Assembly: GCF_000024185.1 (NCBI RefSeq)
Contig: NC_013790.1
Span: forward strand, 2,479,001 to 2,543,000
Source of the DNA: Methanobrevibacter ruminantium M1
GTDB lineage: Archaea; Methanobacteriota; Methanobacteria; Methanobacteriales; Methanobacteriaceae
DNA length: 64,000 nucleotides
Direction of reading: 5' to 3'
Shown here: piece after piece, positions 1 through 64,000 of the stretch
Numbering within the stretch: the first letter of the stretch is position 1
Layout of the letters: the number at the start of each line of letters is the position of its first letter
Notes under the pieces: model-generated
The model's input: only the letters and a program-made list of their open reading frames with translations
Told to the model about the DNA's origin: nothing
The model's database searches: none
Made by a program: the position numbers and the translations under genes

Positions 1-197
1 AAGGATTGCTTGATGATGTTATTGGAATAGCTGTTGGAACTGCTGTAGACCAAATGACAAAACAAAACAAGACTACAAGATCTAGAAAAACCACTAAACA
101 GACAACTGTTGAGAAAGCAACTTCAACTATGGTAAATACTGCAGCAAGAGAGGTTACAAAAGGAATTATTAGAGGATTATTTGGAAATATGAAATAA
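1..197 (+). CDS. C-terminal fragment, possibly HerA-like (DUF853) ATPase
   Basis: The frame is open to the left edge (codons run from base 3), so only about the last 64 residues of a longer protein are visible. The visible part is a basic, Thr/Lys-rich linker followed by a tail ending AAREVTKGIIRGLFGNMK. A tail of this kind, a short amphipathic helix with Gly-x-x-Arg-Gly-Leu-Phe-Gly at the extreme end, resembles the C-terminus of DUF853/HerA-like ATPases such as E. coli YjgR. No catalytic motif is inside the window, so the family is a guess from the tail alone. A T-rich stretch at 201-260 follows the stop and could end transcription. Confidence 0.4.
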   Translation, partial: GLLDDVIGIAVGTAVDQMTKQNKTTRSRKTTKQTTVEKATSTMVNTAAREVTKGIIRGLFGNMK

Positions 198-408
198 ATT
201 CATATTTTCCTCTTTTTCTTATAAAATTCCTTATTTTTCTTATTTTTTATTATTTTATTATTTTATTAATTTATTAATTTATGATTTTATTAATTATTTT
301 TATCAAAAATCGTTGCATATAACTAATTATTATTTTAATCTTATTTTAGTATTAGAAGATTTAATTAAAAAAAGTGCTAATTTTATATATAACAATTAAG
401 TGATTTTT

Positions 409-777
409 ATGGTGGAATTAGATAGAGAAGAATTATACAGACAACTGGAAGAAATGGAAAACGATTTAAGACTTTATCCCATTGAAGAAGGATTGGAAGA
501 TGATATAATTGATTATATCAATGGAAAAGAATTAAGTGATAATGAGAAGTGGGACCTTGAAAACAGACTTGAAGACTTCTTCTATGGTGCCAAACTCAAA
601 TGCAGAAAGCCAACCTACTACTTTACAGACGGATTTGAGTTTTATGTTACAGAAATCTATATAGACTTTAGAATATTGGAGCACGTTCGTAAATCTTTTC
701 CTAAATTCAATCAATTATCTGTATCATCTGAAATAGAACAGGGATTTTCTACATTGTCTGTTAAATTGACATTATAA
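409..777 (+). CDS. hypothetical acidic protein
   Basis: I do not recognise this 122-residue protein. It is strongly acidic in its N-terminal half (MVELDREELYRQLEEMENDL) and probably helical there, then becomes a mixed alpha/beta sequence rich in aromatic residues around YYFTDGFEFYVTEIYIDF. It has no signal peptide, membrane segment or cysteine pair. I chose ATG 409 over an in-frame GTG at 400 because that GTG belongs to GTGATTTTTATG, the GTGAT ribosome binding site seen before many genes here. It stands alone between a partial plus-strand gene and a convergent nitroreductase. A small cytoplasmic protein is all that can be inferred. Confidence 0.6.
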   Translation: MVELDREELYRQLEEMENDLRLYPIEEGLEDDIIDYINGKELSDNEKWDLENRLEDFFYGAKLKCRKPTYYFTDGFEFYVTEIYIDFRILEHVRKSFPKFNQLSVSSEIEQGFSTLSVKLTL

Positions 778-905
778 ATCCCAATTTGATTTTAAACCCC
801 AATTTTGATTTATAAATCCATTTTTGTTTATAATTATTGATGACATAAATTAAAATTTTAAAAAAAGAAACCTACATCACAATTTATTTTAATTATAGAC
901 CAAAA

Positions 906-1703
906 TCACCTATAATAAACATCAATCCCCTTATGAGGCACTGTTCTTCTGTATTTCACTCTAGGATAACCTATTACAAAAGCAGAATACATATGCTTGT
1001 GTGAATCTATCCCTGGGAAAAATTCCATCAATCTATCATGATCCAACTCATCTGCCTTAAGAGTGAAAAGGGAATAGAATCCTCCAAGGCCCATTGTATA
1101 AGCAAATAGCTCAAGCCTTGTACTTGCAATCAAGGCATTGGCAGAGTTTCTAGAAAAGGCTAAAATCATTTGATGGCCTTCCCAAAGAAGAGGGTGATTC
1201 TTATAATCTCCTTCTCCACGCAAATACTCGCCAAATTGCTTTATTCTAAAGAATTTATCCTCTTCAGCACTGATTATATCATAAACAAGATGCATAAATT
1301 CATCCAATTCATTATCAAGTACAACAAATTCAACATCTTGAGCATTTTGAGCACTTGGACTGTAATATGCTGCTTCAAAGAGCTTATTAAAGGTTTCTTT
1401 ATCTATCTTTTTCTTTTTAAACCAGCGAATGCTTCTTCGTTGCTTTAACAGATTCAGATAATCCTCGCTTGATACTGGAATCTCTTTAGGATTGTACTCG
1501 CCAACACGGTCTTTTTGACCATCAAAGCCCTTTAAAGAGATAGAATTTGATGGACAAATGGCTAAACAGTGGCCGCAATCAAAACAATCCCCATTATCCA
1601 CTTCCACTGCCTTTTTATCCACAACAATTATATTGTCCCTAATGCAGACAGTCTCACAGAGTTTACATCCAGTACAAGTCTCTTTATTAATGTTCAACTT
1701 CAT
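906..1703 (-). CDS. ferredoxin-nitroreductase fusion protein
   Basis: This 265-residue protein joins an N-terminal 2[4Fe-4S] ferredoxin domain to a nitroreductase domain. The two clusters are visible as C10-x2-C13-x2-C16-x3-C20 and C40-x2-C43-x2-C46-x3-C50. The flavin domain starts near residue 85 with QRRSIRWFKKKKID, the usual R-R-S-I-R FMN-binding signature. Such fusions are common in anaerobic archaea and clostridia and are presumed to pass electrons from ferredoxin to FMN and on to an unknown acceptor. It heads a minus-strand group of redox genes (Gpx at 1835, flavodoxin at 2471), though gaps over 100 bp suggest separate promoters. The substrate cannot be read from the sequence. Confidence 0.9.
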   Translation of the reverse strand: MKLNINKETCTGCKLCETVCIRDNIIVVDKKAVEVDNGDCFDCGHCLAICPSNSISLKGFDGQKDRVGEYNPKEIPVSSEDYLNLLKQRRSIRWFKKKKIDKETFNKLFEAAYYSPSAQNAQDVEFVVLDNELDEFMHLVYDIISAEEDKFFRIKQFGEYLRGEGDYKNHPLLWEGHQMILAFSRNSANALIASTRLELFAYTMGLGGFYSLFTLKADELDHDRLMEFFPGIDSHKHMYSAFVIGYPRVKYRRTVPHKGIDVYYR

Positions 1704-1834
1704 TTAATCACTCAAAATGAATTTAAAAATAAAATAATTCTTTAATAGAATAAAAAATCAATAAAAAGAATTTAAATATAACAGTCATTTTAAAATAATA
1801 AAAAAAGATAAAATATATTTGATTTGAAAAAGAA

Positions 1835-2374
1835 TTATAATAATTCTTTAATTTGAGCTTTTACATCATCCAAACTTTGAGTTGGCTCAAATCTTGCAAC
1901 TACATTGCCTTCTCTGTCAACTAAAAATTTGGTAAAGTTCCATTTAATGTCATTGCTGTCCATATAATCTGGATTAATGCTTTCAAGGATTCCTTTTAAT
2001 CTTTCTGCATCTTCTCCTGTAATGTCTACAAATGGTTGCTCAGATTTTAGATAGGTGTACAATGGCTCTTCGTTTTCCCCATTTACTTCTATCTTTTCAA
2101 ATATAGGGTATTGGACTAAGAAGGTTGCTCTACAAGCTTCTGCAATTTCCTCTCCAGTTCCTGGAGCTTGTTTTCCAAATTGATTGCAAGGAAAATCTAG
2201 TATTGTAAATCCTTCTTCATTCAATTCATCGAATATCTGAGTCAATTCGTTGTACTGTGGAGTGAAACCGCATTCTGTAGCTGAATTTACAATCAATAAA
2301 ACCTGTCCTTCATACTCCTTAAGAGATACCATATTTCCGTTGATGTCTTTTACTTCAAAATCATATATTGACAT
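1835..2374 (-). CDS. glutathione peroxidase family thiol peroxidase
   Basis: At 179 residues this has the length of a bacterial glutathione peroxidase (BtuE type). The catalytic tetrad is present: Cys35 in NSATECGFTPQY, Gln65 in FPCNQFGKQAPG, and Trp145-Asn146 in IKWNFTKFLVD. Cys replaces selenocysteine, as in most prokaryotic members, and Cys63 in FPCNQF is the conserved second family cysteine. Methanogens generally lack glutathione, so the reductant is more likely thioredoxin-like. It lies between a nitroreductase and a flavodoxin on the same strand, which suggests defence against peroxide or oxygen. The family is typical of bacteria, so transfer is plausible but untested. Confidence 0.93.
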   Translation of the reverse strand: MSIYDFEVKDINGNMVSLKEYEGQVLLIVNSATECGFTPQYNELTQIFDELNEEGFTILDFPCNQFGKQAPGTGEEIAEACRATFLVQYPIFEKIEVNGENEEPLYTYLKSEQPFVDITGEDAERLKGILESINPDYMDSNDIKWNFTKFLVDREGNVVARFEPTQSLDDVKAQIKELL

Positions 2375-2470
2375 GTTTTCACCTTTTAAACGTTTAAAAT
2401 GAATAAATTATAACTCAAAATATTTGCCAAAAAGGGCATAAATTACTAAATAATAAATTTTTTAATGGAC

Positions 2471-2929
2471 TTATTCAATAAAGGAAGCCAATTCATCTTT
2501 AAATTCATCTCTTTTAACCTGCTTGGTGGTAAGAGACAAAGTCTTCAATGGAGCTTTCCCCACATATTTGCCAAGCTGTTCAATGGTGCCTTCAAATCCA
2601 CTTCCCCCTGCAGTTACAAAGAACTTAACATCATTGAAGCTGCCTTCGTTTTGCTTGATATAGCTAATCACAGGAGTTGCAGCCCTCCCAGCCCATACAG
2701 GAGTTCCTAAATAAATCAAGTCATAGTCCGCAGGATTGTATTTTAAAGAATCCAAATCAATGATCTTTTCTGAAATTGCATCCTTACCGCCACGCATATA
2801 ACCTATCTTGCCGTCATACTTGACTTTAGGGACAATTTCTTCAATATCTGCATCCAATTGATTTGCAATGGATTCCGCTACCTTTTTTGTAACATTTGTC
2901 CTTGAATAATAAGCTACTAAAATACTCAT
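2471..2929 (-). CDS. flavodoxin
   Basis: This 152-residue protein is a flavodoxin of the short single-domain type. The N-terminal beta strand and phosphate loop are seen as ILVAYYSRTNVTKKVAESIA, and the FMN-stacking loops as YLGTPVWAGRAATPVISYI and VTAGGSGFEGTIEQL. It would be a soluble FMN electron carrier, perhaps feeding the neighbouring nitroreductases. Its stop lies about 97 bp upstream of the glutathione peroxidase start on the same strand. Members with this GTPVWAGR loop often act as NAD(P)H-linked quinone or flavin reductase partners, so the exact acceptor is open. Confidence 0.9.
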   Translation of the reverse strand: MSILVAYYSRTNVTKKVAESIANQLDADIEEIVPKVKYDGKIGYMRGGKDAISEKIIDLDSLKYNPADYDLIYLGTPVWAGRAATPVISYIKQNEGSFNDVKFFVTAGGSGFEGTIEQLGKYVGKAPLKTLSLTTKQVKRDEFKDELASFIE

Positions 2930-3042
2930 GATATCACATTTTTTATTTCTATAATAATTTCAATTTAAAAACTTTTACTTATAATCTGATTAAGATTTCC
3001 ATAATTTATTTTAATTTAAAGATTATTAAAACTTATCTTTAC

Positions 3043-4155
3043 TTAATTATCATTAAACTTCTGATATTTATTCAACAAAACTCCAAAATTGGCTAATGTA
3101 ATAATCAATGCCCCAATTAAGAACCCATAAATGCTGCCAACAGATAGTAAAATAGCAATACTTCCTATTAAACTAATCAAAACCATTAATGCAATGTCCT
3201 TTTTTCTTAATTCTAAGCCATCATAATAATATTCCTTATTGGCCATAATGGAGAGATAGAAGACAATCAATGAAATTATCACCATCAGGCTCGGTATCCA
3301 ATAGTTTATCTCCCCGCTGTGAATCAATTCAAAGGCAACAGTAACCAGATTAATGCTTATTACAATGAAATAATGACTGAACATCAATCTTAGGCTTCTC
3401 TCTTCCCTATGATGATCGACTAGATAGTGAATTTGAAGAACATATGATCCAAACATGCCTATGACAATCAGGAATACAAGTATTGGAACAAAATCAAAGT
3501 TGTTTACATTAAAGAAATGTGTTATTCCCACAACAGCTTCACCAAAAGTAATGATTGTCAGCAATTCAAATCGTTCTATCAAATGAGGGAAATTGATAAT
3601 TGACTTATCGAATTTTCCCTTAAGGAAAAACGGCAAAAAGGCTCCAGTCAAGATAGCAAGGACATTGAGCCAAATGACAACATCCATATGCCCAAATAGA
3701 ATTGATAATGTGGATATAATATAAATGGAACATACAACAAGCAGAATAGTGATTGAATTACCTGCAGCTCCCTTTAATGATTTTTCCTTTATGGCATGAA
3801 CAGAATACAAAAATACAACCGTAAAGAGCATTATCAGCATGGAAACATTAAATACAAAATAATTGTTCCAAGTCGAGGATATGGTATTTGCCATATAGAT
3901 TACGGCAATCATGTTTATGATTGCAATGACATATTCATACCACTTCCATTGGCCATAACGGTTTACATAGTTAGTAAAGTAGAGCCATGCCTGTAAAATG
4001 ACAAAGGAAGTGATAATATATGCAAATAGACTGAATGGAGCTATTCCTCCATTGACAGGTTCACTTATAATTGAAGTAAGCCTTGATATTGCATATACGA
4101 ATATTAAATCATAGAAGAGTTCAATCAATTCTACCTTTTTTGAAATTATTGTCAA
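3043..4155 (-). CDS. LtrA family membrane protein
   Basis: The protein of 370 residues opens with KKVELIELFYDLIFVYAISRL, the signature of the low temperature requirement A (LtrA) family. About ten hydrophobic segments follow, with short charged loops such as VDHHREERSLRLMFSH, and LIERFELLTIITFGEAVVGI in the middle is the second conserved family block. LtrA is an integral membrane protein known from Listeria, where it is linked to growth in the cold; its biochemical activity is not established. It is transcribed divergently from the ArsC/Spx-like gene at 4361 across a 200-bp AT-rich spacer. Confidence 0.88.
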   Translation of the reverse strand: MTIISKKVELIELFYDLIFVYAISRLTSIISEPVNGGIAPFSLFAYIITSFVILQAWLYFTNYVNRYGQWKWYEYVIAIINMIAVIYMANTISSTWNNYFVFNVSMLIMLFTVVFLYSVHAIKEKSLKGAAGNSITILLVVCSIYIISTLSILFGHMDVVIWLNVLAILTGAFLPFFLKGKFDKSIINFPHLIERFELLTIITFGEAVVGITHFFNVNNFDFVPILVFLIVIGMFGSYVLQIHYLVDHHREERSLRLMFSHYFIVISINLVTVAFELIHSGEINYWIPSLMVIISLIVFYLSIMANKEYYYDGLELRKKDIALMVLISLIGSIAILLSVGSIYGFLIGALIITLANFGVLLNKYQKFNDN

Positions 4156-4360
4156 ATTATCACTTTAAATCAATTTAATCTAAAACAATTGCTAATAATT
4201 TTTTTAATTTTTAATATATAAAAAATTAATTATATGTATTACTTTAATTCAATGAATAAATTAAATTAATTAAATAAATTTATTAAATAAATTAATTATA
4301 TATGATATAAAAGTTAAAGAATAAATTAATTAAGAATATTAATTAAAAGAGGTTTTAAAG

Positions 4361-4711
4361 ATGTTATTTATTTACTACCCAAGATGCAGCACATGCCAAA
4401 AGGCAAAGAAATGGCTAGATGAAAATGGATTCGACTATGATGAGCAGCATATCGTTGATGACAATCCAGACTACGAACAGTTAAAGGCATTGTATGAAAA
4501 AAGCGGACTTCCTCTTAAGAGGTTCTTTAATACAAGTGGTAAAATCTATAGAGAGATGCAATTAAAAGACAAGTTAGCTGATATGGATGAAGAAGAACAA
4601 TTGAATCTTTTAGCTACTAATGGCATGCTTGTAAAACGCCCTATAATTGAAACTGAGGATACATGTCTTACTGGTTTTAGACAAAAAGAGTGGGAAGAGA
4701 AGTTAAAGTAA
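4361..4711 (+). CDS. ArsC/Spx/YffB family thioredoxin-fold protein
   Basis: This 116-residue protein starts YYPRCSTCQKAKKW, with a redox CxxC pair at Cys9 and Cys12, and near its end has GMLVKRPII, whose Arg aligns with the conserved arginine of arsenate reductase and Spx proteins. The fold is therefore ArsC-like thioredoxin. The CxxC pair is typical of the Spx/MgsR/YffB branch rather than classical ArsC, so calling it arsenate reductase would overstate the evidence. A GAGG element lies 10 bases before the ATG. The T-rich stretch at 4718-4737 is a likely transcription end. Confidence 0.85.
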   Translation: MLFIYYPRCSTCQKAKKWLDENGFDYDEQHIVDDNPDYEQLKALYEKSGLPLKRFFNTSGKIYREMQLKDKLADMDEEEQLNLLATNGMLVKRPIIETEDTCLTGFRQKEWEEKLK

Positions 4712-4911
4712 TTTAACTTTTCATTTTTCTTTTTTAAAAGAGAATATCACTTAATTTTAAAAAAAAAATAAAATTGAAAACTATTTTTAAAAGATTATAA
4801 ATACTTTTTTCCGCCATAGATTTTGAATTTCACCATATGAAATTTAAGAATTAGAAAATTAGCATGCTTATTTTAAATATAAAACTAAAGTTTAAAATTA
4901 AAAAGTGATTG

Positions 4912-4980
4912 TCTAGATTAATATTTAAGACAATCCCCTATCCAAATTAATATTTAAGATAAATCAAGCATCTAAATTAA
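4912..4980. repeat. approx. 30-bp tandem repeat overlapping the fdhD 3' end
   Basis: Units starting near 4912, 4941 and 4971 share TCTARATTAATATTTAAGA-like sequence with a period of about 30 bp. The last, partial unit lies inside the final codons of fdhD. This is one of the weaker examples of the 3' duplication pattern in this window. Confidence 0.45.
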
Positions 4981-5794
4981 CCCTTTCAGGAGCTGTAAAA
5001 ACAGTGAATCTCTTATCCCTAATGAATCCAATCATTGTTATATTTCCTGTTTGGGCCACATCAATACCTGAAGCTGCAGGTGCCGCATTTGATAAAATTA
5101 TAGGAATTCCAACCCTAATGACCTTAATCAGCATATCTGCAGGCATTCTTCCACTATAAGAAATATAGCATTTTGAAAAGTCATATCCTTCTCTTGATGC
5201 AGCTCCTATCACCTTATCCACTGCAACATGACGACTTACGTCTTCTCGAATAATGATCTTATCCTCATACTTCAATTGTGCAACGTGAACTCCTGCAGTC
5301 CTTTGCCAAATCTTAGCCTCATCAGTCAAATGCTCTATATCCTTAATGATTTGGCTTGCATCAATCTTTAAGTCAGAGGTGTTAGGCTCTATTGTCTTTA
5401 ATTCAGAACGAATTCCTCCAGCATTATCTGAATTGACCCCCTGATATTCCAATAGTCGGCATACACAGGCATGTTCGCAATTGCCTTTTTTCTCCTGAAC
5501 TATTCCTTCCTGCTCCAAATCCTCTTCAGGGTCATGAGAGAGTGTAGTTGTAACTAAAATGTTTGTGCCGTCCAACTGGATTGATTTGATATCTGAATAA
5601 TCTTTAATCAAGCCTTCACCAAGGCAGTATCCCACTGCAAAATCCTCTAAATCCTTTGGATATGTTGAAAACTTACGAGGAGGCAAATAATCTATAAACA
5701 AATAGGTATATTCATCTTCAACACTTTCCTCATTGATGGTCTGATAAGCTCCGTCATTCCATTGTATAACTTCTGTCTGCCTAATATAATCCAT
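4964..5794 (-). CDS. fdhD: formate dehydrogenase accessory sulfurtransferase FdhD
   Basis: FdhD moves sulfur from the desulfurase IscS or an equivalent donor to the molybdenum or tungsten cofactor of formate dehydrogenase. Conserved blocks are visible: FAVGYCLGEGLI, TAGVHVAQL, REDVSRHVAVDKVIGAA and SGRMPADMLIKV. The sulfur-carrying loop reads GNCEHACVCR, so the two distal cysteines are spaced C-x-C, not C-x-x-C as in E. coli FdhD, with a further Cys upstream. ATG 5794 is chosen because GAGGTTGAT lies just before it, while the longer frame starts with a TTG inside that site. No formate dehydrogenase subunit is encoded in the window. The length (276 residues) is normal. Confidence 0.92.
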   Translation of the reverse strand: MDYIRQTEVIQWNDGAYQTINEESVEDEYTYLFIDYLPPRKFSTYPKDLEDFAVGYCLGEGLIKDYSDIKSIQLDGTNILVTTTLSHDPEEDLEQEGIVQEKKGNCEHACVCRLLEYQGVNSDNAGGIRSELKTIEPNTSDLKIDASQIIKDIEHLTDEAKIWQRTAGVHVAQLKYEDKIIIREDVSRHVAVDKVIGAASREGYDFSKCYISYSGRMPADMLIKVIRVGIPIILSNAAPAASGIDVAQTGNITMIGFIRDKRFTVFTAPERVNLDA

Positions 5795-5938
5795 TACAAT
5801 CAACCTCAATAATTAACAATTGTTATATTTATATTGAAGATTATAATATTTAAATATTTAGTCAAAAAATGAAAAATAAGAAAAAATAATGAACAAATTA
5901 ATAAAAAAAACTTATGAAAACTAATATTTGAATGTAAA

Positions 5939-7144
5939 TTAACTCTTAAATTTATCAATTCCCTCTTTTAATGCATTTAAACCTTCAATCAATAAATCCT
6001 TAGGACATGCAATATTCATTCTTAGGAAATTGTCTCCATTTTGGCCGAATTGTACTCCCGGAGATAAGAATAAACCGACCTCTTCTCTTAAAAACTCAGA
6101 TAAAGTCTTAGAGAATTCATAGTTAGAAGATTCAATATCCTCATTTTTATTCAATTTACTGCAATCCAGCCATAAAAGATAAGTTGCATTTGCAGGCACC
6201 AATCTGATTTCAGGAATATTTTCCTCTAAAAATTCTTTCACAATCATTTTATTATTGAATAAGACTTCTCTAAGCTCATTTAACCAATCTTCGCTTTTAT
6301 ATGATGCAATTGTGGCATCTATTGAAAATATGTTGGGATGGCTGAAGAAGTCAGTTGCAAGCTGTCCTTTTAAAACTTCATAAAAACCTTTGTTTTGAGT
6401 GAATACTGCGGAGCTTTGAAGACCTGCAATATTAAAGGTCTTGCTTGGAGAAATGCAAGTTATGCTATTTTTGGACAGATCATCATCTAAAGATGCGAAA
6501 GGAATATAAGTCATGTCTGGATCTGTCAAATCACAATGAATCTCATCTGAAACTACTATAACATCATATTTCTTTGCTAAAACAGCAATTCTTTCCAAAT
6601 CATCCTTTTTCCAAATCTTCCCTACAGGATTATGAGGATTACACAATAGCATCAGTTTTGTCTTAGGATCTTTGAATATTTTCTCCAAATCATCAAAATC
6701 AATCACATATGCAGTTTCAACATCATCAGAGTCTGGATTATAAATCAATTGATTTTCCACCACATTTCTACCATTATCCAATATGACATAAAAGAAGACA
6801 TGATAAACTGGAGTCTGAATCAGTACATTATCTCCAATCTCTGTAAAGGCACGGATAATGCTTGTTATTGAAGGCATGACTCCAGTTGCAAACAACAATT
6901 CCTCTTTTTTCATATCAAGACCATATTTCTTCCACCAATTAATATAAGAATCATAGACATCCTCGTTTACAAATGAATATGCATAGACGCCATGATTTGC
7001 CTTTCTATTTACAGATTCGTAAATCAATGGAGCTGCATAAAAGTCCATATCTGCAACCCACATTGGATATTCATCACCAAACAAGTCCCATTTTAGTGAA
7101 TTGGTGTTTTTTCTATCGATTATAGATTCAAAATTGTATTTCAT
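5939..7144 (-). CDS. PatB/MalY family aminotransferase-like C-S lyase
   Basis: This is a 401-residue PLP enzyme of fold type I. The opening FESIIDRKNTNSLKWDLFG and PMWVADMDFYAAP are diagnostic of the MalY/PatB subgroup of cystathionine beta-lyases. The PLP lysine lies in SPSKTFNIAGLQ, the phosphate loop is ATGVMPSITSII, and VVSDEIHCDL holds the cofactor Asp. Known members cleave the C-S bond of cystathionine or cysteine conjugates, releasing pyruvate and ammonia. Which substrate applies here is unknown. It is followed on the same strand, after a gap in the downstream direction, by fdhD; upstream lies the nitroreductase at 7215. Confidence 0.9.
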   Translation of the reverse strand: MKYNFESIIDRKNTNSLKWDLFGDEYPMWVADMDFYAAPLIYESVNRKANHGVYAYSFVNEDVYDSYINWWKKYGLDMKKEELLFATGVMPSITSIIRAFTEIGDNVLIQTPVYHVFFYVILDNGRNVVENQLIYNPDSDDVETAYVIDFDDLEKIFKDPKTKLMLLCNPHNPVGKIWKKDDLERIAVLAKKYDVIVVSDEIHCDLTDPDMTYIPFASLDDDLSKNSITCISPSKTFNIAGLQSSAVFTQNKGFYEVLKGQLATDFFSHPNIFSIDATIASYKSEDWLNELREVLFNNKMIVKEFLEENIPEIRLVPANATYLLWLDCSKLNKNEDIESSNYEFSKTLSEFLREEVGLFLSPGVQFGQNGDNFLRMNIACPKDLLIEGLNALKEGIDKFKS

Positions 7145-7214
7145 AAATAATTACCTTTAAATAAGCATTAATAAGTAAAATAGATTAAATTTTAGCTTTA
7201 GACTTGAATTTTAA

Positions 7215-7733
7215 TTAATAAGTCTCATAATGTATTCTAGATTCATCGAACTTATCCATAAACTTGTTTTCCCAGCCTTCTGCAGGATATCCAAGAGTTA
7301 TTATGCAGAATGGCTTTAGATTATCATCTTTTGGCAATCCAACAATATCTGCAATCTTGCCCATTCTTTCCTCATCAGGAGCCACTCCGTTCCAAAGGCC
7401 TCCTAAGCCAAGGTTTACAGCTTCAAGAAGCATGTTTTCAGCTGCTGCACTCATGTCCTGTTGCCATACAGTCTTATAGAAAGCCCTTTCAATGTTTGCA
7501 ATCAAAAGAATGGCAACTGGAGCATTGGTCACCCTAGGCTTGATTTCCCCAATTTTAGTTAATACTTCCTTATTTTTTATAATAAGAAACTCCCAAGGTT
7601 CTGCACCAAGCCTGCTTCCAGGAGCTTGCATTCCTGCCCTTAAGATCTTTTCAATCTTTTCATCTTCAACTTCCTTATCTTCATACTCACGTATGCTGCG
7701 CCTTATTTTAATTATCTCTTCAAAATCAGCCAT
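7215..7733 (-). CDS. nitroreductase family protein
   Basis: This single-domain, 172-residue FMN protein starts FEEIIKIRRSIREYEDKEVEDEKIE, the R-R-S-I-R phosphate-binding signature. It continues with AGMQAPGSRLGAEPWEF and the family pattern AAAENMLLEAVNLGLGGLWNG. It would use NAD(P)H to reduce nitro compounds, flavins or quinones, but the physiological substrate is unknown. Unlike the enzyme at 906 it has no ferredoxin domain. It precedes the PatB-type lyase by about 70 bp on the same strand and may be cotranscribed with it. Confidence 0.9.
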   Translation of the reverse strand: MADFEEIIKIRRSIREYEDKEVEDEKIEKILRAGMQAPGSRLGAEPWEFLIIKNKEVLTKIGEIKPRVTNAPVAILLIANIERAFYKTVWQQDMSAAAENMLLEAVNLGLGGLWNGVAPDEERMGKIADIVGLPKDDNLKPFCIITLGYPAEGWENKFMDKFDESRIHYETY

Positions 7734-7764
7734 CTTAACACATCCGATTAATTTAATATCTAAT

Positions 7765-7895
7765 TTTTTATAAATCCTTATGGAAAATCATTCTTTAAAT
7801 CGCTAAATTAAAATTTTTATAAATCCTTATGGAAAATCATTCTTTAAATCGCTAAATTAAAATTTTTATAAATCCTTATGGAAAATCATTCTTTA
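7765..7895. repeat. 49-bp tandem repeat duplicating the 3' end of the PIN gene
   Basis: Copies start at 7765, 7814 and 7863, exactly 49 bp apart. The third, partial copy contains the last six codons and stop of the PIN-like gene, so two extra near-perfect copies of that gene tail lie downstream of its stop. The repeats abut one another with no spacers, so this is not a CRISPR array. Confidence 0.92.
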
Positions 7896-8448
7896 AGAAT
7901 CTTTTGCAATCAATTTCATAAAGTTTATCAAAATACTCCCAAAAACTGTCCTGAGGTAACTTGATACCCCTTTCTATCATTGCAAGATATAATGAACTTG
8001 CAGTATCTTCTGAAATGATTTCCATTTCAAGGGCTTTAGTTAAAATCATAGAACTGGTAATGAGTCCTATGTCCAAGCTTTCAATATATTCCTCCACATC
8101 ACTTAAATTGTTACTTGCTATGATTCCATTATTCAAATGGGCCAATGCCATTGCTGCTGATTCACCAGACCCACAAATCTGACCTGCCTTACTCCAAAAT
8201 CCCTTTTCAATTGACTTATAAGCAAGGTACTGGGAAGAACCAAAAGGCATTTCTTGAATTTCTACAAATCCCTCCTTTAATTTTTTAAAATTTCTTTTTA
8301 CAAGTGAGGGAGTGTTTTCCTCCATAATCTCATTATAAACTTGCTCTGGAATAATTATTTTAGAAAATAGCTCTTCTAAAATATAAGTGGCATCAACAAA
8401 TAGGAAACATTCCAAACAGTCAGCATCATAGAAAACAGGCTTATTCAA
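7876..8448 (-). CDS. PIN-like (DUF3368-type) putative toxin
   Basis: This 190-residue protein looks like a PIN-domain protein of the DUF3368/VapC-like type. It begins with an acidic strand FYDADCLECFLF, has PEQVYNEIMEE, then GSGESAAMALA, the usual G-x-G-E-S-x-A-x-x-L-A segment carrying the second acid. Its end, KALEMEIISEDTASSLYLAMIERGIKLPQDSFWEYFD, follows the pattern that closes DUF3368 proteins. The third acidic position, normally D-D, reads ASNNLSDVEEY, so the active site may be altered. PIN proteins are Mg2+-dependent ribonucleases. Its start overlaps the ImmA/IrrE-like gene by 8 bp, which implies translational coupling. Confidence 0.68.
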   Translation of the reverse strand: MNKPVFYDADCLECFLFVDATYILEELFSKIIIPEQVYNEIMEENTPSLVKRNFKKLKEGFVEIQEMPFGSSQYLAYKSIEKGFWSKAGQICGSGESAAMALAHLNNGIIASNNLSDVEEYIESLDIGLITSSMILTKALEMEIISEDTASSLYLAMIERGIKLPQDSFWEYFDKLYEIDCKRFLKNDFP

Positions 8449-9163
8449 GCTTGTTCACCTCATTATCATAAAGAATATCATTTCTAAAACATTTTAATAA
8501 AATTTCCTTGCGTTTTCCCCCGGTTATCTTTTTCTTACCATATGCCTTTTCAGTCAATCGCACAAGCTCTCCAATTGAGGAATATTTCTGGTCTTGAGGG
8601 GATGGCTTATAAAGACCTGTCTCATAGCCTAATCTATTAACTTCAGCAACAACATTTAATCCAAATTCATCATATTGGTCTTGACTAATCCAATTCAAGC
8701 TTTTTAGGCGATTAAGCATTGTGGAACGGCTGACTTGATAGTATTGCTCGCACTTGATTAGATCCTCAACTGACCAATCATCAATTTGATTTTTATTTCT
8801 AAACCAATATAGGGCACTGTCAGGGATTAATAATGTTGAAGCAAATTCATCTGCATTCCTTTCACTTGGTGTGTTCATATTGATTCCGCAAACGATAAAA
8901 TCATCAATATCCTCATAGAGCAAGTGGTATAATTCATGAGCCAATGTGAAATTCTGTCTACCGATTGAATGGTTGGTGTTGATGAATATTACCTTGTCCT
9001 CATTTGTCTTTGAGCAACAGCCACTGATATTGGCTTTCATTGGAAACCAGAGCACAGTCAGATTTCTTATATTATTATAGACCAGAGAACGAATGTTTAC
9101 TGAAGCAAAGCTTTCAATGCCCCATTCATGTCTTAAGATTTCAGCTAAAACTGTGCTATTCAT
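8441..9163 (-). CDS. ImmA/IrrE family metallo-endopeptidase
   Basis: This 240-residue protein carries the zinc protease motif H76-E-L-Y-H80 in FTLAHELYHLLYE, followed by the third-ligand segment ERNADEFASTLLIP, as in ImmA/IrrE (COG2856) proteins. Known members cleave XRE-family repressors, as ImmA does for ImmR and IrrE/PprI for DdrO. Here an XRE gene ends 2 bp before this start, and a PIN-like gene overlaps its end. The C-terminal half (from about residue 125) is longer than in minimal members and may hold a sensory part. It is the expected switch that relieves repression or inactivates an antitoxin in this operon. Confidence 0.92.
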   Translation of the reverse strand: MNSTVLAEILRHEWGIESFASVNIRSLVYNNIRNLTVLWFPMKANISGCCSKTNEDKVIFINTNHSIGRQNFTLAHELYHLLYEDIDDFIVCGINMNTPSERNADEFASTLLIPDSALYWFRNKNQIDDWSVEDLIKCEQYYQVSRSTMLNRLKSLNWISQDQYDEFGLNVVAEVNRLGYETGLYKPSPQDQKYSSIGELVRLTEKAYGKKKITGGKRKEILLKCFRNDILYDNEVNKLE

Positions 9164-9165
9164 GA

Positions 9166-9492
9166 CTAATCAACCCCATCTAAACTTCTTAAAAGCTTTA
9201 AAAATCCAGTGATTTCATTCATTTTTGCAACCACATTTAAATCCACCTTTTCATCACTTCTAAAAGCTATAGTTGACTTTTCATAAAGATCTGTTTCACC
9301 AATCAAATATTCTGGAGAGCAATTGTATAATAAACACAATTTATCAAGCAAAGTCATGTTAAAGTTTCTTTCTCCATTTTCTATTTTAGAAAGATTGCTT
9401 TGAGTAATTCCCAAATAATCAGAAACCTGTTCTTGAGTATAACCGTTTTTCTTCCTTAAATCTTTTAGATTTTTTGCTACAACATCAATCAT
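9166..9492 (-). CDS. XRE family helix-turn-helix regulator
   Basis: A 108-residue protein with an N-terminal Cro/CI-type helix-turn-helix at residues 7-63 (LKDLRKKNGYTQEQVSDYLG followed by ITQSNLSKIENGERNF). The remaining 45 residues are short and helical. It is the first gene of a three-gene minus-strand operon with an ImmA/IrrE-like protease and a PIN-like protein. A near-perfect palindrome sits just upstream, between the probable TATA box and the start, which suggests autorepression. GAGGATG precedes the ATG. By family precedent it is both repressor and protease substrate, or the antitoxin of the PIN protein. Confidence 0.92.
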   Translation of the reverse strand: MIDVVAKNLKDLRKKNGYTQEQVSDYLGITQSNLSKIENGERNFNMTLLDKLCLLYNCSPEYLIGETDLYEKSTIAFRSDEKVDLNVVAKMNEITGFLKLLRSLDGVD

Positions 9493-9510
9493 AATTGCAT
9501 CCTCTTAAGT

Positions 9511-9543
9511 ATTTAGTAATATGTACTAAAATACATATAAAGA
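9511..9543 (-). promoter_or_regulatory. palindromic operator and TATA box of the XRE operon
   Basis: Bases 9511-9536 form an inverted repeat with arms GTATTTAGTA and TACTAAAATAC around ATATG, matching except for one extra base. On the minus strand the segment at 9535-9543 reads CTTTATATG, a good archaeal TATA box, so the palindrome covers the expected start of transcription about 25 bp downstream. This placement is typical of an autoregulated archaeal repressor. Binding by the XRE protein is inferred. Confidence 0.6.
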
Positions 9544-9884
9544 TTTCTAATAAAAATATGACAATATTGAAATCGGAGTATAAAATTAGATTAGAAAAAT
9601 AAAATTAGAGCATTTAAAAATTAAAATAGAATAAATTATGATTTAATATAATAATAAATATTAAATAATTATCTAAATTATAAAATACAAACTGATAAAC
9701 TTTATAATTATTTTTTAAGTAATATTCATAAAGGTAAAAAAATAATAAAAAATAAGATTTAAAAAGCCGATATAAATAATAAAAAAAGATATAGAGAAAA
9801 ATATTTCTCTATTTTAGCAAATTAAATATTAAAAAGTCAATGAATATCTTTTAGATAAAATAAAGAGTGCTAAATCCATTAGAC
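9544..9884. other. AT-rich intergenic region
   Basis: This stretch between the XRE promoter and the end of the solute-binding gene is almost pure A/T. I see no RNA gene, strong hairpin or coding frame. Confidence 0.5.
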
Positions 9885-10706
9885 TTATTCAGGATAGATT
9901 ACACCATCTGGAATTCCGTATTTGCTGTACTTTTGAGCTATCTTTTCAACGGTTCCATCCGCATACATCTCATCCAATGTCTTTTGAACCTTATCCCTTA
10001 ATTCAGTGTTTCCTTTTTCAAATGCAACACCATATTTCTCATTGGAAATTGTCTGATTCAATATCTTAGTGTCATTATGCTTTTCGCTAACTAGATATCT
10101 TCCAAGACCGCTGTCTATGATTATCACATCACAGACTCCAGATTCCAAGTCCATGAATGCAGTGTCATAGCCATCCACCTGCTCAATCTTTGCAAATTTT
10201 CTCTTTAAAGTCTCATTCTTTTCGATTGTGTTTAGAATGGAGCTTCCCTGTTGAACCTCAAGGGTCTTGCCCTTCAAATCGTCAAGGTCATTGATATCGC
10301 TATCCCCTCTAACGATGACAAGCTTTGTATTGTTAAAGTAAGGTTGGGACCATGTATAGTCGTCCTCTCTTCCGTCAATGGTAAATTCACTCCAGATGCA
10401 GTCTACTTCATTGCTGTCCAATTCAAATCTTTTAGTGTTCCAATCGATGATTGGCACTGGCTTGAATGTCCAGTTGTTTCTTCGAGCAACCTCTTTAGCC
10501 AGTTCAATGTCAAATCCTGTATATTCACCATTTTCCTTATATCCAAATGGTGGAAATTGGCTGTTGAATCCAACAACAAATACATCATCAGTATTTTCAC
10601 CGGAACCAGCATCATCACTTGAAAAATCAAAAAGCCCAGCGCTTGCATAGCCAATTACTAAAAATAAGGATAATATAATTGTTAAAAATATGATTGATCT
10701 TTTCAT
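9885..10706 (-). CDS. amino acid ABC transporter substrate-binding protein (family 3)
   Basis: This 273-residue exported protein has a signal peptide at residues 1-23 (MKRSIIFLTIILSLFLVIGY then ASA) and a complete family 3 periplasmic-type binding fold. Visible blocks are FPPFGYKENGEYTGFDIELA, DCIWSEFTIDGRE, GKTLEVQQGSS and YDTAFMDLESGVCDVII. Proteins of this group bind polar amino acids. There is no lipobox cysteine and no obvious C-terminal anchor, so how it stays at the pseudomurein surface is unclear. No permease or ATPase gene is adjacent, making it an orphan component in this window. Upstream and downstream spacers are AT-rich. Confidence 0.9.
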   Translation of the reverse strand: MKRSIIFLTIILSLFLVIGYASAGLFDFSSDDAGSGENTDDVFVVGFNSQFPPFGYKENGEYTGFDIELAKEVARRNNWTFKPVPIIDWNTKRFELDSNEVDCIWSEFTIDGREDDYTWSQPYFNNTKLVIVRGDSDINDLDDLKGKTLEVQQGSSILNTIEKNETLKRKFAKIEQVDGYDTAFMDLESGVCDVIIIDSGLGRYLVSEKHNDTKILNQTISNEKYGVAFEKGNTELRDKVQKTLDEMYADGTVEKIAQKYSKYGIPDGVIYPE

Positions 10707-11108
10707 ATAAAAACCCCTAAAAAACTATTAAAAATCAGTTTAATAAATTTTTTTATTTAATAAAGCAATAAAAACTTAAATAACTTAAGAATATTATTGG
10801 TTTTTCATTATAACTATTCAAATGTTTATTTTCCATAATTTATAAAAGTTTTGCAGAATAATTTTTAAAAATCATTTCATAAACAAAATCTCTAAAATGA
10901 TTATATTGAATTTCAAGAAAAAAAGCTTTTTTTAAGACTTAGAGCATTATAAGGAGTTTGAATTTAAAATGAATTTTTTAAAAAAAAAATAAGGCTAAAA
11001 GAATCTCTAAATAAAAAGTCAAAATAAATATATAATAAAATATATTATATACTTAATACTAAAATATAAACAATTGACATTAATATTTAATGTAAATGAG
11101 GTGAAAAA
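10707..11108. other. divergent AT-rich spacer
   Basis: This is the shared upstream region of the solute-binding gene (minus) and the DUF308-like gene (plus). A TATA-like AATATATAATAAAATATAT lies at about 11026-11046, and GAGGTG at 11099-11104 is the ribosome binding site of the plus-strand gene. I see nothing else. Confidence 0.45.
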
Positions 11109-11600
11109 ATGGAATCAAATAAGATTTTATCCATTATAACAATATTAATTGGGTTAATGTTTATAATCTTCCCATTATTTAGCGCTAACCTAATTTCCAT
11201 CATTATTGGAATAAGCGTATTGATATTTGGTATAGGATTGGCATATTCCTCATTCATTACACATGAAATCTCAGGTGCCCTATCTTCAGTTATGGGAATC
11301 TTTGGGATTGTAATGATAATCTTTGGATTATGTTTCATATTTGCAATCAATGCAATTTCCTTCCTTGTAGGATTGCAATTCTACATTGTAGCATTTATGC
11401 TGATTATGATTGCTGTAGTCGGATTCCTTTCAGATAGCAATGTTGCTAGAACCGGCGCTTTATTGTATTTGGTCCTAGGTATAGTTATTTTGCTTATTGC
11501 AATGTTTGCTGCAGAAAACCCTATACTAATTACAATTATTTTAGGTGTTATTTTAATAGCACAAGGAATAATGGGATTAATATATGGCAATGAAATATAA
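11109..11600 (+). CDS. DUF308 family membrane protein
   Basis: This 163-residue protein is almost entirely hydrophobic, with about six membrane spans arranged as two similar halves. The repeating pattern of Gly-rich spans (IIIGISVLIFGIGLAYSS, LYLVLGIVILLIAMFA, GVILIAQGIMGLIYG) fits the DUF308 family, which includes the acid-resistance protein HdeD. The molecular function of archaeal members is unknown. It is a single gene: a clear GAGGTG lies 5 bases before ATG, and a hairpin with a T-run follows directly after the stop. Confidence 0.8.
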   Translation: MESNKILSIITILIGLMFIIFPLFSANLISIIIGISVLIFGIGLAYSSFITHEISGALSSVMGIFGIVMIIFGLCFIFAINAISFLVGLQFYIVAFMLIMIAVVGFLSDSNVARTGALLYLVLGIVILLIAMFAAENPILITIILGVILIAQGIMGLIYGNEI

Positions 11601-11635
11601 TGAAGATTTATTCTTCATTATTTTTACTTTTTTTT
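11600..11635 (+). terminator. hairpin plus T-run after DUF308 gene
   Basis: ATGAAGA and TCTTCAT form a 7-bp stem around TTTAT at 11600-11618, starting at the stop codon, and are followed by T-rich sequence to 11635. This has the form of an intrinsic terminator. Confidence 0.65.
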
Positions 11636-11879
11636 AAATAAAAATAGCTTATTTTAATTATTAAAATATAAATTTAACTTTTTTTTAAATTTAATGATTA
11701 GATCTAATTTTAATTAAATATTAATGAATAATCTAACTTTTTTTAACTATTGATTAAAAAAAAATTAAAATTGAAAAAAAGAGTTTAGAGAATCTTAAAG
11801 TAAAGTTAAAAATAAAAAAATAGTTAATTAAAAAATCAATGAATATCTACTTTTTAAATTAAAAAATAAAAAAAAACAA

Positions 11880-11905
11880 GAAGCAATTAATTACTTTCTT
11901 GCTTC
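11880..11905 (-). terminator. hairpin plus T-run at the serS 3' end
   Basis: GAAGCAA (11880-11886) and TTGCTTC (11899-11905) form a 7-bp stem straddling the serS stop. On the minus strand it is followed by a long U-rich run (A-rich at 11861-11878 on the plus strand). Confidence 0.5.
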
Positions 11906-13168
11906 GATTACTGTTTTTCCACCCATATAAGGCACTAAAACCTCTGGAACCTTTACGCTTCCATCATCCTGCTGATAGTTTTCTAATATACAGCACATAG
12001 TTCTTTCAGTTGCTATTGCAGTACTGTTTAAGGTGTGTAAAGTCTGGGCATCTCCAGATCCTGCCCTACCATATCTGGTCTTGGTCTTTCTTGCCTGATA
12101 GTCACCACAATTGGTACAGGATACCAATTCCCTATAGGTCTTTGAACCAGGGAACCATGCCTCAAGGTCGTACTTGATTGCTGCATTGTCATTCAATGCT
12201 GAGGAAACTATGGCAACGATTTGATAAGGAAGTCCTAATTTCTTATAGATGTCCTCAGTAACTTCCAATAACCTGTGATGCTCGTTTTTGCTTTCTTCAG
12301 GAGTGGAGAAAATGAACTGTTCAATCTTTTCAAACTGATGAACCCTGAATATTCCTAAAGTGTCCTTACCATGAGATCCAGCCTCCTTTCTAAAGCAGGT
12401 AGAAAGGGCGCAATATCTCATTGGCAAATCTTCAGGATTGATGATTTCATCCCTATGCAATGCTGCAAGTGTCTGCTCAGCTGTTGCAATTAGGTATAAG
12501 TCTTCATTTTCCACCTTGTATAAGGTTTCCTCAAACTCTCCAAGCTCAGATGTCTCTGCTGCAACTTCCCCTTTTACAAAGAAGGGAGTCTGAAGTGGAA
12601 TGTAGCCTCTCTCTTCAAGCTCGTTAAGGGCGAACTGGATTAAAGCCAAGTTAAGATGCAAGATGTCCCTTTTAAGATAGTAGAACCTTGCACCTGCAAT
12701 GCTTGCTGCAGTTTCAATGTCTGCACCGTCAATCTTTTCAATCAAATCAACATGATTTAAAGGCTCAAAATCAAAGTCTGGCAATTCTCCAACGGTCCTA
12801 ACAATAAGGTTGTCATCTTCTGTGTCAGAGACTGGAACATCCTCGTCAATGATGTTTCCAACCTTGTATCTGTAATCTTCACGCAATTGCTTATACTCTT
12901 CAATCTTAGGACCTAATTCCTTGATCTCTTCAGCAACTGCCTTGGATTGTGCAATTACCTCTTCAATGTTTCCGTCCTTTTTAGCTTGTTTGAATGATTT
13001 TGATAATTTGTTCTTCTCTGCCCTAAGAGAGTTCAATCTGCTTTCACCTTCTCTCCATAAGGTGTCATATTCAATAACTTTCTCTGCATTTTCAGTGCTT
13101 CTGAATCTTTTCTTCTCAGAGTCAAATATTAAATCAGGATTTTCTCGAAATAGCTTTATATCTAACAA
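11891..13168 (-). CDS. serS: serine--tRNA ligase
   Basis: SerRS attaches serine to tRNA-Ser and also supplies substrate for selenocysteine synthesis where present. At 425 residues it is a standard-length enzyme of the common type, not the rare methanogenic SerRS of Methanococcus and Methanosarcina. The N-terminal antiparallel coiled-coil arm is at about residues 30-110 (SRLNSLRAEKNKLSKSFKQ). Class II motif 2 is FRKEAGSHGKDTLGIFRVHQ, and motif 3 is TLHTLNSTAIATERTMCCIL. The conserved TSELGEFEETLY that contacts serine is also present. It is a single gene with its own hairpin terminator. Confidence 0.97.
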   Translation of the reverse strand: MLDIKLFRENPDLIFDSEKKRFRSTENAEKVIEYDTLWREGESRLNSLRAEKNKLSKSFKQAKKDGNIEEVIAQSKAVAEEIKELGPKIEEYKQLREDYRYKVGNIIDEDVPVSDTEDDNLIVRTVGELPDFDFEPLNHVDLIEKIDGADIETAASIAGARFYYLKRDILHLNLALIQFALNELEERGYIPLQTPFFVKGEVAAETSELGEFEETLYKVENEDLYLIATAEQTLAALHRDEIINPEDLPMRYCALSTCFRKEAGSHGKDTLGIFRVHQFEKIEQFIFSTPEESKNEHHRLLEVTEDIYKKLGLPYQIVAIVSSALNDNAAIKYDLEAWFPGSKTYRELVSCTNCGDYQARKTKTRYGRAGSGDAQTLHTLNSTAIATERTMCCILENYQQDDGSVKVPEVLVPYMGGKTVIEARK

Positions 13169-13429
13169 TTTTTATTCTCCTTTCAATTGATAAATGATTA
13201 ATAGTCTGTAAGTGTAAATAAGTTTTGATTTAAATTAATTAAGACCAGCATTAAGCAAAAGCCCAGAATAATTTACAGGCAAAAATAAGCTAGTGCTTAG
13301 ATTGAAATAACGCTTAATTAAATGAAACTTATATATTAAAAATTTATTATAAATTAATATATTTTTTATTATTTAATATCTTTTTGTTTAAAATAGAAAT
13401 TTTAAATGAATATAGGGGGATGTGGTTTA

Positions 13430-14011
13430 CTATATTAAACTATTTATTAAAATAGAATATCTCTCTTCAGTCCTCTCAAGAGGATTTTTAGAAACCTTTC
13501 CATGACTTGGCATCTCTATAAAGACAATGGAAGAGTCTGTAAAGTCCTCATTCTTATCTACAATGTCCTTTAAATAGTCCGGATAAACGACATATGAATA
13601 ATCCTCATCAACAACAAGAGCCCCAATATCCAAAACAATATCCTTTAGAAACTCAGAATAGACCTTAACTTTCTTATTAGAGTTTGATTCCCTGATTTTA
13701 TCAAAATCATCATCGCCCAAATTAGCGTACTTCAAATCATAAGATGAAAAGATATCGTCAATATCATCATCACTAAGAAGATGATCTGTTAAATCATGTT
13801 CAAAACAATAATTGGAAACTTTTAAAATGCTTTCTCTTATTTGAGAAAAGGTATTTAATTTAAGAGTTAAAGAGTTCATTTTGACCTTGCTTTCAGAAAG
13901 CAGTATAGCCAAGTCCCCTTCTTCCTCATCTGGAAACTTGTTAACTTTAAATTCCTTAAGTCCAGCCCATTCCACTATTTGCTTACACATTGGAGTAGTT
14001 ACAACAATCAT
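13430..14011 (-). CDS. hypothetical protein, possibly conserved in methanogens
   Basis: I do not recognise this 193-residue soluble protein. It is acidic, with a run of Asp around LSDDDIDDIFSSYD, two cysteines (Cys9 in TTPMCKQIVEW and another in SNYCFEHDL), and a C-terminal segment DSSIVFIEMPSHGKVSKNPL ending in an Arg/Glu-rich stretch. It has no signal peptide or membrane span. AAGGAATTATT precedes the ATG. It is transcribed divergently from comB across a 200-bp spacer. The position next to comB may reflect old gene order rather than a shared role. Confidence 0.7.
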   Translation of the reverse strand: MIVVTTPMCKQIVEWAGLKEFKVNKFPDEEEGDLAILLSESKVKMNSLTLKLNTFSQIRESILKVSNYCFEHDLTDHLLSDDDIDDIFSSYDLKYANLGDDDFDKIRESNSNKKVKVYSEFLKDIVLDIGALVVDEDYSYVVYPDYLKDIVDKNEDFTDSSIVFIEMPSHGKVSKNPLERTEERYSILINSLI

Positions 14012-14214
14012 AATAATTCCTTAAACAATTATTTCTAAAAAGATAAATAAAGATAATTAAAGATAATCAAAGACATCAAAGACATCAAAGATAATAAACA
14101 TTAATAATGATTTCTTTAAAATATATATTAATATTAATACAAAATGTTAAATATAAATTTCGAAAACTAAGACAAAAAACATCCAAAGAAAAAATGCTTG
14201 CAGATTAAAAATAA

Positions 14215-14997
14215 ATGCAAATTATAAAAACAAGCGAAACAGAGGCCGAAAAAGTGATAATAAATTTAAGCCAGGAAAAAAGCCATAGCAAAGACGTTTC
14301 AATTATGGTAGATGCTTTAAGAGCAAGTACAACCGTAACAATAGCTTTAGACTACTTTAAAGAAGTAATTCCAGCATTCACTCCAGAGGAGGCAAGAGAA
14401 CTTTCCCTAAAGCATAACGCTGTACTTGCAGGTGAGAGAAAGGGAGTTAAATTAGAGGGCTTTGATATTGGAAACTCACCTGGTGAAATAAAGGAGTTTG
14501 AAACCAACAAGAAATCCATGGTTCTTACAACAAGCAATGGAATAATGACAATGGAAAATATGCAAAACCCTAAACATGTCTTAGTTGGAGGATTCATAAA
14601 TGCCAAATCCGTTGCAAAGGCAGCTGTAGAGCTAGCAGAGGAAGAGATTGAAATAGTCATGGGAGGATACAACCATGAATTTGCAATTGAAGACTTCCTT
14701 GCAGCTGGAGAAATACTCTTTTATATAGAAAAAGAGCTAAAAGAAAGAAACATGACTCCAAAAGAAAATGATGGATCCAATTATGAATTGAAGGATAGGG
14801 AAGGCTTTAGCGAATATGCAATATCTGCTATCTTAGCAAGCAGAAATCTGGAATTAACCAATGAACAAGTATTAAAATCCAAATCTGGAAAGCGATTAAG
14901 CTATTTAAACTACTCTGATGATGTAGAATTATGCATGAAGCGAAACATAACTGAAAATGTAGGCATTTTAAAAGATGGAAAGATAGTTCTATACTGA
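14215..14997 (+). CDS. comB: 2-phosphosulfolactate phosphatase ComB
   Basis: ComB removes phosphate from (2R)-phospho-3-sulfolactate, the second step of coenzyme M synthesis from phosphoenolpyruvate. The 260-residue protein shows the family core VSIMVDALRASTTVTIALDY, AVLAGERKGVKLEGFDIGNS, MVLTTSNGIMTM and EIVMGGYNHEFAIEDFLAAG, with the acidic residues expected to bind Mg2+. No Shine-Dalgarno sequence is visible before ATG 14215, so a short or absent leader is possible. comC, the next enzyme of the pathway, is at 51896 in the same window but not linked. The comB-TraB-DUF1922 order here is, from memory, also found in Methanothermobacter. Confidence 0.95.
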   Translation: MQIIKTSETEAEKVIINLSQEKSHSKDVSIMVDALRASTTVTIALDYFKEVIPAFTPEEARELSLKHNAVLAGERKGVKLEGFDIGNSPGEIKEFETNKKSMVLTTSNGIMTMENMQNPKHVLVGGFINAKSVAKAAVELAEEEIEIVMGGYNHEFAIEDFLAAGEILFYIEKELKERNMTPKENDGSNYELKDREGFSEYAISAILASRNLELTNEQVLKSKSGKRLSYLNYSDDVELCMKRNITENVGILKDGKIVLY

Positions 14998-15245
14998 TTT
15001 TAAATCTATCTTTTGAAAAAATGCAATTTAATCCAAAAATTTCAATATTGTAAAAAATATACAAAAGATTTATTAATGTAATTAATCATATTTAAATAAC
15101 TGAATGTTAATATAAGTATAAAAAAATATATTAATATAATAATATTTATCAAATTATCAAAAAGTAAATTAAAACCAAACAATTAATTTACAGTTATCAC
15201 AATTAATTTTCACTATAAAAATAAGATTTTAAGAAGGATAATCTA

Positions 15246-16412
15246 ATGAGAAGAGAATGTTTAAAAATCATAGGAACTGCACACGTGTCTCAAAATAGTG
15301 TGGAAGAAGTAAAAGAAGCTATTTTAGAAGACAAACCAGAAGTAGTCGCTATTGAATTAGATAGAGGAAGATACATTAGATTAATGAATGAAAGAAATGG
15401 CATTGTAGAAGATGACCAAATCCATATTACCAAAATCATAAAAGAAAACAAAGTAGGGGTTTTCTTAGTTACAACCATCCTTTCCTATATGCAAAACAAA
15501 ATTGGAGATGACCTAGACATCAAGCCTGGCTCTGAAATGATCGGCGCAATTGATGCAGCTGAAGAGACAGGTTCCAGAATCGCATTGATTGACAGAGACA
15601 TAAACATCACCTTGCAAAGGGTTCTAAACCATATGAGCACTTGGGAAAAGCTTAAATTCATTTATGGAATCATCGGAGGCTTGCTCTCATCAGATGATGA
15701 GGAACTGGATGTAGAGGCATTGAAGGAACAGTCTGCAATCGATGAGGCAATGGGATACTTTAAGGAAATATCTCCAGGAGCATATGAGGCATTGGTAAAT
15801 GAAAGGGATGCATATCTTGCAAACAGCATATTGCACATTCCAGAAGACCATGTCATAGCGGTTGTAGGTGCAGGGCATAAGGAAGGAATCAACAGATACC
15901 TTGATAATCCAGAAACAATACCGCCTCATAGCGAACTGATTGATATGGACAAGAAAGGAGGAATTCCTTGGCTTAAGATAATCCTTGCATTGATTCCTAT
16001 CTCATTTGTTGTGATATTTTTTCTTGCTTGGATGAATGGAATCCATATAGAAGGAGACATTGTTCAATTCATTGTAATAAGCATGATAATGGGATTTTTA
16101 GGCTCAATTCTTTCAGGATCAAAGCTAGCCTCTGCAATAATCGGAGGATTAGTTGCTCCACTCACTATTATCCACCCCCTCCTTGCGGCAGGCTGGTTTT
16201 CAGGACTTGCTGAAGCAAAGTTCAGAAAGGTGAGAAAGCAGGACATTAATAATATAGGAAAAATCGAAAGCTTTAGAGACTTATGGAACAATAACATATT
16301 CAGAATCCTTCTTGTAGTGGTTGGAACCAATTTAGGAGTTAGCTTGGCAACCTTAGTTATTTTGCCTTCCCAGGTCTTTATTCCACTCTTTATGAAAATC
16401 TTCGGAGGATAA
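15246..16412 (+). CDS. TraB family membrane protein
   Basis: The 388-residue protein has an N-terminal TraB/GumN-type domain (residues 1-230) and a C-terminal membrane domain with four or five spans. The first block is KIIGTAHVSQNSVEEVKEAI, followed by VAIELDRGRY, and the conserved VIAVVGAGHKEGI closes the soluble part; G-T-A-H and G-A-G-H are the two histidine signatures of the family. Bacterial relatives take part in sex pheromone shutdown and are suspected metalloproteases; the archaeal role is unknown. AAGGAT precedes the ATG. A degraded copy of its 3' end follows the stop and runs up to the DUF1922 gene. Confidence 0.9.
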   Translation: MRRECLKIIGTAHVSQNSVEEVKEAILEDKPEVVAIELDRGRYIRLMNERNGIVEDDQIHITKIIKENKVGVFLVTTILSYMQNKIGDDLDIKPGSEMIGAIDAAEETGSRIALIDRDINITLQRVLNHMSTWEKLKFIYGIIGGLLSSDDEELDVEALKEQSAIDEAMGYFKEISPGAYEALVNERDAYLANSILHIPEDHVIAVVGAGHKEGINRYLDNPETIPPHSELIDMDKKGGIPWLKIILALIPISFVVIFFLAWMNGIHIEGDIVQFIVISMIMGFLGSILSGSKLASAIIGGLVAPLTIIHPLLAAGWFSGLAEAKFRKVRKQDINNIGKIESFRDLWNNNIFRILLVVVGTNLGVSLATLVILPSQVFIPLFMKIFGG

Positions 16413-16482
16413 TTGACCTTAACTTTATATTTGGAATTAAGAAAATCTTCTGAGAAAAATTAGCCTTAACTTTATATTTGGA
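16394..16482. repeat. 47-bp tandem duplication of the TraB gene tail
   Basis: The segment 16394-16435, which includes the last codons and stop of the TraB gene, recurs at 16441-16482 with about six differences in 42 bp. Both copies end with CTTAACTTTATATTTGGA. The second copy supplies the GGAGATGA ribosome binding site region of the DUF1922 gene. Confidence 0.85.
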
Positions 16483-16491
16483 GATGAATCT

Positions 16492-16767
16492 ATGTATGTA
16501 ATATTCAGATGCGATTGCGGAAGAGTGCTTTATGCAAAGCAAGGTGTAAAAACAAGAAAATGCACCTGTGGAAAAACAATCAAAGTGAAAAGCCGCAGAA
16601 TCCTTCAAAAAGTAGAAACAGCAAACGATGCATCATTGGCAGTTCAAAAGATGCAAGAGGAAATCTATGGAGGAACTGCATTTAAGACTGCTGACGAGTA
16701 TAAGGCAAATAAATTCATAAATCAGCTTGATAGAAGAATGAAGGAATATGAAGATGGTGACTTTTAG
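16492..16767 (+). CDS. DUF1922 zinc-ribbon protein
   Basis: A 91-residue protein with an N-terminal rubredoxin-like zinc ribbon: CDCGRVLYAK, then RKCTCGKTIKVK. The C-x-C pairs are spaced as in the DUF1922 family, whose Methanothermobacter member MTH1184 has a known structure. It is longer than that 71-residue protein because of a helical C-terminus (KTADEYKANKFINQLDRRMK). The function is unknown; zinc binding is the only role supported. It lies about 80 bp behind the TraB-like gene on the same strand, with GGAGATGA before its ATG, and may be cotranscribed. Confidence 0.88.
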   Translation: MYVIFRCDCGRVLYAKQGVKTRKCTCGKTIKVKSRRILQKVETANDASLAVQKMQEEIYGGTAFKTADEYKANKFINQLDRRMKEYEDGDF

Positions 16768-16894
16768 ATTTAAAAAATTGCCAAAACTGTGCTGATATTT
16801 AAAAAAAAAACATTAAATTTATTAACATATTTGACAAATATTAAATAATATTTATAATTACACTTTATTTTTATAAAATTTTAAAAAGGACTTA

Positions 16895-18241
16895 ATGGAA
16901 ATGGACTCGATAATCATAATTAGTGAAATACTAATAATCATAATATTAATCGTACTTAACGGACTTTTCTCCCTTGCAGAAATCGCAGTTGTCTCTGCAA
17001 GAAGAATCAGAATGCAAAAAATTGCAGATGATGGAGATAAAAGAGCATTACTCGTTTTAGACTCTATGGACCACACCAGTGAATTCTTATCTACTGTACA
17101 AGTGGGCATAACCTTTACAGCAATCATCACAGGGGCATTAGGTGGAACTACTTTTTCAGAACCTTTAGGAAACTACCTTAGCCAATTCATACCTTACAGC
17201 TATCAGATAAGCTTCATTATCGTTATCCTTCTCACATCCTACTTTACAATATTGGTAGGTGAGATCGTACCTAAAAGAATGGCATTGAATGACCCTGAAG
17301 GATATGCATTGAGCACTGCAAAGTTCATGCAGATAAGCTCAATAATATGCAAGCCTATTGTAAAGCTCCTTGACAGCTCTACAAATCTTGCCTTAAGGAT
17401 TGTTGGCCCATCACCAAAAGAGGATGTCGTTACTGAAGAGGAAGTCAAGCTCCTTATCGAAGAGGGCATTGAAGACGGAACAATAGCCGAAGAGGAAGAG
17501 GACATCATCAAAAGGGTATTCCGTTTAGATGACCAAAAGGTAGATATGATAATGACCCCTAGAAACGAGATCATCTGGCTAGACCTAGAAGATGAGATTG
17601 AAATTAACAAGGCTAAAATCATTGCAAGTAAAAGGTCTATTTTCCCTGTTGCAGATGCGGAATTGGATGACTTCATCGGTGTTGTTCAAGCTAAAGACCT
17701 ACTCAGCAAAATATTTGAAGGAGAAGATGTTGACATTAGAGCTAATGTCAAATCTCCATTAGTAGTTCCTGAAAATATGCTTTCAATGGACTTGCTTAAG
17801 GAATTTAAGGAAAACAGAGAATATGTACATATGGTTCTTGTAGTGGATGAATTCGGAAGCGTTGTAGGACTCATCACATTAAACGACCTTCTTGAAGGAA
17901 TTGTAGGAGACATTCCAGGAATCGATGAAGAGGACGATCCTAAAGCGGTTGAAAGAAAAGACCATACTTGGCTAATAGACGGCAGATTCTCTATAGAAGA
18001 CTTTAAAGACCTATTTGAAATCGAAAAGGAAATGCCTAATGAAGTGGAGGACGGATACACAACCATTGCAGGATTCATCCTTTCACATGCAGGTAAAATC
18101 CCTGAAACCGGTGAAATATTCCATGAAGACAAGTTCACCTTTGAAATCGTTGACATGGATGGAAACCATATCGATAAGATCCTGGTAACAATAAACGAAG
18201 AGGATAGCGATAAATTAGACCTTGAAAGCAAGGAAGACTAA
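16895..18241 (+). CDS. CNNM/CorC-type membrane protein (hemolysin family)
   Basis: The 448-residue protein has the classic order DUF21 (four spans, residues about 1-185), a CBS pair (about 205-330, including MTPRNEIIWLDLEDE and HMVLVVDEFGSVVGLITLND), and a C-terminal CorC/HlyC transporter-associated domain (about 345-435). DUF21 features VSARRIRMQKIADDGDKRA and LVGEIVPKRMALNDPEG are visible. These proteins are linked to Mg2+ or Co2+ export or regulation of cation flux; the old name hemolysin is misleading. The next gene, a cation exchanger, lies 130 bp downstream on the same strand, which suggests a shared ion-homeostasis role. AAAGGAC precedes the start. Confidence 0.93.
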   Translation: MEMDSIIIISEILIIIILIVLNGLFSLAEIAVVSARRIRMQKIADDGDKRALLVLDSMDHTSEFLSTVQVGITFTAIITGALGGTTFSEPLGNYLSQFIPYSYQISFIIVILLTSYFTILVGEIVPKRMALNDPEGYALSTAKFMQISSIICKPIVKLLDSSTNLALRIVGPSPKEDVVTEEEVKLLIEEGIEDGTIAEEEEDIIKRVFRLDDQKVDMIMTPRNEIIWLDLEDEIEINKAKIIASKRSIFPVADAELDDFIGVVQAKDLLSKIFEGEDVDIRANVKSPLVVPENMLSMDLLKEFKENREYVHMVLVVDEFGSVVGLITLNDLLEGIVGDIPGIDEEDDPKAVERKDHTWLIDGRFSIEDFKDLFEIEKEMPNEVEDGYTTIAGFILSHAGKIPETGEIFHEDKFTFEIVDMDGNHIDKILVTINEEDSDKLDLESKED

Positions 18242-18320
18242 TTATAAAAAAATAGGTCTTGAAAGAAAAAGAATAGTAAAAATTATAAAAAATAGACTTT
18301 GAAAGCAAGGAAAATTAGTT
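18217..18320. repeat. 37-40 bp tandem repeat (3 copies) from the CorC-like gene tail
   Basis: Units begin at 18217, 18254 and 18294. The first covers the last eight codons and stop of the gene; the others repeat TAGRCYTTGAAAG...ATTATAAAAAA with scattered changes. Confidence 0.85.
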
Positions 18321-18369
18321 AAAGCAATTATATTTACTAAATTAAACAATAAGATAGGAGAAAAACCCC

Positions 18370-19311
18370 ATGGAACTAATTATTCAAATAATCTTACTAA
18401 TTATAGGATTTGTGCTTCTAATTAAAGGTGCAGATGTCTTTGTAGACGGTGCAAGTAATGTTGCATACAACTTAAAGATACCAACCATAATTGTAGGACT
18501 CACAATCGTCGCATTTGGTACAAGCGCTCCTGAAGCAGCTGTTTCAATTACCTCTGCATTTGCCGGAACAAATGCGATTTCCCTTGGAAACGTTGTAGGT
18601 AGTAACATATTCAACATATTGGCAGTTGTTGGTGTCTCTGCATTGCTTGGAACATTGACAGTGGATAAGGTATTGATAAAAAGAGATTTCCCATTTTTGG
18701 TTGTATCTTCAATAGGCCTTCTTCTAATAGCCACCATATTTGGAGAGATAAGCAGACTCTGCGGTATAATCTTCTTGATAATCATCATTGCTTATGTCTA
18801 TGTCCTTGTTCAAGAGGCAAGACAGGACAAGGAAGCAATGTCTGAAGAGATTGAAGTAAAGCTTTCAATACCAAAAGCGGCAATCTACATTGTCATAGGT
18901 ATTGCCGGAATCATAATCGGTTCCGATTTGGTTGTAGACTCATCAAGCTATATTGCAAGCGTATTCGGATTAAGCGATGTACTTATTGGTCTTACAATTG
19001 TTGCTATAGGAACTTCATTGCCTGAGCTTGTAACTTCTATTACTGCACTTAAAAAAGGAGACAATGGTATTGTAATTGGTAATGTGCTTGGATCAAGCAT
19101 ATTCAACATACTTTTCATTTTAGGTATCAGCGGAGCAATAATGCCACTCCCAATAGCACCTGAAATGGTATGGGACATACTTTTAATGACAGTGATTACA
19201 ATCATTGGCGCAGCCTTTGCATACACCAAAAATGAAGTGGATAAAAAAGAAGGTGCCGTTTTAGTAGCATTATTTATTCTCTATATGGCATTTGTCATTT
19301 TAAGAAATTAA
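18370..19311 (+). CDS. calcium/sodium antiporter (CaCA family, YrbG-like)
   Basis: The 313-residue protein has about ten membrane spans and the two inverted alpha-repeats that define CaCA exchangers. The first is FGTSAPEAAVSITSAF with GNVVGSNIFNILAVVG, the second IGTSLPELVTSITALK with GNVLGSSIFNILFILG. The acidic Glu of each G-T-S-x-P-E motif and the Asn of each G-S-N/S-I-F-N motif bind the cation. The closest well-known model is the archaeal Na+/Ca2+ exchanger NCX_Mj, also near 300 residues. It follows the CorC-like gene and is ended by a hairpin with a long T-run. Confidence 0.95.
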   Translation: MELIIQIILLIIGFVLLIKGADVFVDGASNVAYNLKIPTIIVGLTIVAFGTSAPEAAVSITSAFAGTNAISLGNVVGSNIFNILAVVGVSALLGTLTVDKVLIKRDFPFLVVSSIGLLLIATIFGEISRLCGIIFLIIIIAYVYVLVQEARQDKEAMSEEIEVKLSIPKAAIYIVIGIAGIIIGSDLVVDSSSYIASVFGLSDVLIGLTIVAIGTSLPELVTSITALKKGDNGIVIGNVLGSSIFNILFILGISGAIMPLPIAPEMVWDILLMTVITIIGAAFAYTKNEVDKKEGAVLVALFILYMAFVILRN

Positions 19312-19400
19312 CTAATATTTTCTATTAATAAAATGAATAAATGATATTCTATACTATTAAAAGAAATAAACTAATATTTTCTATTGATAAGAGAAATTAA
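19302..19400. repeat. 59-bp tandem duplication of the exchanger gene tail
   Basis: AAGAAATTAACTAATATTTT and what follows at 19302-19331 (including the stop) recurs at 19361-19390 with two differences in 30 bp; a third, partial copy (GAGAAATTAAATAA) starts at 19391. Confidence 0.85.
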
Positions 19401-19428
19401 ATAATTTAATTTCTTTTTTCTTTTTTTT
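19393..19428 (+). terminator. hairpin plus T-run after exchanger gene
   Basis: GAAATTAAA and TTTAATTTC form a 9-bp perfect stem around TAA (19393-19413), followed by 15 bases that are all T except one C. Confidence 0.75.
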
Positions 19429-19586
19429 AGCAAAATAAAATTAGTTCGTTAATATAAGAATAAAATTAATATTGTCCAATATGAGCAATTTCTAAAAAAG
19501 ATAAATAAAAAGAGATAAATTAAAAAAAGTTTAAAAATAAATAAAAAAATAAAAAAGATAAAAAATATAGCTTATGAACTAAACAA

Positions 19587-20090
19587 TCATGCCTCAGGAA
19601 TTATTTGTTCAAATAAATTATCATCTGAAGTTATTACAGTTATACAATCTCCATCTTCAGCATAGAAAAATGCATGAACCTTTAAGCCATCAAATTCATT
19701 TTCTGCAATTAAACCTTCATGACCATTGATGGTTTCTTTATCTCCCAATCCAGACTTTAGAAGTTGGGCAGTGGTTAGATTAGCTTCATAACCAGGATAA
19801 CTGTAGTCTGCTACCTGAATATAAATTATATCATCTGCACCCTTATAATAGCTCTCTGCAGTTGAATAAAAAATAGCCCCATTTGAGTTGGTAGTTTCAT
19901 TATCCAACACATATGACTCATTTTTTTGATATCCGTCAGGTATATTGAAATCATGTCCTGCAATGGTAGTCTTTGCTGTGGAACTAGTCTCATCAGCTGT
20001 TCCAAACAAGTCCCATGCACTAACTGAAGCTATGGAAACAATAGCTAAAAAAGCCAATGCAGTCACTAAAATCAGTTTTTTAGAATCCAT
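19587..20090 (-). CDS. exported protein of unknown function
   Basis: I do not recognise this 167-residue secreted protein. It has a signal peptide (MDSKKLILVTALAFLAIVSI then ASVSA) with likely cleavage before WDLFG. The mature part is Thr/Asn/Asp-rich with several N-x-T/S sequons, and alternates short strands (GAIFYSTAESYYKGADDIIY, VHAFFYAEDGDCITVITSDD). It resembles the many small exported proteins of Methanobrevibacter but names no domain. ATG 20090 is preceded by GGAGGAATAGGTGATAAAA, so the upstream in-frame GTG is the ribosome binding site, not the start. It is divergent from the gene at 20328. Confidence 0.75.
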   Translation of the reverse strand: MDSKKLILVTALAFLAIVSIASVSAWDLFGTADETSSTAKTTIAGHDFNIPDGYQKNESYVLDNETTNSNGAIFYSTAESYYKGADDIIYIQVADYSYPGYEANLTTAQLLKSGLGDKETINGHEGLIAENEFDGLKVHAFFYAEDGDCITVITSDDNLFEQIIPEA

Positions 20091-20327
20091 TTTTATCACC
20101 TATTCCTCCAAAAATTATTTAATGATATTTCTATCTTAAAGGATTATTAAAATTATCTATTTTTTTTAATTCCCTCAATACTTAAAATATAAAATATATA
20201 TTCTAAAAAACCCTTCAAATATAAAACCAAAAAAGAATGTAGATGAAAAAATAATGTAGGTAAAAAAATACTAAATTTAATATACTATACTAACTAATAG
20301 AATAATATAATTAAAATACTGATTTAT

Positions 20328-21683
20328 ATGAATGTGAATAAGAAAATATTTTTACTTGTAATCTTTATAATATCTATTTCAATAGCTGGAGTATATTGTG
20401 CAGACATCCATCAGGATAGCGATTTAACCGCAATTCTAAGCAATGAAACAGATAGTGGTTTAACAGCTATCATGAGCAATGAAACAGATAGCTTTGGCTG
20501 CTGTTCAATTGTCCTCCAATTAGATGGAAATGAATCCATAATGTGCTACAGACGTGATTCCAACTATACAGCAGATGTATTTATTGAAAAGGTCAATTGG
20601 CATGGAAAGCCTGCAATAAAGCAATATAAAACTGACAATAAATACTTCAACCATGTCATAATCACAAATGATGGCTGGATAATAGGATTAGGTGGAATAG
20701 ACGATGGAATCGACAGTGAAATCTGTGAAAACATCACTGCAAAGATGATTACAAAGGATTACAGCATCTCAGAAGATTATCTAACTCAAATCCAGGAGAT
20801 TAAAAAGAAGTATGGAAGAGGTCATGTTGTAATTAAGGCTCCTAATGGAAATTACGGCTTTGCAACACCTACAAAGCTCAAGACAGGGACATTAAACGTT
20901 GGAGAATACATATCCATCCCAAATAATTATGAGCTTTCCAGAAGAGGATATGTCTCACTGGATGAGCCAGATAAAATAGAGGCAATGATAAATCTATCTA
21001 GAACTGACCTTTATGGAGATGACAGACGTGAAATAATTACTTATGACGTTCATTTAAATGGCAACAACAATACAACCGACATTTACATATCCAATGAAGA
21101 TGGATCACTTATTGGAAAAGACTATACTGGCTGTGTTGACAATGTAATCTTCAATAATGTGACTATAGAAGGAAAAGACATTCCTATAGCTCCAAACTAT
21201 AAAAGCCTAGGTTCAATGAGCTTTGAAGTAGATAAAGTCAATCTTAGCCTAACAGATTTAGCATTTATAGTTGTAGGAGTAGTTCTAGTTATAGCACTCT
21301 TATTCGTCTTATTGCTAAGGCTCATAAGATTTATTAAAACAAGAAGATCCAGAAGAAGTGCTCCGAGAAGAACTAGAAGAGAAACTCCAAGAAGCTCCAG
21401 AGGAAGCGCCCCAAGTAGAACTAGAAGAGAAAGTCCAAGTAGAACTAGAAGAGAAACTCCAAGGCCAAATCTAAGAAATGCAAGAAGAAGAGATACAGAA
21501 GAAGATAGAAGAAGAAATGATCTAAGAAGAAATGTATTGCAAAATATAGTGGAAGATAAAAGAAGAAGCGAGCCTAGAAGGAATGTAAGAAGAAATACAA
21601 GAAACAATCGAGGAAGAAGAAGAGGACAAAATCGAGGAAGGCAGCAAACTAAGAGACCTCCAACATTATATAGGAAAGAATAA
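20328..21683 (+). CDS. membrane-anchored surface protein with Arg-rich cytoplasmic tail
   Basis: This 451-residue protein has a signal peptide (residues 1-24), an extracytoplasmic domain of about 285 residues, one membrane span at about 310-331, and a 120-residue tail after it that is extremely rich in Arg, with Ser, Thr, Pro and Asn. The outer domain has a duplicated LTAI(L/M)SNETDS at 33-55, a Cys-Cys-Ser site at 58-60 and N-glycosylation sequons. The tail repeats motifs such as RRETPR and SRTRRESP. With positively charged residues right after the span, the tail is predicted cytoplasmic, where it could bind nucleic acid or polyanions. I recognise no family. The AG-rich coding strand of the tail is also unlike its neighbours. 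Confidence 0.75.
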   Translation: MNVNKKIFLLVIFIISISIAGVYCADIHQDSDLTAILSNETDSGLTAIMSNETDSFGCCSIVLQLDGNESIMCYRRDSNYTADVFIEKVNWHGKPAIKQYKTDNKYFNHVIITNDGWIIGLGGIDDGIDSEICENITAKMITKDYSISEDYLTQIQEIKKKYGRGHVVIKAPNGNYGFATPTKLKTGTLNVGEYISIPNNYELSRRGYVSLDEPDKIEAMINLSRTDLYGDDRREIITYDVHLNGNNNTTDIYISNEDGSLIGKDYTGCVDNVIFNNVTIEGKDIPIAPNYKSLGSMSFEVDKVNLSLTDLAFIVVGVVLVIALLFVLLLRLIRFIKTRRSRRSAPRRTRRETPRSSRGSAPSRTRRESPSRTRRETPRPNLRNARRRDTEEDRRRNDLRRNVLQNIVEDKRRSEPRRNVRRNTRNNRGRRRGQNRGRQQTKRPPTLYRKE

Positions 21684-21791
21684 GGGTTAATTGAAAAATT
21701 ATAAAAAATAGAAAGAAAAAAGGGGAAATTAAAAGAGAACACATATACTGAAAAATAATTAGTCTTACTCTTTTCCCTAATATAAAGCAGT

Positions 21792-22649
21792 TTAATCCCT
21801 ATTTTCACTAATTATGTCCTTTATTTCACAGGCTTTACAGACCCTACCTGATGTTGGCTCTCCGCACCTTTCACACTCACTTAAAACAGTCCTTACATTC
21901 TCAACATCAAGTGTCTTTATAAATGAGTTTAAAACATTCTCCTTAGTGCCGGGATGCTTTGACTCAGTCTTATTTAAAAATTCCTTAATTTTAGCCCTTA
22001 AAGACAGATTAGAATAAGGACATTCATCCAAATGAATCTCAACACCATTCAGAATCGCCCACATCCCTACTTCCTTTTCAGGAGTGTTCCACAATGGCTT
22101 TATCCTTGGAACTAATTTTTCATGAATCTGATCAAGCTCCGGACCGAATTTAGAGAACTTTACAGTGTCTCCCCTTGAAAAGCTCATTAGAAATGACTGA
22201 ATCTCATCATCAAGGTTATGTCCTGTTGCAATCTTGTCGGCACCTATTTCATAAGCGGTTTTATTTAAGATATTGCGCCTAAATACCCCACAAGGAATGC
22301 AAGCGCTCTTAAAATAGGAATAGATATCATCCAATGCAAAGCCCTCCTCTTCTTTAAAGGACTTTTGTATAAGAGGAATCTCCAAAAGCTGGGCATTATT
22401 TACTGCAGCATCTATTCCATGCTGGCGATAGCCATCTATTCCCTCATCAACTAAAATTGCCACAAGCTCAAAGTCAAAATCAGCACTATCCTTATAATTT
22501 TTAAGTGCATGAAGAGTTAAAACACTATCTTTACCACCGGATAAGGCAATGGCTATCTTTTCACCCTCTTTAATCAATTGATAATCGTCTATTAGATTAT
22601 TGATTCTAGAGAATATCTTTTCATTGAATTCTTCCTTGTTTATGCTCAT
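21792..22649 (-). CDS. ncsA: tRNA 2-thiolation protein, NcsA/TtuA family
   Basis: This 285-residue ATP-pyrophosphatase activates tRNA for 2-thiouridine formation. The PP-loop is S37-G-G-K-D-S42. The three cysteines that hold the catalytic [4Fe-4S] cluster in TtuA are present: Cys117 and Cys120 in ACIPCGVFRRNIL and Cys210 in LDECPYSNLSLR. A C-terminal zinc ribbon (C259-x2-C262 and C271-x2-C274) closes the protein. The N-terminal zinc ribbon found in TtuA/Ncs6 is missing: the frame starts at MSINKEEF directly after AAGTGATATC, so this looks like the true start. Convergent with the Arg-rich membrane protein gene. Confidence 0.85.
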   Translation of the reverse strand: MSINKEEFNEKIFSRINNLIDDYQLIKEGEKIAIALSGGKDSVLTLHALKNYKDSADFDFELVAILVDEGIDGYRQHGIDAAVNNAQLLEIPLIQKSFKEEEGFALDDIYSYFKSACIPCGVFRRNILNKTAYEIGADKIATGHNLDDEIQSFLMSFSRGDTVKFSKFGPELDQIHEKLVPRIKPLWNTPEKEVGMWAILNGVEIHLDECPYSNLSLRAKIKEFLNKTESKHPGTKENVLNSFIKTLDVENVRTVLSECERCGEPTSGRVCKACEIKDIISENRD

Positions 22650-22714
22650 GATATCACTTAAAAATTTAAAAAAAATGGGACTTTAAAAATTATTAAAAAA
22701 GTTTTCTATTAACT

Positions 22715-22723
22715 TTTATATCA
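22715..22723 (+). promoter_or_regulatory. probable TATA box, leaderless transcript
   Basis: TTTATATCA is centred about 27 bp before ATG 22746, and there is no ribosome binding site between them, so transcription probably starts at or next to the start codon. Confidence 0.5.
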
Positions 22724-22745
22724 TACAAAGTATAAAAACTAAACT

Positions 22746-23051
22746 ATGATAACAGCAGATTTATGTATTATACCAATGGGAATTGAAGAGTCAGGAGTAG
22801 GGGAATACGTTTCAAAGGCAGTTCAAATAATCGAAGAGAGCGGTTTAAACTACCAAATAACCGCTATGGGAACCCAAATAGAAACAGACAATCTAAATAA
22901 ATTATATGAAGTTTGTGCAAATGTTCAAGAAGCCATCTTTGAAATGGGCGTTCCTAGAGTTTATACTGTACTAAAAATAGATGATAGAAGAGATAAGGAA
23001 AATAGGACATTGAAAGAGAAAGTAAAAAGCGTTGAAGATAGAATAAAATAG
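22746..23051 (+). CDS. MTH1187 family thiamine-binding-like protein (DUF77)
   Basis: A 101-residue protein matching the MTH1187/YkoF family (DUF77): ADLCIIPMGIEESGVGEYVS, IIEESGLNYQITAMGTQIE and VQEAIFEMGVPRVYTVLKID. Members form ferredoxin-like dimers or tetramers; some bind thiamine or its precursors, but the role in methanogens is not settled. Length is normal. There is no Shine-Dalgarno sequence. It is divergent from the ncsA-like gene, sharing a short promoter region. Confidence 0.93.
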   Translation: MITADLCIIPMGIEESGVGEYVSKAVQIIEESGLNYQITAMGTQIETDNLNKLYEVCANVQEAIFEMGVPRVYTVLKIDDRRDKENRTLKEKVKSVEDRIK

Positions 23052-23396
23052 AAAATGCTTTTTTTACATCACCATAATTGCATTAAACATTATTTACTCA
23101 ACACTTTATTAAAATCATTCCTTTTTAGCCAAATACCTTTTTTTAAAATCATTCATTCTTTACCCACACTTTATTAAAATTATCATTATACGAAAAAATT
23201 ATCATTATTTAAAACTTTCATCATTATAATAAAATATTATCATTATATTCAATTTTTTCTAATTAAAATAATAATTTACTCAATTAAAAAGAAAATTTTA
23301 TATTTATTGTTCAATATAACATTCCATAACGAATTATTATATTTTTCCACTTCATCTCATTTTGTGGATAATATCTTAATTCATGAGGTGTTTAAT
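23052..23396. other. intergenic region with degenerate short repeats
   Basis: ACACTTTATTAAAATNATCATT and ATTATCATTAT-like segments recur between about 23098 and 23250. There is no coding frame and no stable hairpin. The end of the region (23385-23391) carries GAGGTG, the ribosome binding site of the SDR frame. Confidence 0.5.
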
Positions 23397-24167
23397 ATGA
23401 AAAACTAATTTGACATTAAGGATAAAGTAGCAGTAATTACTGGTGGATCTTCTGGATTAGGTTTCCAAATCGGAAAAGCATATGCAGACCAAGGCGCTAA
23501 AGTCGTACTTCTTGCAAGAAGAGAAGAAAGATTAAAAGAAAACGTTGAAGAAATCAAAGAAACCTATGGAGTAGAAGCATCCTACGAAGTAGTTGACGTA
23601 ACCGACTATGCAAATGTTGAAGCAGCTGCTAAAAACATCATTGACAAATACGGAAGAGTTGACATCTTAGTAAACTGTGCAGGTAGAGGATACATGGCTC
23701 CTGTTGTTGAACAACCTGTAGAAGAATGGGACAAAGACATTGCAATCGACTTAACCGGTGTATTCTACTGCTGCAAAGCATTCGGAGAATATATGGTCAA
23801 ACAAGAATACGGTAAAATCATTAACATGGGTTCAATCCACTCCAGAGTTGCATTAACCGGAGGATTAATTACCGGATATACCTCTGCAAAAGGAGGAGTA
23901 TACAACCTTACCAAAACATTAGCAGCTGAATGGGCTCCATACAACATTACTGTAAATGCAATCGGTCCTGCATACTTCGAATCCGAACTAACCGCTGATG
24001 TTGTTGGCGATGAACAATTCGACATGTTAATTAAAGCATTCTGTCCAATGGGCAGATGGGGTAAAGAAGGAGAATTAGATGGTATTGCAATCTACTTAGC
24101 ATCTGATGCTTCCAGCTTCTGTACCGGTCAATTAATTAACATTGATGGTGGATGGACTGCAATTTAG
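23397..24167 (+). pseudogene. short-chain dehydrogenase/reductase with TAA at codon 4
   Basis: Read through one stop, this is a full 256-residue classical SDR. ATG 23397 has GAGGTG seven bases upstream, then reads Met-Lys-Asn-TAA (23406-23408)-Phe-Asp-Ile-Lys-Asp-Lys-Val. The same frame continues with the Rossmann motif TGGSSGLG, the NAG motif as NCAGRG, the catalytic Ser near GSIHS, Y-x-x-x-K as YTSAKGG, and a normal C-terminus INIDGGWTAI. Homologues often start M-K-N-L-F-D, so TTA (Leu) to TAA is the likeliest change. No other in-frame ATG, GTG or TTG occurs before 23694, too late for the cofactor site. Codon use is strongly biased to ACC, ATC, TAC and GGT, as in highly expressed genes. The oxo-acid or sugar substrate is unknown. 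Confidence 0.8.
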
Positions 24168-24218
24168 GTCCAATAAGATAAAATTAAATCTTAATTAATA
24201 AAAATCATATCAACCAAA

Positions 24219-24262
24219 TTAGCAAGGTTATTTATTAATAATCTTGCTAAAACCTCTTTTTT
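24219..24262 (+). terminator. strong hairpin plus T-run after SDR
   Basis: TTAGCAAGGTTATT and AATAATCTTGCTAA form a 14-bp stem with one G-U pair around TATT (24219-24250), followed by CCTCTTTTTT. Confidence 0.8.
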
Positions 24263-24460
24263 AAAAAAAATAGCTAAATAAGATTATAAAAAAATACTCT
24301 TTTTAAAAAAAAAATAGTTTAAATAAATTATAAAAGAATACTCCTTTTAAAAAAATAGCTTAATATATATTATAAAAAACTCTCTATTTGATAAAAAAAT
24401 AGTCTAATGAATAAAAAATACTCTTTTTGATAAAAAACAGATAATAAATAAAATAAAAAA
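24258..24460. repeat. degenerate tandem array, period 38-44 bp
   Basis: Five diverged units are anchored by TAG/CAG at 24271, 24315, 24356, 24400 and 24438, each followed by A/T-rich sequence with ATACTCTTTTT. The array fills the space between the SDR and the convergent DegT gene. Confidence 0.65.
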
Positions 24461-24494
24461 AATAAGATAAAGAATATATAATCCATAAAAAGAA

Positions 24495-25598
24495 TTATAA
24501 CTCTTTACTTGCCTTTTTAACCTTTTCAATAATTAAATCCAAGTCAAATTTAGTAAGCTTTGCATGAATAGGAAGTGATAAAACCTCCTTAACAGTTTTA
24601 TCAGTTACTTCAAGGCTTTGATTATATCCCATATCTGTATACAATACCTGGTCGTATAATGGGATTGGATAATAAATTCCATTGCCAATGCCATTTTCAA
24701 TCAGATAGTCAGAAAGGGCATCCCTTTTGCCGTCTTTGACCTTAACTGTGTATTGGTGGTAGACATGCTTATATCCATCCTCTACAACAGGAGTTTCAAC
24801 CAAATCGCAATCTGCCAATCCTTCATTAAGGTATTTTGCATTTTCTATTCTCTTATCATTGAATCCATCTATCTTCTTAAGCTGTTCAATACCTATAGCT
24901 GCACCAATGTCAGTCATTCTAAAGTTGTATCCCAATACATCATGATGATATTTGGTAGCAGATCCGTGAGCCCTATAGATTCTAGCGTTTTCTGCAAACT
25001 CTTCATTATTGGTGGTGATCATTCCACCTTCGCTTGTAGTCATGTTTTTAGTTGGATAAAAACTAAAGCAAGCCATATCACCAAGATTTCCAACCTTTTT
25101 GCCTTTATATTCAGCACCATGTGCCTGAGCAGCATCTTCAATAACAATCAAATCATGTTCTTTTGCAATTTTCATTATAGGATCCATATCAGCAGCTTGA
25201 CCATATAATTGAACAGGCATTATTGCTTTGGTCTTATCGGTTATTGCCTCTTCTATTTTACATGGGTCAATGGTAAAGGTGTCTTCATTAATATCAACAA
25301 AAACAGGACGAGCTCCAGTGTATAAGATGGAGTTACCGGTTGCTGCAAATGTAAATGGAGTGGTTATTACCTCATCCCCTTTTCCAATTCCAGCAGCTAA
25401 AAGCGCAACATGCAATGCAGAAGTTCCAGAATTAGTTGCAATTCCGTATTTTGCACCTACAAAGTCTGCAAATTCCTTTTCAAACTCAATTACCTTTGGA
25501 CCTTGAGCAATCATACCAGACTTCATTACTTCAACAACTGCATTGATCTCTTCTTCTTCAATTATAGGACTAGCTATAGAAACTTTAATATCTGCCAT
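24495..25598 (-). CDS. DegT/DnrJ/EryC1/StrS family aminotransferase
   Basis: This 367-residue PLP enzyme transfers an amino group, usually to a nucleotide-linked keto-sugar. Family blocks seen are [76 protein letters not shown] and the PLP lysine in [18 protein letters not shown]. The tail [11 protein letters not shown] is also typical. It would feed an amino sugar into surface glycan or N-glycan synthesis, but no sugar-nucleotide genes are next to it. Start ATG 25598 has AGGTGAAAAT before it. It stands alone and converges on the SDR. Confidence 0.94.
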
Positions 25599-26009
25599 AT
25601 TTTCACCTAAAGAACATAAAACAAAATAAAATTATATTAAATAAAAATTATAGATATAAAATGTAATTAAATATAATTAGTTGATTTTCTAAATATATAA
25701 TAGTTAGTTTTTAAAATCTTAATAAATTTAGCTTTTTTATTCAGTTAAATTTTAAAATCTTAATTAAAAATTCATAGAATTAAGTAATTAAAATTCCTTA
25801 TACTAAAATATTACTCTTTAATGTTATATTAGTTTTGTTATAATCAATAATTTAATAAAATCTATGAATAAAAAAATAATAAATTTTAGAATACAAAAAA
25901 ATTAAACAAAAATTATCTAAATAAACATCATTAGAATAAATTAAATAAAATTAAATAAATAAAATCTAATTTAATCATTTTTACAGTCAAAAGCGTCAGA
26001 GGAGATAAA
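25599..26009. other. divergent AT-rich spacer
   Basis: Promoter region for the DegT gene (minus) and trm1 (plus). GAGGAGATAAA at 25997-26007 is the trm1 ribosome binding site. No other structure is evident. Confidence 0.45.
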
Positions 26010-27227
26010 ATGGAAGAATATAAAGACAATTTTCCCCAAGAGGAATTGAAAACATACACTGAAGATGAATTAAAGATCATAGAAGAAGGTAAAGTCAAAA
26101 TAAAATTTCCAGACTTTGATAAGGTCTCCTCAGATGCTCCAGTCTTCTATAATCCAAAGATGGAATTTAACCGAGACAATTCCATATTAGCCCTGCAAGC
26201 CTATCAAAAGGAAGTTGACCGTGAAATAAACATCTGTGACCTTTTTGGCGGAAGCGGAATTAGGGGAATCAGATATAAAAAGGAAATAGAAGGAGTTGGA
26301 GAAGTATCTGTAAACGACATCAGCCCTCTTGCAAACGAATTTACAAGAATAAATGCAGAGCTTAACGATGTTGAAGTAAACATAGACCAAAAGGAAGCAA
26401 ACATAGAGCTTAGAACAAACATGGGACTTTTCGATGTTATTGACATCGACCCATTTGGAACTCCTTCCCCATTTGTAGACTCAGCAGCATACAATCTGAA
26501 AAGGGATTCATTGCTCTGTTTGACTGCTACAGACACATCATGCCTATCTGGAACTTATCCAGAACCCTGCATTAGAAAATACAATGCAAAGCCTTATAAA
26601 AGCGAATACTATCATGAAAATGGAATTAGAATCATTATAGGATTTGCCGCCTTGACACTTGCAAAGTATCAAAAGCATATAGAGGTAAAGATGTCCCACA
26701 GCACAGAGCATTATATGAGAGTCTACCTTAAGATCATAAAAGGTTCAAAGGCAACTGACAAATCCTTAAAAAACATAGGATACATCAGCCACTGCAAAAA
26801 CTGTCTATACAGAACAGAATCCCATGGACTTGCAACAAGCGTTCCCGACATATGTCCTGAATGCGGTGAAAAGCTTGTTACTGCCGGACCTCTTTGGCTA
26901 GGACCTATTCAAAATAAGGAATTTATTGAATCAATGATTGAGATAGCAGATGAAAAGGAACTCAATACCAAAAAGAAAGTATTGAAGCTACTGAATTCAT
27001 GCAAGATGGAAGCAGATGCACCTGCCACATTCTATGACATCCATAAGATATGTCGAAGTCTTAAAATCAGTGCCCCTAAGTTGGATCTGGTTTTTGACAA
27101 GCTTAAGGAAAATGGATTCTATGCTGTCAAGACACATTACAGCCCTTTAGGAATAAAAACCGATGCAAGCAGTAGAGAATTGATAGAAATCGTTAAGGAA
27201 TTAGCTGAAGAAGTGGAAAATAAATAA
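26010..27227 (+). CDS. trm1: tRNA (guanine(26)-N(2))-dimethyltransferase Trm1
   Basis: Trm1 methylates G26 of tRNA, using S-adenosylmethionine. The 405-residue protein begins with the family-specific APVFYNPKMEFNRDNSILAL, has the SAM-binding ICDLFGGSGIRGIRY, the catalytic DIDPFGTPSPFVDSA (the D-P-F-G motif), and the following LTATDTSCLSGTYPEPC. A zinc ribbon (HCKNCLY ... PDICPECGEKL) and a C-terminal winged helix complete the standard archaeal architecture. GAGGAG precedes the ATG. A 30-bp near-identical copy of the gene tail lies 45 bp downstream. Confidence 0.97.
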   Translation: MEEYKDNFPQEELKTYTEDELKIIEEGKVKIKFPDFDKVSSDAPVFYNPKMEFNRDNSILALQAYQKEVDREINICDLFGGSGIRGIRYKKEIEGVGEVSVNDISPLANEFTRINAELNDVEVNIDQKEANIELRTNMGLFDVIDIDPFGTPSPFVDSAAYNLKRDSLLCLTATDTSCLSGTYPEPCIRKYNAKPYKSEYYHENGIRIIIGFAALTLAKYQKHIEVKMSHSTEHYMRVYLKIIKGSKATDKSLKNIGYISHCKNCLYRTESHGLATSVPDICPECGEKLVTAGPLWLGPIQNKEFIESMIEIADEKELNTKKKVLKLLNSCKMEADAPATFYDIHKICRSLKISAPKLDLVFDKLKENGFYAVKTHYSPLGIKTDASSRELIEIVKELAEEVENK

Positions 27228-27275
27228 TTTTACACATCCTTAAAATTGGCTGAAGAAGTGGAAAATAAATAATTT
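27201..27275. repeat. 45-bp tandem duplication of the trm1 tail including its stop
   Basis: 27201-27230 (last nine codons, stop and three bases) recurs at 27246-27275 with a single change, TTA to TTG. This is one of the cleanest 3' duplications in the window. Confidence 0.93.
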
Positions 27276-27779
27276 AATATTAATAAATCATTTTTCGAAA
27301 AGAAAATAAGCCAAAAATCAATAAACACTTATCCGCAAAGGAAACAATTTTAGTCAATTAATAATGATTAGAGAAAAATTAATGAAAAGTAAAAAAATAC
27401 CTAAAAAGTAATATTTAAGTGAATTAAGTTTAAATAAGATATTTTAGAAATAAATCCATTCAGAACAGCCTTAGAGAAAAAATAAGAATAAAAACAATCA
27501 TAAAAATAAATCTACCGAATAAAAGGCAACAAAATAAACATTAAAATTTTTAAAATAAAAATGATAAAAAAATATCAACAAAATAATAAAATATTAAGAT
27601 AAAAAAACAATTTATCAAAATATAGATAAAAATAAAGGAAATCAAGCAAAATATATAAATAATAAAAAATTAATAATATAACATATAATTAATTATAAAA
27701 ATGTATAAAAAATAATAAATTTTTAAGACAATATACATTTCATAATATACTATACTTAACAAGATTAAAGAGTGAAATT
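27276..27779. other. AT-rich intergenic region upstream of the Lrp gene
   Basis: About 500 bp of A/T-rich DNA with no coding frame or strong hairpin. AATATACTATAC near 27747 may be the TATA box of the Lrp gene, and GAGTG at 27770-27774 its ribosome binding site. Confidence 0.45.
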
Positions 27780-28259
27780 ATGTGTGCAAAAGTTAATGAA
27801 GATATTATACAACTAGATGAAACTGACATTAGCATATTAAAAATCATAAATGATGATGTTAGAATTTCATACAGACAGATCTCCCGCGATTTAGGAATTT
27901 CAGTAGGAACTGTACACAATCGTATTGACAAAATGCTTAAGACTGGAGTAATTGAAAAATTTGCACCTGTCCTAAACCATAAGAAGTTAGGATATGCCCT
28001 TACAAGCATTATTGGAGTAAATGTCAAAGGTCAAGAATTAGAACAATGGGAACATGACATTTCCAAAAACAAGAATGTTGTAGGCCTTTATGATGTAACC
28101 GGTCAGTACGATGCAATAGTGATTGCCAAATTCAAGGACACTGATGAATTAGACACCTTCCTTAAGGAATTGCTTAAAACAGGATGCATTGAAAAGACAA
28201 TTACTCAAACTGTACTTAACATTGTAAAAGAGGACGTCGGATCTGCTGACATCCTTTAA
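27780..28259 (+). CDS. Lrp/AsnC family transcriptional regulator
   Basis: A 159-residue protein with an N-terminal winged helix-turn-helix (LDETDISILKIINDDVRISY, then RQISRDLGISVGTVHNRIDK) and a C-terminal RAM/AsnC effector domain (VVGLYDVTGQYDAIVIAKFK, EKTITQTVLNIVKEDVG). Such proteins form dimers to octamers, often bind an amino acid, and can repress or activate. The target is unknown: it stands alone between trm1 and mptA on the same strand, with long spacers on both sides. A hairpin terminator follows. Confidence 0.94.
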   Translation: MCAKVNEDIIQLDETDISILKIINDDVRISYRQISRDLGISVGTVHNRIDKMLKTGVIEKFAPVLNHKKLGYALTSIIGVNVKGQELEQWEHDISKNKNVVGLYDVTGQYDAIVIAKFKDTDELDTFLKELLKTGCIEKTITQTVLNIVKEDVGSADIL

Positions 28260-28262
28260 ATT

Positions 28263-28300
28263 GATTAAATATTTTTATTTAATCCTTTTTCTTTTTAATT
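28263..28300 (+). terminator. hairpin plus T-run after Lrp gene
   Basis: GATTAAATA and TATTTAATC form a 9-bp perfect stem around TTTT (28263-28284), followed by CTTTTTCTTTTT. Confidence 0.75.
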
Positions 28301-28426
28301 TTTAATTTAAAGTACTCCCTTAAAATTTATTCTTTAAATTATACTAATCCATTAAAATAAACTCTTTTTCTTTTATTTTTATATTTTTTACTAATTCTTA
28401 TGTATTTTAATAATTCTATAATCATT

Positions 28427-28530
28427 AACTATTTTTCCAATCCAAATCATCACTATCCAAAGATAAGCTATTAAACTATTTTTCCAATCCAAATCATCAC
28501 TATCCAAAGATAAACCATTTAACTATTTTT
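28427..28530. repeat. 47-bp tandem repeat
   Basis: Two nearly identical 47-bp units start at 28427 and 28474 (AACTATTTTTCCAATCCAAA and so on), and a third partial unit starts at 28521. The region lies 170 bp downstream of the Lrp gene and shows no open frame. Confidence 0.88.
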
Positions 28531-28683
28531 GCAATTTTCGACCCAAAAATCTAAAAACTGTCTAAAAATAATACTAAAACAATCAAATGTAATAATCAAA
28601 ACTAAAACTATATAAAAGATTTTTATAAATATATTAAAGTGTATCGTTTATAATAGAAAATTATATTAAAGAAATTAATAGAA

Positions 28684-28695
28684 AATATATAAACA
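28684..28695 (+). promoter_or_regulatory. probable TATA box of mptA
   Basis: AAATATATAAAC lies in the spacer upstream of mptA and matches the archaeal TATA consensus. It would give a leader of roughly 95 bases, which is long, so a nearer promoter is possible. Confidence 0.35.
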
Positions 28696-28807
28696 TACAA
28701 ATATTATAATTGAATTAAAACTATAGGAACTATAGAAATAGTTTAACTATATAGGACAAATTTTTTTATAGTATTTTATAAAAAATTTTACAAGAAGGTT
28801 AACAAAA

Positions 28808-29749
28808 ATGGTAGTTTGTCTCCCAGACACACAAGATGATGCACCTAGAATACCTATCCATTTAAGCAGAGTAGGTGTGACAGGTGTTAAGAAGCTTTTA
28901 ACTCTTAAAAGGAAAGAAAAAAGACCAATCATATTATTACCTACTTTTGACGCTTTTGTAGATTTGCCAAGCGATCAAAAAGGTACTCATATGTCTAGAA
29001 CTCCTGAAGCTATCAGTGAAGTAGTAGAAGAAGTTGCTCAAAGCTCCCAAAAAGGAGTGGAATCCCTTTGCGCAGACATAGTCACAAGAATGCTTGAAAA
29101 GCATGAATACGCTAAGCGTGTTGAAGTGAGCATGGTCAGCGACTATATGTTCATGAAGGACTCTCCAGTAACTGACAACAGGTCCCAGGAAATGGGCAAA
29201 CTAATAGCTAACGCTGTCGGTATCCGTGAAGATGACGACACAATCAGCATCAGAAAAAGCATTGGTGCTGAAGTCATTGGAATGACAGTATGCCCTTGTG
29301 CACAGGAATCTGTAAGGGAAGTGGATAAGAACAACTTACTAAAATTCTTAGATGAAGAAACTTGCCAAAAAGTATTGGACACTGTAACTTTCGCTTCTCA
29401 CAACCAAAGAGGAGTGGGAACCATTCTTATAGAAGTTCCAGAGGATGAATATGTCGATGGGGAAAAGCTTATTGAAATAATCGAATCATCAATGAGCTCA
29501 CCTATTTCAGAGCTTTTAAAACGTCCCGATGAAAATGCAGTGGTAATGAATGCCCACAAGAACCCTGTTTTTGTAGAGGATTGTGTTAGAACAATGAATG
29601 AAAAAATCGTAAAAGAGTTTTCACATCTTCCAGACGACACTCTTATAACCACAAGACAGGAAAATCAGGAAAGTATTCACAGACACAATGCTTTTGCAGA
29701 AAAAGTTTCCACTTTAGGTTCCCTTAAAGAGGAACTTAACATAAATTAG
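28808..29749 (+). CDS. mptA: GTP cyclohydrolase MptA
   Basis: MptA (GTP cyclohydrolase IV, FolE2-like) opens the GTP ring to give 7,8-dihydroneopterin 2',3'-cyclic phosphate, the first step of methanopterin synthesis; it depends on Fe2+. The 313-residue protein starts PDTQDDAPRIPIHLSRVGVT and shows PTFDAFVDLPSDQKGTHMSR, VTGMT-like VIGMTVCPCAQESVREV (C-P-C-A-Q) and SHNQRGVGTILIEV, all family blocks. Length is as expected. AAGAAGGTTAAC precedes the ATG. It is a single gene. Confidence 0.96.
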   Translation: MVVCLPDTQDDAPRIPIHLSRVGVTGVKKLLTLKRKEKRPIILLPTFDAFVDLPSDQKGTHMSRTPEAISEVVEEVAQSSQKGVESLCADIVTRMLEKHEYAKRVEVSMVSDYMFMKDSPVTDNRSQEMGKLIANAVGIREDDDTISIRKSIGAEVIGMTVCPCAQESVREVDKNNLLKFLDEETCQKVLDTVTFASHNQRGVGTILIEVPEDEYVDGEKLIEIIESSMSSPISELLKRPDENAVVMNAHKNPVFVEDCVRTMNEKIVKEFSHLPDDTLITTRQENQESIHRHNAFAEKVSTLGSLKEELNIN

Positions 29750-29849
29750 TAAAAAAACTAATTTAATTAATTTTTTCTTTTAAACATGCAAATATTGCTT
29801 ATTTGCTTTAATTTATATTAATTAAAATAAGACTATTTTTAAAATTAAT

Positions 29850-30045
29850 AGACCTAGTTAATATAAGGTTTATTAATCTCTTTTTAATAGTATTCTATAG
29901 ACTTAGTCAATATCAGGCCTATTAAACTGTTTCTAATAGTAATTCCAGACTTAGTCAATATTAGGCCTATTAAACTGTTTCTAATAGTAATTCCAGACTT
30001 AGTCAATATTAGGTCCATTAAACTGTTTTTAATAATTAAAAAAAA
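29850..30045. repeat. 48-49 bp tandem repeat, four copies
   Basis: Copies of AGACTTAGTCAATATTAGGC-type sequence start at about 29850, 29899, 29947 and 29995. The middle copies are nearly identical; the outer ones have diverged. Units abut without spacers. The array lies 100 bp downstream of mptA. Confidence 0.88.
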
Positions 30046-30114
30046 GATTTCTGTTTTTAAACAGCATAACTCAAATAAACGGGCATTAAAAAATAAAAAA
30101 AAAGAGAATTTGAA

Positions 30115-30136
30115 GATTAAATTAAAAAATTTAATC
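30115..30136 (-). terminator. hairpin at the 3' end of the zinc-ribbon gene
   Basis: GATTAAATT and AATTTAATC form a 9-bp perfect stem around AAAA, overlapping the stop codon; on the minus strand it is followed by a U-rich run (A-rich at 30088-30105). Confidence 0.7.
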
Positions 30137-30412
30137 CTTAGCCCATCTTTTTAACATAGGAAATACTTCATTCATCATTTTAGAAGCTTCTTCCTTGTCC
30201 ATCTCCGGATGAACCTCTACCATCTTTTCAATGCAGAAATTCATCATTTCTTCCATAGTCATATCTGAAGTGAATTCACCATCCTTAAAGCAATAGATGC
30301 AGTACTCATCGTTTTTAGAACCGTCTGCATTGGTTCCATAGAGTTCTTCAGTCATAGGCATTGCACAAGATTGACAAAACTTTTGATTTTCGAAATTTTC
30401 CATAAATATCAT
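30131..30412 (-). CDS. small zinc-ribbon protein
   Basis: A 93-residue protein (90 if ATG 30403 is used) with a putative zinc ribbon: FCQSCAMPM, then NADGSKNDEYCIYCFKDGEF, the pattern of the zf-ribbon_2 family of short proteins. The C-terminal half is helical (MTMEEMMNFCIEKM, EASKMMNEVFPMLKR). The role of the family is unknown. Both ATG codons have a possible ribosome binding site (TAAGGA for the first, a weak TGAT for the second), so the start is open. It is the last gene of a minus-strand cluster that begins with NADAR at 34144. Confidence 0.85.
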   Translation of the reverse strand: MIFMENFENQKFCQSCAMPMTEELYGTNADGSKNDEYCIYCFKDGEFTSDMTMEEMMNFCIEKMVEVHPEMDKEEASKMMNEVFPMLKRWAKD

Positions 30413-30517
30413 TTTCCTTAATAAATCTATACACTTATATTAATCAAGATAATATAAATCTTTTTTCCAAGACCATATGAAAAGTATTTTTAAAAAATCC
30501 TCTCCTAAAAATTCTAT

Positions 30518-30577
30518 CCTTTCTTGATAGAATCTATAACTAAAAATAATATTAGCCTTTCTTGATAGAATCTATAA
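30518..30577. repeat. 38-bp tandem duplication of the glycosyltransferase tail
   Basis: A 22-bp segment at 30556-30577, inside the last codons of the glycosyltransferase gene, recurs without a mismatch at 30518-30539, downstream of its stop. Confidence 0.9.
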
Positions 30578-31736
30578 TCAAATCAATACCATTTAGTGAT
30601 TTTAACTTATCTCCGATTGATTTGGAATTATTCCTAAAAGAGTCATCCTTAATGATTTTTTCACTTTCAGATTTGATAATCTCCCCTTTAAAATCAGTAA
30701 TTTCCAATATTTTACCTGCATCAACCTTTTCAACTGATTTTCCATTATAAATCCGTTCAAAGACTCTTCCAGGACAAATCAATTGAGGAACTCCATAAAT
30801 AAATCCATCAACCACACTGTTTTGACCTCCATGATTGATAAAGAGAACAGATTCATTTAAAAGCTTGGAGAAATCCCAGCGCTTATCAATATGAATATTA
30901 TCAAAATCTGACTTCTCAAGTCCAAGAGATGCAATATAAACTTGATATTCTGTTCCAATAAATGCATCTTTGATTTCTTTAAACATCTTGTTTGGAGATA
31001 TAGTCCCACTTCCCATATAGACTAAAATTGCATTCCTCTCATCTGTAGAATCCATATTTTCATCATTTTCCTTAAAGACAGAGCCTTCATTAAGATTCTT
31101 CCAAGTTCCACAGAAAGTCACATTATCCTTATCGATTGGCTCCAATTCATAAATGCTTGGAACAAATGACTTATCCGCCCAATTAAAAAGATCCAATGAG
31201 GAATTAACATCTGGAAGATTATTTTCTCTTAAAAACTTCTTTAGTCCTTTAGCATATTTGGGATTAGAAGCATATTCAGTTTGTGTAGGATAGCTTATAG
31301 TTGCATATAATCTCTTATTTTCAAGTTTAGAAGCCAATATTGCAGAGATATTAAATTCAGAGTAAATTATGTCAGGATTGAAGTCATTGATTGCCTTTCT
31401 TATATTAGCCACACTTTCACACAAATACTTATAGTCAATGTTTCCGGTAAAATGGAGAACATCTTCAAAGCTTCCTACATTCTTCCTTTCAATGATTCCC
31501 AATTTCTGTGCAATAGGAAAGGTCCTAGTTGCAATTGGCTTAGGAAGTCCAAGAGGCATAGGAACATTCAAATAATAATTTTTTATCCCATCGATTGGCT
31601 TATAATTAATGTCTTCCGCCATGCAAGTAGCTACATCAATACCAGATGCCTTTAAAGCTTCAACAAGAGCTCTAGCTCTCCCATAAGGACCTGCAGTTTC
31701 AGCCATAGCTGACATAGAACAAACTAATACGTTCAT
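30552..31736 (-). CDS. GT1-like (UDP-glycosyltransferase fold) glycosyltransferase
   Basis: A 394-residue two-domain protein. The N-terminal half starts MNVLVCSMSAMAETAGPYGRARALVEAL-like with a Rossmann strand and acceptor-side loop. The C-terminal half has the donor-binding pattern of UGT/MGT enzymes: ILVYMGSGTISPNKMF, LLNESVLFINHGGQNSVVDG and IYGVPQLICPGRVFERIYNG (H-G-G-x-N-x-x-x-x-x-x-x-G-x-P). It would transfer a sugar from a nucleotide donor to a small molecule, lipid or peptide. It lies 155 bp downstream of the radical SAM gene on the same strand, so a role in modifying the same product is possible but unproven. Confidence 0.82.
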   Translation of the reverse strand: MNVLVCSMSAMAETAGPYGRARALVEALKASGIDVATCMAEDINYKPIDGIKNYYLNVPMPLGLPKPIATRTFPIAQKLGIIERKNVGSFEDVLHFTGNIDYKYLCESVANIRKAINDFNPDIIYSEFNISAILASKLENKRLYATISYPTQTEYASNPKYAKGLKKFLRENNLPDVNSSLDLFNWADKSFVPSIYELEPIDKDNVTFCGTWKNLNEGSVFKENDENMDSTDERNAILVYMGSGTISPNKMFKEIKDAFIGTEYQVYIASLGLEKSDFDNIHIDKRWDFSKLLNESVLFINHGGQNSVVDGFIYGVPQLICPGRVFERIYNGKSVEKVDAGKILEITDFKGEIIKSESEKIIKDDSFRNNSKSIGDKLKSLNGIDLIIDSIKKG

Positions 31737-31868
31737 AAATATGCCTCAACACTAGAATGATATTTAATTATTAATCAAATATCATATAAAAGGTTTTTCA
31801 AAAGTTAATCTATCCCCAAAATCTTAAAACTTAACTTCACTAGCCTAATTTGACCAAAAAAAAGTAAT

Positions 31869-31930
31869 CTTTTTCAAAATGCTTTGAATAATTATATTCC
31901 CTTTTCAAAAATGCTTTGAGAAATTAGATT
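31869..31930. repeat. 32-bp tandem duplication at the radical SAM gene tail
   Basis: CTTTTTCAAAATGCTTTGAA and following bases at 31869-31898 repeat the gene-internal segment 31901-31930 with a few changes; the copies flank and include the stop codon region. Confidence 0.75.
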
Positions 31931-33229
31931 CATATCCTTATCAAATTTCTGAACAAGAAGATGTGTTGAATAATCTTCTTCGACTATATTATAAGTCTTA
32001 CCAGTTTTTCTAAGATTAATATGGACTACAAAATCAGATGGACAAACATCATACGCATTTGATAAAATATATTTTGAATCTAATTTATAGCCATGATCTT
32101 TAAAATTAACATAAAAATTTTTTAAATGATTTAAATCATGACAGAAATACTTAAATTCAATATATTCCCATTTATTTTCTTCCCATAACTCCAATGCATG
32201 TTTTTCCTTATCAATTTCATCTAAACCTTCAAAAGATTTTACTAGATTATTCATAATACTCAAATCAAAACAAGAATCATCTAATCTATTTTCCAAATAA
32301 CCAACAGGGTAAAAAATTACAAAGAAGCCATATTTTAAATCCAAATAATCATAACACTCCTGTAATTTAGAAATAACGACTTCCTTTAAAAAGAACAGGT
32401 CGTCATTAAATATAGAATCGTATTCAAATAAGAATTCAAATTTTTTATTAAAGGAATTTGGGAATTTCTTTATATGAAAATCCAAAATCGGAGGAACCTT
32501 AAGCATAATCTCAGATAAGATATAATCCTCTACAAATTTAATCTTATTTTCATATAGCCTTTCATCAAAATCTTTTTTATTTTCCAGAGCAACACGAGAG
32601 ATTTTTCTGTGTTTAGCAATCTCCACATAATTAAAGACATCTATATTAGAAAAGCCCATATCTTTAAGAGTCCGATAATTTGTTTTAACATCATCTACGG
32701 TATTTAACTTAGGAATTTTAGGAACCCGAACTCTAATCCCATCAGATCCAACTTTATCAATAAGAAATTTTAAGTTTGATAAGAATAATTCATAATCTCC
32801 TTTTGTATATAATTCATACCTATTTTTATTCATATCCTTTGTATCAACTATAAAAAAATCAATATAGTCAATAATATCCCTTAAAATATCCTTTTTAACT
32901 GAAAGTGATGTTTCCAATGTGAATTTCCAACCGGTTGATTTATATTTCTTAATAAATTCCTTGATAAATTCATGATAGAGCAATGGCTCCCCTCCACCAA
33001 AAACCAAGCCTCCGCCAGTTGATAAAAAATAGATATTGTCTCTTTTAACTTCTTCATATAATTCATCAACAGCATAAGTTTTAGGTTCAAGGGAACCGTC
33101 CCAAGAAAAAGGATTGAAACAATATGCACATCTTAAAGGACAACCCATGGACCCAATTAAAGTTGAAACACCATCCCCGTCAGTATAAGTCCTTAATCGT
33201 GAAATATTTGAAACATTTATTTTATACAT
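31892..33229 (-). CDS. radical SAM protein, PflA-like N-terminus with unknown C-terminal domain
   Basis: This 445-residue enzyme carries the radical SAM cluster motif C-x3-C-x2-C as GCPLRCAYCFNP (Cys30, 34 and 37) followed by GGGEPLLYHEFI and FTLETSLS, as in activating enzymes of the PflA group. The first 220 residues form the catalytic barrel. The remaining 225 residues match nothing I know and hold four scattered cysteines, not a clear SPASM motif. ATG 33229 is chosen because GTGATGAAA is the ribosome binding site and contains the earlier in-frame GTG and ATG. The upstream gene encodes an 89-residue protein with its own C-x3-C-x2-C motif, a possible substrate or electron donor. The reaction is unknown. 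Confidence 0.85.
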   Translation of the reverse strand: MYKINVSNISRLRTYTDGDGVSTLIGSMGCPLRCAYCFNPFSWDGSLEPKTYAVDELYEEVKRDNIYFLSTGGGLVFGGGEPLLYHEFIKEFIKKYKSTGWKFTLETSLSVKKDILRDIIDYIDFFIVDTKDMNKNRYELYTKGDYELFLSNLKFLIDKVGSDGIRVRVPKIPKLNTVDDVKTNYRTLKDMGFSNIDVFNYVEIAKHRKISRVALENKKDFDERLYENKIKFVEDYILSEIMLKVPPILDFHIKKFPNSFNKKFEFLFEYDSIFNDDLFFLKEVVISKLQECYDYLDLKYGFFVIFYPVGYLENRLDDSCFDLSIMNNLVKSFEGLDEIDKEKHALELWEENKWEYIEFKYFCHDLNHLKNFYVNFKDHGYKLDSKYILSNAYDVCPSDFVVHINLRKTGKTYNIVEEDYSTHLLVQKFDKDMNLISQSIFEKGI

Positions 33230-33280
33230 TTTCATCACTTTTTCTTTAGAAATCTTAAAAATATTTTAATTCATAACAAG

Positions 33281-33432
33281 TAATTAAATAAATAGAAAAG
33301 AAATTACTTTAAATAATTTCTAAGCTAATAAATTAAAATAAATAGAAAAAAATTACTTTAAATAATTTCTAAGCTAATAAATTAAAATAAATAGAAAAAA
33401 ATTACTTTAAATAATTTCTAACCTAATATATT
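33281..33432. repeat. 49-bp tandem repeat, three copies, from the small Cys protein gene tail
   Basis: Three units share AAATAATTTCTAAGCTAATA at 33311, 33360 and 33409, exactly 49 bp apart. The last includes the final codons and stop of the CX3CX2C gene. The array fills the space between that gene and the radical SAM gene. Confidence 0.92.
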
Positions 33433-33687
33433 TTCATCAAGAAGACCATATTCTGATTTATCAAAATCGTCTGAAGAAAATATATTCTTAATATTTATAT
33501 TTTCACCAGCATTTTGTTTTTTCTCAAGTTCCTTATCCAAATATTCAAGTTCAGATTCACATTTAGGACAAGTTCCAGTGCAATCTCCTTGAAATGTACA
33601 CTCTACAGCCGTATACTCGATATTATTTTCATCTGCAATTTTTTGTCTAATATTTTTAAGCAACTCACATTTATCTTTTCCTTTCAT
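33418..33687 (-). CDS. small CX3CX2C protein next to radical SAM gene
   Basis: This 89-residue protein has five cysteines: Cys7, Cys30, and Cys36-x3-Cys40-x2-Cys43 in GDCTGTCPKCESELEYL. C-x3-C-x2-C is the spacing that holds a [4Fe-4S] cluster in radical SAM enzymes, but this protein is far too small to be one. The N-terminal 25 residues are a basic helix (CELLKNIRQKIADENNIEY), and the C-terminal 30 are Asn/Asp-rich and likely flexible, ending SEYGLLDENILG. I recall similar small proteins with a C-T-F-x-G-x-C-x-G-T-C-P-K-C core in gut bacteria, without a known function. It could be a peptide substrate, a cluster carrier or an electron donor for the radical SAM enzyme downstream. The NADAR gene ends 31 bp upstream. 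Confidence 0.8.
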   Translation of the reverse strand: MKGKDKCELLKNIRQKIADENNIEYTAVECTFQGDCTGTCPKCESELEYLDKELEKKQNAGENINIKNIFSSDDFDKSEYGLLDENILG

Positions 33688-33718
33688 AAAATCACAACTA
33701 TGTGATAAACTTTTAAAA

Positions 33719-34144
33719 TTATTCTCTTAATTCCTCTCTAATTCTCATTAAAGTCTTTCCTAACTGGTTTCTGCCCTTTCCTCTGCAAACACCCCAATAT
33801 TGATCATTCCAAGTGTTTCCTTCAATCAAGGTTGCATCGCCAGTTTCAAGCAATAATTTACGAATGTCTGGATTCTGTTCAAATTTAGCCTTACAGACTT
33901 CATACATTATATTGTCCTTGACTTCATTCCAATCTTCACGCAATTTTACCTTACGACCCAATCTTTTCGATTGCTTTGGAGTGACATTAGTAAATTTCAT
34001 TTTAGTCTCATCATCGAAGACCTTTTGAGCATGAAATGCTGCCTCTGTGTGAGGATAAAGTATTCCATCATATTCAACGTCACAAATATAAAAATTACTT
34101 AAAAACAGGTATTTTCCATCGAATCTGTCTATTTCATCTACCAT
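33719..34144 (-). CDS. NADAR family protein (YbiA-like)
   Basis: A 141-residue single-domain NADAR (DUF1768/YbiA) protein: FDGKYLFLSNFYICDVEYDG, YPHTEAAFHAQKVFDDE, VKDNIMYEVCKAKFEQNPDI and NTWNDQYWGVCRGKGRNQLG. Family members are N-glycosidases; plant and bacterial ones act on riboflavin intermediates, and others remove ADP-ribose from guanine in nucleic acid, often in conflict or defence settings. The active-site Glu and Trp-Gly positions look intact. It is the first gene of the cluster running to 30131. GGTGATAATATG is its translation start region. Confidence 0.93.
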   Translation of the reverse strand: MVDEIDRFDGKYLFLSNFYICDVEYDGILYPHTEAAFHAQKVFDDETKMKFTNVTPKQSKRLGRKVKLREDWNEVKDNIMYEVCKAKFEQNPDIRKLLLETGDATLIEGNTWNDQYWGVCRGKGRNQLGKTLMRIREELRE

Positions 34145-34593
34145 ATTATCACCTTAATTTCTATAAAATTAAAAATCAAAATAGTATTTAAAAGGTAGAG
34201 ACGATAGAGCACTCTAAAACAATTTAAAAAAATTAATTAAAACCATAATATCTCCCCCTTAAAAATAAGCTATTATAATTTTTAATAAAATTCAAGAATA
34301 AATTCTTATAACTTACTTTATAATAAATCATATAAAAAGTTTTTTAAAAAATTCGGCCAAAATTTACCTATTTAAATAAAAAAACAAGAAAATTAACAAT
34401 TTTTATAAAAATAATAAATTTACAAGTATTAAGAATTTGAATTCACTATCTTCACTAAAAAGCAAATAATTATGCAAATTAGATAAAAATTAAAATTTAC
34501 AACCTTTACTAAAAAGCACATATTTTTAACCAAGATAAAAAATTTAAATATAGAATTTGAACATAATTATAATTAATAAACGAAGTGATTTTG
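34145..34593. other. divergent AT-rich spacer
   Basis: Promoter region for NADAR (minus) and the MFS gene (plus). CACTAAAAAGCA-type segments recur near 34455 and 34508, about 53 bp apart; nothing else stands out. GAAGTGAT at 34582-34589 is the MFS ribosome binding site. Confidence 0.4.
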
Positions 34594-36126
34594 ATGAATG
34601 AAACTAAAAAACAAGTATCCTGGATGCCATTAATCCTAGTGGCTTTTGCATCATTTATTATAGCTCTTGATGCCACATTCATGAATGTATCAATATCCCC
34701 ACTTGTTATTGACTTAAACACAGATGTTGGAACCATACAAACCATAATCAGTTTTTATACCTTGATTACAGCTTCATTGATGCTTATAAGCTCAAAGATG
34801 CAGGATGTCTTTGGAAAGAAAAAGATATTCCTAACTGGAGCATTGGTCTACGGCTTAGGAGCATTCATTGCCTCAATCAGCCAAAATGCAATAATGCTCT
34901 TTATCGGATGGTCACTATTGGAAGGTATTGGCGGAGCATTGATGACACCTGCTACAATATCAATCATAAGTGGAACATATGACGGCCAGATGCGTACAAC
35001 AGCCCTTGCAATCTCAAGCGCAATCGTCGGAATTGCAGCAGCTATCGGACCATTGTTTGGAGGTGTTGTAACCACATTCCTATCCTGGAGATATGGATTT
35101 GTATTTGAACTATTAATTATTCTTATAATATTTATCTTCCGCAAGAGAATTCCAAACTTTGCATCAACTGCAAGCAAAAAGGATTTGGACATTACAGGAT
35201 CCCTTCTCTCAGCCATAGGATTAATATTGCTTGTCTTAGGAGTTTTAATGATTTCAGGAAAGACAATCGGATTAAGCATAGGCCTAATCATTGCGAGCAT
35301 AATCGTGCTAATTGGATTTGGACTCTTTGAAAAGAGAAGGAAGGCAAATGGAAAGATGCCTTTATTTGATGTAAGCCTCTTAAAGGATAGAAATCTATCC
35401 CGCGGCACATTGATTAGACTTATAACTGCAATTGCAATGGGAGGCTCATTGTTTTCAATATCAATCTACCTTCAGACAGTTCTCAAGCTCTCTGCATTCA
35501 ATACAGGGATTGTCCTATTGCCTCTCACCTTTGGAATGCTTATATTTTCAATAATGGCACCGAAATTCGCAATCAGACTAAGCCATAAATATGCAATGAT
35601 AATCGGTTTTTCAATTGCTATTGTGGGATGCCTCCTTTTAAGCTATCAGTTTACACTAACTACAAGATTCATCGATCTCCTTCCAGGGATGTTTATCTAT
35701 GGTGCAGGACTTGGTTTTCCAATGGCATTAAGCGTAGATACAGCACTTATAAACACCCCTCCCGAAAGCCAAAGCAGTGCATCAGGATTTGTAAGCACAG
35801 GACAAAGTCTGGGAATGTCTATGGGAACTGCAATCATTGGAATCATCCTAATCGTTGGAGCAGTTGGAGGAATGCATGATGCAATAAATACCTATGCTCC
35901 AGATAAGGTCACAAACCAAGAATTCCATGATAATGTGCAGGGCTACTTTGAAAAATTAGGAAATGTTAATACAACAGAGCTTAAGCATGAAAACAGCCTA
36001 AAGGAAAAGATTGTGAGCAAGGTCGTACAGGATGCTATGAGATTGGTAATGTATGTGACTGCATTGCTGCTTGCAATAGGAGGAGCATTGACTTTTACCT
36101 TAAAAAAACAAAAAATAAAAGGATAA
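34594..36126 (+). CDS. MFS multidrug exporter, DHA2 (EmrB/QacA) type
   Basis: The 510-residue protein has about 14 membrane spans, the number typical of the DHA2 family. The first span holds ALDATFMNVSISPLVIDL, the EmrB/QacA signature with an acidic residue in the membrane; motif A-like sequence is SSKMQDVFGKKKIFLTG, and motif C-like GIAAAIGPLFGGVV follows. These proteins export drugs or lipophilic compounds using the proton gradient. GTGAT precedes ATG 34594, so the in-frame GTG at 34585 is not the start. A single gene, divergent from the NADAR cluster. Confidence 0.94.
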   Translation: MNETKKQVSWMPLILVAFASFIIALDATFMNVSISPLVIDLNTDVGTIQTIISFYTLITASLMLISSKMQDVFGKKKIFLTGALVYGLGAFIASISQNAIMLFIGWSLLEGIGGALMTPATISIISGTYDGQMRTTALAISSAIVGIAAAIGPLFGGVVTTFLSWRYGFVFELLIILIIFIFRKRIPNFASTASKKDLDITGSLLSAIGLILLVLGVLMISGKTIGLSIGLIIASIIVLIGFGLFEKRRKANGKMPLFDVSLLKDRNLSRGTLIRLITAIAMGGSLFSISIYLQTVLKLSAFNTGIVLLPLTFGMLIFSIMAPKFAIRLSHKYAMIIGFSIAIVGCLLLSYQFTLTTRFIDLLPGMFIYGAGLGFPMALSVDTALINTPPESQSSASGFVSTGQSLGMSMGTAIIGIILIVGAVGGMHDAINTYAPDKVTNQEFHDNVQGYFEKLGNVNTTELKHENSLKEKIVSKVVQDAMRLVMYVTALLLAIGGALTFTLKKQKIKG

Positions 36127-36181
36127 TTGTAATTTAATAGGGATTATTCATGAACAAATGTAATTTAATAAGGATTATTCA
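36123..36181. repeat. 31-bp tandem duplication after the MFS stop
   Basis: GTAATTTAATAGGGATTATT with flanks at 36123-36150 recurs at 36154-36181 with a few changes; the first copy begins at the stop codon. Confidence 0.8.
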
Positions 36182-36656
36182 AATGGATAGTTCTTATTTT
36201 TATAATTATCCTTCTAAATTCAAGATAAAAAAACACCCGCCCACCAATAAACTAATGAATAGCTAAAACACACCACCACAGATTAAAAACTTGAATAAAA
36301 ACCACCACAAGATTTAAAACTTAACCACATTAAAAAATCCCTAAAAGCTAAAAAAAACCTAAAAATCTAAAAATTGACAAAATCAAATAAAAATATGATT
36401 ATTTTAAAAAATCCACTAAAAATTTAAAAAAATTAGGCAAAAATATTTAAGAATTGACAAAAAACCATAACTCTTATATAATATATATTACTATATTTTA
36501 AAGTGTAATGACTTAATAATTTAATAACTTAATTATTTAATGAATTAGCATTTTCTAAAATCTTTTTCTATATTGCATTAATTCTTTGAAATTTAAATAT
36601 CCAAACATTATTAAATGCAAAATAGAAAAAATTAAATTTTTAAAAGTCGTGATTAT
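36182..36656. other. G-poor, C-rich intergenic region
   Basis: From about 36225 to 36360 the plus strand is rich in A and C and nearly free of G, with CACCCGCCCACC, ACACCACCACAG and AACCACCACAAG recurring about every 35 bp. No frame is open across it. Its role is unknown; an RNA or protein binding tract is possible. The rest is A/T. Confidence 0.45.
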
Positions 36657-38246
36657 ATGGGAAATAAAGAAGAAAAGAAAGCTGCAAGACAACGTTTTGA
36701 TGAGATCATCGGCGTTGCAAAAAGACACCACTTAGCAAAGCTATTAACAAATAACGAAGACGATGAAGACTTTGAAGTTTCAGACCTAAGATATGCAATG
36801 GAAGAGCTAGGTCCTGCATTCATCAAATTAGGTCAGCTTTTAGCTACAAGGCCCGATATGGTAGGAAATGATATTGCAGATGACTTAAAGCTTTTAAGGG
36901 ACAACACTCCAGCAACTCCTTTTGAAGAAATGAGAAAGGTCATTGAAGGAGAGCTTGGAAAGCCATTGGAAGAAGTATACTCTGAATTCAATGAAGAACC
37001 ATTAGGCTCTGCATCAATCGGCCAGGTATATAGGGCAACATTAAAGGAAAGCGGCATGGAAGTTGCAGTAAAGGTTCAAAAGCCTGGAATCTATGACGTA
37101 ATCGTACCGGATGTAAAGATCTTGAATAACCTAGCTGGAACTGTAGACAAACATGTATCCGGTTCAAGAACCTATAACTTACCTGCAATGGCTAAGGAAT
37201 TTGAAAGGTCAATATTCAAGGAATTGGACTATATGGAAGAAGTAAGAAACATCAATAAGATAACAAATAACTTTAAGGATGTTGAATACATTAAGATACC
37301 TGAAGTCTATCCTGAATACTGCAGTTCAAAGCTCATAAACATGGAGCTCATTGACGGATACGAAGTTACAGACCTTTTCGACAATGAGATTGAAGGCATC
37401 AACAATACAGAAATTGCCCAATATGGAACCCAATCCTACCTAAAGCAAGTATTGATTGACGGATTCTTCCATGCAGACCCACACCCAGGTAACCTCTTTG
37501 TAACAAAGGATGCTAAGCTTTGCTACATCGACTTTGGTATGATGGGAGTGGTAAACGACACATTCAGATCAAACTTCGCCCAATTGATATTGCTCCTATT
37601 GGATGGAAACTCACACCATTTAATCAATCAATTGCTCTATATGAATATCATCTCCCCAGAACAGAACACTGACGAGTTCAGGGAAGATGTTGATGACCTC
37701 TTAAACAGCTACATAGGCGTAGACCTTGATCAAATGGATGGAATATTCGATAACCTTATGAATGTAATGATCAACCACAATATTATCCTTCCAAGGGAAT
37801 TCATCATGATCGGAAGAGGAATATTGCTCATTGAAGATGCAGGAAACAGATTAGACCCTCACTTCAACCTTACAGCCGAACTTGAAGAATTCGCTAAGAA
37901 AATGATTAGGACCAAATTCGAGCCTGGAAACCTTGTAGGCGGAGGATTCAACTATATTGTAGAGATTGAACACTTATTAAAAGACTTGCCTGACAGGCTT
38001 AACAGCACCCTTGACAAGGTTGAAAAAGGTGAATTAGAATTAAATATGAACCACACAGGTCTCGATGACTTGAAAAACCAATTATCCATTGCATTGATTG
38101 TATCTGCATTGCTTGTAGGTTCTTCAATTGCAATTCTAGCAGACAAAGGTCCAAAAGTATGGGACATCTCTGCAATCGGATTCTTCGGATTCCTATTCAG
38201 CGCAATCCTTGGTGCATATTTAGTTATTAAGTACATTAGAAAATAA
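36657..38246 (+). CDS. AarF/UbiB (ABC1) family atypical kinase
   Basis: The 529-residue protein has the UbiB/ABC1 fold: ELGPAFIKLGQLLATRPDMV is the Lys-x-Gly-Gln motif, SIGQVYRATL the Ala-rich nucleotide loop (here E-P-L-G-S-A-S-I-G-Q), VAVKVQKPG the ATP lysine, and DGFFHADPHPGNLF with CYIDFGMMG the catalytic and metal sites. Two membrane spans close the protein (SIALIVSALLVGSSIAI and FFGFLFSAILGAYLVI). Bacterial and mitochondrial members support ubiquinone synthesis; methanogens of this order lack quinones, so here a role with another lipid is likely. GTGAT precedes the ATG by 3 bases. Confidence 0.94.
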   Translation: MGNKEEKKAARQRFDEIIGVAKRHHLAKLLTNNEDDEDFEVSDLRYAMEELGPAFIKLGQLLATRPDMVGNDIADDLKLLRDNTPATPFEEMRKVIEGELGKPLEEVYSEFNEEPLGSASIGQVYRATLKESGMEVAVKVQKPGIYDVIVPDVKILNNLAGTVDKHVSGSRTYNLPAMAKEFERSIFKELDYMEEVRNINKITNNFKDVEYIKIPEVYPEYCSSKLINMELIDGYEVTDLFDNEIEGINNTEIAQYGTQSYLKQVLIDGFFHADPHPGNLFVTKDAKLCYIDFGMMGVVNDTFRSNFAQLILLLLDGNSHHLINQLLYMNIISPEQNTDEFREDVDDLLNSYIGVDLDQMDGIFDNLMNVMINHNIILPREFIMIGRGILLIEDAGNRLDPHFNLTAELEEFAKKMIRTKFEPGNLVGGGFNYIVEIEHLLKDLPDRLNSTLDKVEKGELELNMNHTGLDDLKNQLSIALIVSALLVGSSIAILADKGPKVWDISAIGFFGFLFSAILGAYLVIKYIRK

Positions 38247-38360
38247 GTTGGTTTTTAAAAAAAACTTATATAAAAGTTAATTGAATAAAAAAAAATCCTA
38301 AAAAGAATTATTTTCAAAAAATAAATGAAAATAATTCTATTATTTTTTAGAGGATGTAAA

Positions 38361-38828
38361 ATGTATAAAAAATTAATGATACTGGCACTATTTTGTTTTA
38401 TAGTCATTGGCTCAGCAAGTGCAGCAGACTTTAAAATCAATGATGGCTTTAACAGCTCACTGTCTGATTATTCTTTTTACAATGAAGACCAAAACATGTA
38501 CATTAATATCTGGGATTATGATGATGAGATTCTTAGCGAAGCATATCTGGAAAACAGCAGCAGCTATCGCATAGTTTCAGGAGAAAACAATACATATAAC
38601 TTTGTTTTTGACAGCTATAACGATATGGATCATGTAATCTCCTATATTACCAAAGGATATGTTGCCTTAGACTGTGGAGTATTGGAAATAGCTGAAGTTG
38701 ATGGCAAAAAGCAAATCATTTTGGTTTCTAAAGAGGGAACAAATGTAGATAGCTTGAAAACATGTTATGATGAATTAATGAAATTCAATCAGAACAATAA
38801 TATAGAGCCAATAGCAGATGCTATATAA
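38361..38828 (+). CDS. small exported protein of unknown function
   Basis: I do not recognise this 155-residue protein. A signal peptide (MYKKLMILALFCFIVIGSAS, then AA) is followed by an Asn/Asp/Tyr-rich mature part with N-x-S/T sequons (NSSL, NSSS, NNTY). GAGGATG precedes ATG 38361; the longer frame from 38325 lacks a ribosome binding site and would spoil the signal peptide. It resembles the exported protein at 19587 in style and size but not in clear sequence. It follows the UbiB gene by 114 bp. Confidence 0.72.
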   Translation: MYKKLMILALFCFIVIGSASAADFKINDGFNSSLSDYSFYNEDQNMYINIWDYDDEILSEAYLENSSSYRIVSGENNTYNFVFDSYNDMDHVISYITKGYVALDCGVLEIAEVDGKKQIILVSKEGTNVDSLKTCYDELMKFNQNNNIEPIADAI

Positions 38829-39175
38829 AATGCTTAAACAAGCCCAAAAACAATTATTAAAAAAAGATTAACAATCTAAAAATATTATTAAAAAAAAGAT
38901 TATACAAGCAAAAAGAATAATTGTTTAAAAAAAATTATTTAAAAAGAGTTAAACAATTAAAAGAACCCTAAATTAATCATATTTATCTTTGATAAACTTG
39001 TAAAAGAGAAAATTGAAAAAAATATCAATTTATCTTTGATAAACTCTTAAATCAGTAAAAAGATATTTTAAAAAGACTCTTGAATTGAACCCTAATTGAA
39101 AACGAAAACTGTTCAAAATTATTTAAAATTGACCTGATTTATTAAATTAGCATTAAACAATGGAGGTATAAAATA
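38829..39175. other. intergenic region with degenerate tandem repeats
   Basis: TTTATCTTTGATAAACT occurs at 38982 and 39029, 47 bp apart, and is itself a small hairpin (TTTATC/GATAAA). A further pair, ATTATTAAAAAAAGATTA, lies near 38857 and 38886. GGAGGT near 39162 belongs to the adhesin gene. Confidence 0.6.
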
Positions 39176-41113
39176 ATGAGAATTAATAAATCTTTATTAA
39201 TGATCTCACTGCTTCTTATTTCAATTCTTGCTATAAGCGCAGCAAGTGCTGCAGATGACATGGTAGACGCAGATATTGACCTAGCAAGTTCAGAAATTAG
39301 TGAAGTAAGTGTAGATGATGTACAAGCTACAGATAAAAATGTTTTATCTGATGCAGATGAAGTTTCAGTAGTTACACAAAACACTCCTTACAATGAAAAT
39401 GCAACTATTGATATCAGCGTCAACGGCACTTTAGCTGATGACAGCACCATAAAACTTTTCATTGACGGTGAAGACAAAGGAGATTTAAATCTATCAGCAG
39501 AAGGAAAAGCAAGTTATGTTATTCCAGCAAGCACTCTCGATGTAGGAAAATATTTCATTGAAGCAGTAGTACATAATGGAACTTCCTCATTTGGAGGCAG
39601 ATCCACCCTCAACATTACTAAAGTCACTCCTATCGTAAGCGTTAGTGATGTAACTGTAAAAAGTGGAGATTATATAACCATTCCATTTAATGTAACTGAT
39701 GACAAAGGTAAAGCAATCCCTGGAGATGTCATTGTAACAATAGTCTGGGAAAATGATGTAATAAGCAAACATATTAAACTAAACGACAATAGCTCTGCAG
39801 GATTTAATATTGCTGATATTATTGGAATATTTGGCGGAAACAGCACAGGTAACGGAACAGGAACTGGAATAGGTGACTTATTCAACAGAAACGGAACCAA
39901 CGGAACTGGAAACGGAACCGGAATAGGTGACTTATTCAACAGAAACGGAACCAACGGAACTGGAAACGGAACCGGAATAGGTGACTTATTCAACAGAAAC
40001 GGAACCAACGGAACTGGAAACGGAACAGGCATCCCAGGTATTGGCGGAAACAGCACAGGTAACGGAACTGGAAACGGAACCGGAGACTTCGATATTGCAA
40101 GCATTCTCGCAATGTTAATGGGAGGAGGCAATAATACCGGCGCTAAATTTGCATATGTCTTTGAAAAAGGAGTCTATAATGTAAGCGTTGAATACTTAAG
40201 CAACAGAAACTACAATGGAGCCATTAACGACACTGCAAAACTAACCATTACTCCTTTAGAAGATGTTTTAATCAATGCAACCATCGAAACTGCTAAAAAC
40301 ATGTCTGACAACACAACTGTATCCATCCTTTTAACCGACGGATATGAAAAACCAATAGCTGGCGGAGAAATCAATGTTTTCCTAAACGGTGAAGACAAAG
40401 GAAAAGTCACTGCCAATGAGGAAGGTAAAGCAAGCATTGCCTTTAGCAACTTACTTAAAGGTGACTATGAATTATTACTCAACTATAAAGAAACCAACAA
40501 AACCTTCGACTTCTTTGTAAATGTTGAAAGAATGGGAACCGTCATTGAATATGAAGACATGAACACCACCTCTGTAAACGAAAAAGTCGATGGCAGAATC
40601 GGTGAATACTTCCAAGTCACTTTAAAAGACAACGAAGGAAAAGCTTTAGCTAACAGATTCGTCCAAATCGGATTCAACGGTAAAATCTATAACAGAACCA
40701 CCGATGATAAAGGACAAACCAAATTGCAAATCAACCTTTTCTACACTGGTGATTACACCTTTGCTGTATGTTACTTAGGAGATGACGCTTATAACGCATC
40801 ATTCATTGTTGCAAAAATCAAAGTAAGCAAACAAACTCCAAAGATTACAACTAAAGATGCTACATACAAAGCAGATGCCAAAACCAAAAACATTAAGGTT
40901 ACATTAAAATCTGCAAAAGACAATGCAATTAAAGATAAAAAGATCAGTGTAACTGTAAACGGCAAAACCTACACTGCTAAAACAGATGAAAAAGGTGTAG
41001 CAACTGTAAACGTAAGCTTATCTAAGAAAGGAACTTACAGCTTTACTGCAAAATATGCCGGTGACAGCGGATACGCTCAAGTCAGCACAAAAGGTATATT
41101 AACCTTAAAATAA
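39176..41113 (+). CDS. adhesin-like Ig-domain surface protein
   Basis: This 645-residue exported protein has a signal peptide (residues 1-25), then Ig-like beta-sandwich repeats of the kind found in Methanobrevibacter adhesin-like proteins (TIKLFIDGEDKGDLNLSAEG and INVFLNGEDKGKVTANEEGK are matching pieces; KISVTVNGKTYTAKTDEKGV closes the last). Between the second and third Ig unit lies a low-complexity stalk, about residues 221-305, with three 18-residue repeats GDLFNRNGTNGTGNGTGI and some 14 N-x-T/S sequons. No C-terminal membrane anchor or pseudomurein-binding repeat is visible, so attachment is unclear. GGAGGT lies nine bases before the ATG, and a strong terminator follows. Confidence 0.85.
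   Translation: MRINKSLLMISLLLISILAISAASAADDMVDADIDLASSEISEVSVDDVQATDKNVLSDADEVSVVTQNTPYNENATIDISVNGTLADDSTIKLFIDGEDKGDLNLSAEGKASYVIPASTLDVGKYFIEAVVHNGTSSFGGRSTLNITKVTPIVSVSDVTVKSGDYITIPFNVTDDKGKAIPGDVIVTIVWENDVISKHIKLNDNSSAGFNIADIIGIFGGNSTGNGTGTGIGDLFNRNGTNGTGNGTGIGDLFNRNGTNGTGNGTGIGDLFNRNGTNGTGNGTGIPGIGGNSTGNGTGNGTGDFDIASILAMLMGGGNNTGAKFAYVFEKGVYNVSVEYLSNRNYNGAINDTAKLTITPLEDVLINATIETAKNMSDNTTVSILLTDGYEKPIAGGEINVFLNGEDKGKVTANEEGKASIAFSNLLKGDYELLLNYKETNKTFDFFVNVERMGTVIEYEDMNTTSVNEKVDGRIGEYFQVTLKDNEGKALANRFVQIGFNGKIYNRTTDDKGQTKLQINLFYTGDYTFAVCYLGDDAYNASFIVAKIKVSKQTPKITTKDATYKADAKTKNIKVTLKSAKDNAIKDKKISVTVNGKTYTAKTDEKGVATVNVSLSKKGTYSFTAKYAGDSGYAQVSTKGILTLK
39872..40033 (+). repeat. 54-bp in-frame coding repeat (3 copies) in the adhesin gene
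   Basis: Units start at 39872, 39926 and 39980. The first two are identical and the third differs only at its end. Each encodes 18 residues with three N-G-T sequons. Identity at DNA level suggests recent expansion or ongoing slippage. Confidence 0.95.
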
Positions 41114-41124
41114 GTTTAAGATGA

Positions 41125-41162
41125 TTGTTTTGAGTTTTTAACTCAAAACAACTACTTTTTTT
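41125..41162 (+). terminator. 12-bp stem plus T-run after the adhesin gene
   Basis: TTGTTTTGAGTT and AACTCAAAACAA form a perfect 12-bp stem around TTT (41125-41151), followed by CTAC and a T-run (41156-41162). This is the strongest intrinsic-type terminator seen here. Confidence 0.85.
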
Positions 41163-41357
41163 AAAAAATCTTTTAAACTGAAATAATAATTCAATAAAAA
41201 TTAAAAAAATATACTCTTTTAAATTGAAGCAAACTATTCAATAAGAATTAAAAAAAAACTTCAATAAAACAATTTATTAACTATTTCTAAAAATAATATT
41301 ATAGCGAATCATGATTATTCTTTAATTGATTGGCTTAAATCCTAGAGAGGGATTAAA

Positions 41358-41900
41358 ATGACTTTAGAAGAAAAGAAAGAAGAATTATCCGAAAAAGTAG
41401 AAAAAAGAAAAGAAACTGACAAAATCAAAGCCGAAGAGTAAAAGTTAAAAATTGAAAAGAACAAAGCTAACGCTAGAATCAGAGCTCAAGAGAAAAAGAA
41501 CGACATCAAAACTACAATCAACGATAAGAAAATAGCAAAACATCTTGAAAAAGCTGATAAAAAGGTTGATAAGGCTTTAGATGATGCAGACAATGAGATT
41601 TTAAAATTATTAGATGCCATTGACAAAGAGCTTGACAAATACCCAGACAAACCTTTGGAACTTGTTATCTTCAAGGCAGAAAACAAATTAGAGGAAATCT
41701 TCTTAAATGCACAGTTAAAAATGCAAAAGGCTAAAAATGAATTGATTAAAAACATGGAAAAAGACATCGAGAAAGCTATTGAATTAGCTGCTATCGAAGT
41801 TGAAACCCAAATAATCAAAGAAAACATTGATATTGCTGTAGATGCCTTAGAAGAAACCATTGAAGAAGAAAAAGCAGACTTAGCCGAAAGATTTGAATAA
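41358..41900 (+). pseudogene. charged coiled-coil protein interrupted by TAA at codon 28
   Basis: Read through one stop, this frame encodes a 180-residue, highly charged, helical protein. GAGAGGGATTAAA precedes ATG 41358, then come MTLEEKKEELSEKVEKRKET and DKIKAEE, then TAA (41439-41441), then KLKIEKNKANARIRAQEKK and so on without a further stop to 41900. Lys/Glu heptads with Leu/Ile suggest a long coiled coil. The next in-frame ATG is 41655, which would leave only the last 81 residues. A change from CAA, GAA, AAA or TTA would create the stop. Codon use is like that of highly expressed genes. I do not recognise a family. The last six codons are duplicated downstream. Confidence 0.7.
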
Positions 41901-41958
41901 GTCTTCTTTAAACAAATTTAAGCCAAAAGATTTGAATAAGTCTTTTTAAACGAATTTA
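41882..41958. repeat. 39-bp tandem duplication of the coiled-coil gene tail
   Basis: 41882-41920 (last six codons, stop and 3' flank) recurs at 41921-41958 with one 1-base gap and two changes. Confidence 0.92.
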
Positions 41959-42273
41959 ATTAAATTCAATATTGAAGAAAATTAATCATTTTCTTCCCTT
42001 ATTTTTTTATACTCTTTTTAAACACCATAAATTTCAAATAATGAAAAAACAATACCCTTCTTCTTAAAATAGCAAATCAAAAGCTCTCCTTTTTTAAAAA
42101 ATTAGAAAATAATAATTTTAGAATTTACTTTGTAAAATATATATACTATCTAAATTAAAAATAACTATATAAATTCTATAAATTAATAAATGATTATTAA
42201 ACCTTGTAGAAATCATAATAAAAAAAACTAATCAATTAAAAAACAATTAAAAAATGAATATATAAGTGATTTT
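41959..42273. other. AT-rich spacer upstream of the 42274 gene
   Basis: AAAATATATATACTATC at about 42135-42151 is a good TATA candidate. ATAAGTGATTTT before ATG 42274 is the ribosome binding site. Nothing else is seen. Confidence 0.45.
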
Positions 42274-42735
42274 ATGTCAGAAATATTACCAAAAATTACA
42301 GGACAAATAATAGGACATTTCAATGCATTTAAAGGATCAAGACCAGCATTTCATGGTGAACACACCCTCATTGTAAGAGGAATAAGCCGTGACAAGATTG
42401 AAATAGAAGAAATGGAACCTAAATTAGCAGAGCTTGAAGACATTCTTAAGGCAAGAGAAGTTGATGTATTATCTGATGCAGGTAAAAACTTTGTAGAAAA
42501 AGTAGATTCATATATAAGAGATGCAGAATCCATTGATACAGCCCCAGACAGTGGAGGGCTCCTTAGAATGAAAGAGCAATTAGAAACTATGGGATTGCAT
42601 GTGGAATACAAGCTATTCTTAATGCCATATGCTGGAGCATTTGTAGCAATCTGGAAAGACAAATCTGGATTTGGTCCATTATATGTGGAAGTTACAGCAT
42701 CTGAAAGGGAAGAGACTGATAATGATATGAAATAA
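42274..42735 (+). CDS. conserved methanogen protein, possibly DUF2120
   Basis: This 153-residue soluble protein has a Gly/His-rich N-terminus (KITGQIIGHFNAFKGSRPAF then HGEHTLIVRG), an acidic helix, and a C-terminus VEYKLFLMPYAGAFVAIWKD then KSGFGPLYVEV. I think it is the archaeal DUF2120 family found next to cofG in Methanobacteriales, but I cannot confirm that. There are no cysteines or known catalytic motifs. It ends 66 bp before cofG on the same strand and is probably cotranscribed with it, which hints at F420 metabolism by association only. Confidence 0.65.
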   Translation: MSEILPKITGQIIGHFNAFKGSRPAFHGEHTLIVRGISRDKIEIEEMEPKLAELEDILKAREVDVLSDAGKNFVEKVDSYIRDAESIDTAPDSGGLLRMKEQLETMGLHVEYKLFLMPYAGAFVAIWKDKSGFGPLYVEVTASEREETDNDMK

Positions 42736-42801
42736 ATATCTTCCTTTGATAATTATCTTAAAAAAAAACTGATGAAAAAATAAAATAAAAACTGGTGTAA
42801 A

Positions 42802-43893
42802 ATGTCTAATTTATCCAATATTGATTTTGAAAACCTTAGTCGCAACGACCTAATATCCATTTTAGAATGCAAAAAGGAAGACATTCTAAAAATCATGGAT
42901 TTAGCTAATTCCAAAAGGGAAAACACTTTCGTCACATATTCAAAAAATGTCTTTATCCCAATCACAAAGATATGTAAAAATGACTGTGGATACTGTGCAT
43001 TCAAGCAAAGCCCAGATGATCCTGATGCAACCATATTGCTTGAAAAGGAAGAGATATTAGCCACTTTAAAGGAAGCAGAAAAATATGGCTGCAAAGAGGC
43101 ATTGTTTACAATGGGAGAGGATGCAGATGAAGAACCTGCTGTAAAAATCAAGCTTGAGAAATTAGGCTATGAGAATATGCCAGATTACATTTATGACATC
43201 TGTAAAATGACAGTAGAGGAAACAGACCTTCTGCCACACACCAATGCTGGAAACTTCTCATATGAAGATATGAAAAAGCTTAAAGAATACAATATCTCTA
43301 TGGGAATGATGCTGGAAAACTCATCAGAACGATTGATGAATACTATTGCCCATAAAAAGAGTCCTGGAAAAGATCCTAAAATACGTCTTGAAACTATAGA
43401 AAATGCAGGAAAACTTAATATTGCATATACAACTGGAATACTTATTGGAATCGGTGAAACAAAAGAAGAAATAGCTGATTCCCTACTTAAAATAAAGGAA
43501 CTTTGTGATAAGTATGGGCATATTCAAGAGGTAATCATTCAAAACTTTACAGTAAGTCCTGGAATTGAAATGGAAAGCCATGAAGAGCCAAGCCTTTTAG
43601 ATATGGTTAGAACCGTTGCAGCTGCACAATTGCTCTTTGATGAGGATGTTTCAGTTCAAGTGCCACCAAACCTCAACTATGAAACAAGCCAGATATTCCT
43701 TCTTTGCGGAACAGACGACTGGGGAGGAGTTTCTCCATTAAGTGAAGACTATGTAAATCCATCCTCACCATGGCCAACCCTTGAAAGGCTTGAAAAGCTA
43801 ACAAACGATGCAGGATACCAGTTAAAGGAAAGGTTAGCCATTTATGATAAATATATTAATGAAAAATATATTGAAAAATCCTATATTAATTAG
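42802..43893 (+). CDS. cofG: FO synthase subunit 1 CofG
   Basis: CofG is the radical SAM half of 7,8-didemethyl-8-hydroxy-5-deazariboflavin synthase; with CofH it joins tyrosine and a pyrimidine to make the deazaflavin of coenzyme F420. The 363-residue protein has the cluster motif C-x3-C-x2-C in TKICKNDCGYCAFKQ, then LFTMGEDADEEP, LLPHTNAGNFSYEDM and YTTGILIGIGETKEE, all CofG blocks. GTGTAAA lies before the ATG. cofH is not in the window. The gene may be cotranscribed with the small gene before it and tyrA behind it. Confidence 0.96.
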   Translation: MSNLSNIDFENLSRNDLISILECKKEDILKIMDLANSKRENTFVTYSKNVFIPITKICKNDCGYCAFKQSPDDPDATILLEKEEILATLKEAEKYGCKEALFTMGEDADEEPAVKIKLEKLGYENMPDYIYDICKMTVEETDLLPHTNAGNFSYEDMKKLKEYNISMGMMLENSSERLMNTIAHKKSPGKDPKIRLETIENAGKLNIAYTTGILIGIGETKEEIADSLLKIKELCDKYGHIQEVIIQNFTVSPGIEMESHEEPSLLDMVRTVAAAQLLFDEDVSVQVPPNLNYETSQIFLLCGTDDWGGVSPLSEDYVNPSSPWPTLERLEKLTNDAGYQLKERLAIYDKYINEKYIEKSYIN

Positions 43894-44067
43894 AAAAAAC
43901 CTAGAAAGGCCCCAAAGAAAGAGATTGATTCTAAATAATTCATATATATATGAACTAGCTTGGCTAAACAACCCTCATTTGATTAAAAAAGTCAAAATAA
44001 ATAAAAATACATCAAAAAATGCATTAAAAAAGTCAAATAAATAAAAATAAATCAAAAAAGGCAAAGA

Positions 44068-45390
44068 ATGACTAATGAAGATAATAAAAATATGACAATT
44101 ATTGGAGCTAGCAGAGGTCTCGGCAAATGGATAGCCCAACACTTAAAAGAAGACTTTAATATCACCATAACAAGCCGAAATCAAGCAGAAGGGCAAGAAG
44201 TGGCCAATGAACTAAAGGTTAGCTACAATAATGACAATATTGATGCAATAAAGGATGCAAATATAATTATCTTCAGCGTGCCTATAGAGCATATGGCCAC
44301 CACCATAAAGGAAGTGGCTCCCCATGCACCTAAGGGATCATTATTAATGGATGTTGCAAGCATAAAGAAAGAGCCTGCTGAAGCATTGGAAAAATACGCT
44401 CCTAAAGATGTGGAGATATTGCCATGCCATCCAATGTTTGGTCCAAGAGTCCCTACCCTTAAAAGGCAGATAGTGGTATTGACTCCAATTGAAAACAGGT
44501 CAAATAGTTGGACACTTGTAAAGGAATATCTAGAGAAAAAGGAATGCGAAATCGTCATTACAAGCCCTGATGAGCATGACAAATATATGAGCATCGTTCA
44601 AGGACTTACCCATTTCTCATTCATAAGCCTTGCTTCAACAATAAAGAAGCTAAACATAAATGTCAAGAAGTCAAGATCATTTTCCAGTCCAGTCTATAGC
44701 CTAATGCTTGATATGATAAGTCGTGTTGTCTATCAAAACCCTTACCTTTACTATTCAATACAAAAGAACAATAAGGAAACTGCATATGCAAGAGATGCAT
44801 TGATTAAAGAAAGCATGCGCCTATCAAAACTGATAGAAGAGGGAGACGAGGAAGACTTTGTAAAGGCCATTGCAGAATCAGCAGAGCATATTGATGAAAT
44901 CGAAGAGGCTTTGGTACGCTCAGATAAGGCAATAAGCATGTTGAATCAAAAGGCAAATATCCTAACAAAATTAATTGGAGAAGAAGTGGGATTGGAAGAT
45001 GCATTCTCCAAAAAGGCATATATAGGCATTGTTAGAAAGGTCAGCTCACAGACTGTTACAATAGAGAATGAAAACAATGAAGAGATTGAATTGAAGATTT
45101 CATCTATTGACATAATGGATAAAGATGAGCTCTTCCAATGGAAAAAGAAGAATTTGAAGTTGGAATCCTTTGATTTAACAGCAAAATTCCCTTCAAGCGC
45201 TAATGAAGACTATTTGCTTAAGATGTTTAAAAGGATTGAACCAGTTATTGATGCAAATATCATCTTTAAAGACAAAGAGATTGAAAAAGATTTAAGAACT
45301 TATAAGTTCCATTATTCCCTATTCAATAAGCAAGAAAAGGATTATGTTGAAAAATACATTCAGGGAATTGGTGGAATCCTAATAAAATAA
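44068..45390 (+). CDS. tyrA: prephenate dehydrogenase with archaeal C-terminal extension
   Basis: TyrA oxidises prephenate to 4-hydroxyphenylpyruvate on the way to tyrosine. In this 440-residue protein the NAD-binding motif is IIGASRGLGKWIA (G-x-x-x-G-x-G type), followed by IIFSVPIEHMATTIKE, MDVASIKKEPAEAL and the substrate-site PCHPMFGPRVPT. The helical dimer domain spans about 170-290 (VQGLTHFSFISL). About 150 more residues follow, ending in a probable alpha/beta domain that may be regulatory; similar long forms occur in methanogens. Tyrosine is also the substrate of CofG/CofH, so the link to the upstream gene makes metabolic sense. Confidence 0.9.
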   Translation: MTNEDNKNMTIIGASRGLGKWIAQHLKEDFNITITSRNQAEGQEVANELKVSYNNDNIDAIKDANIIIFSVPIEHMATTIKEVAPHAPKGSLLMDVASIKKEPAEALEKYAPKDVEILPCHPMFGPRVPTLKRQIVVLTPIENRSNSWTLVKEYLEKKECEIVITSPDEHDKYMSIVQGLTHFSFISLASTIKKLNINVKKSRSFSSPVYSLMLDMISRVVYQNPYLYYSIQKNNKETAYARDALIKESMRLSKLIEEGDEEDFVKAIAESAEHIDEIEEALVRSDKAISMLNQKANILTKLIGEEVGLEDAFSKKAYIGIVRKVSSQTVTIENENNEEIELKISSIDIMDKDELFQWKKKNLKLESFDLTAKFPSSANEDYLLKMFKRIEPVIDANIIFKDKEIEKDLRTYKFHYSLFNKQEKDYVEKYIQGIGGILIK

Positions 45391-45568
45391 TTTAAAAATT
45401 ACTTAATAAAATGACAAAACCACACTAATTGATTAAACCATACTGATTGATTGATGAGAAACTTACTGATTAATTAAAGCATATTGATTGATTGAAAAGG
45501 AACCTACTGATTGATTGAAAAGCTCTAATAAACCACAAAAATCATAAACCTAATAATGCGCCATATAT

Positions 45569-46339
45569 TTAATAAATCCTTGCATCTAGAACTATATGCT
45601 CTACACCTGGAGCATATCTTTTTATACGCTGAATATTTAAAACCTCAACTTCCCTTTCACCGCAGTTCCATGCCATTTCCTTAACCCTCTCATAAGGCCT
45701 AGTTTCAATCAGCTTATCCGGAACGGTCTCATGATAATGAATTATGCCACCATCCTTAACGCATTCCATCGCCGGATGCAAGAAGTGATGAGTTGTCTTC
45801 ACATAACCCATTAAAACCCTATCTGCAGAGTATTTAGGTGCTTCTATTGCACAATCCCCTAAAATAGGAATCATCCTATCATAACCTGCTTTTTTATTGA
45901 TTTTATTTAACTCAATATTCCTTTTTAGAAAATGATAGGAATTTGGATTTATTTCAATCGAATAGATCTGCTTTGCCTGGCTATGAACCCCAATAGGAAT
46001 AGAAAAGTATCCGATTCCTGCAAACATATCCAAGACAGTCTCATCCTTTTGGACTAGTTTGGCTATTCTTAATCGCTCATTATTATTTCCTTTAGCCCAC
46101 ATCACTTTAGACAAATCCAAGTTAAACAGGCATCCGTTTTCCTTATGAATGGTTTCTGTATCCTCACCATACAAGATATCAATTGTAGGCTCTCTCTTTT
46201 GACCTTCAATCTTTTCAATCCGGATTATGGATTTGACCTTATGCCTATGTGCAAGATCTTTTAAAGTCTTCTCATCATTCAAGTCCAAATCAAAGTTATC
46301 ATCAATGATGAGAATGTCCCCTATCTTTTTCCACTTCAA
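45569..46339 (-). CDS. taw2: tRNA(Phe) wyosine aminocarboxypropyltransferase Taw2
   Basis: Taw2 transfers the 3-amino-3-carboxypropyl group of SAM to 4-demethylwyosine at position 37 of tRNA-Phe. This 256-residue protein has the Trm5-like fold: VMWAKGNNNERLRIAKLV, the SAM motif VLDMFAGIGYFSIPIG and YSIEINPNSYHFLKRNIELN. Where Trm5 methyltransferases have N-P-P, it reads LMGYVKTTHHFLHPA, the feature that separates Taw2/TYW2 from Trm5. The N-terminal domain is short. Start ATG 46339 has GGTGATTGTTTG before it. It converges with tyrA over a repeat-rich spacer. Confidence 0.9.
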   Translation of the reverse strand: MKWKKIGDILIIDDNFDLDLNDEKTLKDLAHRHKVKSIIRIEKIEGQKREPTIDILYGEDTETIHKENGCLFNLDLSKVMWAKGNNNERLRIAKLVQKDETVLDMFAGIGYFSIPIGVHSQAKQIYSIEINPNSYHFLKRNIELNKINKKAGYDRMIPILGDCAIEAPKYSADRVLMGYVKTTHHFLHPAMECVKDGGIIHYHETVPDKLIETRPYERVKEMAWNCGEREVEVLNIQRIKRYAPGVEHIVLDARIY

Positions 46340-46433
46340 ACAATCACCAAAAATCTAAAATAAACTTAAAATCAAAAAGAAACTATTATAAAATTAAGCA
46401 AATTGCTTTCAATATTAAATATATACTGCCTAG

Positions 46434-46536
46434 TTTTTAAAAATTTCTTAAATGTTTAGGAAGATTATTTGTAAACAATAGGATATTTTTTAAAAATTTC
46501 TTAAATGTTTATGAATATTATTTGTAAACAATAGAA
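46434..46536. repeat. 53-bp tandem duplication
   Basis: TTTTTAAAAATTTCTTAAAT and the following 30 bases at 46434 recur at 46487 with few changes. Here the repeat is in a divergent spacer, not at a gene 3' end. Confidence 0.85.
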
Positions 46537-46912
46537 TAAATTAAAAAACTTTATATAATACAAAGACAATAATAAGATTAAATACATTAAAATAAATTAA
46601 AGTTATTAAAATCAATAAGTAAAAATAAATAAAATAAATTGATTAAATGAACGCAAAATTAAAAAATACGAATTTAAAATACTGTAAAATTAAAAATAAT
46701 CAATATCTGTAAAAATATATTAAAATAAACTAAATTAAGTAAAAAATATAAAAATGAAAAATTACTAATTATACGAAATATCGAAACTATTATATATAAT
46801 GCAATACAAAATAAAAGTAGTTAGGAAAAAGTATAATTAAATCAAAGCTAAAATTCATTTTAATGATTTAAGAAAAAATCCTGACATAAAATATTTTCTA
46901 ATTTTGTAACGA

Positions 46913-46945
46913 TTAATTTTTATTAGAGATCTCTATAAAAATTAA
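46913..46945. promoter_or_regulatory. 33-bp palindrome upstream of psmB
   Basis: Arms TTAATTTTTATTAGAGA and TCTCTATAAAAATTAA are complementary except for one extra base and meet at GATC. It lies about 170 bp before psmB and could be an operator, or a hairpin in a transcript. The central AGAGATCTCT is unusually GC-rich for the region. Confidence 0.45.
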
Positions 46946-47112
46946 TTAGAATTTATTAATTATTTAAATTTTTTATTGGATTATTATTATTTTCTATAAT
47001 TATAATTAATTCATAATTATTTTTAAATTTAAAGCCATTAGATTTATTTTATAATATTTACAATTAACAATTAAATTTAATTTTACAAAATTATTATACG
47101 AGGTGTATTAAT

Positions 47113-47736
47113 ATGAGTAATAAAAACACTTTTGAAGGTACTACAACCGTTGGTATTACCTGCAAAGATGGTGTTGTATTTGCAAGTGAAAGAAGAGCAA
47201 GTATGGGAAACCTTGTTGCTCACAAAGTAGCTGAAAAAATATTCAAAATCGACAATCACATTGCAGCAACCATTGCAGGATCTGTAGCAGATGCACAAAC
47301 CTTAATGAAAGTAATAAGTGCTGAAACTTCATTGTACAGATTAAGAAATGGAAAAGACATTAGCTTAGAAGCAGCTGCTGCTGTAAGCTCTAACATATTA
47401 CACTCCTCACCAGCATATGTTCAAACTCTTATCGGAGGAGTAGACGACACTGGAGCATCAATCTATTCATTAGATGCTGCAGGTGGTATGATTAAGGATA
47501 CCTTCATTTCTACCGGTTCCGGTTCCACATTTGCATATGGTGTGCTTGAAGACAGATTCTATGAAGATATCACTGTAGAGGAAGCTACTGAAGTTGCCAT
47601 AAGAGCAATCAAAGCAGCTACAGAAAGGGATACCTTCTCTGGAAACGGCTTTTTAGTGGCAAATGTTACTAAAGACGGATTTAAAATGTTAGAAAAAGAA
47701 GAAGTAGACGCTATTATTGAAAAGATCAATAGCTAG
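47113..47736 (+). CDS. psmB: proteasome beta subunit
   Basis: This is the catalytic subunit of the archaeal 20S proteasome. The propeptide MSNKNTFEG is removed to expose Thr10 in TTTVGITCKDG, the nucleophile. Other family residues are seen in SERRASMGNLVAHK and in STGSGSTFAYGVLE, the S-G-S-G loop. Length (207 residues) is normal. The alpha subunit and the unfoldase PAN are not in the window. GAGGTG lies seven bases before the ATG. A 10-bp hairpin 130 bp downstream may end the transcript. The psmB, aCPSF1, purM, comC order seems shared with Methanothermobacter, from memory. Confidence 0.97.
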   Translation: MSNKNTFEGTTTVGITCKDGVVFASERRASMGNLVAHKVAEKIFKIDNHIAATIAGSVADAQTLMKVISAETSLYRLRNGKDISLEAAAAVSSNILHSSPAYVQTLIGGVDDTGASIYSLDAAGGMIKDTFISTGSGSTFAYGVLEDRFYEDITVEEATEVAIRAIKAATERDTFSGNGFLVANVTKDGFKMLEKEEVDAIIEKINS

Positions 47737-48429
47737 ACGTGAGAATTATTTATTTTAAAAACTTTATTTTACAACTAATTTTACATATTACAGTATAAAT
47801 AGTATATGCAATAATTAAGTAAACATCTTTTTTATGACACAATAGCTGTTTATTAAAGCATATAAGTTAAGAATATTGTTTTAAGTAACTTAAATCAATA
47901 TTCTTTATTATACTACTTAATTTTATATTCTTAAAAGTTTAAGACAGTTCTATAAACTTTTAACTAAAATTAAAACATAATTAAAAACTTAGAAAAACAG
48001 TTTTTTAACTTAAATTAAAAATATAGCCAGTCCTATAAACTTTTAACTGAAATATAAATATTAAAACAGCTTATTTAAAAATTAACCAAAATTTACTTAA
48101 CCAATATTTAATATTGCATTTAAACTAGAATTAAACTTTTAGAGATTGGAATAATTCAAAAAGGAATTAAACCCACAATTTAAATCACAAAAAATCGGAA
48201 TAATTCAAAAAGGAATTAAATCCACAATTTAAATCACAAAAAAATCGGAATAATTCAAAAAGGAATTAAATCCACAATTTAAATCACAAAAAAATCGGAA
48301 TAATTCAAAAAGGAATTAAATCCACAATTTAAAAATTAGATTTTCAAAAATAATTATTTTACAAAGATATTAGAATATTGACTTATTACCATATACTAAT
48401 TTTATACAACTATTTTTCGAAGTGATTAT
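47737..48429. other. long intergenic region with hairpin and tandem array
   Basis: AAGAATATTG (47869-47878) and CAATATTCTT (47896-47905) form a 10-bp stem with a further TTTAAGT/ACTTAAA pairing inside. CAGTTCTATAAACTTTTAACT at 47945 recurs at 48028 with one change. A four-copy array follows at 48148. GAAGTGAT near 48418 is the ribosome binding site of the next gene. Confidence 0.55.
48148..48340. repeat. 49-50 bp tandem repeat, four copies
   Basis: Units starting GGAATAATTCAAAAAGGAAT at 48148, 48197, 48247 and 48297 are almost identical (one ACCC/ATCC change and a variable A-run). There are no unique spacers, so it is not a CRISPR array. It lies upstream of the aCPSF1 gene. Confidence 0.95.
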
Positions 48430-50340
48430 ATGGCTTCCAATGTTTTAGAACAAATTAAAGAAGAAATTACAAAGAAACTTCCAGAAGAGGTTAAATTAGC
48501 AAATATTGAATTTGAAGGTCCGGAAGTTGTAATATATACAAAAAATCCAGACATCATTGCAGACAATGGGGACCTAATTAGAAACCTCGCTAAGGACTTA
48601 AGAAAAAGAATCATCATACGTTCAGACAAGTCAGTTTTAGACTCTTACGAAGACGCAATCAAGAAGGTAGAGGAAATCGTACCTGAAGATGCTGAAATTA
48701 ACGACATAAAATTTGATGAAGTTACAAATGAAATTGTCATAGAGGCAACCAAGCCAGGACTTGTAATTGGAAAATATGGAGTTACCTCAAGAGATATCGT
48801 AAGAAACACTGGTTGGGCTCCTAAAATCTTAAGAACCCCTCCAATGAGATCTGAAATTATCGACAGAATAAGAAACACCCTTTTAAACAACAGCAAAGAA
48901 AGAAAAAAATTCCTCCAAACATTAGGTGCAAGAATTCACCAAGGGGGAAAATATCCTAGCGACTGGGTAAGATTAACTGCTATGGGAGGATTTAAGGAAG
49001 TAGGACGTTCCTGCATGTTGCTTCAAACTCCAAACAGTAGAGTATTGCTTGACTGCGGAGTAAACGTAGCAGGCCAAGATGACAAAACCTCATTCCCAAT
49101 GCTTGGAGTTCCTGAATTTTCAATTCAAGACTTAGATGCTGTTGTCTTATCTCACGCTCACTTGGACCACTGCGGATTCATCCCTTACCTTTACCACTAT
49201 GGATACGAAGGCCCTGTTTACTGTACAAGTGCAACAAGAGACTTGATGACATTATTGCAAATGGATTATATTGATATCGCTCACAGAGATAACAATCCTC
49301 TCCCATTCAATGCAAAGCATGTTCAAAAGGAAGTTAAGCATACAATTACATTGGATTACGGAGTGGTTACTGACATTTCCCCAGACATCAAGCTTACATT
49401 GCATAATGCAGGACACATCATAGGATCTGCAATGTGCCACTTCCACATTGGAGACGGAGCACATAACCTTCTATACACAGGAGACTTTAAATATGAAAAA
49501 AGCAGACTTCTTGAACCTGCAACAACCAGATTCCCAAGAGTGGAAAGCTGCATTATGGAAAGTACCTATGGAGGACATGAGGATGTAACCCCTTCAAGAA
49601 ACAATGCAGAAAAGGAATTGATGAAAACCATCTACAAAACAATTAAACGTGGCGGAAAAGTATTGCTTCCAGTGTTTGCTGTAGGAAGGGCTCAAGAATT
49701 GATGATTGTGCTTGAAGAGTATATGCATCATGACATAATTGAAACCGTACCTATACATCTTGACGGAATGATTTGGGAAGCAACTGCAGTGCATACTGCA
49801 AGACCTGAATACTTAAGCAAGGAATTAAGAGATCAAATCCTTCATATGAGCCGTAACCCATTCATGACAGAATCATTCAATCAGGTTCAAAACAATGCAG
49901 AAAGAAAGGAAATCGTTGAAGGAGAGCCTTCAATCATATTGTCAACTTCTGGTATGATGACTGGAGGAAACTCTGTAGAATACTTCAAATGGTTATGTGA
50001 AGACAAAAAGAACACTCTTATCTTTGTAGGATACCAATCTGAAGGTTCATTAGGTAGAAAAATCCAAAAAGGACATAAGCAATTACCATTTGAAGATGAA
50101 GACGGTAAGACAAGGGTTTTCAATGTAGAAATGGAAGTCAAGACCATTGAAGGATTCAGTGGTCACTCCAATAGAAGACAATTGATGGAATTTGCTAAAA
50201 GACTACACCCAAGACCGGATAAGATTATTACCTGTCATGGAGACCCTTATAAGACTGTTGACTTGGCTTCAAGCATTCATAGAAGCTTTAAAGTTGAGAC
50301 AAAGACTCCAGTCATACTCGATGCAGTAAGGTTACAATAA
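48430..50340 (+). CDS. aCPSF1/FttA beta-CASP transcription termination ribonuclease
   Basis: aCPSF1 (FttA) cuts nascent RNA at U-rich sites and drives transcription termination in archaea. The 636-residue protein has the full archaeal form: two KH-like domains (about 1-145), a metallo-beta-lactamase domain with H242-A-H-L-D-H247 in [30 protein letters not shown], a beta-CASP domain ([20 protein letters not shown]), and the final [13 protein letters not shown] and TCHGDP metal motifs. It dimerises in known members. GAAGTGAT lies four bases before the ATG. It is a single gene between psmB and purM. Confidence 0.96.
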
Positions 50341-50683
50341 ACTTATACTAAAATTTAATAAAAAACTATTATCTTATAAAAGCTATTAAACTTTTAAAAG
50401 CTATTAAACTTATAAAGCTATTAAACTTTTAAAAGCTATTAAACTTATAAAAACTATTAATTTTATAAAAGCTATTAATCTTAAAAAAGCTATTAGAAAA
50501 ATTAAGAAATAATAGTATATAATAAATAATAGCTTTAACAAATTATATATTATAACTTATTGAAAAAATAAGAAAATTCATATTAAATAATTTGAAATTT
50601 GATTCAAATAAATTAAAAAACATTAGGAAAATCTTAAAAAAGAATTTTCCTAAGTATAAAGAAATTATTAATAAGGTGTTTTT
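50341..50683. other. intergenic region holding an 18-bp repeat array
   Basis: After the aCPSF1 stop, AGCTATTAAACTT-type units recur (see the repeat entry); the rest, up to the AGGTG ribosome binding site of purM at about 50673, is A/T only. Confidence 0.5.
50381..50500. repeat. 17-19 bp tandem repeat, seven units
   Basis: AGCTATTAAACTTWTAAA units start at about 50381, 50399, 50416, 50434, 50452, 50470 and 50488. The period is near 18 bp, much shorter than in the other arrays of this window. Confidence 0.85.
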
Positions 50684-51703
50684 ATGGTTACATATTCAGA
50701 ATCAGGTGTTGACATTGACCTTGAAGCATTGACTGTTTCTAAACTTGCTTCAAAATTAAAACCAACATTAGAATACAGAAATATCATTACTGACAGTGGA
50801 CATTTTGCAGCTTTAGTAGAACTTGGAGATAAGGCCATTGCAATGAGCACTGATGGTGTAGGGAGTAAAATCTTAGTGGCTAAAATGATGGAGAAATACG
50901 ATACCGTTGGAATCGACATGATTGCAATGGTAGTTAACGACATTCTCTGTGTAGGTGCTGAGCCTATAGCATTAGTGGACTATTTGGCAGTTGAAGAGCC
51001 AGATCCAAAAGTTGCTGAAGAGATTGCAGACGGATTAGTCAAAGGAGCTACCGAATCCAAAATCGCAATAATCGGAGGGGAAACAGCATCACTTCCAGGA
51101 ATTGTAAAGGATTTCGATTTAGCTGGAACCGGAATCGGCTTTGTAGACAAGGACAAAATTATCACTGGTGCAGACATCCAAGAAGGAGACATCTTAATCG
51201 GACTTAGAAGTAGCGGAATCCACAGTAATGGATTAAGCCTTGCAAGACGTGCAATATTCGAAGATGGAGGATTTACTGTCGATGACAAAATGCCTAATTC
51301 AGACACCACAATCGGTGAAGAATTATTAAAGCCAACCCAATTATATGTTAAAGCAATCATTGACCTTCTAGGACAAGGATTTAATATAAAAGGACTTGCT
51401 CATATGACTGGTGGCGGAGTAAACAACCTTTCAAGACTTAAAGATGGAATAGGCTTTGAAATCACTGATTATCCAGAACCTCAAGATATTTTCAAATTGA
51501 TTTACCAACAAGGAGTTCCTTTAGAGGAAATGTATAAGGTCTTCAATATGGGAATAGGATTTACAGTAATCGCAAGCCCTGAGGAAGCTGATGCAGTCCT
51601 TGAAGCATTAAATAAAAATATTGAAAGTTATATTGTTGGAAAAGTTATTGGCGAAGAGAAAATAGTTGTAAAAACCTTTGAAGGCACTGAAATAACTTAT
51701 TAA
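50684..51703 (+). CDS. purM: phosphoribosylformylglycinamidine cyclo-ligase PurM
   Basis: PurM closes the imidazole ring to form AIR, the fifth step of purine synthesis, using ATP. The 339-residue protein shows the family blocks [68 protein letters not shown] and [26 protein letters not shown] lies before the ATG. A 43-bp repeat built from its last codon, stop and 3' flank follows. Confidence 0.97.
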
Positions 51704-51810
51704 ACTTTAAAAGAATAATTAACTTTCAAAGAAAACTAAACCTATTAAGTTTAAAGAATAATTAACTTTCAAAGAAAACTAAACCTATTAAGTTTAAAGA
51801 ATAATTAATT
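51698..51810. repeat. 43-bp tandem repeat from the purM tail
   Basis: TATTAARYTTTAAAGAATAATT followed by AACTTTCAAAGAAAACTAAA occurs at 51698 and again 43 bp on, with a third, partial copy from about 51786. The first unit contains the last codon and stop of purM. Confidence 0.9.
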
Positions 51811-51895
51811 TTCTAATTATTAAAAAAGAACCAATTAAAACTTATTAATAATTAAAACACTAAAATTTCAGCATTAAGGAAATAGGAGGGAAAGA

Positions 51896-52885
51896 ATGAA
51901 TATTAGTGTTAATAAAGAACGAGAACTAGTAAAAGAAATATTAACTAAAATCGGAGTAAAGGAAAACCAAGCTGATGTTGTAACAGAAGCAACAATAGAC
52001 TCTGATTTAAAAGGATTCACTTCACACGGACTTGGAAGATTCCCACAATACATAAGAGGAATCAAAAGAGGACATATTCAAATTGATGGGGAATATGACA
52101 TAGTCCAAGAAACTGAATCAATCGCATTGATTGACGGTAAAAGTCTTTTTGGACAATACATAGCTCATGAAGCAATGAGCTTAGCAATTGAAAAGGCTAA
52201 AAAGACAGGTATTGCTGCAGTAGGTACATTCAATGCTAACCACTTTGGAATAACTGGATATTACTCTGATTTAGCCATTAGAAATGATACCATCGGTATT
52301 GTAATATGTAATACAGAACCTGGAGTAGCACCTCTTGGAGGTAAAAAAGCAATTCTTGGTACTAACCCAGTGGCTATAGGAATTCCTTCCGACACTTATA
52401 TTGCTGTAGACATGGCAACTTCTGTCAGCGCTCGTGGAAAATTATTGGAAGCTCAAAGAAAAGGTGAAGAGATTCCACCAAACACTGCAATCGATAAGGA
52501 TGGAAACCCAACAACCGATCCTGAAGCTGCATTAGAAGGTTCCATCTTACCATTTGGCGGAGTCAAAGGATATGCATTAAGCCTTATGATTGAAATCATG
52601 TCTGGACCTTTAGTAAACGCTGCATTTGGTACAAAAGTAACCGGAACTGCAGGTGACTATAAGGAAAACTGTAATAAGGGAGACTTATTCGTTGCTATCG
52701 ATCCTTCCAAATTTGTTCCAATCGAACAGTTCAAGGCAGACGTTGAAGAATTCGTTACTGAAATAAGAGAATCCGGTGACACATTCATACCAGGAGACCT
52801 TGAAGTAAAAAGAATTGCAGAAAACGAAGTCAAAGGTTTAGACATAGATGAAAAACTCTATGACACCTTAGAAAACAATTTGTGA
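51896..52885 (+). CDS. comC: L-sulfolactate dehydrogenase ComC
   Basis: ComC oxidises (2R)-3-sulfolactate to sulfopyruvate with NAD, the third step of coenzyme M synthesis. It belongs to the type 2 malate/L-lactate dehydrogenase family, not the Rossmann one: VTEATIDSDLKGFTSHGLGR, AAVGTFNANHFGITGYYSDL, TNPVAIGIP, DMATSVSARGK and LPFGGVKGYALSLMIE are visible. The assignment as ComC over a malate dehydrogenase rests on family habit in methanogens and the presence of comB. GGAGGGAAAGA precedes the ATG. It follows purM by about 190 bp. Confidence 0.9.
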   Translation: MNISVNKERELVKEILTKIGVKENQADVVTEATIDSDLKGFTSHGLGRFPQYIRGIKRGHIQIDGEYDIVQETESIALIDGKSLFGQYIAHEAMSLAIEKAKKTGIAAVGTFNANHFGITGYYSDLAIRNDTIGIVICNTEPGVAPLGGKKAILGTNPVAIGIPSDTYIAVDMATSVSARGKLLEAQRKGEEIPPNTAIDKDGNPTTDPEAALEGSILPFGGVKGYALSLMIEIMSGPLVNAAFGTKVTGTAGDYKENCNKGDLFVAIDPSKFVPIEQFKADVEEFVTEIRESGDTFIPGDLEVKRIAENEVKGLDIDEKLYDTLENNL

Positions 52886-53493
52886 TGAATTAGATATTGA
52901 TTTAGACAGTTATTTAACTGAATAAATCATTCTTTCTTTTTCTTTCCTATTTTTTTAAATTTACTCTTTTTAGCTCACAGCATACTATTTTTTAAACTGA
53001 TTTTAAACCACTATTTTTATAATATTTTAGATTTAAAACTACTCTTTTTTGAAATGCTATTTTTCAAACATTTTATAACAACAACTCTTTTTAAAAAATA
53101 TAAAATATTGAAAAAAAAAATTAAAAATTCAAAACAAACTCTTAAAAAAAATGAAAGTTTTTTATCTATAAAATTTTTAAAATCATCTATGATTAAATGT
53201 ACAGTTAATGTAAAAACTATTAAAATAATCAATGATTTAATTAATTTAAATGAAAGAAATTAAAAAAATTATAAAAATTATATGAGGCATCTATCATTTA
53301 ATAAAACAAAATTGTGAAAAAGTGCAAAATCATTTTTGCACAATTTGTGCAAAAGTGTAAAAACACAAAAACAAGAAAACAAAAATGTGAAAAAATTAAA
53401 ATCTGTAAAAGTGAAGAAATGAAAAGTCACAAAAAGAAATGAAATAATAAAAAAGAGAAAAGAAATAAAAAATTGAAAAATAAATTAGGATAA
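52886..53493. other. convergent intergenic region with two hairpins
   Basis: Contains the comC terminator, diverged ACTCTTTTT segments near 52970, 53042 and 53084, and the hairpin GTGCAAAA-TCAT-TTTTGCAC at 53322-53341 followed by a third GTGCAAAA at 53347. A short Lys-rich frame at 53054-53263 is probably not a gene. Confidence 0.5.
52899..52957 (+). terminator. hairpin plus T-rich tract after comC
   Basis: CAGTTA and TAACTG pair around TT, and outside them GATTTA pairs with TAAATC (52899-52928), leaving 2-base internal loops. CTTTCTTTTTCTTTCC and a T-run follow. Confidence 0.75.
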
Positions 53494-53886
53494 TTAAATA
53501 GCACAAGATGGTGCAAAGCCTAAATCGCTTAATAAAGTATCAAGACCCTTTTCAGCCATTGCATAATCATCCACTAAACAGAATATGCCTAATTTACCTT
53601 CTTTAATAAAAGTAGTCAATAAACTGGAATCATCTAATAAATCGGATGCATCCTCTTCAGTTATTGTGAAAAAGAGACCAGTATCCATCATATTAAGAGA
53701 ATTATTTATATTGAATTTAGACTCAACAGTTCCTTCTTTTCTCTCAATCAATAAAAAATTCTTATCAGTTTCGCCAATAAATATAGCAATCACAGTACCT
53801 GGACTTAAAACAGCCCAATAGGATTCAGTCTCTTTAACAAACTTATCCCAAAGATTATTGTCATGAATTTTAACAGGTTTTACCAT
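53494..53886 (-). CDS. hypothetical protein
   Basis: I do not recognise this 130-residue soluble protein. It begins MVKPVKIHDNNLWDKFVKET and is a mixed alpha/beta sequence with acidic patches (TITEEDASDLLDDSS); it ends LGFAPSCAI. ATG 53886 follows AGGTGTTAAT; the frame extends 24 codons further upstream, but that part reads like translated A/T spacer. It follows the DGC-domain gene by about 65 bp on the same strand and may be cotranscribed with it. Confidence 0.65.
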   Translation of the reverse strand: MVKPVKIHDNNLWDKFVKETESYWAVLSPGTVIAIFIGETDKNFLLIERKEGTVESKFNINNSLNMMDTGLFFTITEEDASDLLDDSSLLTTFIKEGKLGIFCLVDDYAMAEKGLDTLLSDLGFAPSCAI

Positions 53887-53950
53887 ATTAACACCTAAAA
53901 TAAAAATAAAATAATAAAAATCATTAATCCGGCTTAAAAAAATAAATAAA

Positions 53951-54334
53951 TTATTCACTTAATTCATTAATTTTATCCTCTATAATGTCCTTTACAATCT
54001 TTACACAGATTTCTCCTTCATCATCTAACCTTGCAGCATCATTAGCCTTGTATTCAGTTTCTGCTAAAATATCTCCAACATTAAGTTCTCCTACAATATC
54101 AACACCCTTTTCCTTTAAGATTTTACCAACACAGTTGCCTTCACAACCGTTGATTGCTAAAATAGGATATTTATCAAGAACTCTTGTAAATCCTTCCACA
54201 TTTGCAGAAGTTGAACCCATACAAATAGATAAAATCTCATGATCGTCAATAGCCAAATCATGAACTGCAACTCTTGCAACCAAACCATTTGGACTCATAC
54301 CACTGCAAGCAGCTAAAGCAATTTTTTCTTCCAT
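53951..54334 (-). CDS. DGC-domain putative zinc-binding protein
   Basis: A 127-residue protein matching the DGC domain family (COG4273): LAACSGMSPNGLVARVAVHD, EILSICMGSTSANVEGF and AINGCEGNCVGKILKEKGV. Conserved cysteines at the start (A-C-S-G-M-S), in I-C-M-G, and in G-C-E-G-N-C are expected to bind zinc. The family is common in methanogens and anaerobes and may be linked to metal or redox homeostasis; no reaction is established. AAGGATGTG precedes ATG 54334. Confidence 0.85.
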   Translation of the reverse strand: MEEKIALAACSGMSPNGLVARVAVHDLAIDDHEILSICMGSTSANVEGFTRVLDKYPILAINGCEGNCVGKILKEKGVDIVGELNVGDILAETEYKANDAARLDDEGEICVKIVKDIIEDKINELSE

Positions 54335-54434
54335 AAACACACATCCTTTTTATTTTAAATATAACAATTTTTAAACATTTTAATAAAATCTAATAGAATT
54401 ATCTAAAATAATACTGATAGTAAAAGACCATAAA

Positions 54435-56351
54435 TCATTCTTTTTTCATTTCAGGAACATATTTTGCATAAAATCCATCGGTATCTGCATAAATGGCCTT
54501 AAATCCAAAGTCTTCAGCTTCCTTCATGGCCTTTTTAATATGCTGACGTCCCCATGCAGTGATAGCCTGAGCGCATTCAAAGGAATACCAACGGAATCTT
54601 AAAAATCCATAAACTCCATACATTGTATTTGCCAAACGTTTCAAGGCCTGTTGCTGAACATCCAGACTTTTTCTGAGTACCGGATCTTCGGTTTGCTTCA
54701 TTCTATTCTTTACCCTAAACCTTTCATTCAATACGTCTTCAATTGCTGATGGAATGAAACCTTGTGGCTCCTTTTTAAACTTAAAGAAGTGTTCAGGACA
54801 GACATAATAATCCTCCTCATCCAAATCCTCACTTGGAGTCTCTTCCAAAACACTGTCAATTTCATCATATCCTGTCTCAAAGTCTTCAAACTTGGCATTA
54901 TAAGAAATATTATCAGTTACCAAAACATCGGGAGAGATGTTTTTTGAAATAATCAAGGTTGGATACAGACTCTTAAAGTCGAATTGAACAAGATTCTCAT
55001 GCAAACCAATTTCAGGCTCCTTTACATAGCCTCCAGAATTGCTGCCTCTTTCACGAATGTTATTCATGGTCATATTAGGCTTGTTTGGAACAACCTCATC
55101 AACCTCATAAGCTTTTCTAACTAAAAACCACTCGGCTTGCTGGCCTGTAGACATACGGGTTACGTCAAAGAAAGGCTGACGAACGATACGGGTCAGTTCA
55201 AGGTTTAGAGGCAATGTTTCCATAGCTATCTTTAAGGTGGCTACCACATCATCCAAGGAATACTTAAAGAGATTCTTCAGCTCATCTCCGCCGTTGTCCC
55301 AGAATTCATAGATTCTCTCACCAGGAACATCGATCTTTTCCTCTCCAAAGAACTCAAGATAGACCCTTTCCAAGGTATATCTATCAAGAGACATGTATCT
55401 TCTCATAACCAAATATAAATCAACATGCAAAAGGCCTCTAAAGGCTGCAGAGTTTGCATAGCCTCTTCTTAAAAATTTAAGTCCAGAGCCGTCAACACCT
55501 AAATCCAAATCCACTTCCCATCTCTTTGCCCTATCCCTAAGGTAAGGGAAGTCAAAATTATCTGAGTTATATCCTATTATAATATCGATATTGGCATCCT
55601 TGACCGTTTGAACGAAGCGTTCAATCATTTCCTTTTCTGTTTCCACAATTTCAATAAAGTCCATTTCCTCATCATCATCAAATTCATCCCCTTTTGTTGA
55701 GATGACCTTTCTAACACCTACATTGCTGTCGATTCCAATCATAATGATTTCATCTTGATCTGGATTTGGCATTCCATGAGGGTTTCGAACCTCAAGGTCA
55801 AAGCTCATCATTCGAAATTCCTGAAAATCAGTGTTTGCAGTCTTTGGAGGGCAGCTTAGCTTAAGTATTTCAAGGGATTCATCGTCAGAATCGACTGTTT
55901 CAAATGAGTCTATAAGCTCTCCTTCAAGCTCCAATTCAGCCATAGGAACTAAGGCATTATCTATCAGGTATCTTCTATAAAATGGAATGTCGTGCTCCCT
56001 TAATTGCTTTACAGAGTTTAAGTCCCAAATTTTGTCTCTGTATTTTGGAACATCCTGAGGATGGTTTAAGGTCATCTTAATAAATTCCTTAGGAACTTGA
56101 AGGTCTTTCTTGTTTACCTTTTCCAATTTGGTAAATTCAATTTCTCCTTCTTCTTTTAGACCGTTTATGTCTTTTATGCATTTATCTATATCCTCAAGAG
56201 GCAAAATGTAAAGATAAGGGACAAAAGAGTCATCTATAGCGATGATGTCATTAGATTCTCCTCCCTTTACCTTGCCAAATAGGCGGATGACTGCCTTTTC
56301 GTCATGAGTTATATAATCAATATCTAAAAGAACAATATTCCTTTTAACCAT
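54435..56351 (-). CDS. polB1: family B DNA polymerase, large fragment of a split enzyme
   Basis: This 638-residue polypeptide carries the N-terminal domain, the 3'-5' exonuclease (Exo I in [10 protein letters not shown], Exo II in [12 protein letters not shown], Exo III in [10 protein letters not shown]) and the palm and fingers (motif [11 protein letters not shown], motif [15 protein letters not shown]). Motif C, YADTDG, lies only about ten residues before the stop, so the thumb and the rest of the palm are missing. In Methanothermobacter the PolB enzyme is likewise made of two genes (MTH1208 and MTH208), the second supplying that part. The second gene is not in this window. The natural split in this order is a better explanation than a broken gene. 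Confidence 0.93.
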
Positions 56352-56425
56352 CTTATCAACCTAAGTAAGTAAAATAATATTTTATAAGTTAAATTAACCT
56401 TTTAAGAATTTAACAAGTTTTAAAT

Positions 56426-56513
56426 AATTTTAAATTTTTTCTTCAATTTCCAAATCCAAATCTTTTGAAAATTTTAAATTTTTTCTTCAATTCCCAAATC
56501 CAAATCTTTTGAA
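56426..56513. repeat. 44-bp tandem duplication of the AI-2E permease tail
   Basis: 56470-56513, the last 12 codons, stop and five bases beyond it, recurs at 56426-56469 with one change in 44 bp. The extra copy would encode the same tail with Gly changed to Glu. Confidence 0.95.
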
Positions 56514-57656
56514 TCTTCATTAGAATCCTTTTTATCATCAGAAACTTCATCAAGATTATCAGAAATTTCTTTTACATCTTCACTATCACCATCATCAGAA
56601 CCCTCTTCATCTCCAGAGTTCCAATTATCCTTTTCTAATTCTTCTTTTAAAGACTTAATAACAGCATAACAAACTCCTAAAATTAATGGACCTAAAATAA
56701 ACCCTACAATTCCAAATACATAAGGGCCGGCCATAAATCCAACCAAAAGAATCAAAGAAGGCATATCTGCATAGTTACTTGCCAATACAGGACGTATATA
56801 CATATCACTTAAACTGAGAACAAATCCCCACAAAACTGTTAAGACTGCTTGAACAATATCTCCGGCTACAAATATGGCGTAAATGGCTAAAGCCCAATAT
56901 ACAATCCAAGGGCCAAATATAGGAATCAACTGAAATATTCCAGTGATTATTCCTAAAAACAAAGCAAATTTATAGCCTAATAAGTAATATCCTACACCGC
57001 CCATAACACCAATTATAACTGCAGTCAAAAAGTGACCGTAGAATATTGACTTCAATACATTAGCAATTTCATAGAAAGTTCTATCAAAGAAAGCCTTATG
57101 CTCATTAGGGATAAATACAAAGATATTTTCCCATATAAGGTCTCCATCACGAGTAAAGTAATAAATTGAACAGATTAATACAAATAATTGAATTAAAACA
57201 TTAGAAAATCCTTTTACCAATTTAACTGTATAAGCCAATACATAAGATAAAGCGCTTTCCAAACCAGTAGATAGAGAACCCATATAAGGTTTAATGAAGC
57301 CTTGCAATTCAACTGGCAAATTACCAACGAAGGCATTTAGGGCATTATTTATATCCATTCCAGCCAAATCACTAGAATTAAAGAATACATCTGCAAAAAC
57401 TGTAATTTCATAAAATACATATGCAAATAGCAGTATCAATGGAATTACAACAAGGATCAATGCTAAAAAGATAGAAATCGAAGGATATTTAATCTTTGTT
57501 TGAATCTTATTAGCAATAGGTGTCAAACCATATGCAATCATGGCACCTAAAAGGACCATATAGATTACAGGTCGAATGGTAAAAAATGACAATACCAATA
57601 AAATTATTATGATAAATATGTGTAATGCATACTTATTTTTTAGTAAAATCTATCAT
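56474..57656 (-). CDS. AI-2E family transporter, frameshifted near the start
   Basis: This is an AI-2E (PF01594-type) permease with about eight spans, the family block LGIITGIFQLIPIFGPWIVY, SLSDMYIRPVLASNYADMPS, and a long acidic C-terminal tail. The uninterrupted frame begins at TTG 57598, inside the first membrane helix and without a ribosome binding site. Upstream, GTGAT, four bases, then ATG 57656 reads Met-Ile-Asp-Phe-Thr-Lys-Lys-TAA, and a +1 step at the A6 run (57636-57641) restores Lys-Tyr-Ala-Leu-His-Ile-Phe into the known frame. So the real start is probably 57656 with one surplus base. Substrate is unknown; members export quorum signals or act as ion antiporters. Confidence 0.85.
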
Positions 57657-57758
57657 TTCAATCACTATCTATAAAATAAACTCCCAATAGGAGTTTAAAA
57701 CTCTTAAACAAATAAATAATAAAGTTATAAAATTTTTTCTATTAATTATCAAATTTAT

Positions 57759-58568
57759 TTAATAAAACTCTTTTAATCCAGAAGCGGTTCTATGGAACTC
57801 ACCGAATTCAATTATCTCAGACATCTGATCTGTAGAAAATACAGGGCCTTCAACACAGATTCTCCATCCTGTATTGTCCACACAGCATTGGCCGCATACT
57901 CCAATGGCACATTTCATATATCTTTCCATGGAATACTCTCCATCAATCATATTTGATTCCAATGTGCCGTATAACGGCTTCATCATAACTTCAGGACCAC
58001 AGACAACAGCCCAATCATACTTTTTCATAGCCATTAGCTCTATAGCCCTATGGGTTGCAAATCCCTTAAATCCGCAGGACCCGTCATCAGTGCAAGTGTA
58101 AACGGTTGCCCCTTTTTCCTTTAATCTTTCATCAAATAAGAGCTCGTCCTTTGTCTGGGCTGCACATACAACATCAACAATCGCCTTGTTTTTCAATGCC
58201 TCTTCAGCAAATGAAGCAATAGGAGCCATTCCTACTCCTCCACCAATTGCCAAGACTTTCATGTCTCTTAAATCAGTGTCAAAGCCATTACCATAAGGTC
58301 CCCTAAGACCTAATCTGTCTCCAACTTCAAGGCTGTGGAGCTGATTGGTAAATTCCCCAACATTCTTTACTGTAATTCCCAATTCTCCTTTAGCTATGTC
58401 AATATAGGAAATGGACATTGGCTTTTCGTCATTGAAATTCCAAACCATTACAAACTGGCCTGGAGTTGGAATGTTTTCACCTACCATTGTCCAATCAAAA
58501 ATAAAAGTCTTAATTGAAGGAGTTTCTTCTATGATTCTTTTAATTTCTAAAACTTGTGGCACATTCAT
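57759..58568 (-). CDS. pyrK: dihydroorotate dehydrogenase electron transfer subunit
   Basis: PyrK is the FAD and [2Fe-2S] subunit that lets PyrD pass electrons to NAD. The 269-residue protein has an FAD-binding barrel (PTPGQFVMVWNFNDEKPMSI), an NAD domain (KVLAIGGGVGMAPIASFAEE) and the C-terminal cluster cysteines in KCAIGVCGQCCVDNTGWRIC. GGTGATAAG lies before ATG 58568, 21 bp after the repaired pyrD stop, so the two form an operon with pyrD first. Confidence 0.95.
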   Translation of the reverse strand: MNVPQVLEIKRIIEETPSIKTFIFDWTMVGENIPTPGQFVMVWNFNDEKPMSISYIDIAKGELGITVKNVGEFTNQLHSLEVGDRLGLRGPYGNGFDTDLRDMKVLAIGGGVGMAPIASFAEEALKNKAIVDVVCAAQTKDELLFDERLKEKGATVYTCTDDGSCGFKGFATHRAIELMAMKKYDWAVVCGPEVMMKPLYGTLESNMIDGEYSMERYMKCAIGVCGQCCVDNTGWRICVEGPVFSTDQMSEIIEFGEFHRTASGLKEFY

Positions 58569-58589
58569 CTTATCACCTTTAGAAACTAA

Positions 58590-59496
58590 TTATTTATGAG
58601 CATAAGCCACCATATCTTCGATAGAGCTAAATCCGCTCTCATCTACAAATTCTTCCAAGTCATTTGCGGATTCTGCCAAATATTTCAGGACCTTCATACA
58701 TAATGGATGTTCCTATTTGAACTGCACTGGCACCTGCATACAAGAACTCTACAACATCAGTGTAGTTGCGAATGCCTCCAACACCTACAATAGGAATGTC
58801 TGTTGCCTCATAAGCGTCATAAACACATCTAACAGCAATAGGCTTAATTGCAGGGCCGCTCATTCCACCAAACTTATTGGCCAAAATAGGATTTCCAGTT
58901 ATAATATCTATTTTCATTCCAGGGCCTAATGAATTGATTAAGGTCAAACCATCAGCTCCCCCTTCTTCAGCAGCAATAGCTATTTCAGAAATATTTGTTA
59001 CATTTGGGGTTAATTTTGCAAGAACAGGAACGCTGACAGTATCCTTTACTGCAGAGACAAATTCTCTTGTTAAATCAGGATTTTGACCGATGGAAGCCCC
59101 ATATCCTTCCATTGCATGAGGACAGGATATGTTCATCTCAATCATGTCAACCAAACTTTCAATCTTGCCTGCAACATATGAAAATTCATCAGGAGTTGCT
59201 CCATAGATTGAAGCGATTGATCTGCCTTTGATTCTATTTACAGATTCCAATTCCTCTATGAATGCATCAACGCCAGGGCTTGAAAGTCCGATAGCGTTTA
59301 TGATACCTCCCTCAACAGCTACAGTGGTTGGATTTTTGTATCCTTCGTTTGGTTCCTTTGAGAAGGACTTTGATACAACTGCACCTGCACCAGAATTTAA
59401 AATCCAATTAAGAGAAGATGCATGGCTTCCCAAAACACCTGCAGCAAGCATTAATGGATTTTTTAAACTAATTCCGCATAATTTAGTTTTTAACAT
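58590..59496 (-). CDS. pyrD: dihydroorotate dehydrogenase PyrD, frameshifted near the 3' end
   Basis: PyrD oxidises dihydroorotate to orotate. The class 1B enzyme shows LKNPLMLAAGVLGSHAS, EMNISCPHAMEGYGASIGQN (catalytic Cys), VLAKLTPNVTNI, LTLINSLGPGMKIDI and IVGVGGIRNYTDVVEFLYAG. As written, the frame stops at 58660 after IFGRIRK. If one of the two G bases at 58668-58669 is removed, it continues ANDLEEFVDESGFSSIEDMV then AYAHK to a stop at 58590. G-F-S-S-I-E-D plus A-H is the normal PyrD end. So one surplus base removes the last 25 residues. It is the first gene of the pyrD-pyrK operon; AGGTTAAT precedes the ATG. Confidence 0.92.
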
Positions 59497-59750
59497 TATT
59501 AACCTCCAAATTGTATAATAATTTAATTTTAAACTGAACTTTTTAAAATCTAAGATTTCGATTTAATTATTAATTTCCCAAATATTAGATTTGTGATAGA
59601 TTTTTTATTAATTTCCTAAATATTTTATATTTAGCATAATAGTATTTTTATTAATTATACTATTTTAATTTATGATTAACATATGATATATAATATTTGA
59701 TTTTTTTTAAATGAAATTCTAAAAATTATGTAAAATATATTAAAAACAAA

Positions 59751-61046
59751 ATGCAAAATAAAACTATGGAATACTATATAACACAATTTATTGCAGGATT
59801 TATTGCTTTTGATGAGGATTTGAAAATAGCCAATTATAAATTATTTGATGATGAGAATATTGTTTCAAATAATCTTAAAATTGAAAATAAGGAATTATTA
59901 GAAGAGGAGATAGAATTAATTAATGAACTGTCTTCTGATGATTCTACAATCATTATAGAAACAAGAAAAAGAAGATCCCAATATAAAGAGCTTGACAATT
60001 ATGAAAATATAATAGTTGAGACTCCAAATAAAGGTGGAGAACACTTAAGAAATAATTTAGAGAGCATTCTATTGGAAATTGGCTTTTTAAATGATGATAA
60101 AGAGAATATCGATGATGTAGAAGAAAATATAAGTAATTTAGAAGAGCCAAACCAAGAAAAATACTCTGAAATTACAAAAATTTATGAGGACATAGCTAGC
60201 CTAAAAGTAAAAGAGTCCTCACAAGAAGAAGATAAACTACTTATTCAAGCAATAAACACTGTAGATGACCTTGATGAATCAATCAGCAAATTAGTGGAAC
60301 GTATTCGTGATTGGTACACCATCTACTTCCCTGAGATGGACACTATAGGAAGCAATGAAACATATATCAAATTAATTGCAGAAAGCGAAAACAGGGAAGA
60401 CATCATTAAAAACCATAAAGAGCACTTTGATATAGACTTGGATTTCAGCACTGGAGCAGACATAGAAGAATATGACTTAATTATGGTAAAAAGCTTTGCA
60501 GAGTCTATCTATTCACTTCAAAGGTCTAGAAAAGACTTGGAAAAATATATAGATACTAAAATGGAAGAAATTGCACCTAACTTAAGAGATTTATTAGGCC
60601 CTACACTTGGTGCAAAGCTTATCGCTCACATTGGAAGCATAAAAAGATTAGCCACTTATCCTGCAAGCACCGTTCAAATAATGGGCGCTGAAAAGGCCAT
60701 ATTCAGACATTTGAAAACTGGAGAGAGACCTCCAAAGCACGGTTTGATATTCCAGCACCCAAGCGTAAGAGGTGCGAAATGGTGGAATAGAGGAAAAGTC
60801 GCTAGAAATCTAGCTTTAAAAATTACTTTAGCCGTTAGAAAGGATGTCTTTAGTGGAGAATATGATCCAAAAATAGCTGAAGACTACTTGAAAAAGGTAG
60901 AAGAGATAGAAAAAGAAAATCCTTTCCCTAAAAAGACAAGCAGCCGAAGAAAGTCTGAAAGACAGATGGAAAAAGATAAAAAGTCTAAAAAGTACAAGGG
61001 AAATAAGAAAAATAAGAAGAATAAAAAGAGAAAGAAAAGGAAATAG
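59751..61046 (+). CDS. nop5: Nop5/Nop56 family C/D RNP scaffold protein
   Basis: Nop5 is the scaffold of box C/D ribonucleoproteins that guide 2'-O-methylation of rRNA and tRNA. The 431-residue protein has an N-terminal fibrillarin-binding domain (about 1-140), a coiled coil (about 165-290) and the NOP RNA-binding domain: LRDLLGPTLGAKLIAHIGSI, LATYPASTVQIMGAEKA and IFQHPSVRGAKWWNRGKVAR. The tail is a Lys-rich extension. No ribosome binding site is seen before ATG 59751, and ATG 59766 is an alternative start. Fibrillarin follows at 61181 on the same strand, the usual archaeal pair. Confidence 0.95.
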   Translation: MQNKTMEYYITQFIAGFIAFDEDLKIANYKLFDDENIVSNNLKIENKELLEEEIELINELSSDDSTIIIETRKRRSQYKELDNYENIIVETPNKGGEHLRNNLESILLEIGFLNDDKENIDDVEENISNLEEPNQEKYSEITKIYEDIASLKVKESSQEEDKLLIQAINTVDDLDESISKLVERIRDWYTIYFPEMDTIGSNETYIKLIAESENREDIIKNHKEHFDIDLDFSTGADIEEYDLIMVKSFAESIYSLQRSRKDLEKYIDTKMEEIAPNLRDLLGPTLGAKLIAHIGSIKRLATYPASTVQIMGAEKAIFRHLKTGERPPKHGLIFQHPSVRGAKWWNRGKVARNLALKITLAVRKDVFSGEYDPKIAEDYLKKVEEIEKENPFPKKTSSRRKSERQMEKDKKSKKYKGNKKNKKNKKRKKRK

Positions 61047-61180
61047 CTTTTTTTAAAAAAAGTATAATACTACTTTAAAAAAAGAAGAATGAAAATTATT
61101 GATTTTATAAAAAAAGCTTAAAACTTATTGAATTATACTAAAAACTAAAAATAAAGAATTTAAACAACAGAGTGAGAATA

Positions 61181-61831
61181 ATGGAAATATTTTTAAAAGA
61201 TCAAGACATAGTCACAAGGAATCTAAGGCCTGGAATCAAGGTCTATGATGAAAAGCTAATCCAAGAAGAGGGTAGCGAAATCGAATATCGCAGCTGGAAT
61301 CCTAGAAGGTCCAAATTAGCTGCGGCATTATTAAACGGTTTAGAAAGCTTAAAATTAGAAAATGACTCTAAGGTATTATATTTAGGAGCATCTACCGGTA
61401 CAACTGTCTCACACATTTCAGACATTGCATATGACGGATTGATTTATGCAGTGGAATTCTCACCTGTAAGCATGAAAAAGCTAATTAGACTCTCTAAGCA
61501 AAGACCAAACATTGCTCCCCTTCTTGAGGATGCGACCAAGCCAAAAAATTATTTAAACAAGGTCGAAAAAGTGGATTTGGTCTATTGTGACGTTGCTCAG
61601 GAAAAACAAAGCGAATTATTCATGAATAATATGAAATTATTCCTAAAGGAAGATGGACAAGGCCTCATTACTATAAAAGCAAGAAGCATAGACGTTGTTC
61701 AGAAACCTAAAAAAATCTTCAAGGAAGAGGAGAAAAAATTAAAAGCTAATGGTTATTCCATTCTTGAAAAAATTAAGTTAGAACCTTATGAAAAAGACCA
61801 TATTGCTTTTTTAGTTGAAAAATCTTTCTAA
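61181..61831 (+). CDS. flpA: fibrillarin-like rRNA/tRNA 2'-O-methyltransferase
   Basis: FlpA is the catalytic subunit of box C/D ribonucleoproteins. The 216-residue protein shows YRSWNPRRSKLAAALLNGLE, the SAM site KVLYLGASTGTTVSHISDIA, VYAVEFS-type IYAVEFSPVSMKKLI, and the catalytic region VDLVYCDVAQEKQ with the Lys of ITIKARSIDV, the K-D-K-x set of fibrillarins. GAGTGAG lies before ATG 61181, so the upstream in-frame GTG at 61172 is part of that site. It acts with Nop5 encoded just upstream and with L7Ae, not in the window. Confidence 0.96.
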   Translation: MEIFLKDQDIVTRNLRPGIKVYDEKLIQEEGSEIEYRSWNPRRSKLAAALLNGLESLKLENDSKVLYLGASTGTTVSHISDIAYDGLIYAVEFSPVSMKKLIRLSKQRPNIAPLLEDATKPKNYLNKVEKVDLVYCDVAQEKQSELFMNNMKLFLKEDGQGLITIKARSIDVVQKPKKIFKEEEKKLKANGYSILEKIKLEPYEKDHIAFLVEKSF

Positions 61832-62341
61832 AAGATACCACCATCATTTTTCAAGAAAAAATTTTTTAAAAAACCATACAAAATCATTTTTATTTAAGAT
61901 AGATTATTAAAAGATATCCAAATAAAAAATCAATACTATTTTTTATAAGATTTTTTATAAAAAGAATGAAAGAAAAACTAAAATTAATATGAACAAATAT
62001 TTAAAAAATGATAAAAAAAATAATTAAAAATAAAGGTTTTTAGCTCTTTTTAGCCATTTTAAAGCATTATAATATAAGTATTACTTTTTTATGAAAACTC
62101 AAAAACTAAAATTATTTTTACCATATTATTTTCATAATCTGATTAGGAAAATCTATTTAAAATCTAAAATAGGCAATTGATAATTAAGTATGATTGACTT
62201 GAGAAAATAAATTGAAACCATATATAAAATAACTAATAATTTAATATTTCCATATCATACGAACAATATGAAAAAAGTATTACTTATGAAAGCTTTTTAT
62301 ATGATAAAATAACAAATATATAATTGCTAATGCAATGCAAA

Positions 62342-62422
62342 AAAAGTTCATAAAAATATCCTCTAAGTTTATTCACTCATAATATTACTCCATAATTACA
62401 AAACTTAGAGGATTGAACTTTT
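62342..62422. ncRNA. long inverted repeat, possible structured RNA or small mobile remnant
   Basis: AAAAGTTCA (62342-62350) pairs with TGAACTTTT (62414-62422), and ATCCTCTAAGTTT (62358-62370) pairs with AAACTTAGAGGAT (62401-62413). All 22 pairs are perfect, with a 7-base bulge on one side and a 30-base loop. The 3' arms are contiguous. Such a stem is unlikely by chance and has no gene around it. It could be a structured RNA, a terminator or a small inverted-repeat element; nothing decides between these. Confidence 0.4.
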
Positions 62423-62639
62423 AAAGCCAAATAACTATTTTTAAACTCTTTTTCTATAAAATTTTTAAAAAAATACTAAAATTTTTCCCTATTTTTAAAA
62501 ATAAGTAAAAACAACTATTTTCTTAAAAAAAGTAATACTTTTTTGATAAATTTCTTAAAATAAAAAGCACTTTAAAACTAGTTTTAAAATTCAATATATT
62601 TTTATTATTATATTCAAAAAATAAGGAATTTAAATAGAA

Positions 62640-62790
62640 AAATTGTAAAAAGCTAAAAAATTACTTTGAAAAAATAAGAATTAAAATAGGAAATAAAAAA
62701 ATCACATTGAAAAAAAATAGAATTCGAATAGGAAATAAAAAAAAATGACTTTGAAAAAATAAGAATTAAAATAGGAAATAAAAAAATAGA
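62640..62790. repeat. 42-43 bp tandem repeat near the coaBC 3' end
   Basis: ATAGGAAATAAAAAAA recurs at 62686, 62728 and 62771, each preceded by TTGAAAAAATAAGAATTAAA-like sequence. A more diverged unit may lie at the left end. The array ends about 70 bp from the coaBC stop. Confidence 0.75.
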
Positions 62791-62857
62791 AATTAGCACC
62801 ATCATCTAAAGATTAGAAAAGCACCAATTATAAAAAAAGATTAAAAGCAAGAAATAG

Positions 62858-64000
62858 TTAAATTTTATTAGCGATTTCCTTAAATATTGATTTAGCTATC
62901 TCAGACTTGGAATTAAGACCTACTTTTTTAATCTCATCACTTACAAGAATCACTTCATTGGAATCAGATCCAAACTCACAGCCCTTCTTATAAACATCAT
63001 TTGCAACAACCAAATCTGTACCTGCGTCTTGCATTTGAGTTTTAGCACATTGAATCATTCTTTCCTCTGGAATATTATACTCTGCCTTAAATCCAACTAA
63101 AAATATGTCTGGATTAATCTTCTTTATCTGATGAATAATCTTGGCAACAGGTTCGAACTCTAAGGAAAGATTTAATGATGAAGAAATCTTATAATCCTCC
63201 TTAACAATAGGAGCAAAGTCTGAAACTGCAGCAGTGGCAATGAATACATCAAAATCTGGAACCAATTCAATTGTCTTTTCGCTCATAACGCTACTGGATT
63301 TTGCATCAATCACATCAAAGACCTTAGGAATCTCCACTTCATGATGTGCAGCAAGGATTTTTAAATTAGCTCCAAGCCTATAAGCCTCTTTAGCCAATTC
63401 AAGACCCATCTTACCAGAGGACCTATTGGATATTCCCCTAATAGGATCTATCTCTTCAAATGTTCCACCTAAACTTATCAAAACATTTAATCCTGCAATT
63501 TTAGAAAGCATTTCCATATTTAAATCTTCAATTTCGCTTTCATCTAAAGAATCGTCAGTTAAATTCTTTTTAACCCTATCAAGATTAACAGTGCGAATGG
63601 ATTCAAGAACAATATCCCCAATAGCTGGGAATTTTGCCTTGCCCTCATCCAAGCGAGGATTTAAGAAAACAATTCCCTCTTCCTTTAGCTTTGCCACATT
63701 CTCACTCACTGCATCATACATTGAATCATGCATAGATGGAACAAATACGATAGGAGTGTCATGGCCATAGGCAGTTATCAGAAGGGTGTTTACAGGATTA
63801 TCTGAAATTCTATAAGCGAATTTACTTATTGTATTTGCAGTGGCTGGAGCAACTAAAATTAGGTCTGCTTGAGAATATTTAACATGCTCAATCTTTCCAG
63901 TGAGCTCTAGAACAACCTCTTGACCTGTTGCAAACTCTAAAGCATTTGGATGAATGATCTTTGTAGCCTCTTGGGTCATAAATGCCTTGACTGAATGGCC
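62858..64000 (-). CDS. coaBC: CoaBC, phosphopantothenoylcysteine synthase/decarboxylase (N-terminus cut)
   Basis: The bifunctional enzyme makes 4'-phosphopantetheine for coenzyme A: CoaB ligates cysteine to phosphopantothenate and CoaC decarboxylates the product. The gene is cut by the right edge. About 380 residues remain, starting within CoaC (GHSVKAFMTQEATKIIHPNA), with the PANTISKFAYRISDNPVNTL block. CoaB begins near LNVLISLGGTFEEIDPIRGI and continues SNRSSGKMGLELAKEAYRLG and IATAAVSDFAP, with the dimer strand ILVGFKAEY-like FLVGFKAEY. The FMN-binding N-terminus and start lie outside the window. Confidence 0.95.
   Translation of the reverse strand, partial: GHSVKAFMTQEATKIIHPNALEFATGQEVVLELTGKIEHVKYSQADLILVAPATANTISKFAYRISDNPVNTLLITAYGHDTPIVFVPSMHDSMYDAVSENVAKLKEEGIVFLNPRLDEGKAKFPAIGDIVLESIRTVNLDRVKKNLTDDSLDESEIEDLNMEMLSKIAGLNVLISLGGTFEEIDPIRGISNRSSGKMGLELAKEAYRLGANLKILAAHHEVEIPKVFDVIDAKSSSVMSEKTIELVPDFDVFIATAAVSDFAPIVKEDYKISSSLNLSLEFEPVAKIIHQIKKINPDIFLVGFKAEYNIPEERMIQCAKTQMQDAGTDLVVANDVYKKGCEFGSDSNEVILVSDEIKKVGLNSKSEIAKSIFKEIANKI

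Follow-up and report, generated by a model that had tools for sequence, protein, structure and literature searches.

A putative leader-guided, RiPP-like radical SAM modification system in Methanobrevibacter ruminantium M1 and gut bacteria

The genome of Methanobrevibacter ruminantium M1 encodes a small five-cysteine protein and a radical SAM enzyme (rSAM) that, on good comparative evidence, appear to form a real and undescribed two-part system. We hypothesize, with a probability of about 0.6, that this is a RiPP-like modification system in which the five-cysteine domain serves as a leader that docks to a glycyl-activase-type rSAM, with the enzyme modifying glycines in the tail. The pair forms a coherent system across Archaea, Bacteroidota and Bacillota and is without a name in Pfam (models to 2025) and NCBIfam (June 2026), and no description of it was found by motif strings or by topic among open-licence full texts. 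If correct, this reading would extend glycyl-activase chemistry beyond radical enzymes to the modification of peptides and proteins, with substrates that include larger, partly exported proteins. Many copies come from organisms of the ruminant gut, a rumen methanogen among them, and the product could therefore be of consequence for the gut community.

The window analyzed here is a stretch of 64,000 nucleotides, bases 2479001-2543000 of the 2,937,203-bp single-contig genome. A first-pass annotation made from the sequence alone had described five minus-strand genes in part of it, and an ORF check together with Pfam and NCBIfam scans found their positions and domains to be as claimed (Table 1). 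The rSAM is 448 aa long with a GTG start or 447 aa with the ATG one codon downstream. A 49-bp repeat array had been reported between the small gene and the rSAM gene; it is indeed there, and reaches into the final codons of the small gene. The window holds ∼15 tandem arrays with periods of 38 to 54 bp, mostly intergenic (others lie, for example, at 7765-7896, 28423-28535, 29850-30034, 48148-48333 and 51694-51813), so that the array is no special feature of this locus; such arrays are apparently a habit of the M. ruminantium M1 genome. The two genes overlap in most archaeal relatives, which makes the 179-bp, array-bearing gap of the window look derived. The array had also been taken to make cotranscription uncertain, and it does lie between the two genes, but given the overlap in relatives it says little on that point.

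Table 1. Features of the small protein/rSAM locus, in window coordinates
Feature	Position	Strand	Details
Zn_ribbon_2 protein	30131-30412	minus	93 aa; PF12674, E 7e-32
GT1-like glycosyltransferase	30552-31736	minus	394 aa; PF06722, E 3e-9
Radical SAM enzyme (rSAM), glycyl-radical-activase-like	31892-33238	minus	PF04055, E 1e-13
rSAM core domain, residues 1-205	32621-33235	minus	CX3CX2C, DGxG, GGGE, DxK; one cluster only
rSAM C-terminal extension, Methanobrevibacter-specific	31895-32608	minus	homologues in few loci
Tandem array between small gene and rSAM gene	33282-33432	no strand	3.1 copies of 49 bp, 96% match
Small five-cysteine protein: putative leader/docking domain and short disordered tail	33418-33687	minus	89 aa
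Conserved Cys domain, residues 1-73 (C7, C30, C36, C40, C43)	33469-33687	minus	cysteine conservation
Small-protein tail, residues 75-89 (...SEYGLLDENILG): possible modification site	33421-33465	minus	model disorder, likeness to fusion-locus peptides
NADAR gene	33719-34144	minus	141 aa; PF08719, E 1e-32

Judged by sequence comparison, the small protein belongs to an unnamed family of ∼70-aa domains with five near-invariant cysteines, C7 followed by C30-x5-C36-x3-C40-x2-C43. The Cys36-x3-Cys40-x2-Cys43 motif noted at first is real but is just part of this site, as C7 and C30 are conserved to the same degree. Among the aligned residues of 161 distinct bacterial domain sequences, no exception occurs at C7, C30, C40 or C43, and three occur at C36. 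The five cysteines are also near-invariant in alignment A6, and their spacing is slightly shifted in domains fused to an rSAM. Because the motif sits inside a larger C-x5-C-x3-C-x2-C site, its likeness to the cluster spacing of rSAMs, to which the first-pass annotation had drawn attention, looks incidental. Pfam and NCBIfam scans returned no family for the domain, with hits to the small protein at chance level, and a PDB search by sequence and fold returned no relative of it. The AlphaFold model consists of two helices (residues 3-20 and 41-59) around a Cys loop, followed by a disordered tail (residues 75-89, pLDDT below 50).

Scanning genome contigs with an alignment of seven sequences yielded 99 relatives of the small protein, 80 of which were kept, at 77 loci. 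They occur in Methanobrevibacter, many Bacteroidales, Ruminococcus and other Clostridia, and many come from ruminant-gut assemblies. In nearly all bacterial cases the ∼70-residue domain is the N-terminal leader of a longer protein, frequently in tandem copies, and in Bacteroidales and Clostridia the tails of these leader proteins differ greatly from one another. In many Bacteroidales leader proteins the leader is followed by a hydrophobic stretch that contains a lipobox or a site resembling that of signal peptidase, beyond which the tail is disordered-looking or carries TonB_C, HIRAN or another domain; no such signal-peptide or lipobox segment was seen in archaeal members. A conserved leader and a variable core are encoded together with a putative modifying enzyme, as in RiPP pathways, and a modified peptide or protein is the best fit among the three roles first suggested for the small protein. 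The other two, a plain iron-sulfur carrier or an electron donor, leave the many paralogous tails unexplained.

The neighborhood search across archaea and bacteria found that the small protein and the rSAM are a conserved pair, as had been proposed, and the objection that the two genes might have no conserved pairing elsewhere fails in both Bacteroidales and Methanobacteriaceae. A separate search of 393 Bacteroidales genomes with each profile found rSAM and leader in the identical 15 genomes and neither in the other 378, with zero exceptions; the chance of such co-occurrence is ∼1e-27, a figure that the kinship of the genomes makes too optimistic. Six of 139 Methanobacteriaceae genomes have the rSAM, and the small gene is adjacent in all six. 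An rSAM lies near most leader loci of the genome-contig scan, and of 24 genomes searched further because many of their leader loci had none nearby, 21 encoded one somewhere. The three exceptions were G150, G158 and G151, the last of which has an intact leader and an rSAM remnant with damaged cysteines. A single rSAM may serve up to 11 leader proteins within one genome. No protease or exporter was consistently linked to the pair, and the only third neighbors near bacterial rSAMs were ones apparently shared through common chromosomal context.

Loss of the two components also appears to be coupled. G036 and G041 have damage in both the small gene and the rSAM, and G007 retains a frameshifted small gene next to a C-terminal remnant of the rSAM. 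We read these cases as the leader and its enzyme decaying together. These three decayed relatives could be taken to suggest that the pair in the window is itself a decaying or vestigial copy with no functional system there, as could the array between its genes and the presence of a second pair in the same genome (at ∼78-79 kb, a small protein 60% identical to that of the window beside a second, shorter rSAM). We consider this very unlikely for the window, where both ORFs are intact and keep all catalytic and Cys positions. The remaining Methanobacteriaceae genomes with the small protein are without the rSAM, and their readable copies have lost C43. Most C43-less copies share a tail ending LPPRYLDxLL, and the loss and this tail are probably one event in a single lineage. 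Such Methanobrevibacter homologues (L027, L029, L031-L035) often stand beside genes for UvrD/AddA-like or DinG-like helicases or SMC-like ATPases, and perhaps have a different role.

The partner enzyme has CX3CX2C in a partial TIM barrel, which places it in the radical SAM superfamily, and the CX3CX2C, DGxG, GGGE and DxK motifs are present in 57/57 family members. Across these members the only invariant cysteines are the three of the cluster; auxiliary-cluster cysteines of the SPASM or twitch type are not conserved. The core, modeled with pLDDT mostly above 85, has PFL-AE as its closest solved relative by sequence (3c8f/3cb8), and its closest fold is 3cb8, the structure of PFL-AE with SAM and a peptide substrate (TM 0.77 by target). 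In PFL-AE, Asp16 and Asn38 anchor the target glycine (PMC9326890). These residues align to the D of DGxG and to the N two residues past the third cluster cysteine, and their equivalents are invariant in all 57 rSAM members. Fold, CX3CX2C, DGxG and these peptide anchors are thus shared with PFL-AE and other glycyl-radical-enzyme activases (TIGR02494, TIGR02493), but the rSAM falls below every curated activase cut-off (best TIGR02494, 132.6 versus 174.35 bits), as do bacterial members against TIGR02494 (123 and 148 bits). The bacterial members, compact at ∼202 to 240 aa, also lack a ferredoxin insert, and the partner of the rSAM is the Cys leader; reading of neighboring ORFs recognized no glycyl radical enzyme. 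The C-terminal domain of the window enzyme had been described as of no known family, and its ∼235 residues do match nothing in Pfam or NCBIfam. Homologues of this extension were found only at L023, L024, L028 and L030 and their duplicates, with a remnant at L025, and its model is mostly of low confidence.

We took 35 leader-protein tails with mutual identity under 40%. Of these, 19 contain the motif [LIVM]xG[DE][VI], with 23 occurrences in all, whereas shuffles gave 3.1 +/- 1.6 (maximum 8, n=300), an enrichment of about sevenfold, and among the twenty possible central residues glycine alone is clearly enriched in this set. An earlier set of 44 tails gave a motif rate of 4.5 per 1000 residues, versus 0.34 in other ORFs at the loci. 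The tail consensus reads P-[LVI]-x-G-[DE]-[VI]-V-A-P-[ED], where positions beyond LxG[DE]V are mere preferences. The strict motif is present in 101/178 leader proteins; a looser hxGxh pattern is present in 166/178, a count that says little because hxGxh is common by chance. Within Methanobrevibacter, L024 has repeats of LLGDLIFEERLTGDVP, and two homologues without an rSAM retain LDG[DE][VI].

In three genomes (G640, G736 and G878) the Cys domain is fused, without a tail, to the C terminus of the rSAM, in what is probably a lineage derived from one event. Directly behind each fusion lies a gene for a leaderless peptide of 71 to 76 aa with repeated Gly motifs, such as PCTGLLEEYSALVGDIS or SPLEGLIEENFNGLIGDIDLPED. 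With the domain already on the enzyme, the substrate would no longer need a leader, in keeping with the leaderless peptides at these loci. The window tail, SEYGLLDENILG, resembles CTGLLEEYSALVGDIS of these peptides and fits the motif loosely, without a strict [LIVM]xG[DE][VI]. Together with G739, which has a stand-alone domain and a tail without glycine, this makes the substrate less certain for the window than for the family. A neighbor in G739 containing SLFGDIEIPED was not counted as evidence, since it seems to be a portion of a conserved but unrelated protein.

A glycine-centered motif beside an activase fold with conserved Gly-anchoring residues might also point to an rSAM that leaves a stable glycyl radical in the tail, making the small protein a stand-alone glycyl-radical protein like YfiD. 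This appears highly improbable, as the leader proteins scanned show no glycyl radical domain, the window tail looks disordered and an oxygen-sensitive radical makes little sense on the many leader proteins with export signals. The target could instead be the Cys domain itself, with the rSAM modifying its cysteines (for example, to thioethers) and the tails as passengers, a reading to which the near-invariance of the five cysteines and the loss of C43 in rSAM-less Methanobrevibacter homologues would lend weight. We regard it as unlikely: otherwise unrelated tails share a Gly-specific motif, the fusions are accompanied by leaderless Gly-motif peptides, the C43 loss looks like a single lineage event, and the rSAM has no conserved auxiliary-cluster cysteines, unlike sactisynthases, which do have them.

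The position of the domain at the rSAM C terminus in the three fusion genomes, like that of auxiliary-cluster domains, and its stand-alone form in the window and in G739 would also suit a dedicated Fe-S electron donor or auxiliary-cluster subunit that has no part as a substrate. Such a role is quite unlikely to be the whole explanation, in that an electron donor has no need of a lipoprotein, TonB or HIRAN tail, or of up to 11 paralogues per genome whose tails are diverse and partly exported. The domain could nevertheless supply a cluster while also serving as the leader. An rSAM without an auxiliary cluster and a leader with five cysteines raise this possibility for a cluster or a thiol alike, and we tentatively suggest that the leader may carry the auxiliary Fe-S (or thiol) center that its rSAM lacks, so that enzyme and precursor would share one catalytic machine. 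Its product would be a new glycine-centered modification, carried in gut bacteria by exported lipoproteins and other proteins and in methanogens by small proteins. Whether a precursor leader can provide a radical SAM enzyme with an auxiliary cluster could be tested cleanly on this pair.

In the RiPP-like modification system that we favor, the ∼70-aa five-cysteine domain would be the docking leader, with C30/C36/C40/C43 as the probable ligands of a metal or an Fe-S cluster, and would bring its attached tail, or in the fusions the enzyme itself, to the compact rSAM. Using SAM, the enzyme would abstract the alpha-carbon hydrogen from the glycine of the hydrophobic-x-Gly-[Asp/Glu]-[Val/Ile] motif, and this glycine, in a flexible tail, would keep a lasting modification. 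The signal-peptide-like or lipobox segment lies after the leader, so export in Bacteroidales would remove the leader and release a modified lipoprotein, and the window pair may be a one-substrate, cytosolic version of the system.

The organization has much in common with rSAM RiPP pathways (ranthipeptides, sactipeptides, epipeptides and CXXX-repeat targets), including a leader followed by a variable tail, precursor paralogues in tandem, a maturase that is usually the only one in its genome and repeats of a core motif. It differs from them in an enzyme without SPASM or twitch auxiliary cysteines, in a leader that is a ∼70-aa folded Cys domain and in the many tails that are lipoprotein-like or bear TonB_C, HIRAN or other domains. 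Long folded leaders are described for proteusins (PMC10858898), and the five-cysteine family resembles them in a leader that is folded and not short and disordered, whereas its own leader is a small domain of two helices and a Cys loop for which the PDB search found no relative.

The remaining genes of the locus are less firmly connected. No other copy of the pair has a homologue of the GT1-like or the zinc-ribbon gene as a neighbor, which rules out the five-gene operon as a unit and removes the ground for earlier suggestions that the glycosyltransferase acts on the same product and that the zinc-ribbon gene is part of the system. A gap of 31 bp separates the small gene from the NADAR gene upstream of it, which is the sole NADAR in the M. 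ruminantium M1 genome. Known NADAR proteins are ADP-ribose/riboflavin N-glycosidases. Outside the window, a NADAR gene adjoins the pair in one Bacteroides lineage, in which it comes before the rSAM and the leader carries a fused HIRAN domain. NADAR was not found beside other Methanobrevibacter pairs, nor beside most copies of the system, and no ADP-ribosyltransferase was seen among the neighboring ORFs read, so the association is suggestive but not general. We note that NADAR stands beside the pair at L096, L099, L100, L104 and L114, and that in the Bacteroides lineage it can be fused to a further, macro-like N-terminal region.

A few observations concern mobility. A 703-aa protein resembling a phage head-morphogenesis protein is encoded near the second M. 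ruminantium pair (L022, 8017-10128), and that pair may lie within or close to the remnant of a prophage. A phage origin of the family was considered and rejected: just one viral contig matched, and the record MT838070.1, labeled "Bacteriophage sp.", reads as a piece of Bacteroidales chromosome. The genes of this record (L203) include helicase-like, rSAM, leader-TonB and sugar-epimerase-like ones. A Segatella copri plasmid (NZ_CP137558.1; L204) carries two leader-TonB genes and an rSAM near transposase and mobilization genes, which suggests that the leader/rSAM cassette may be mobile.
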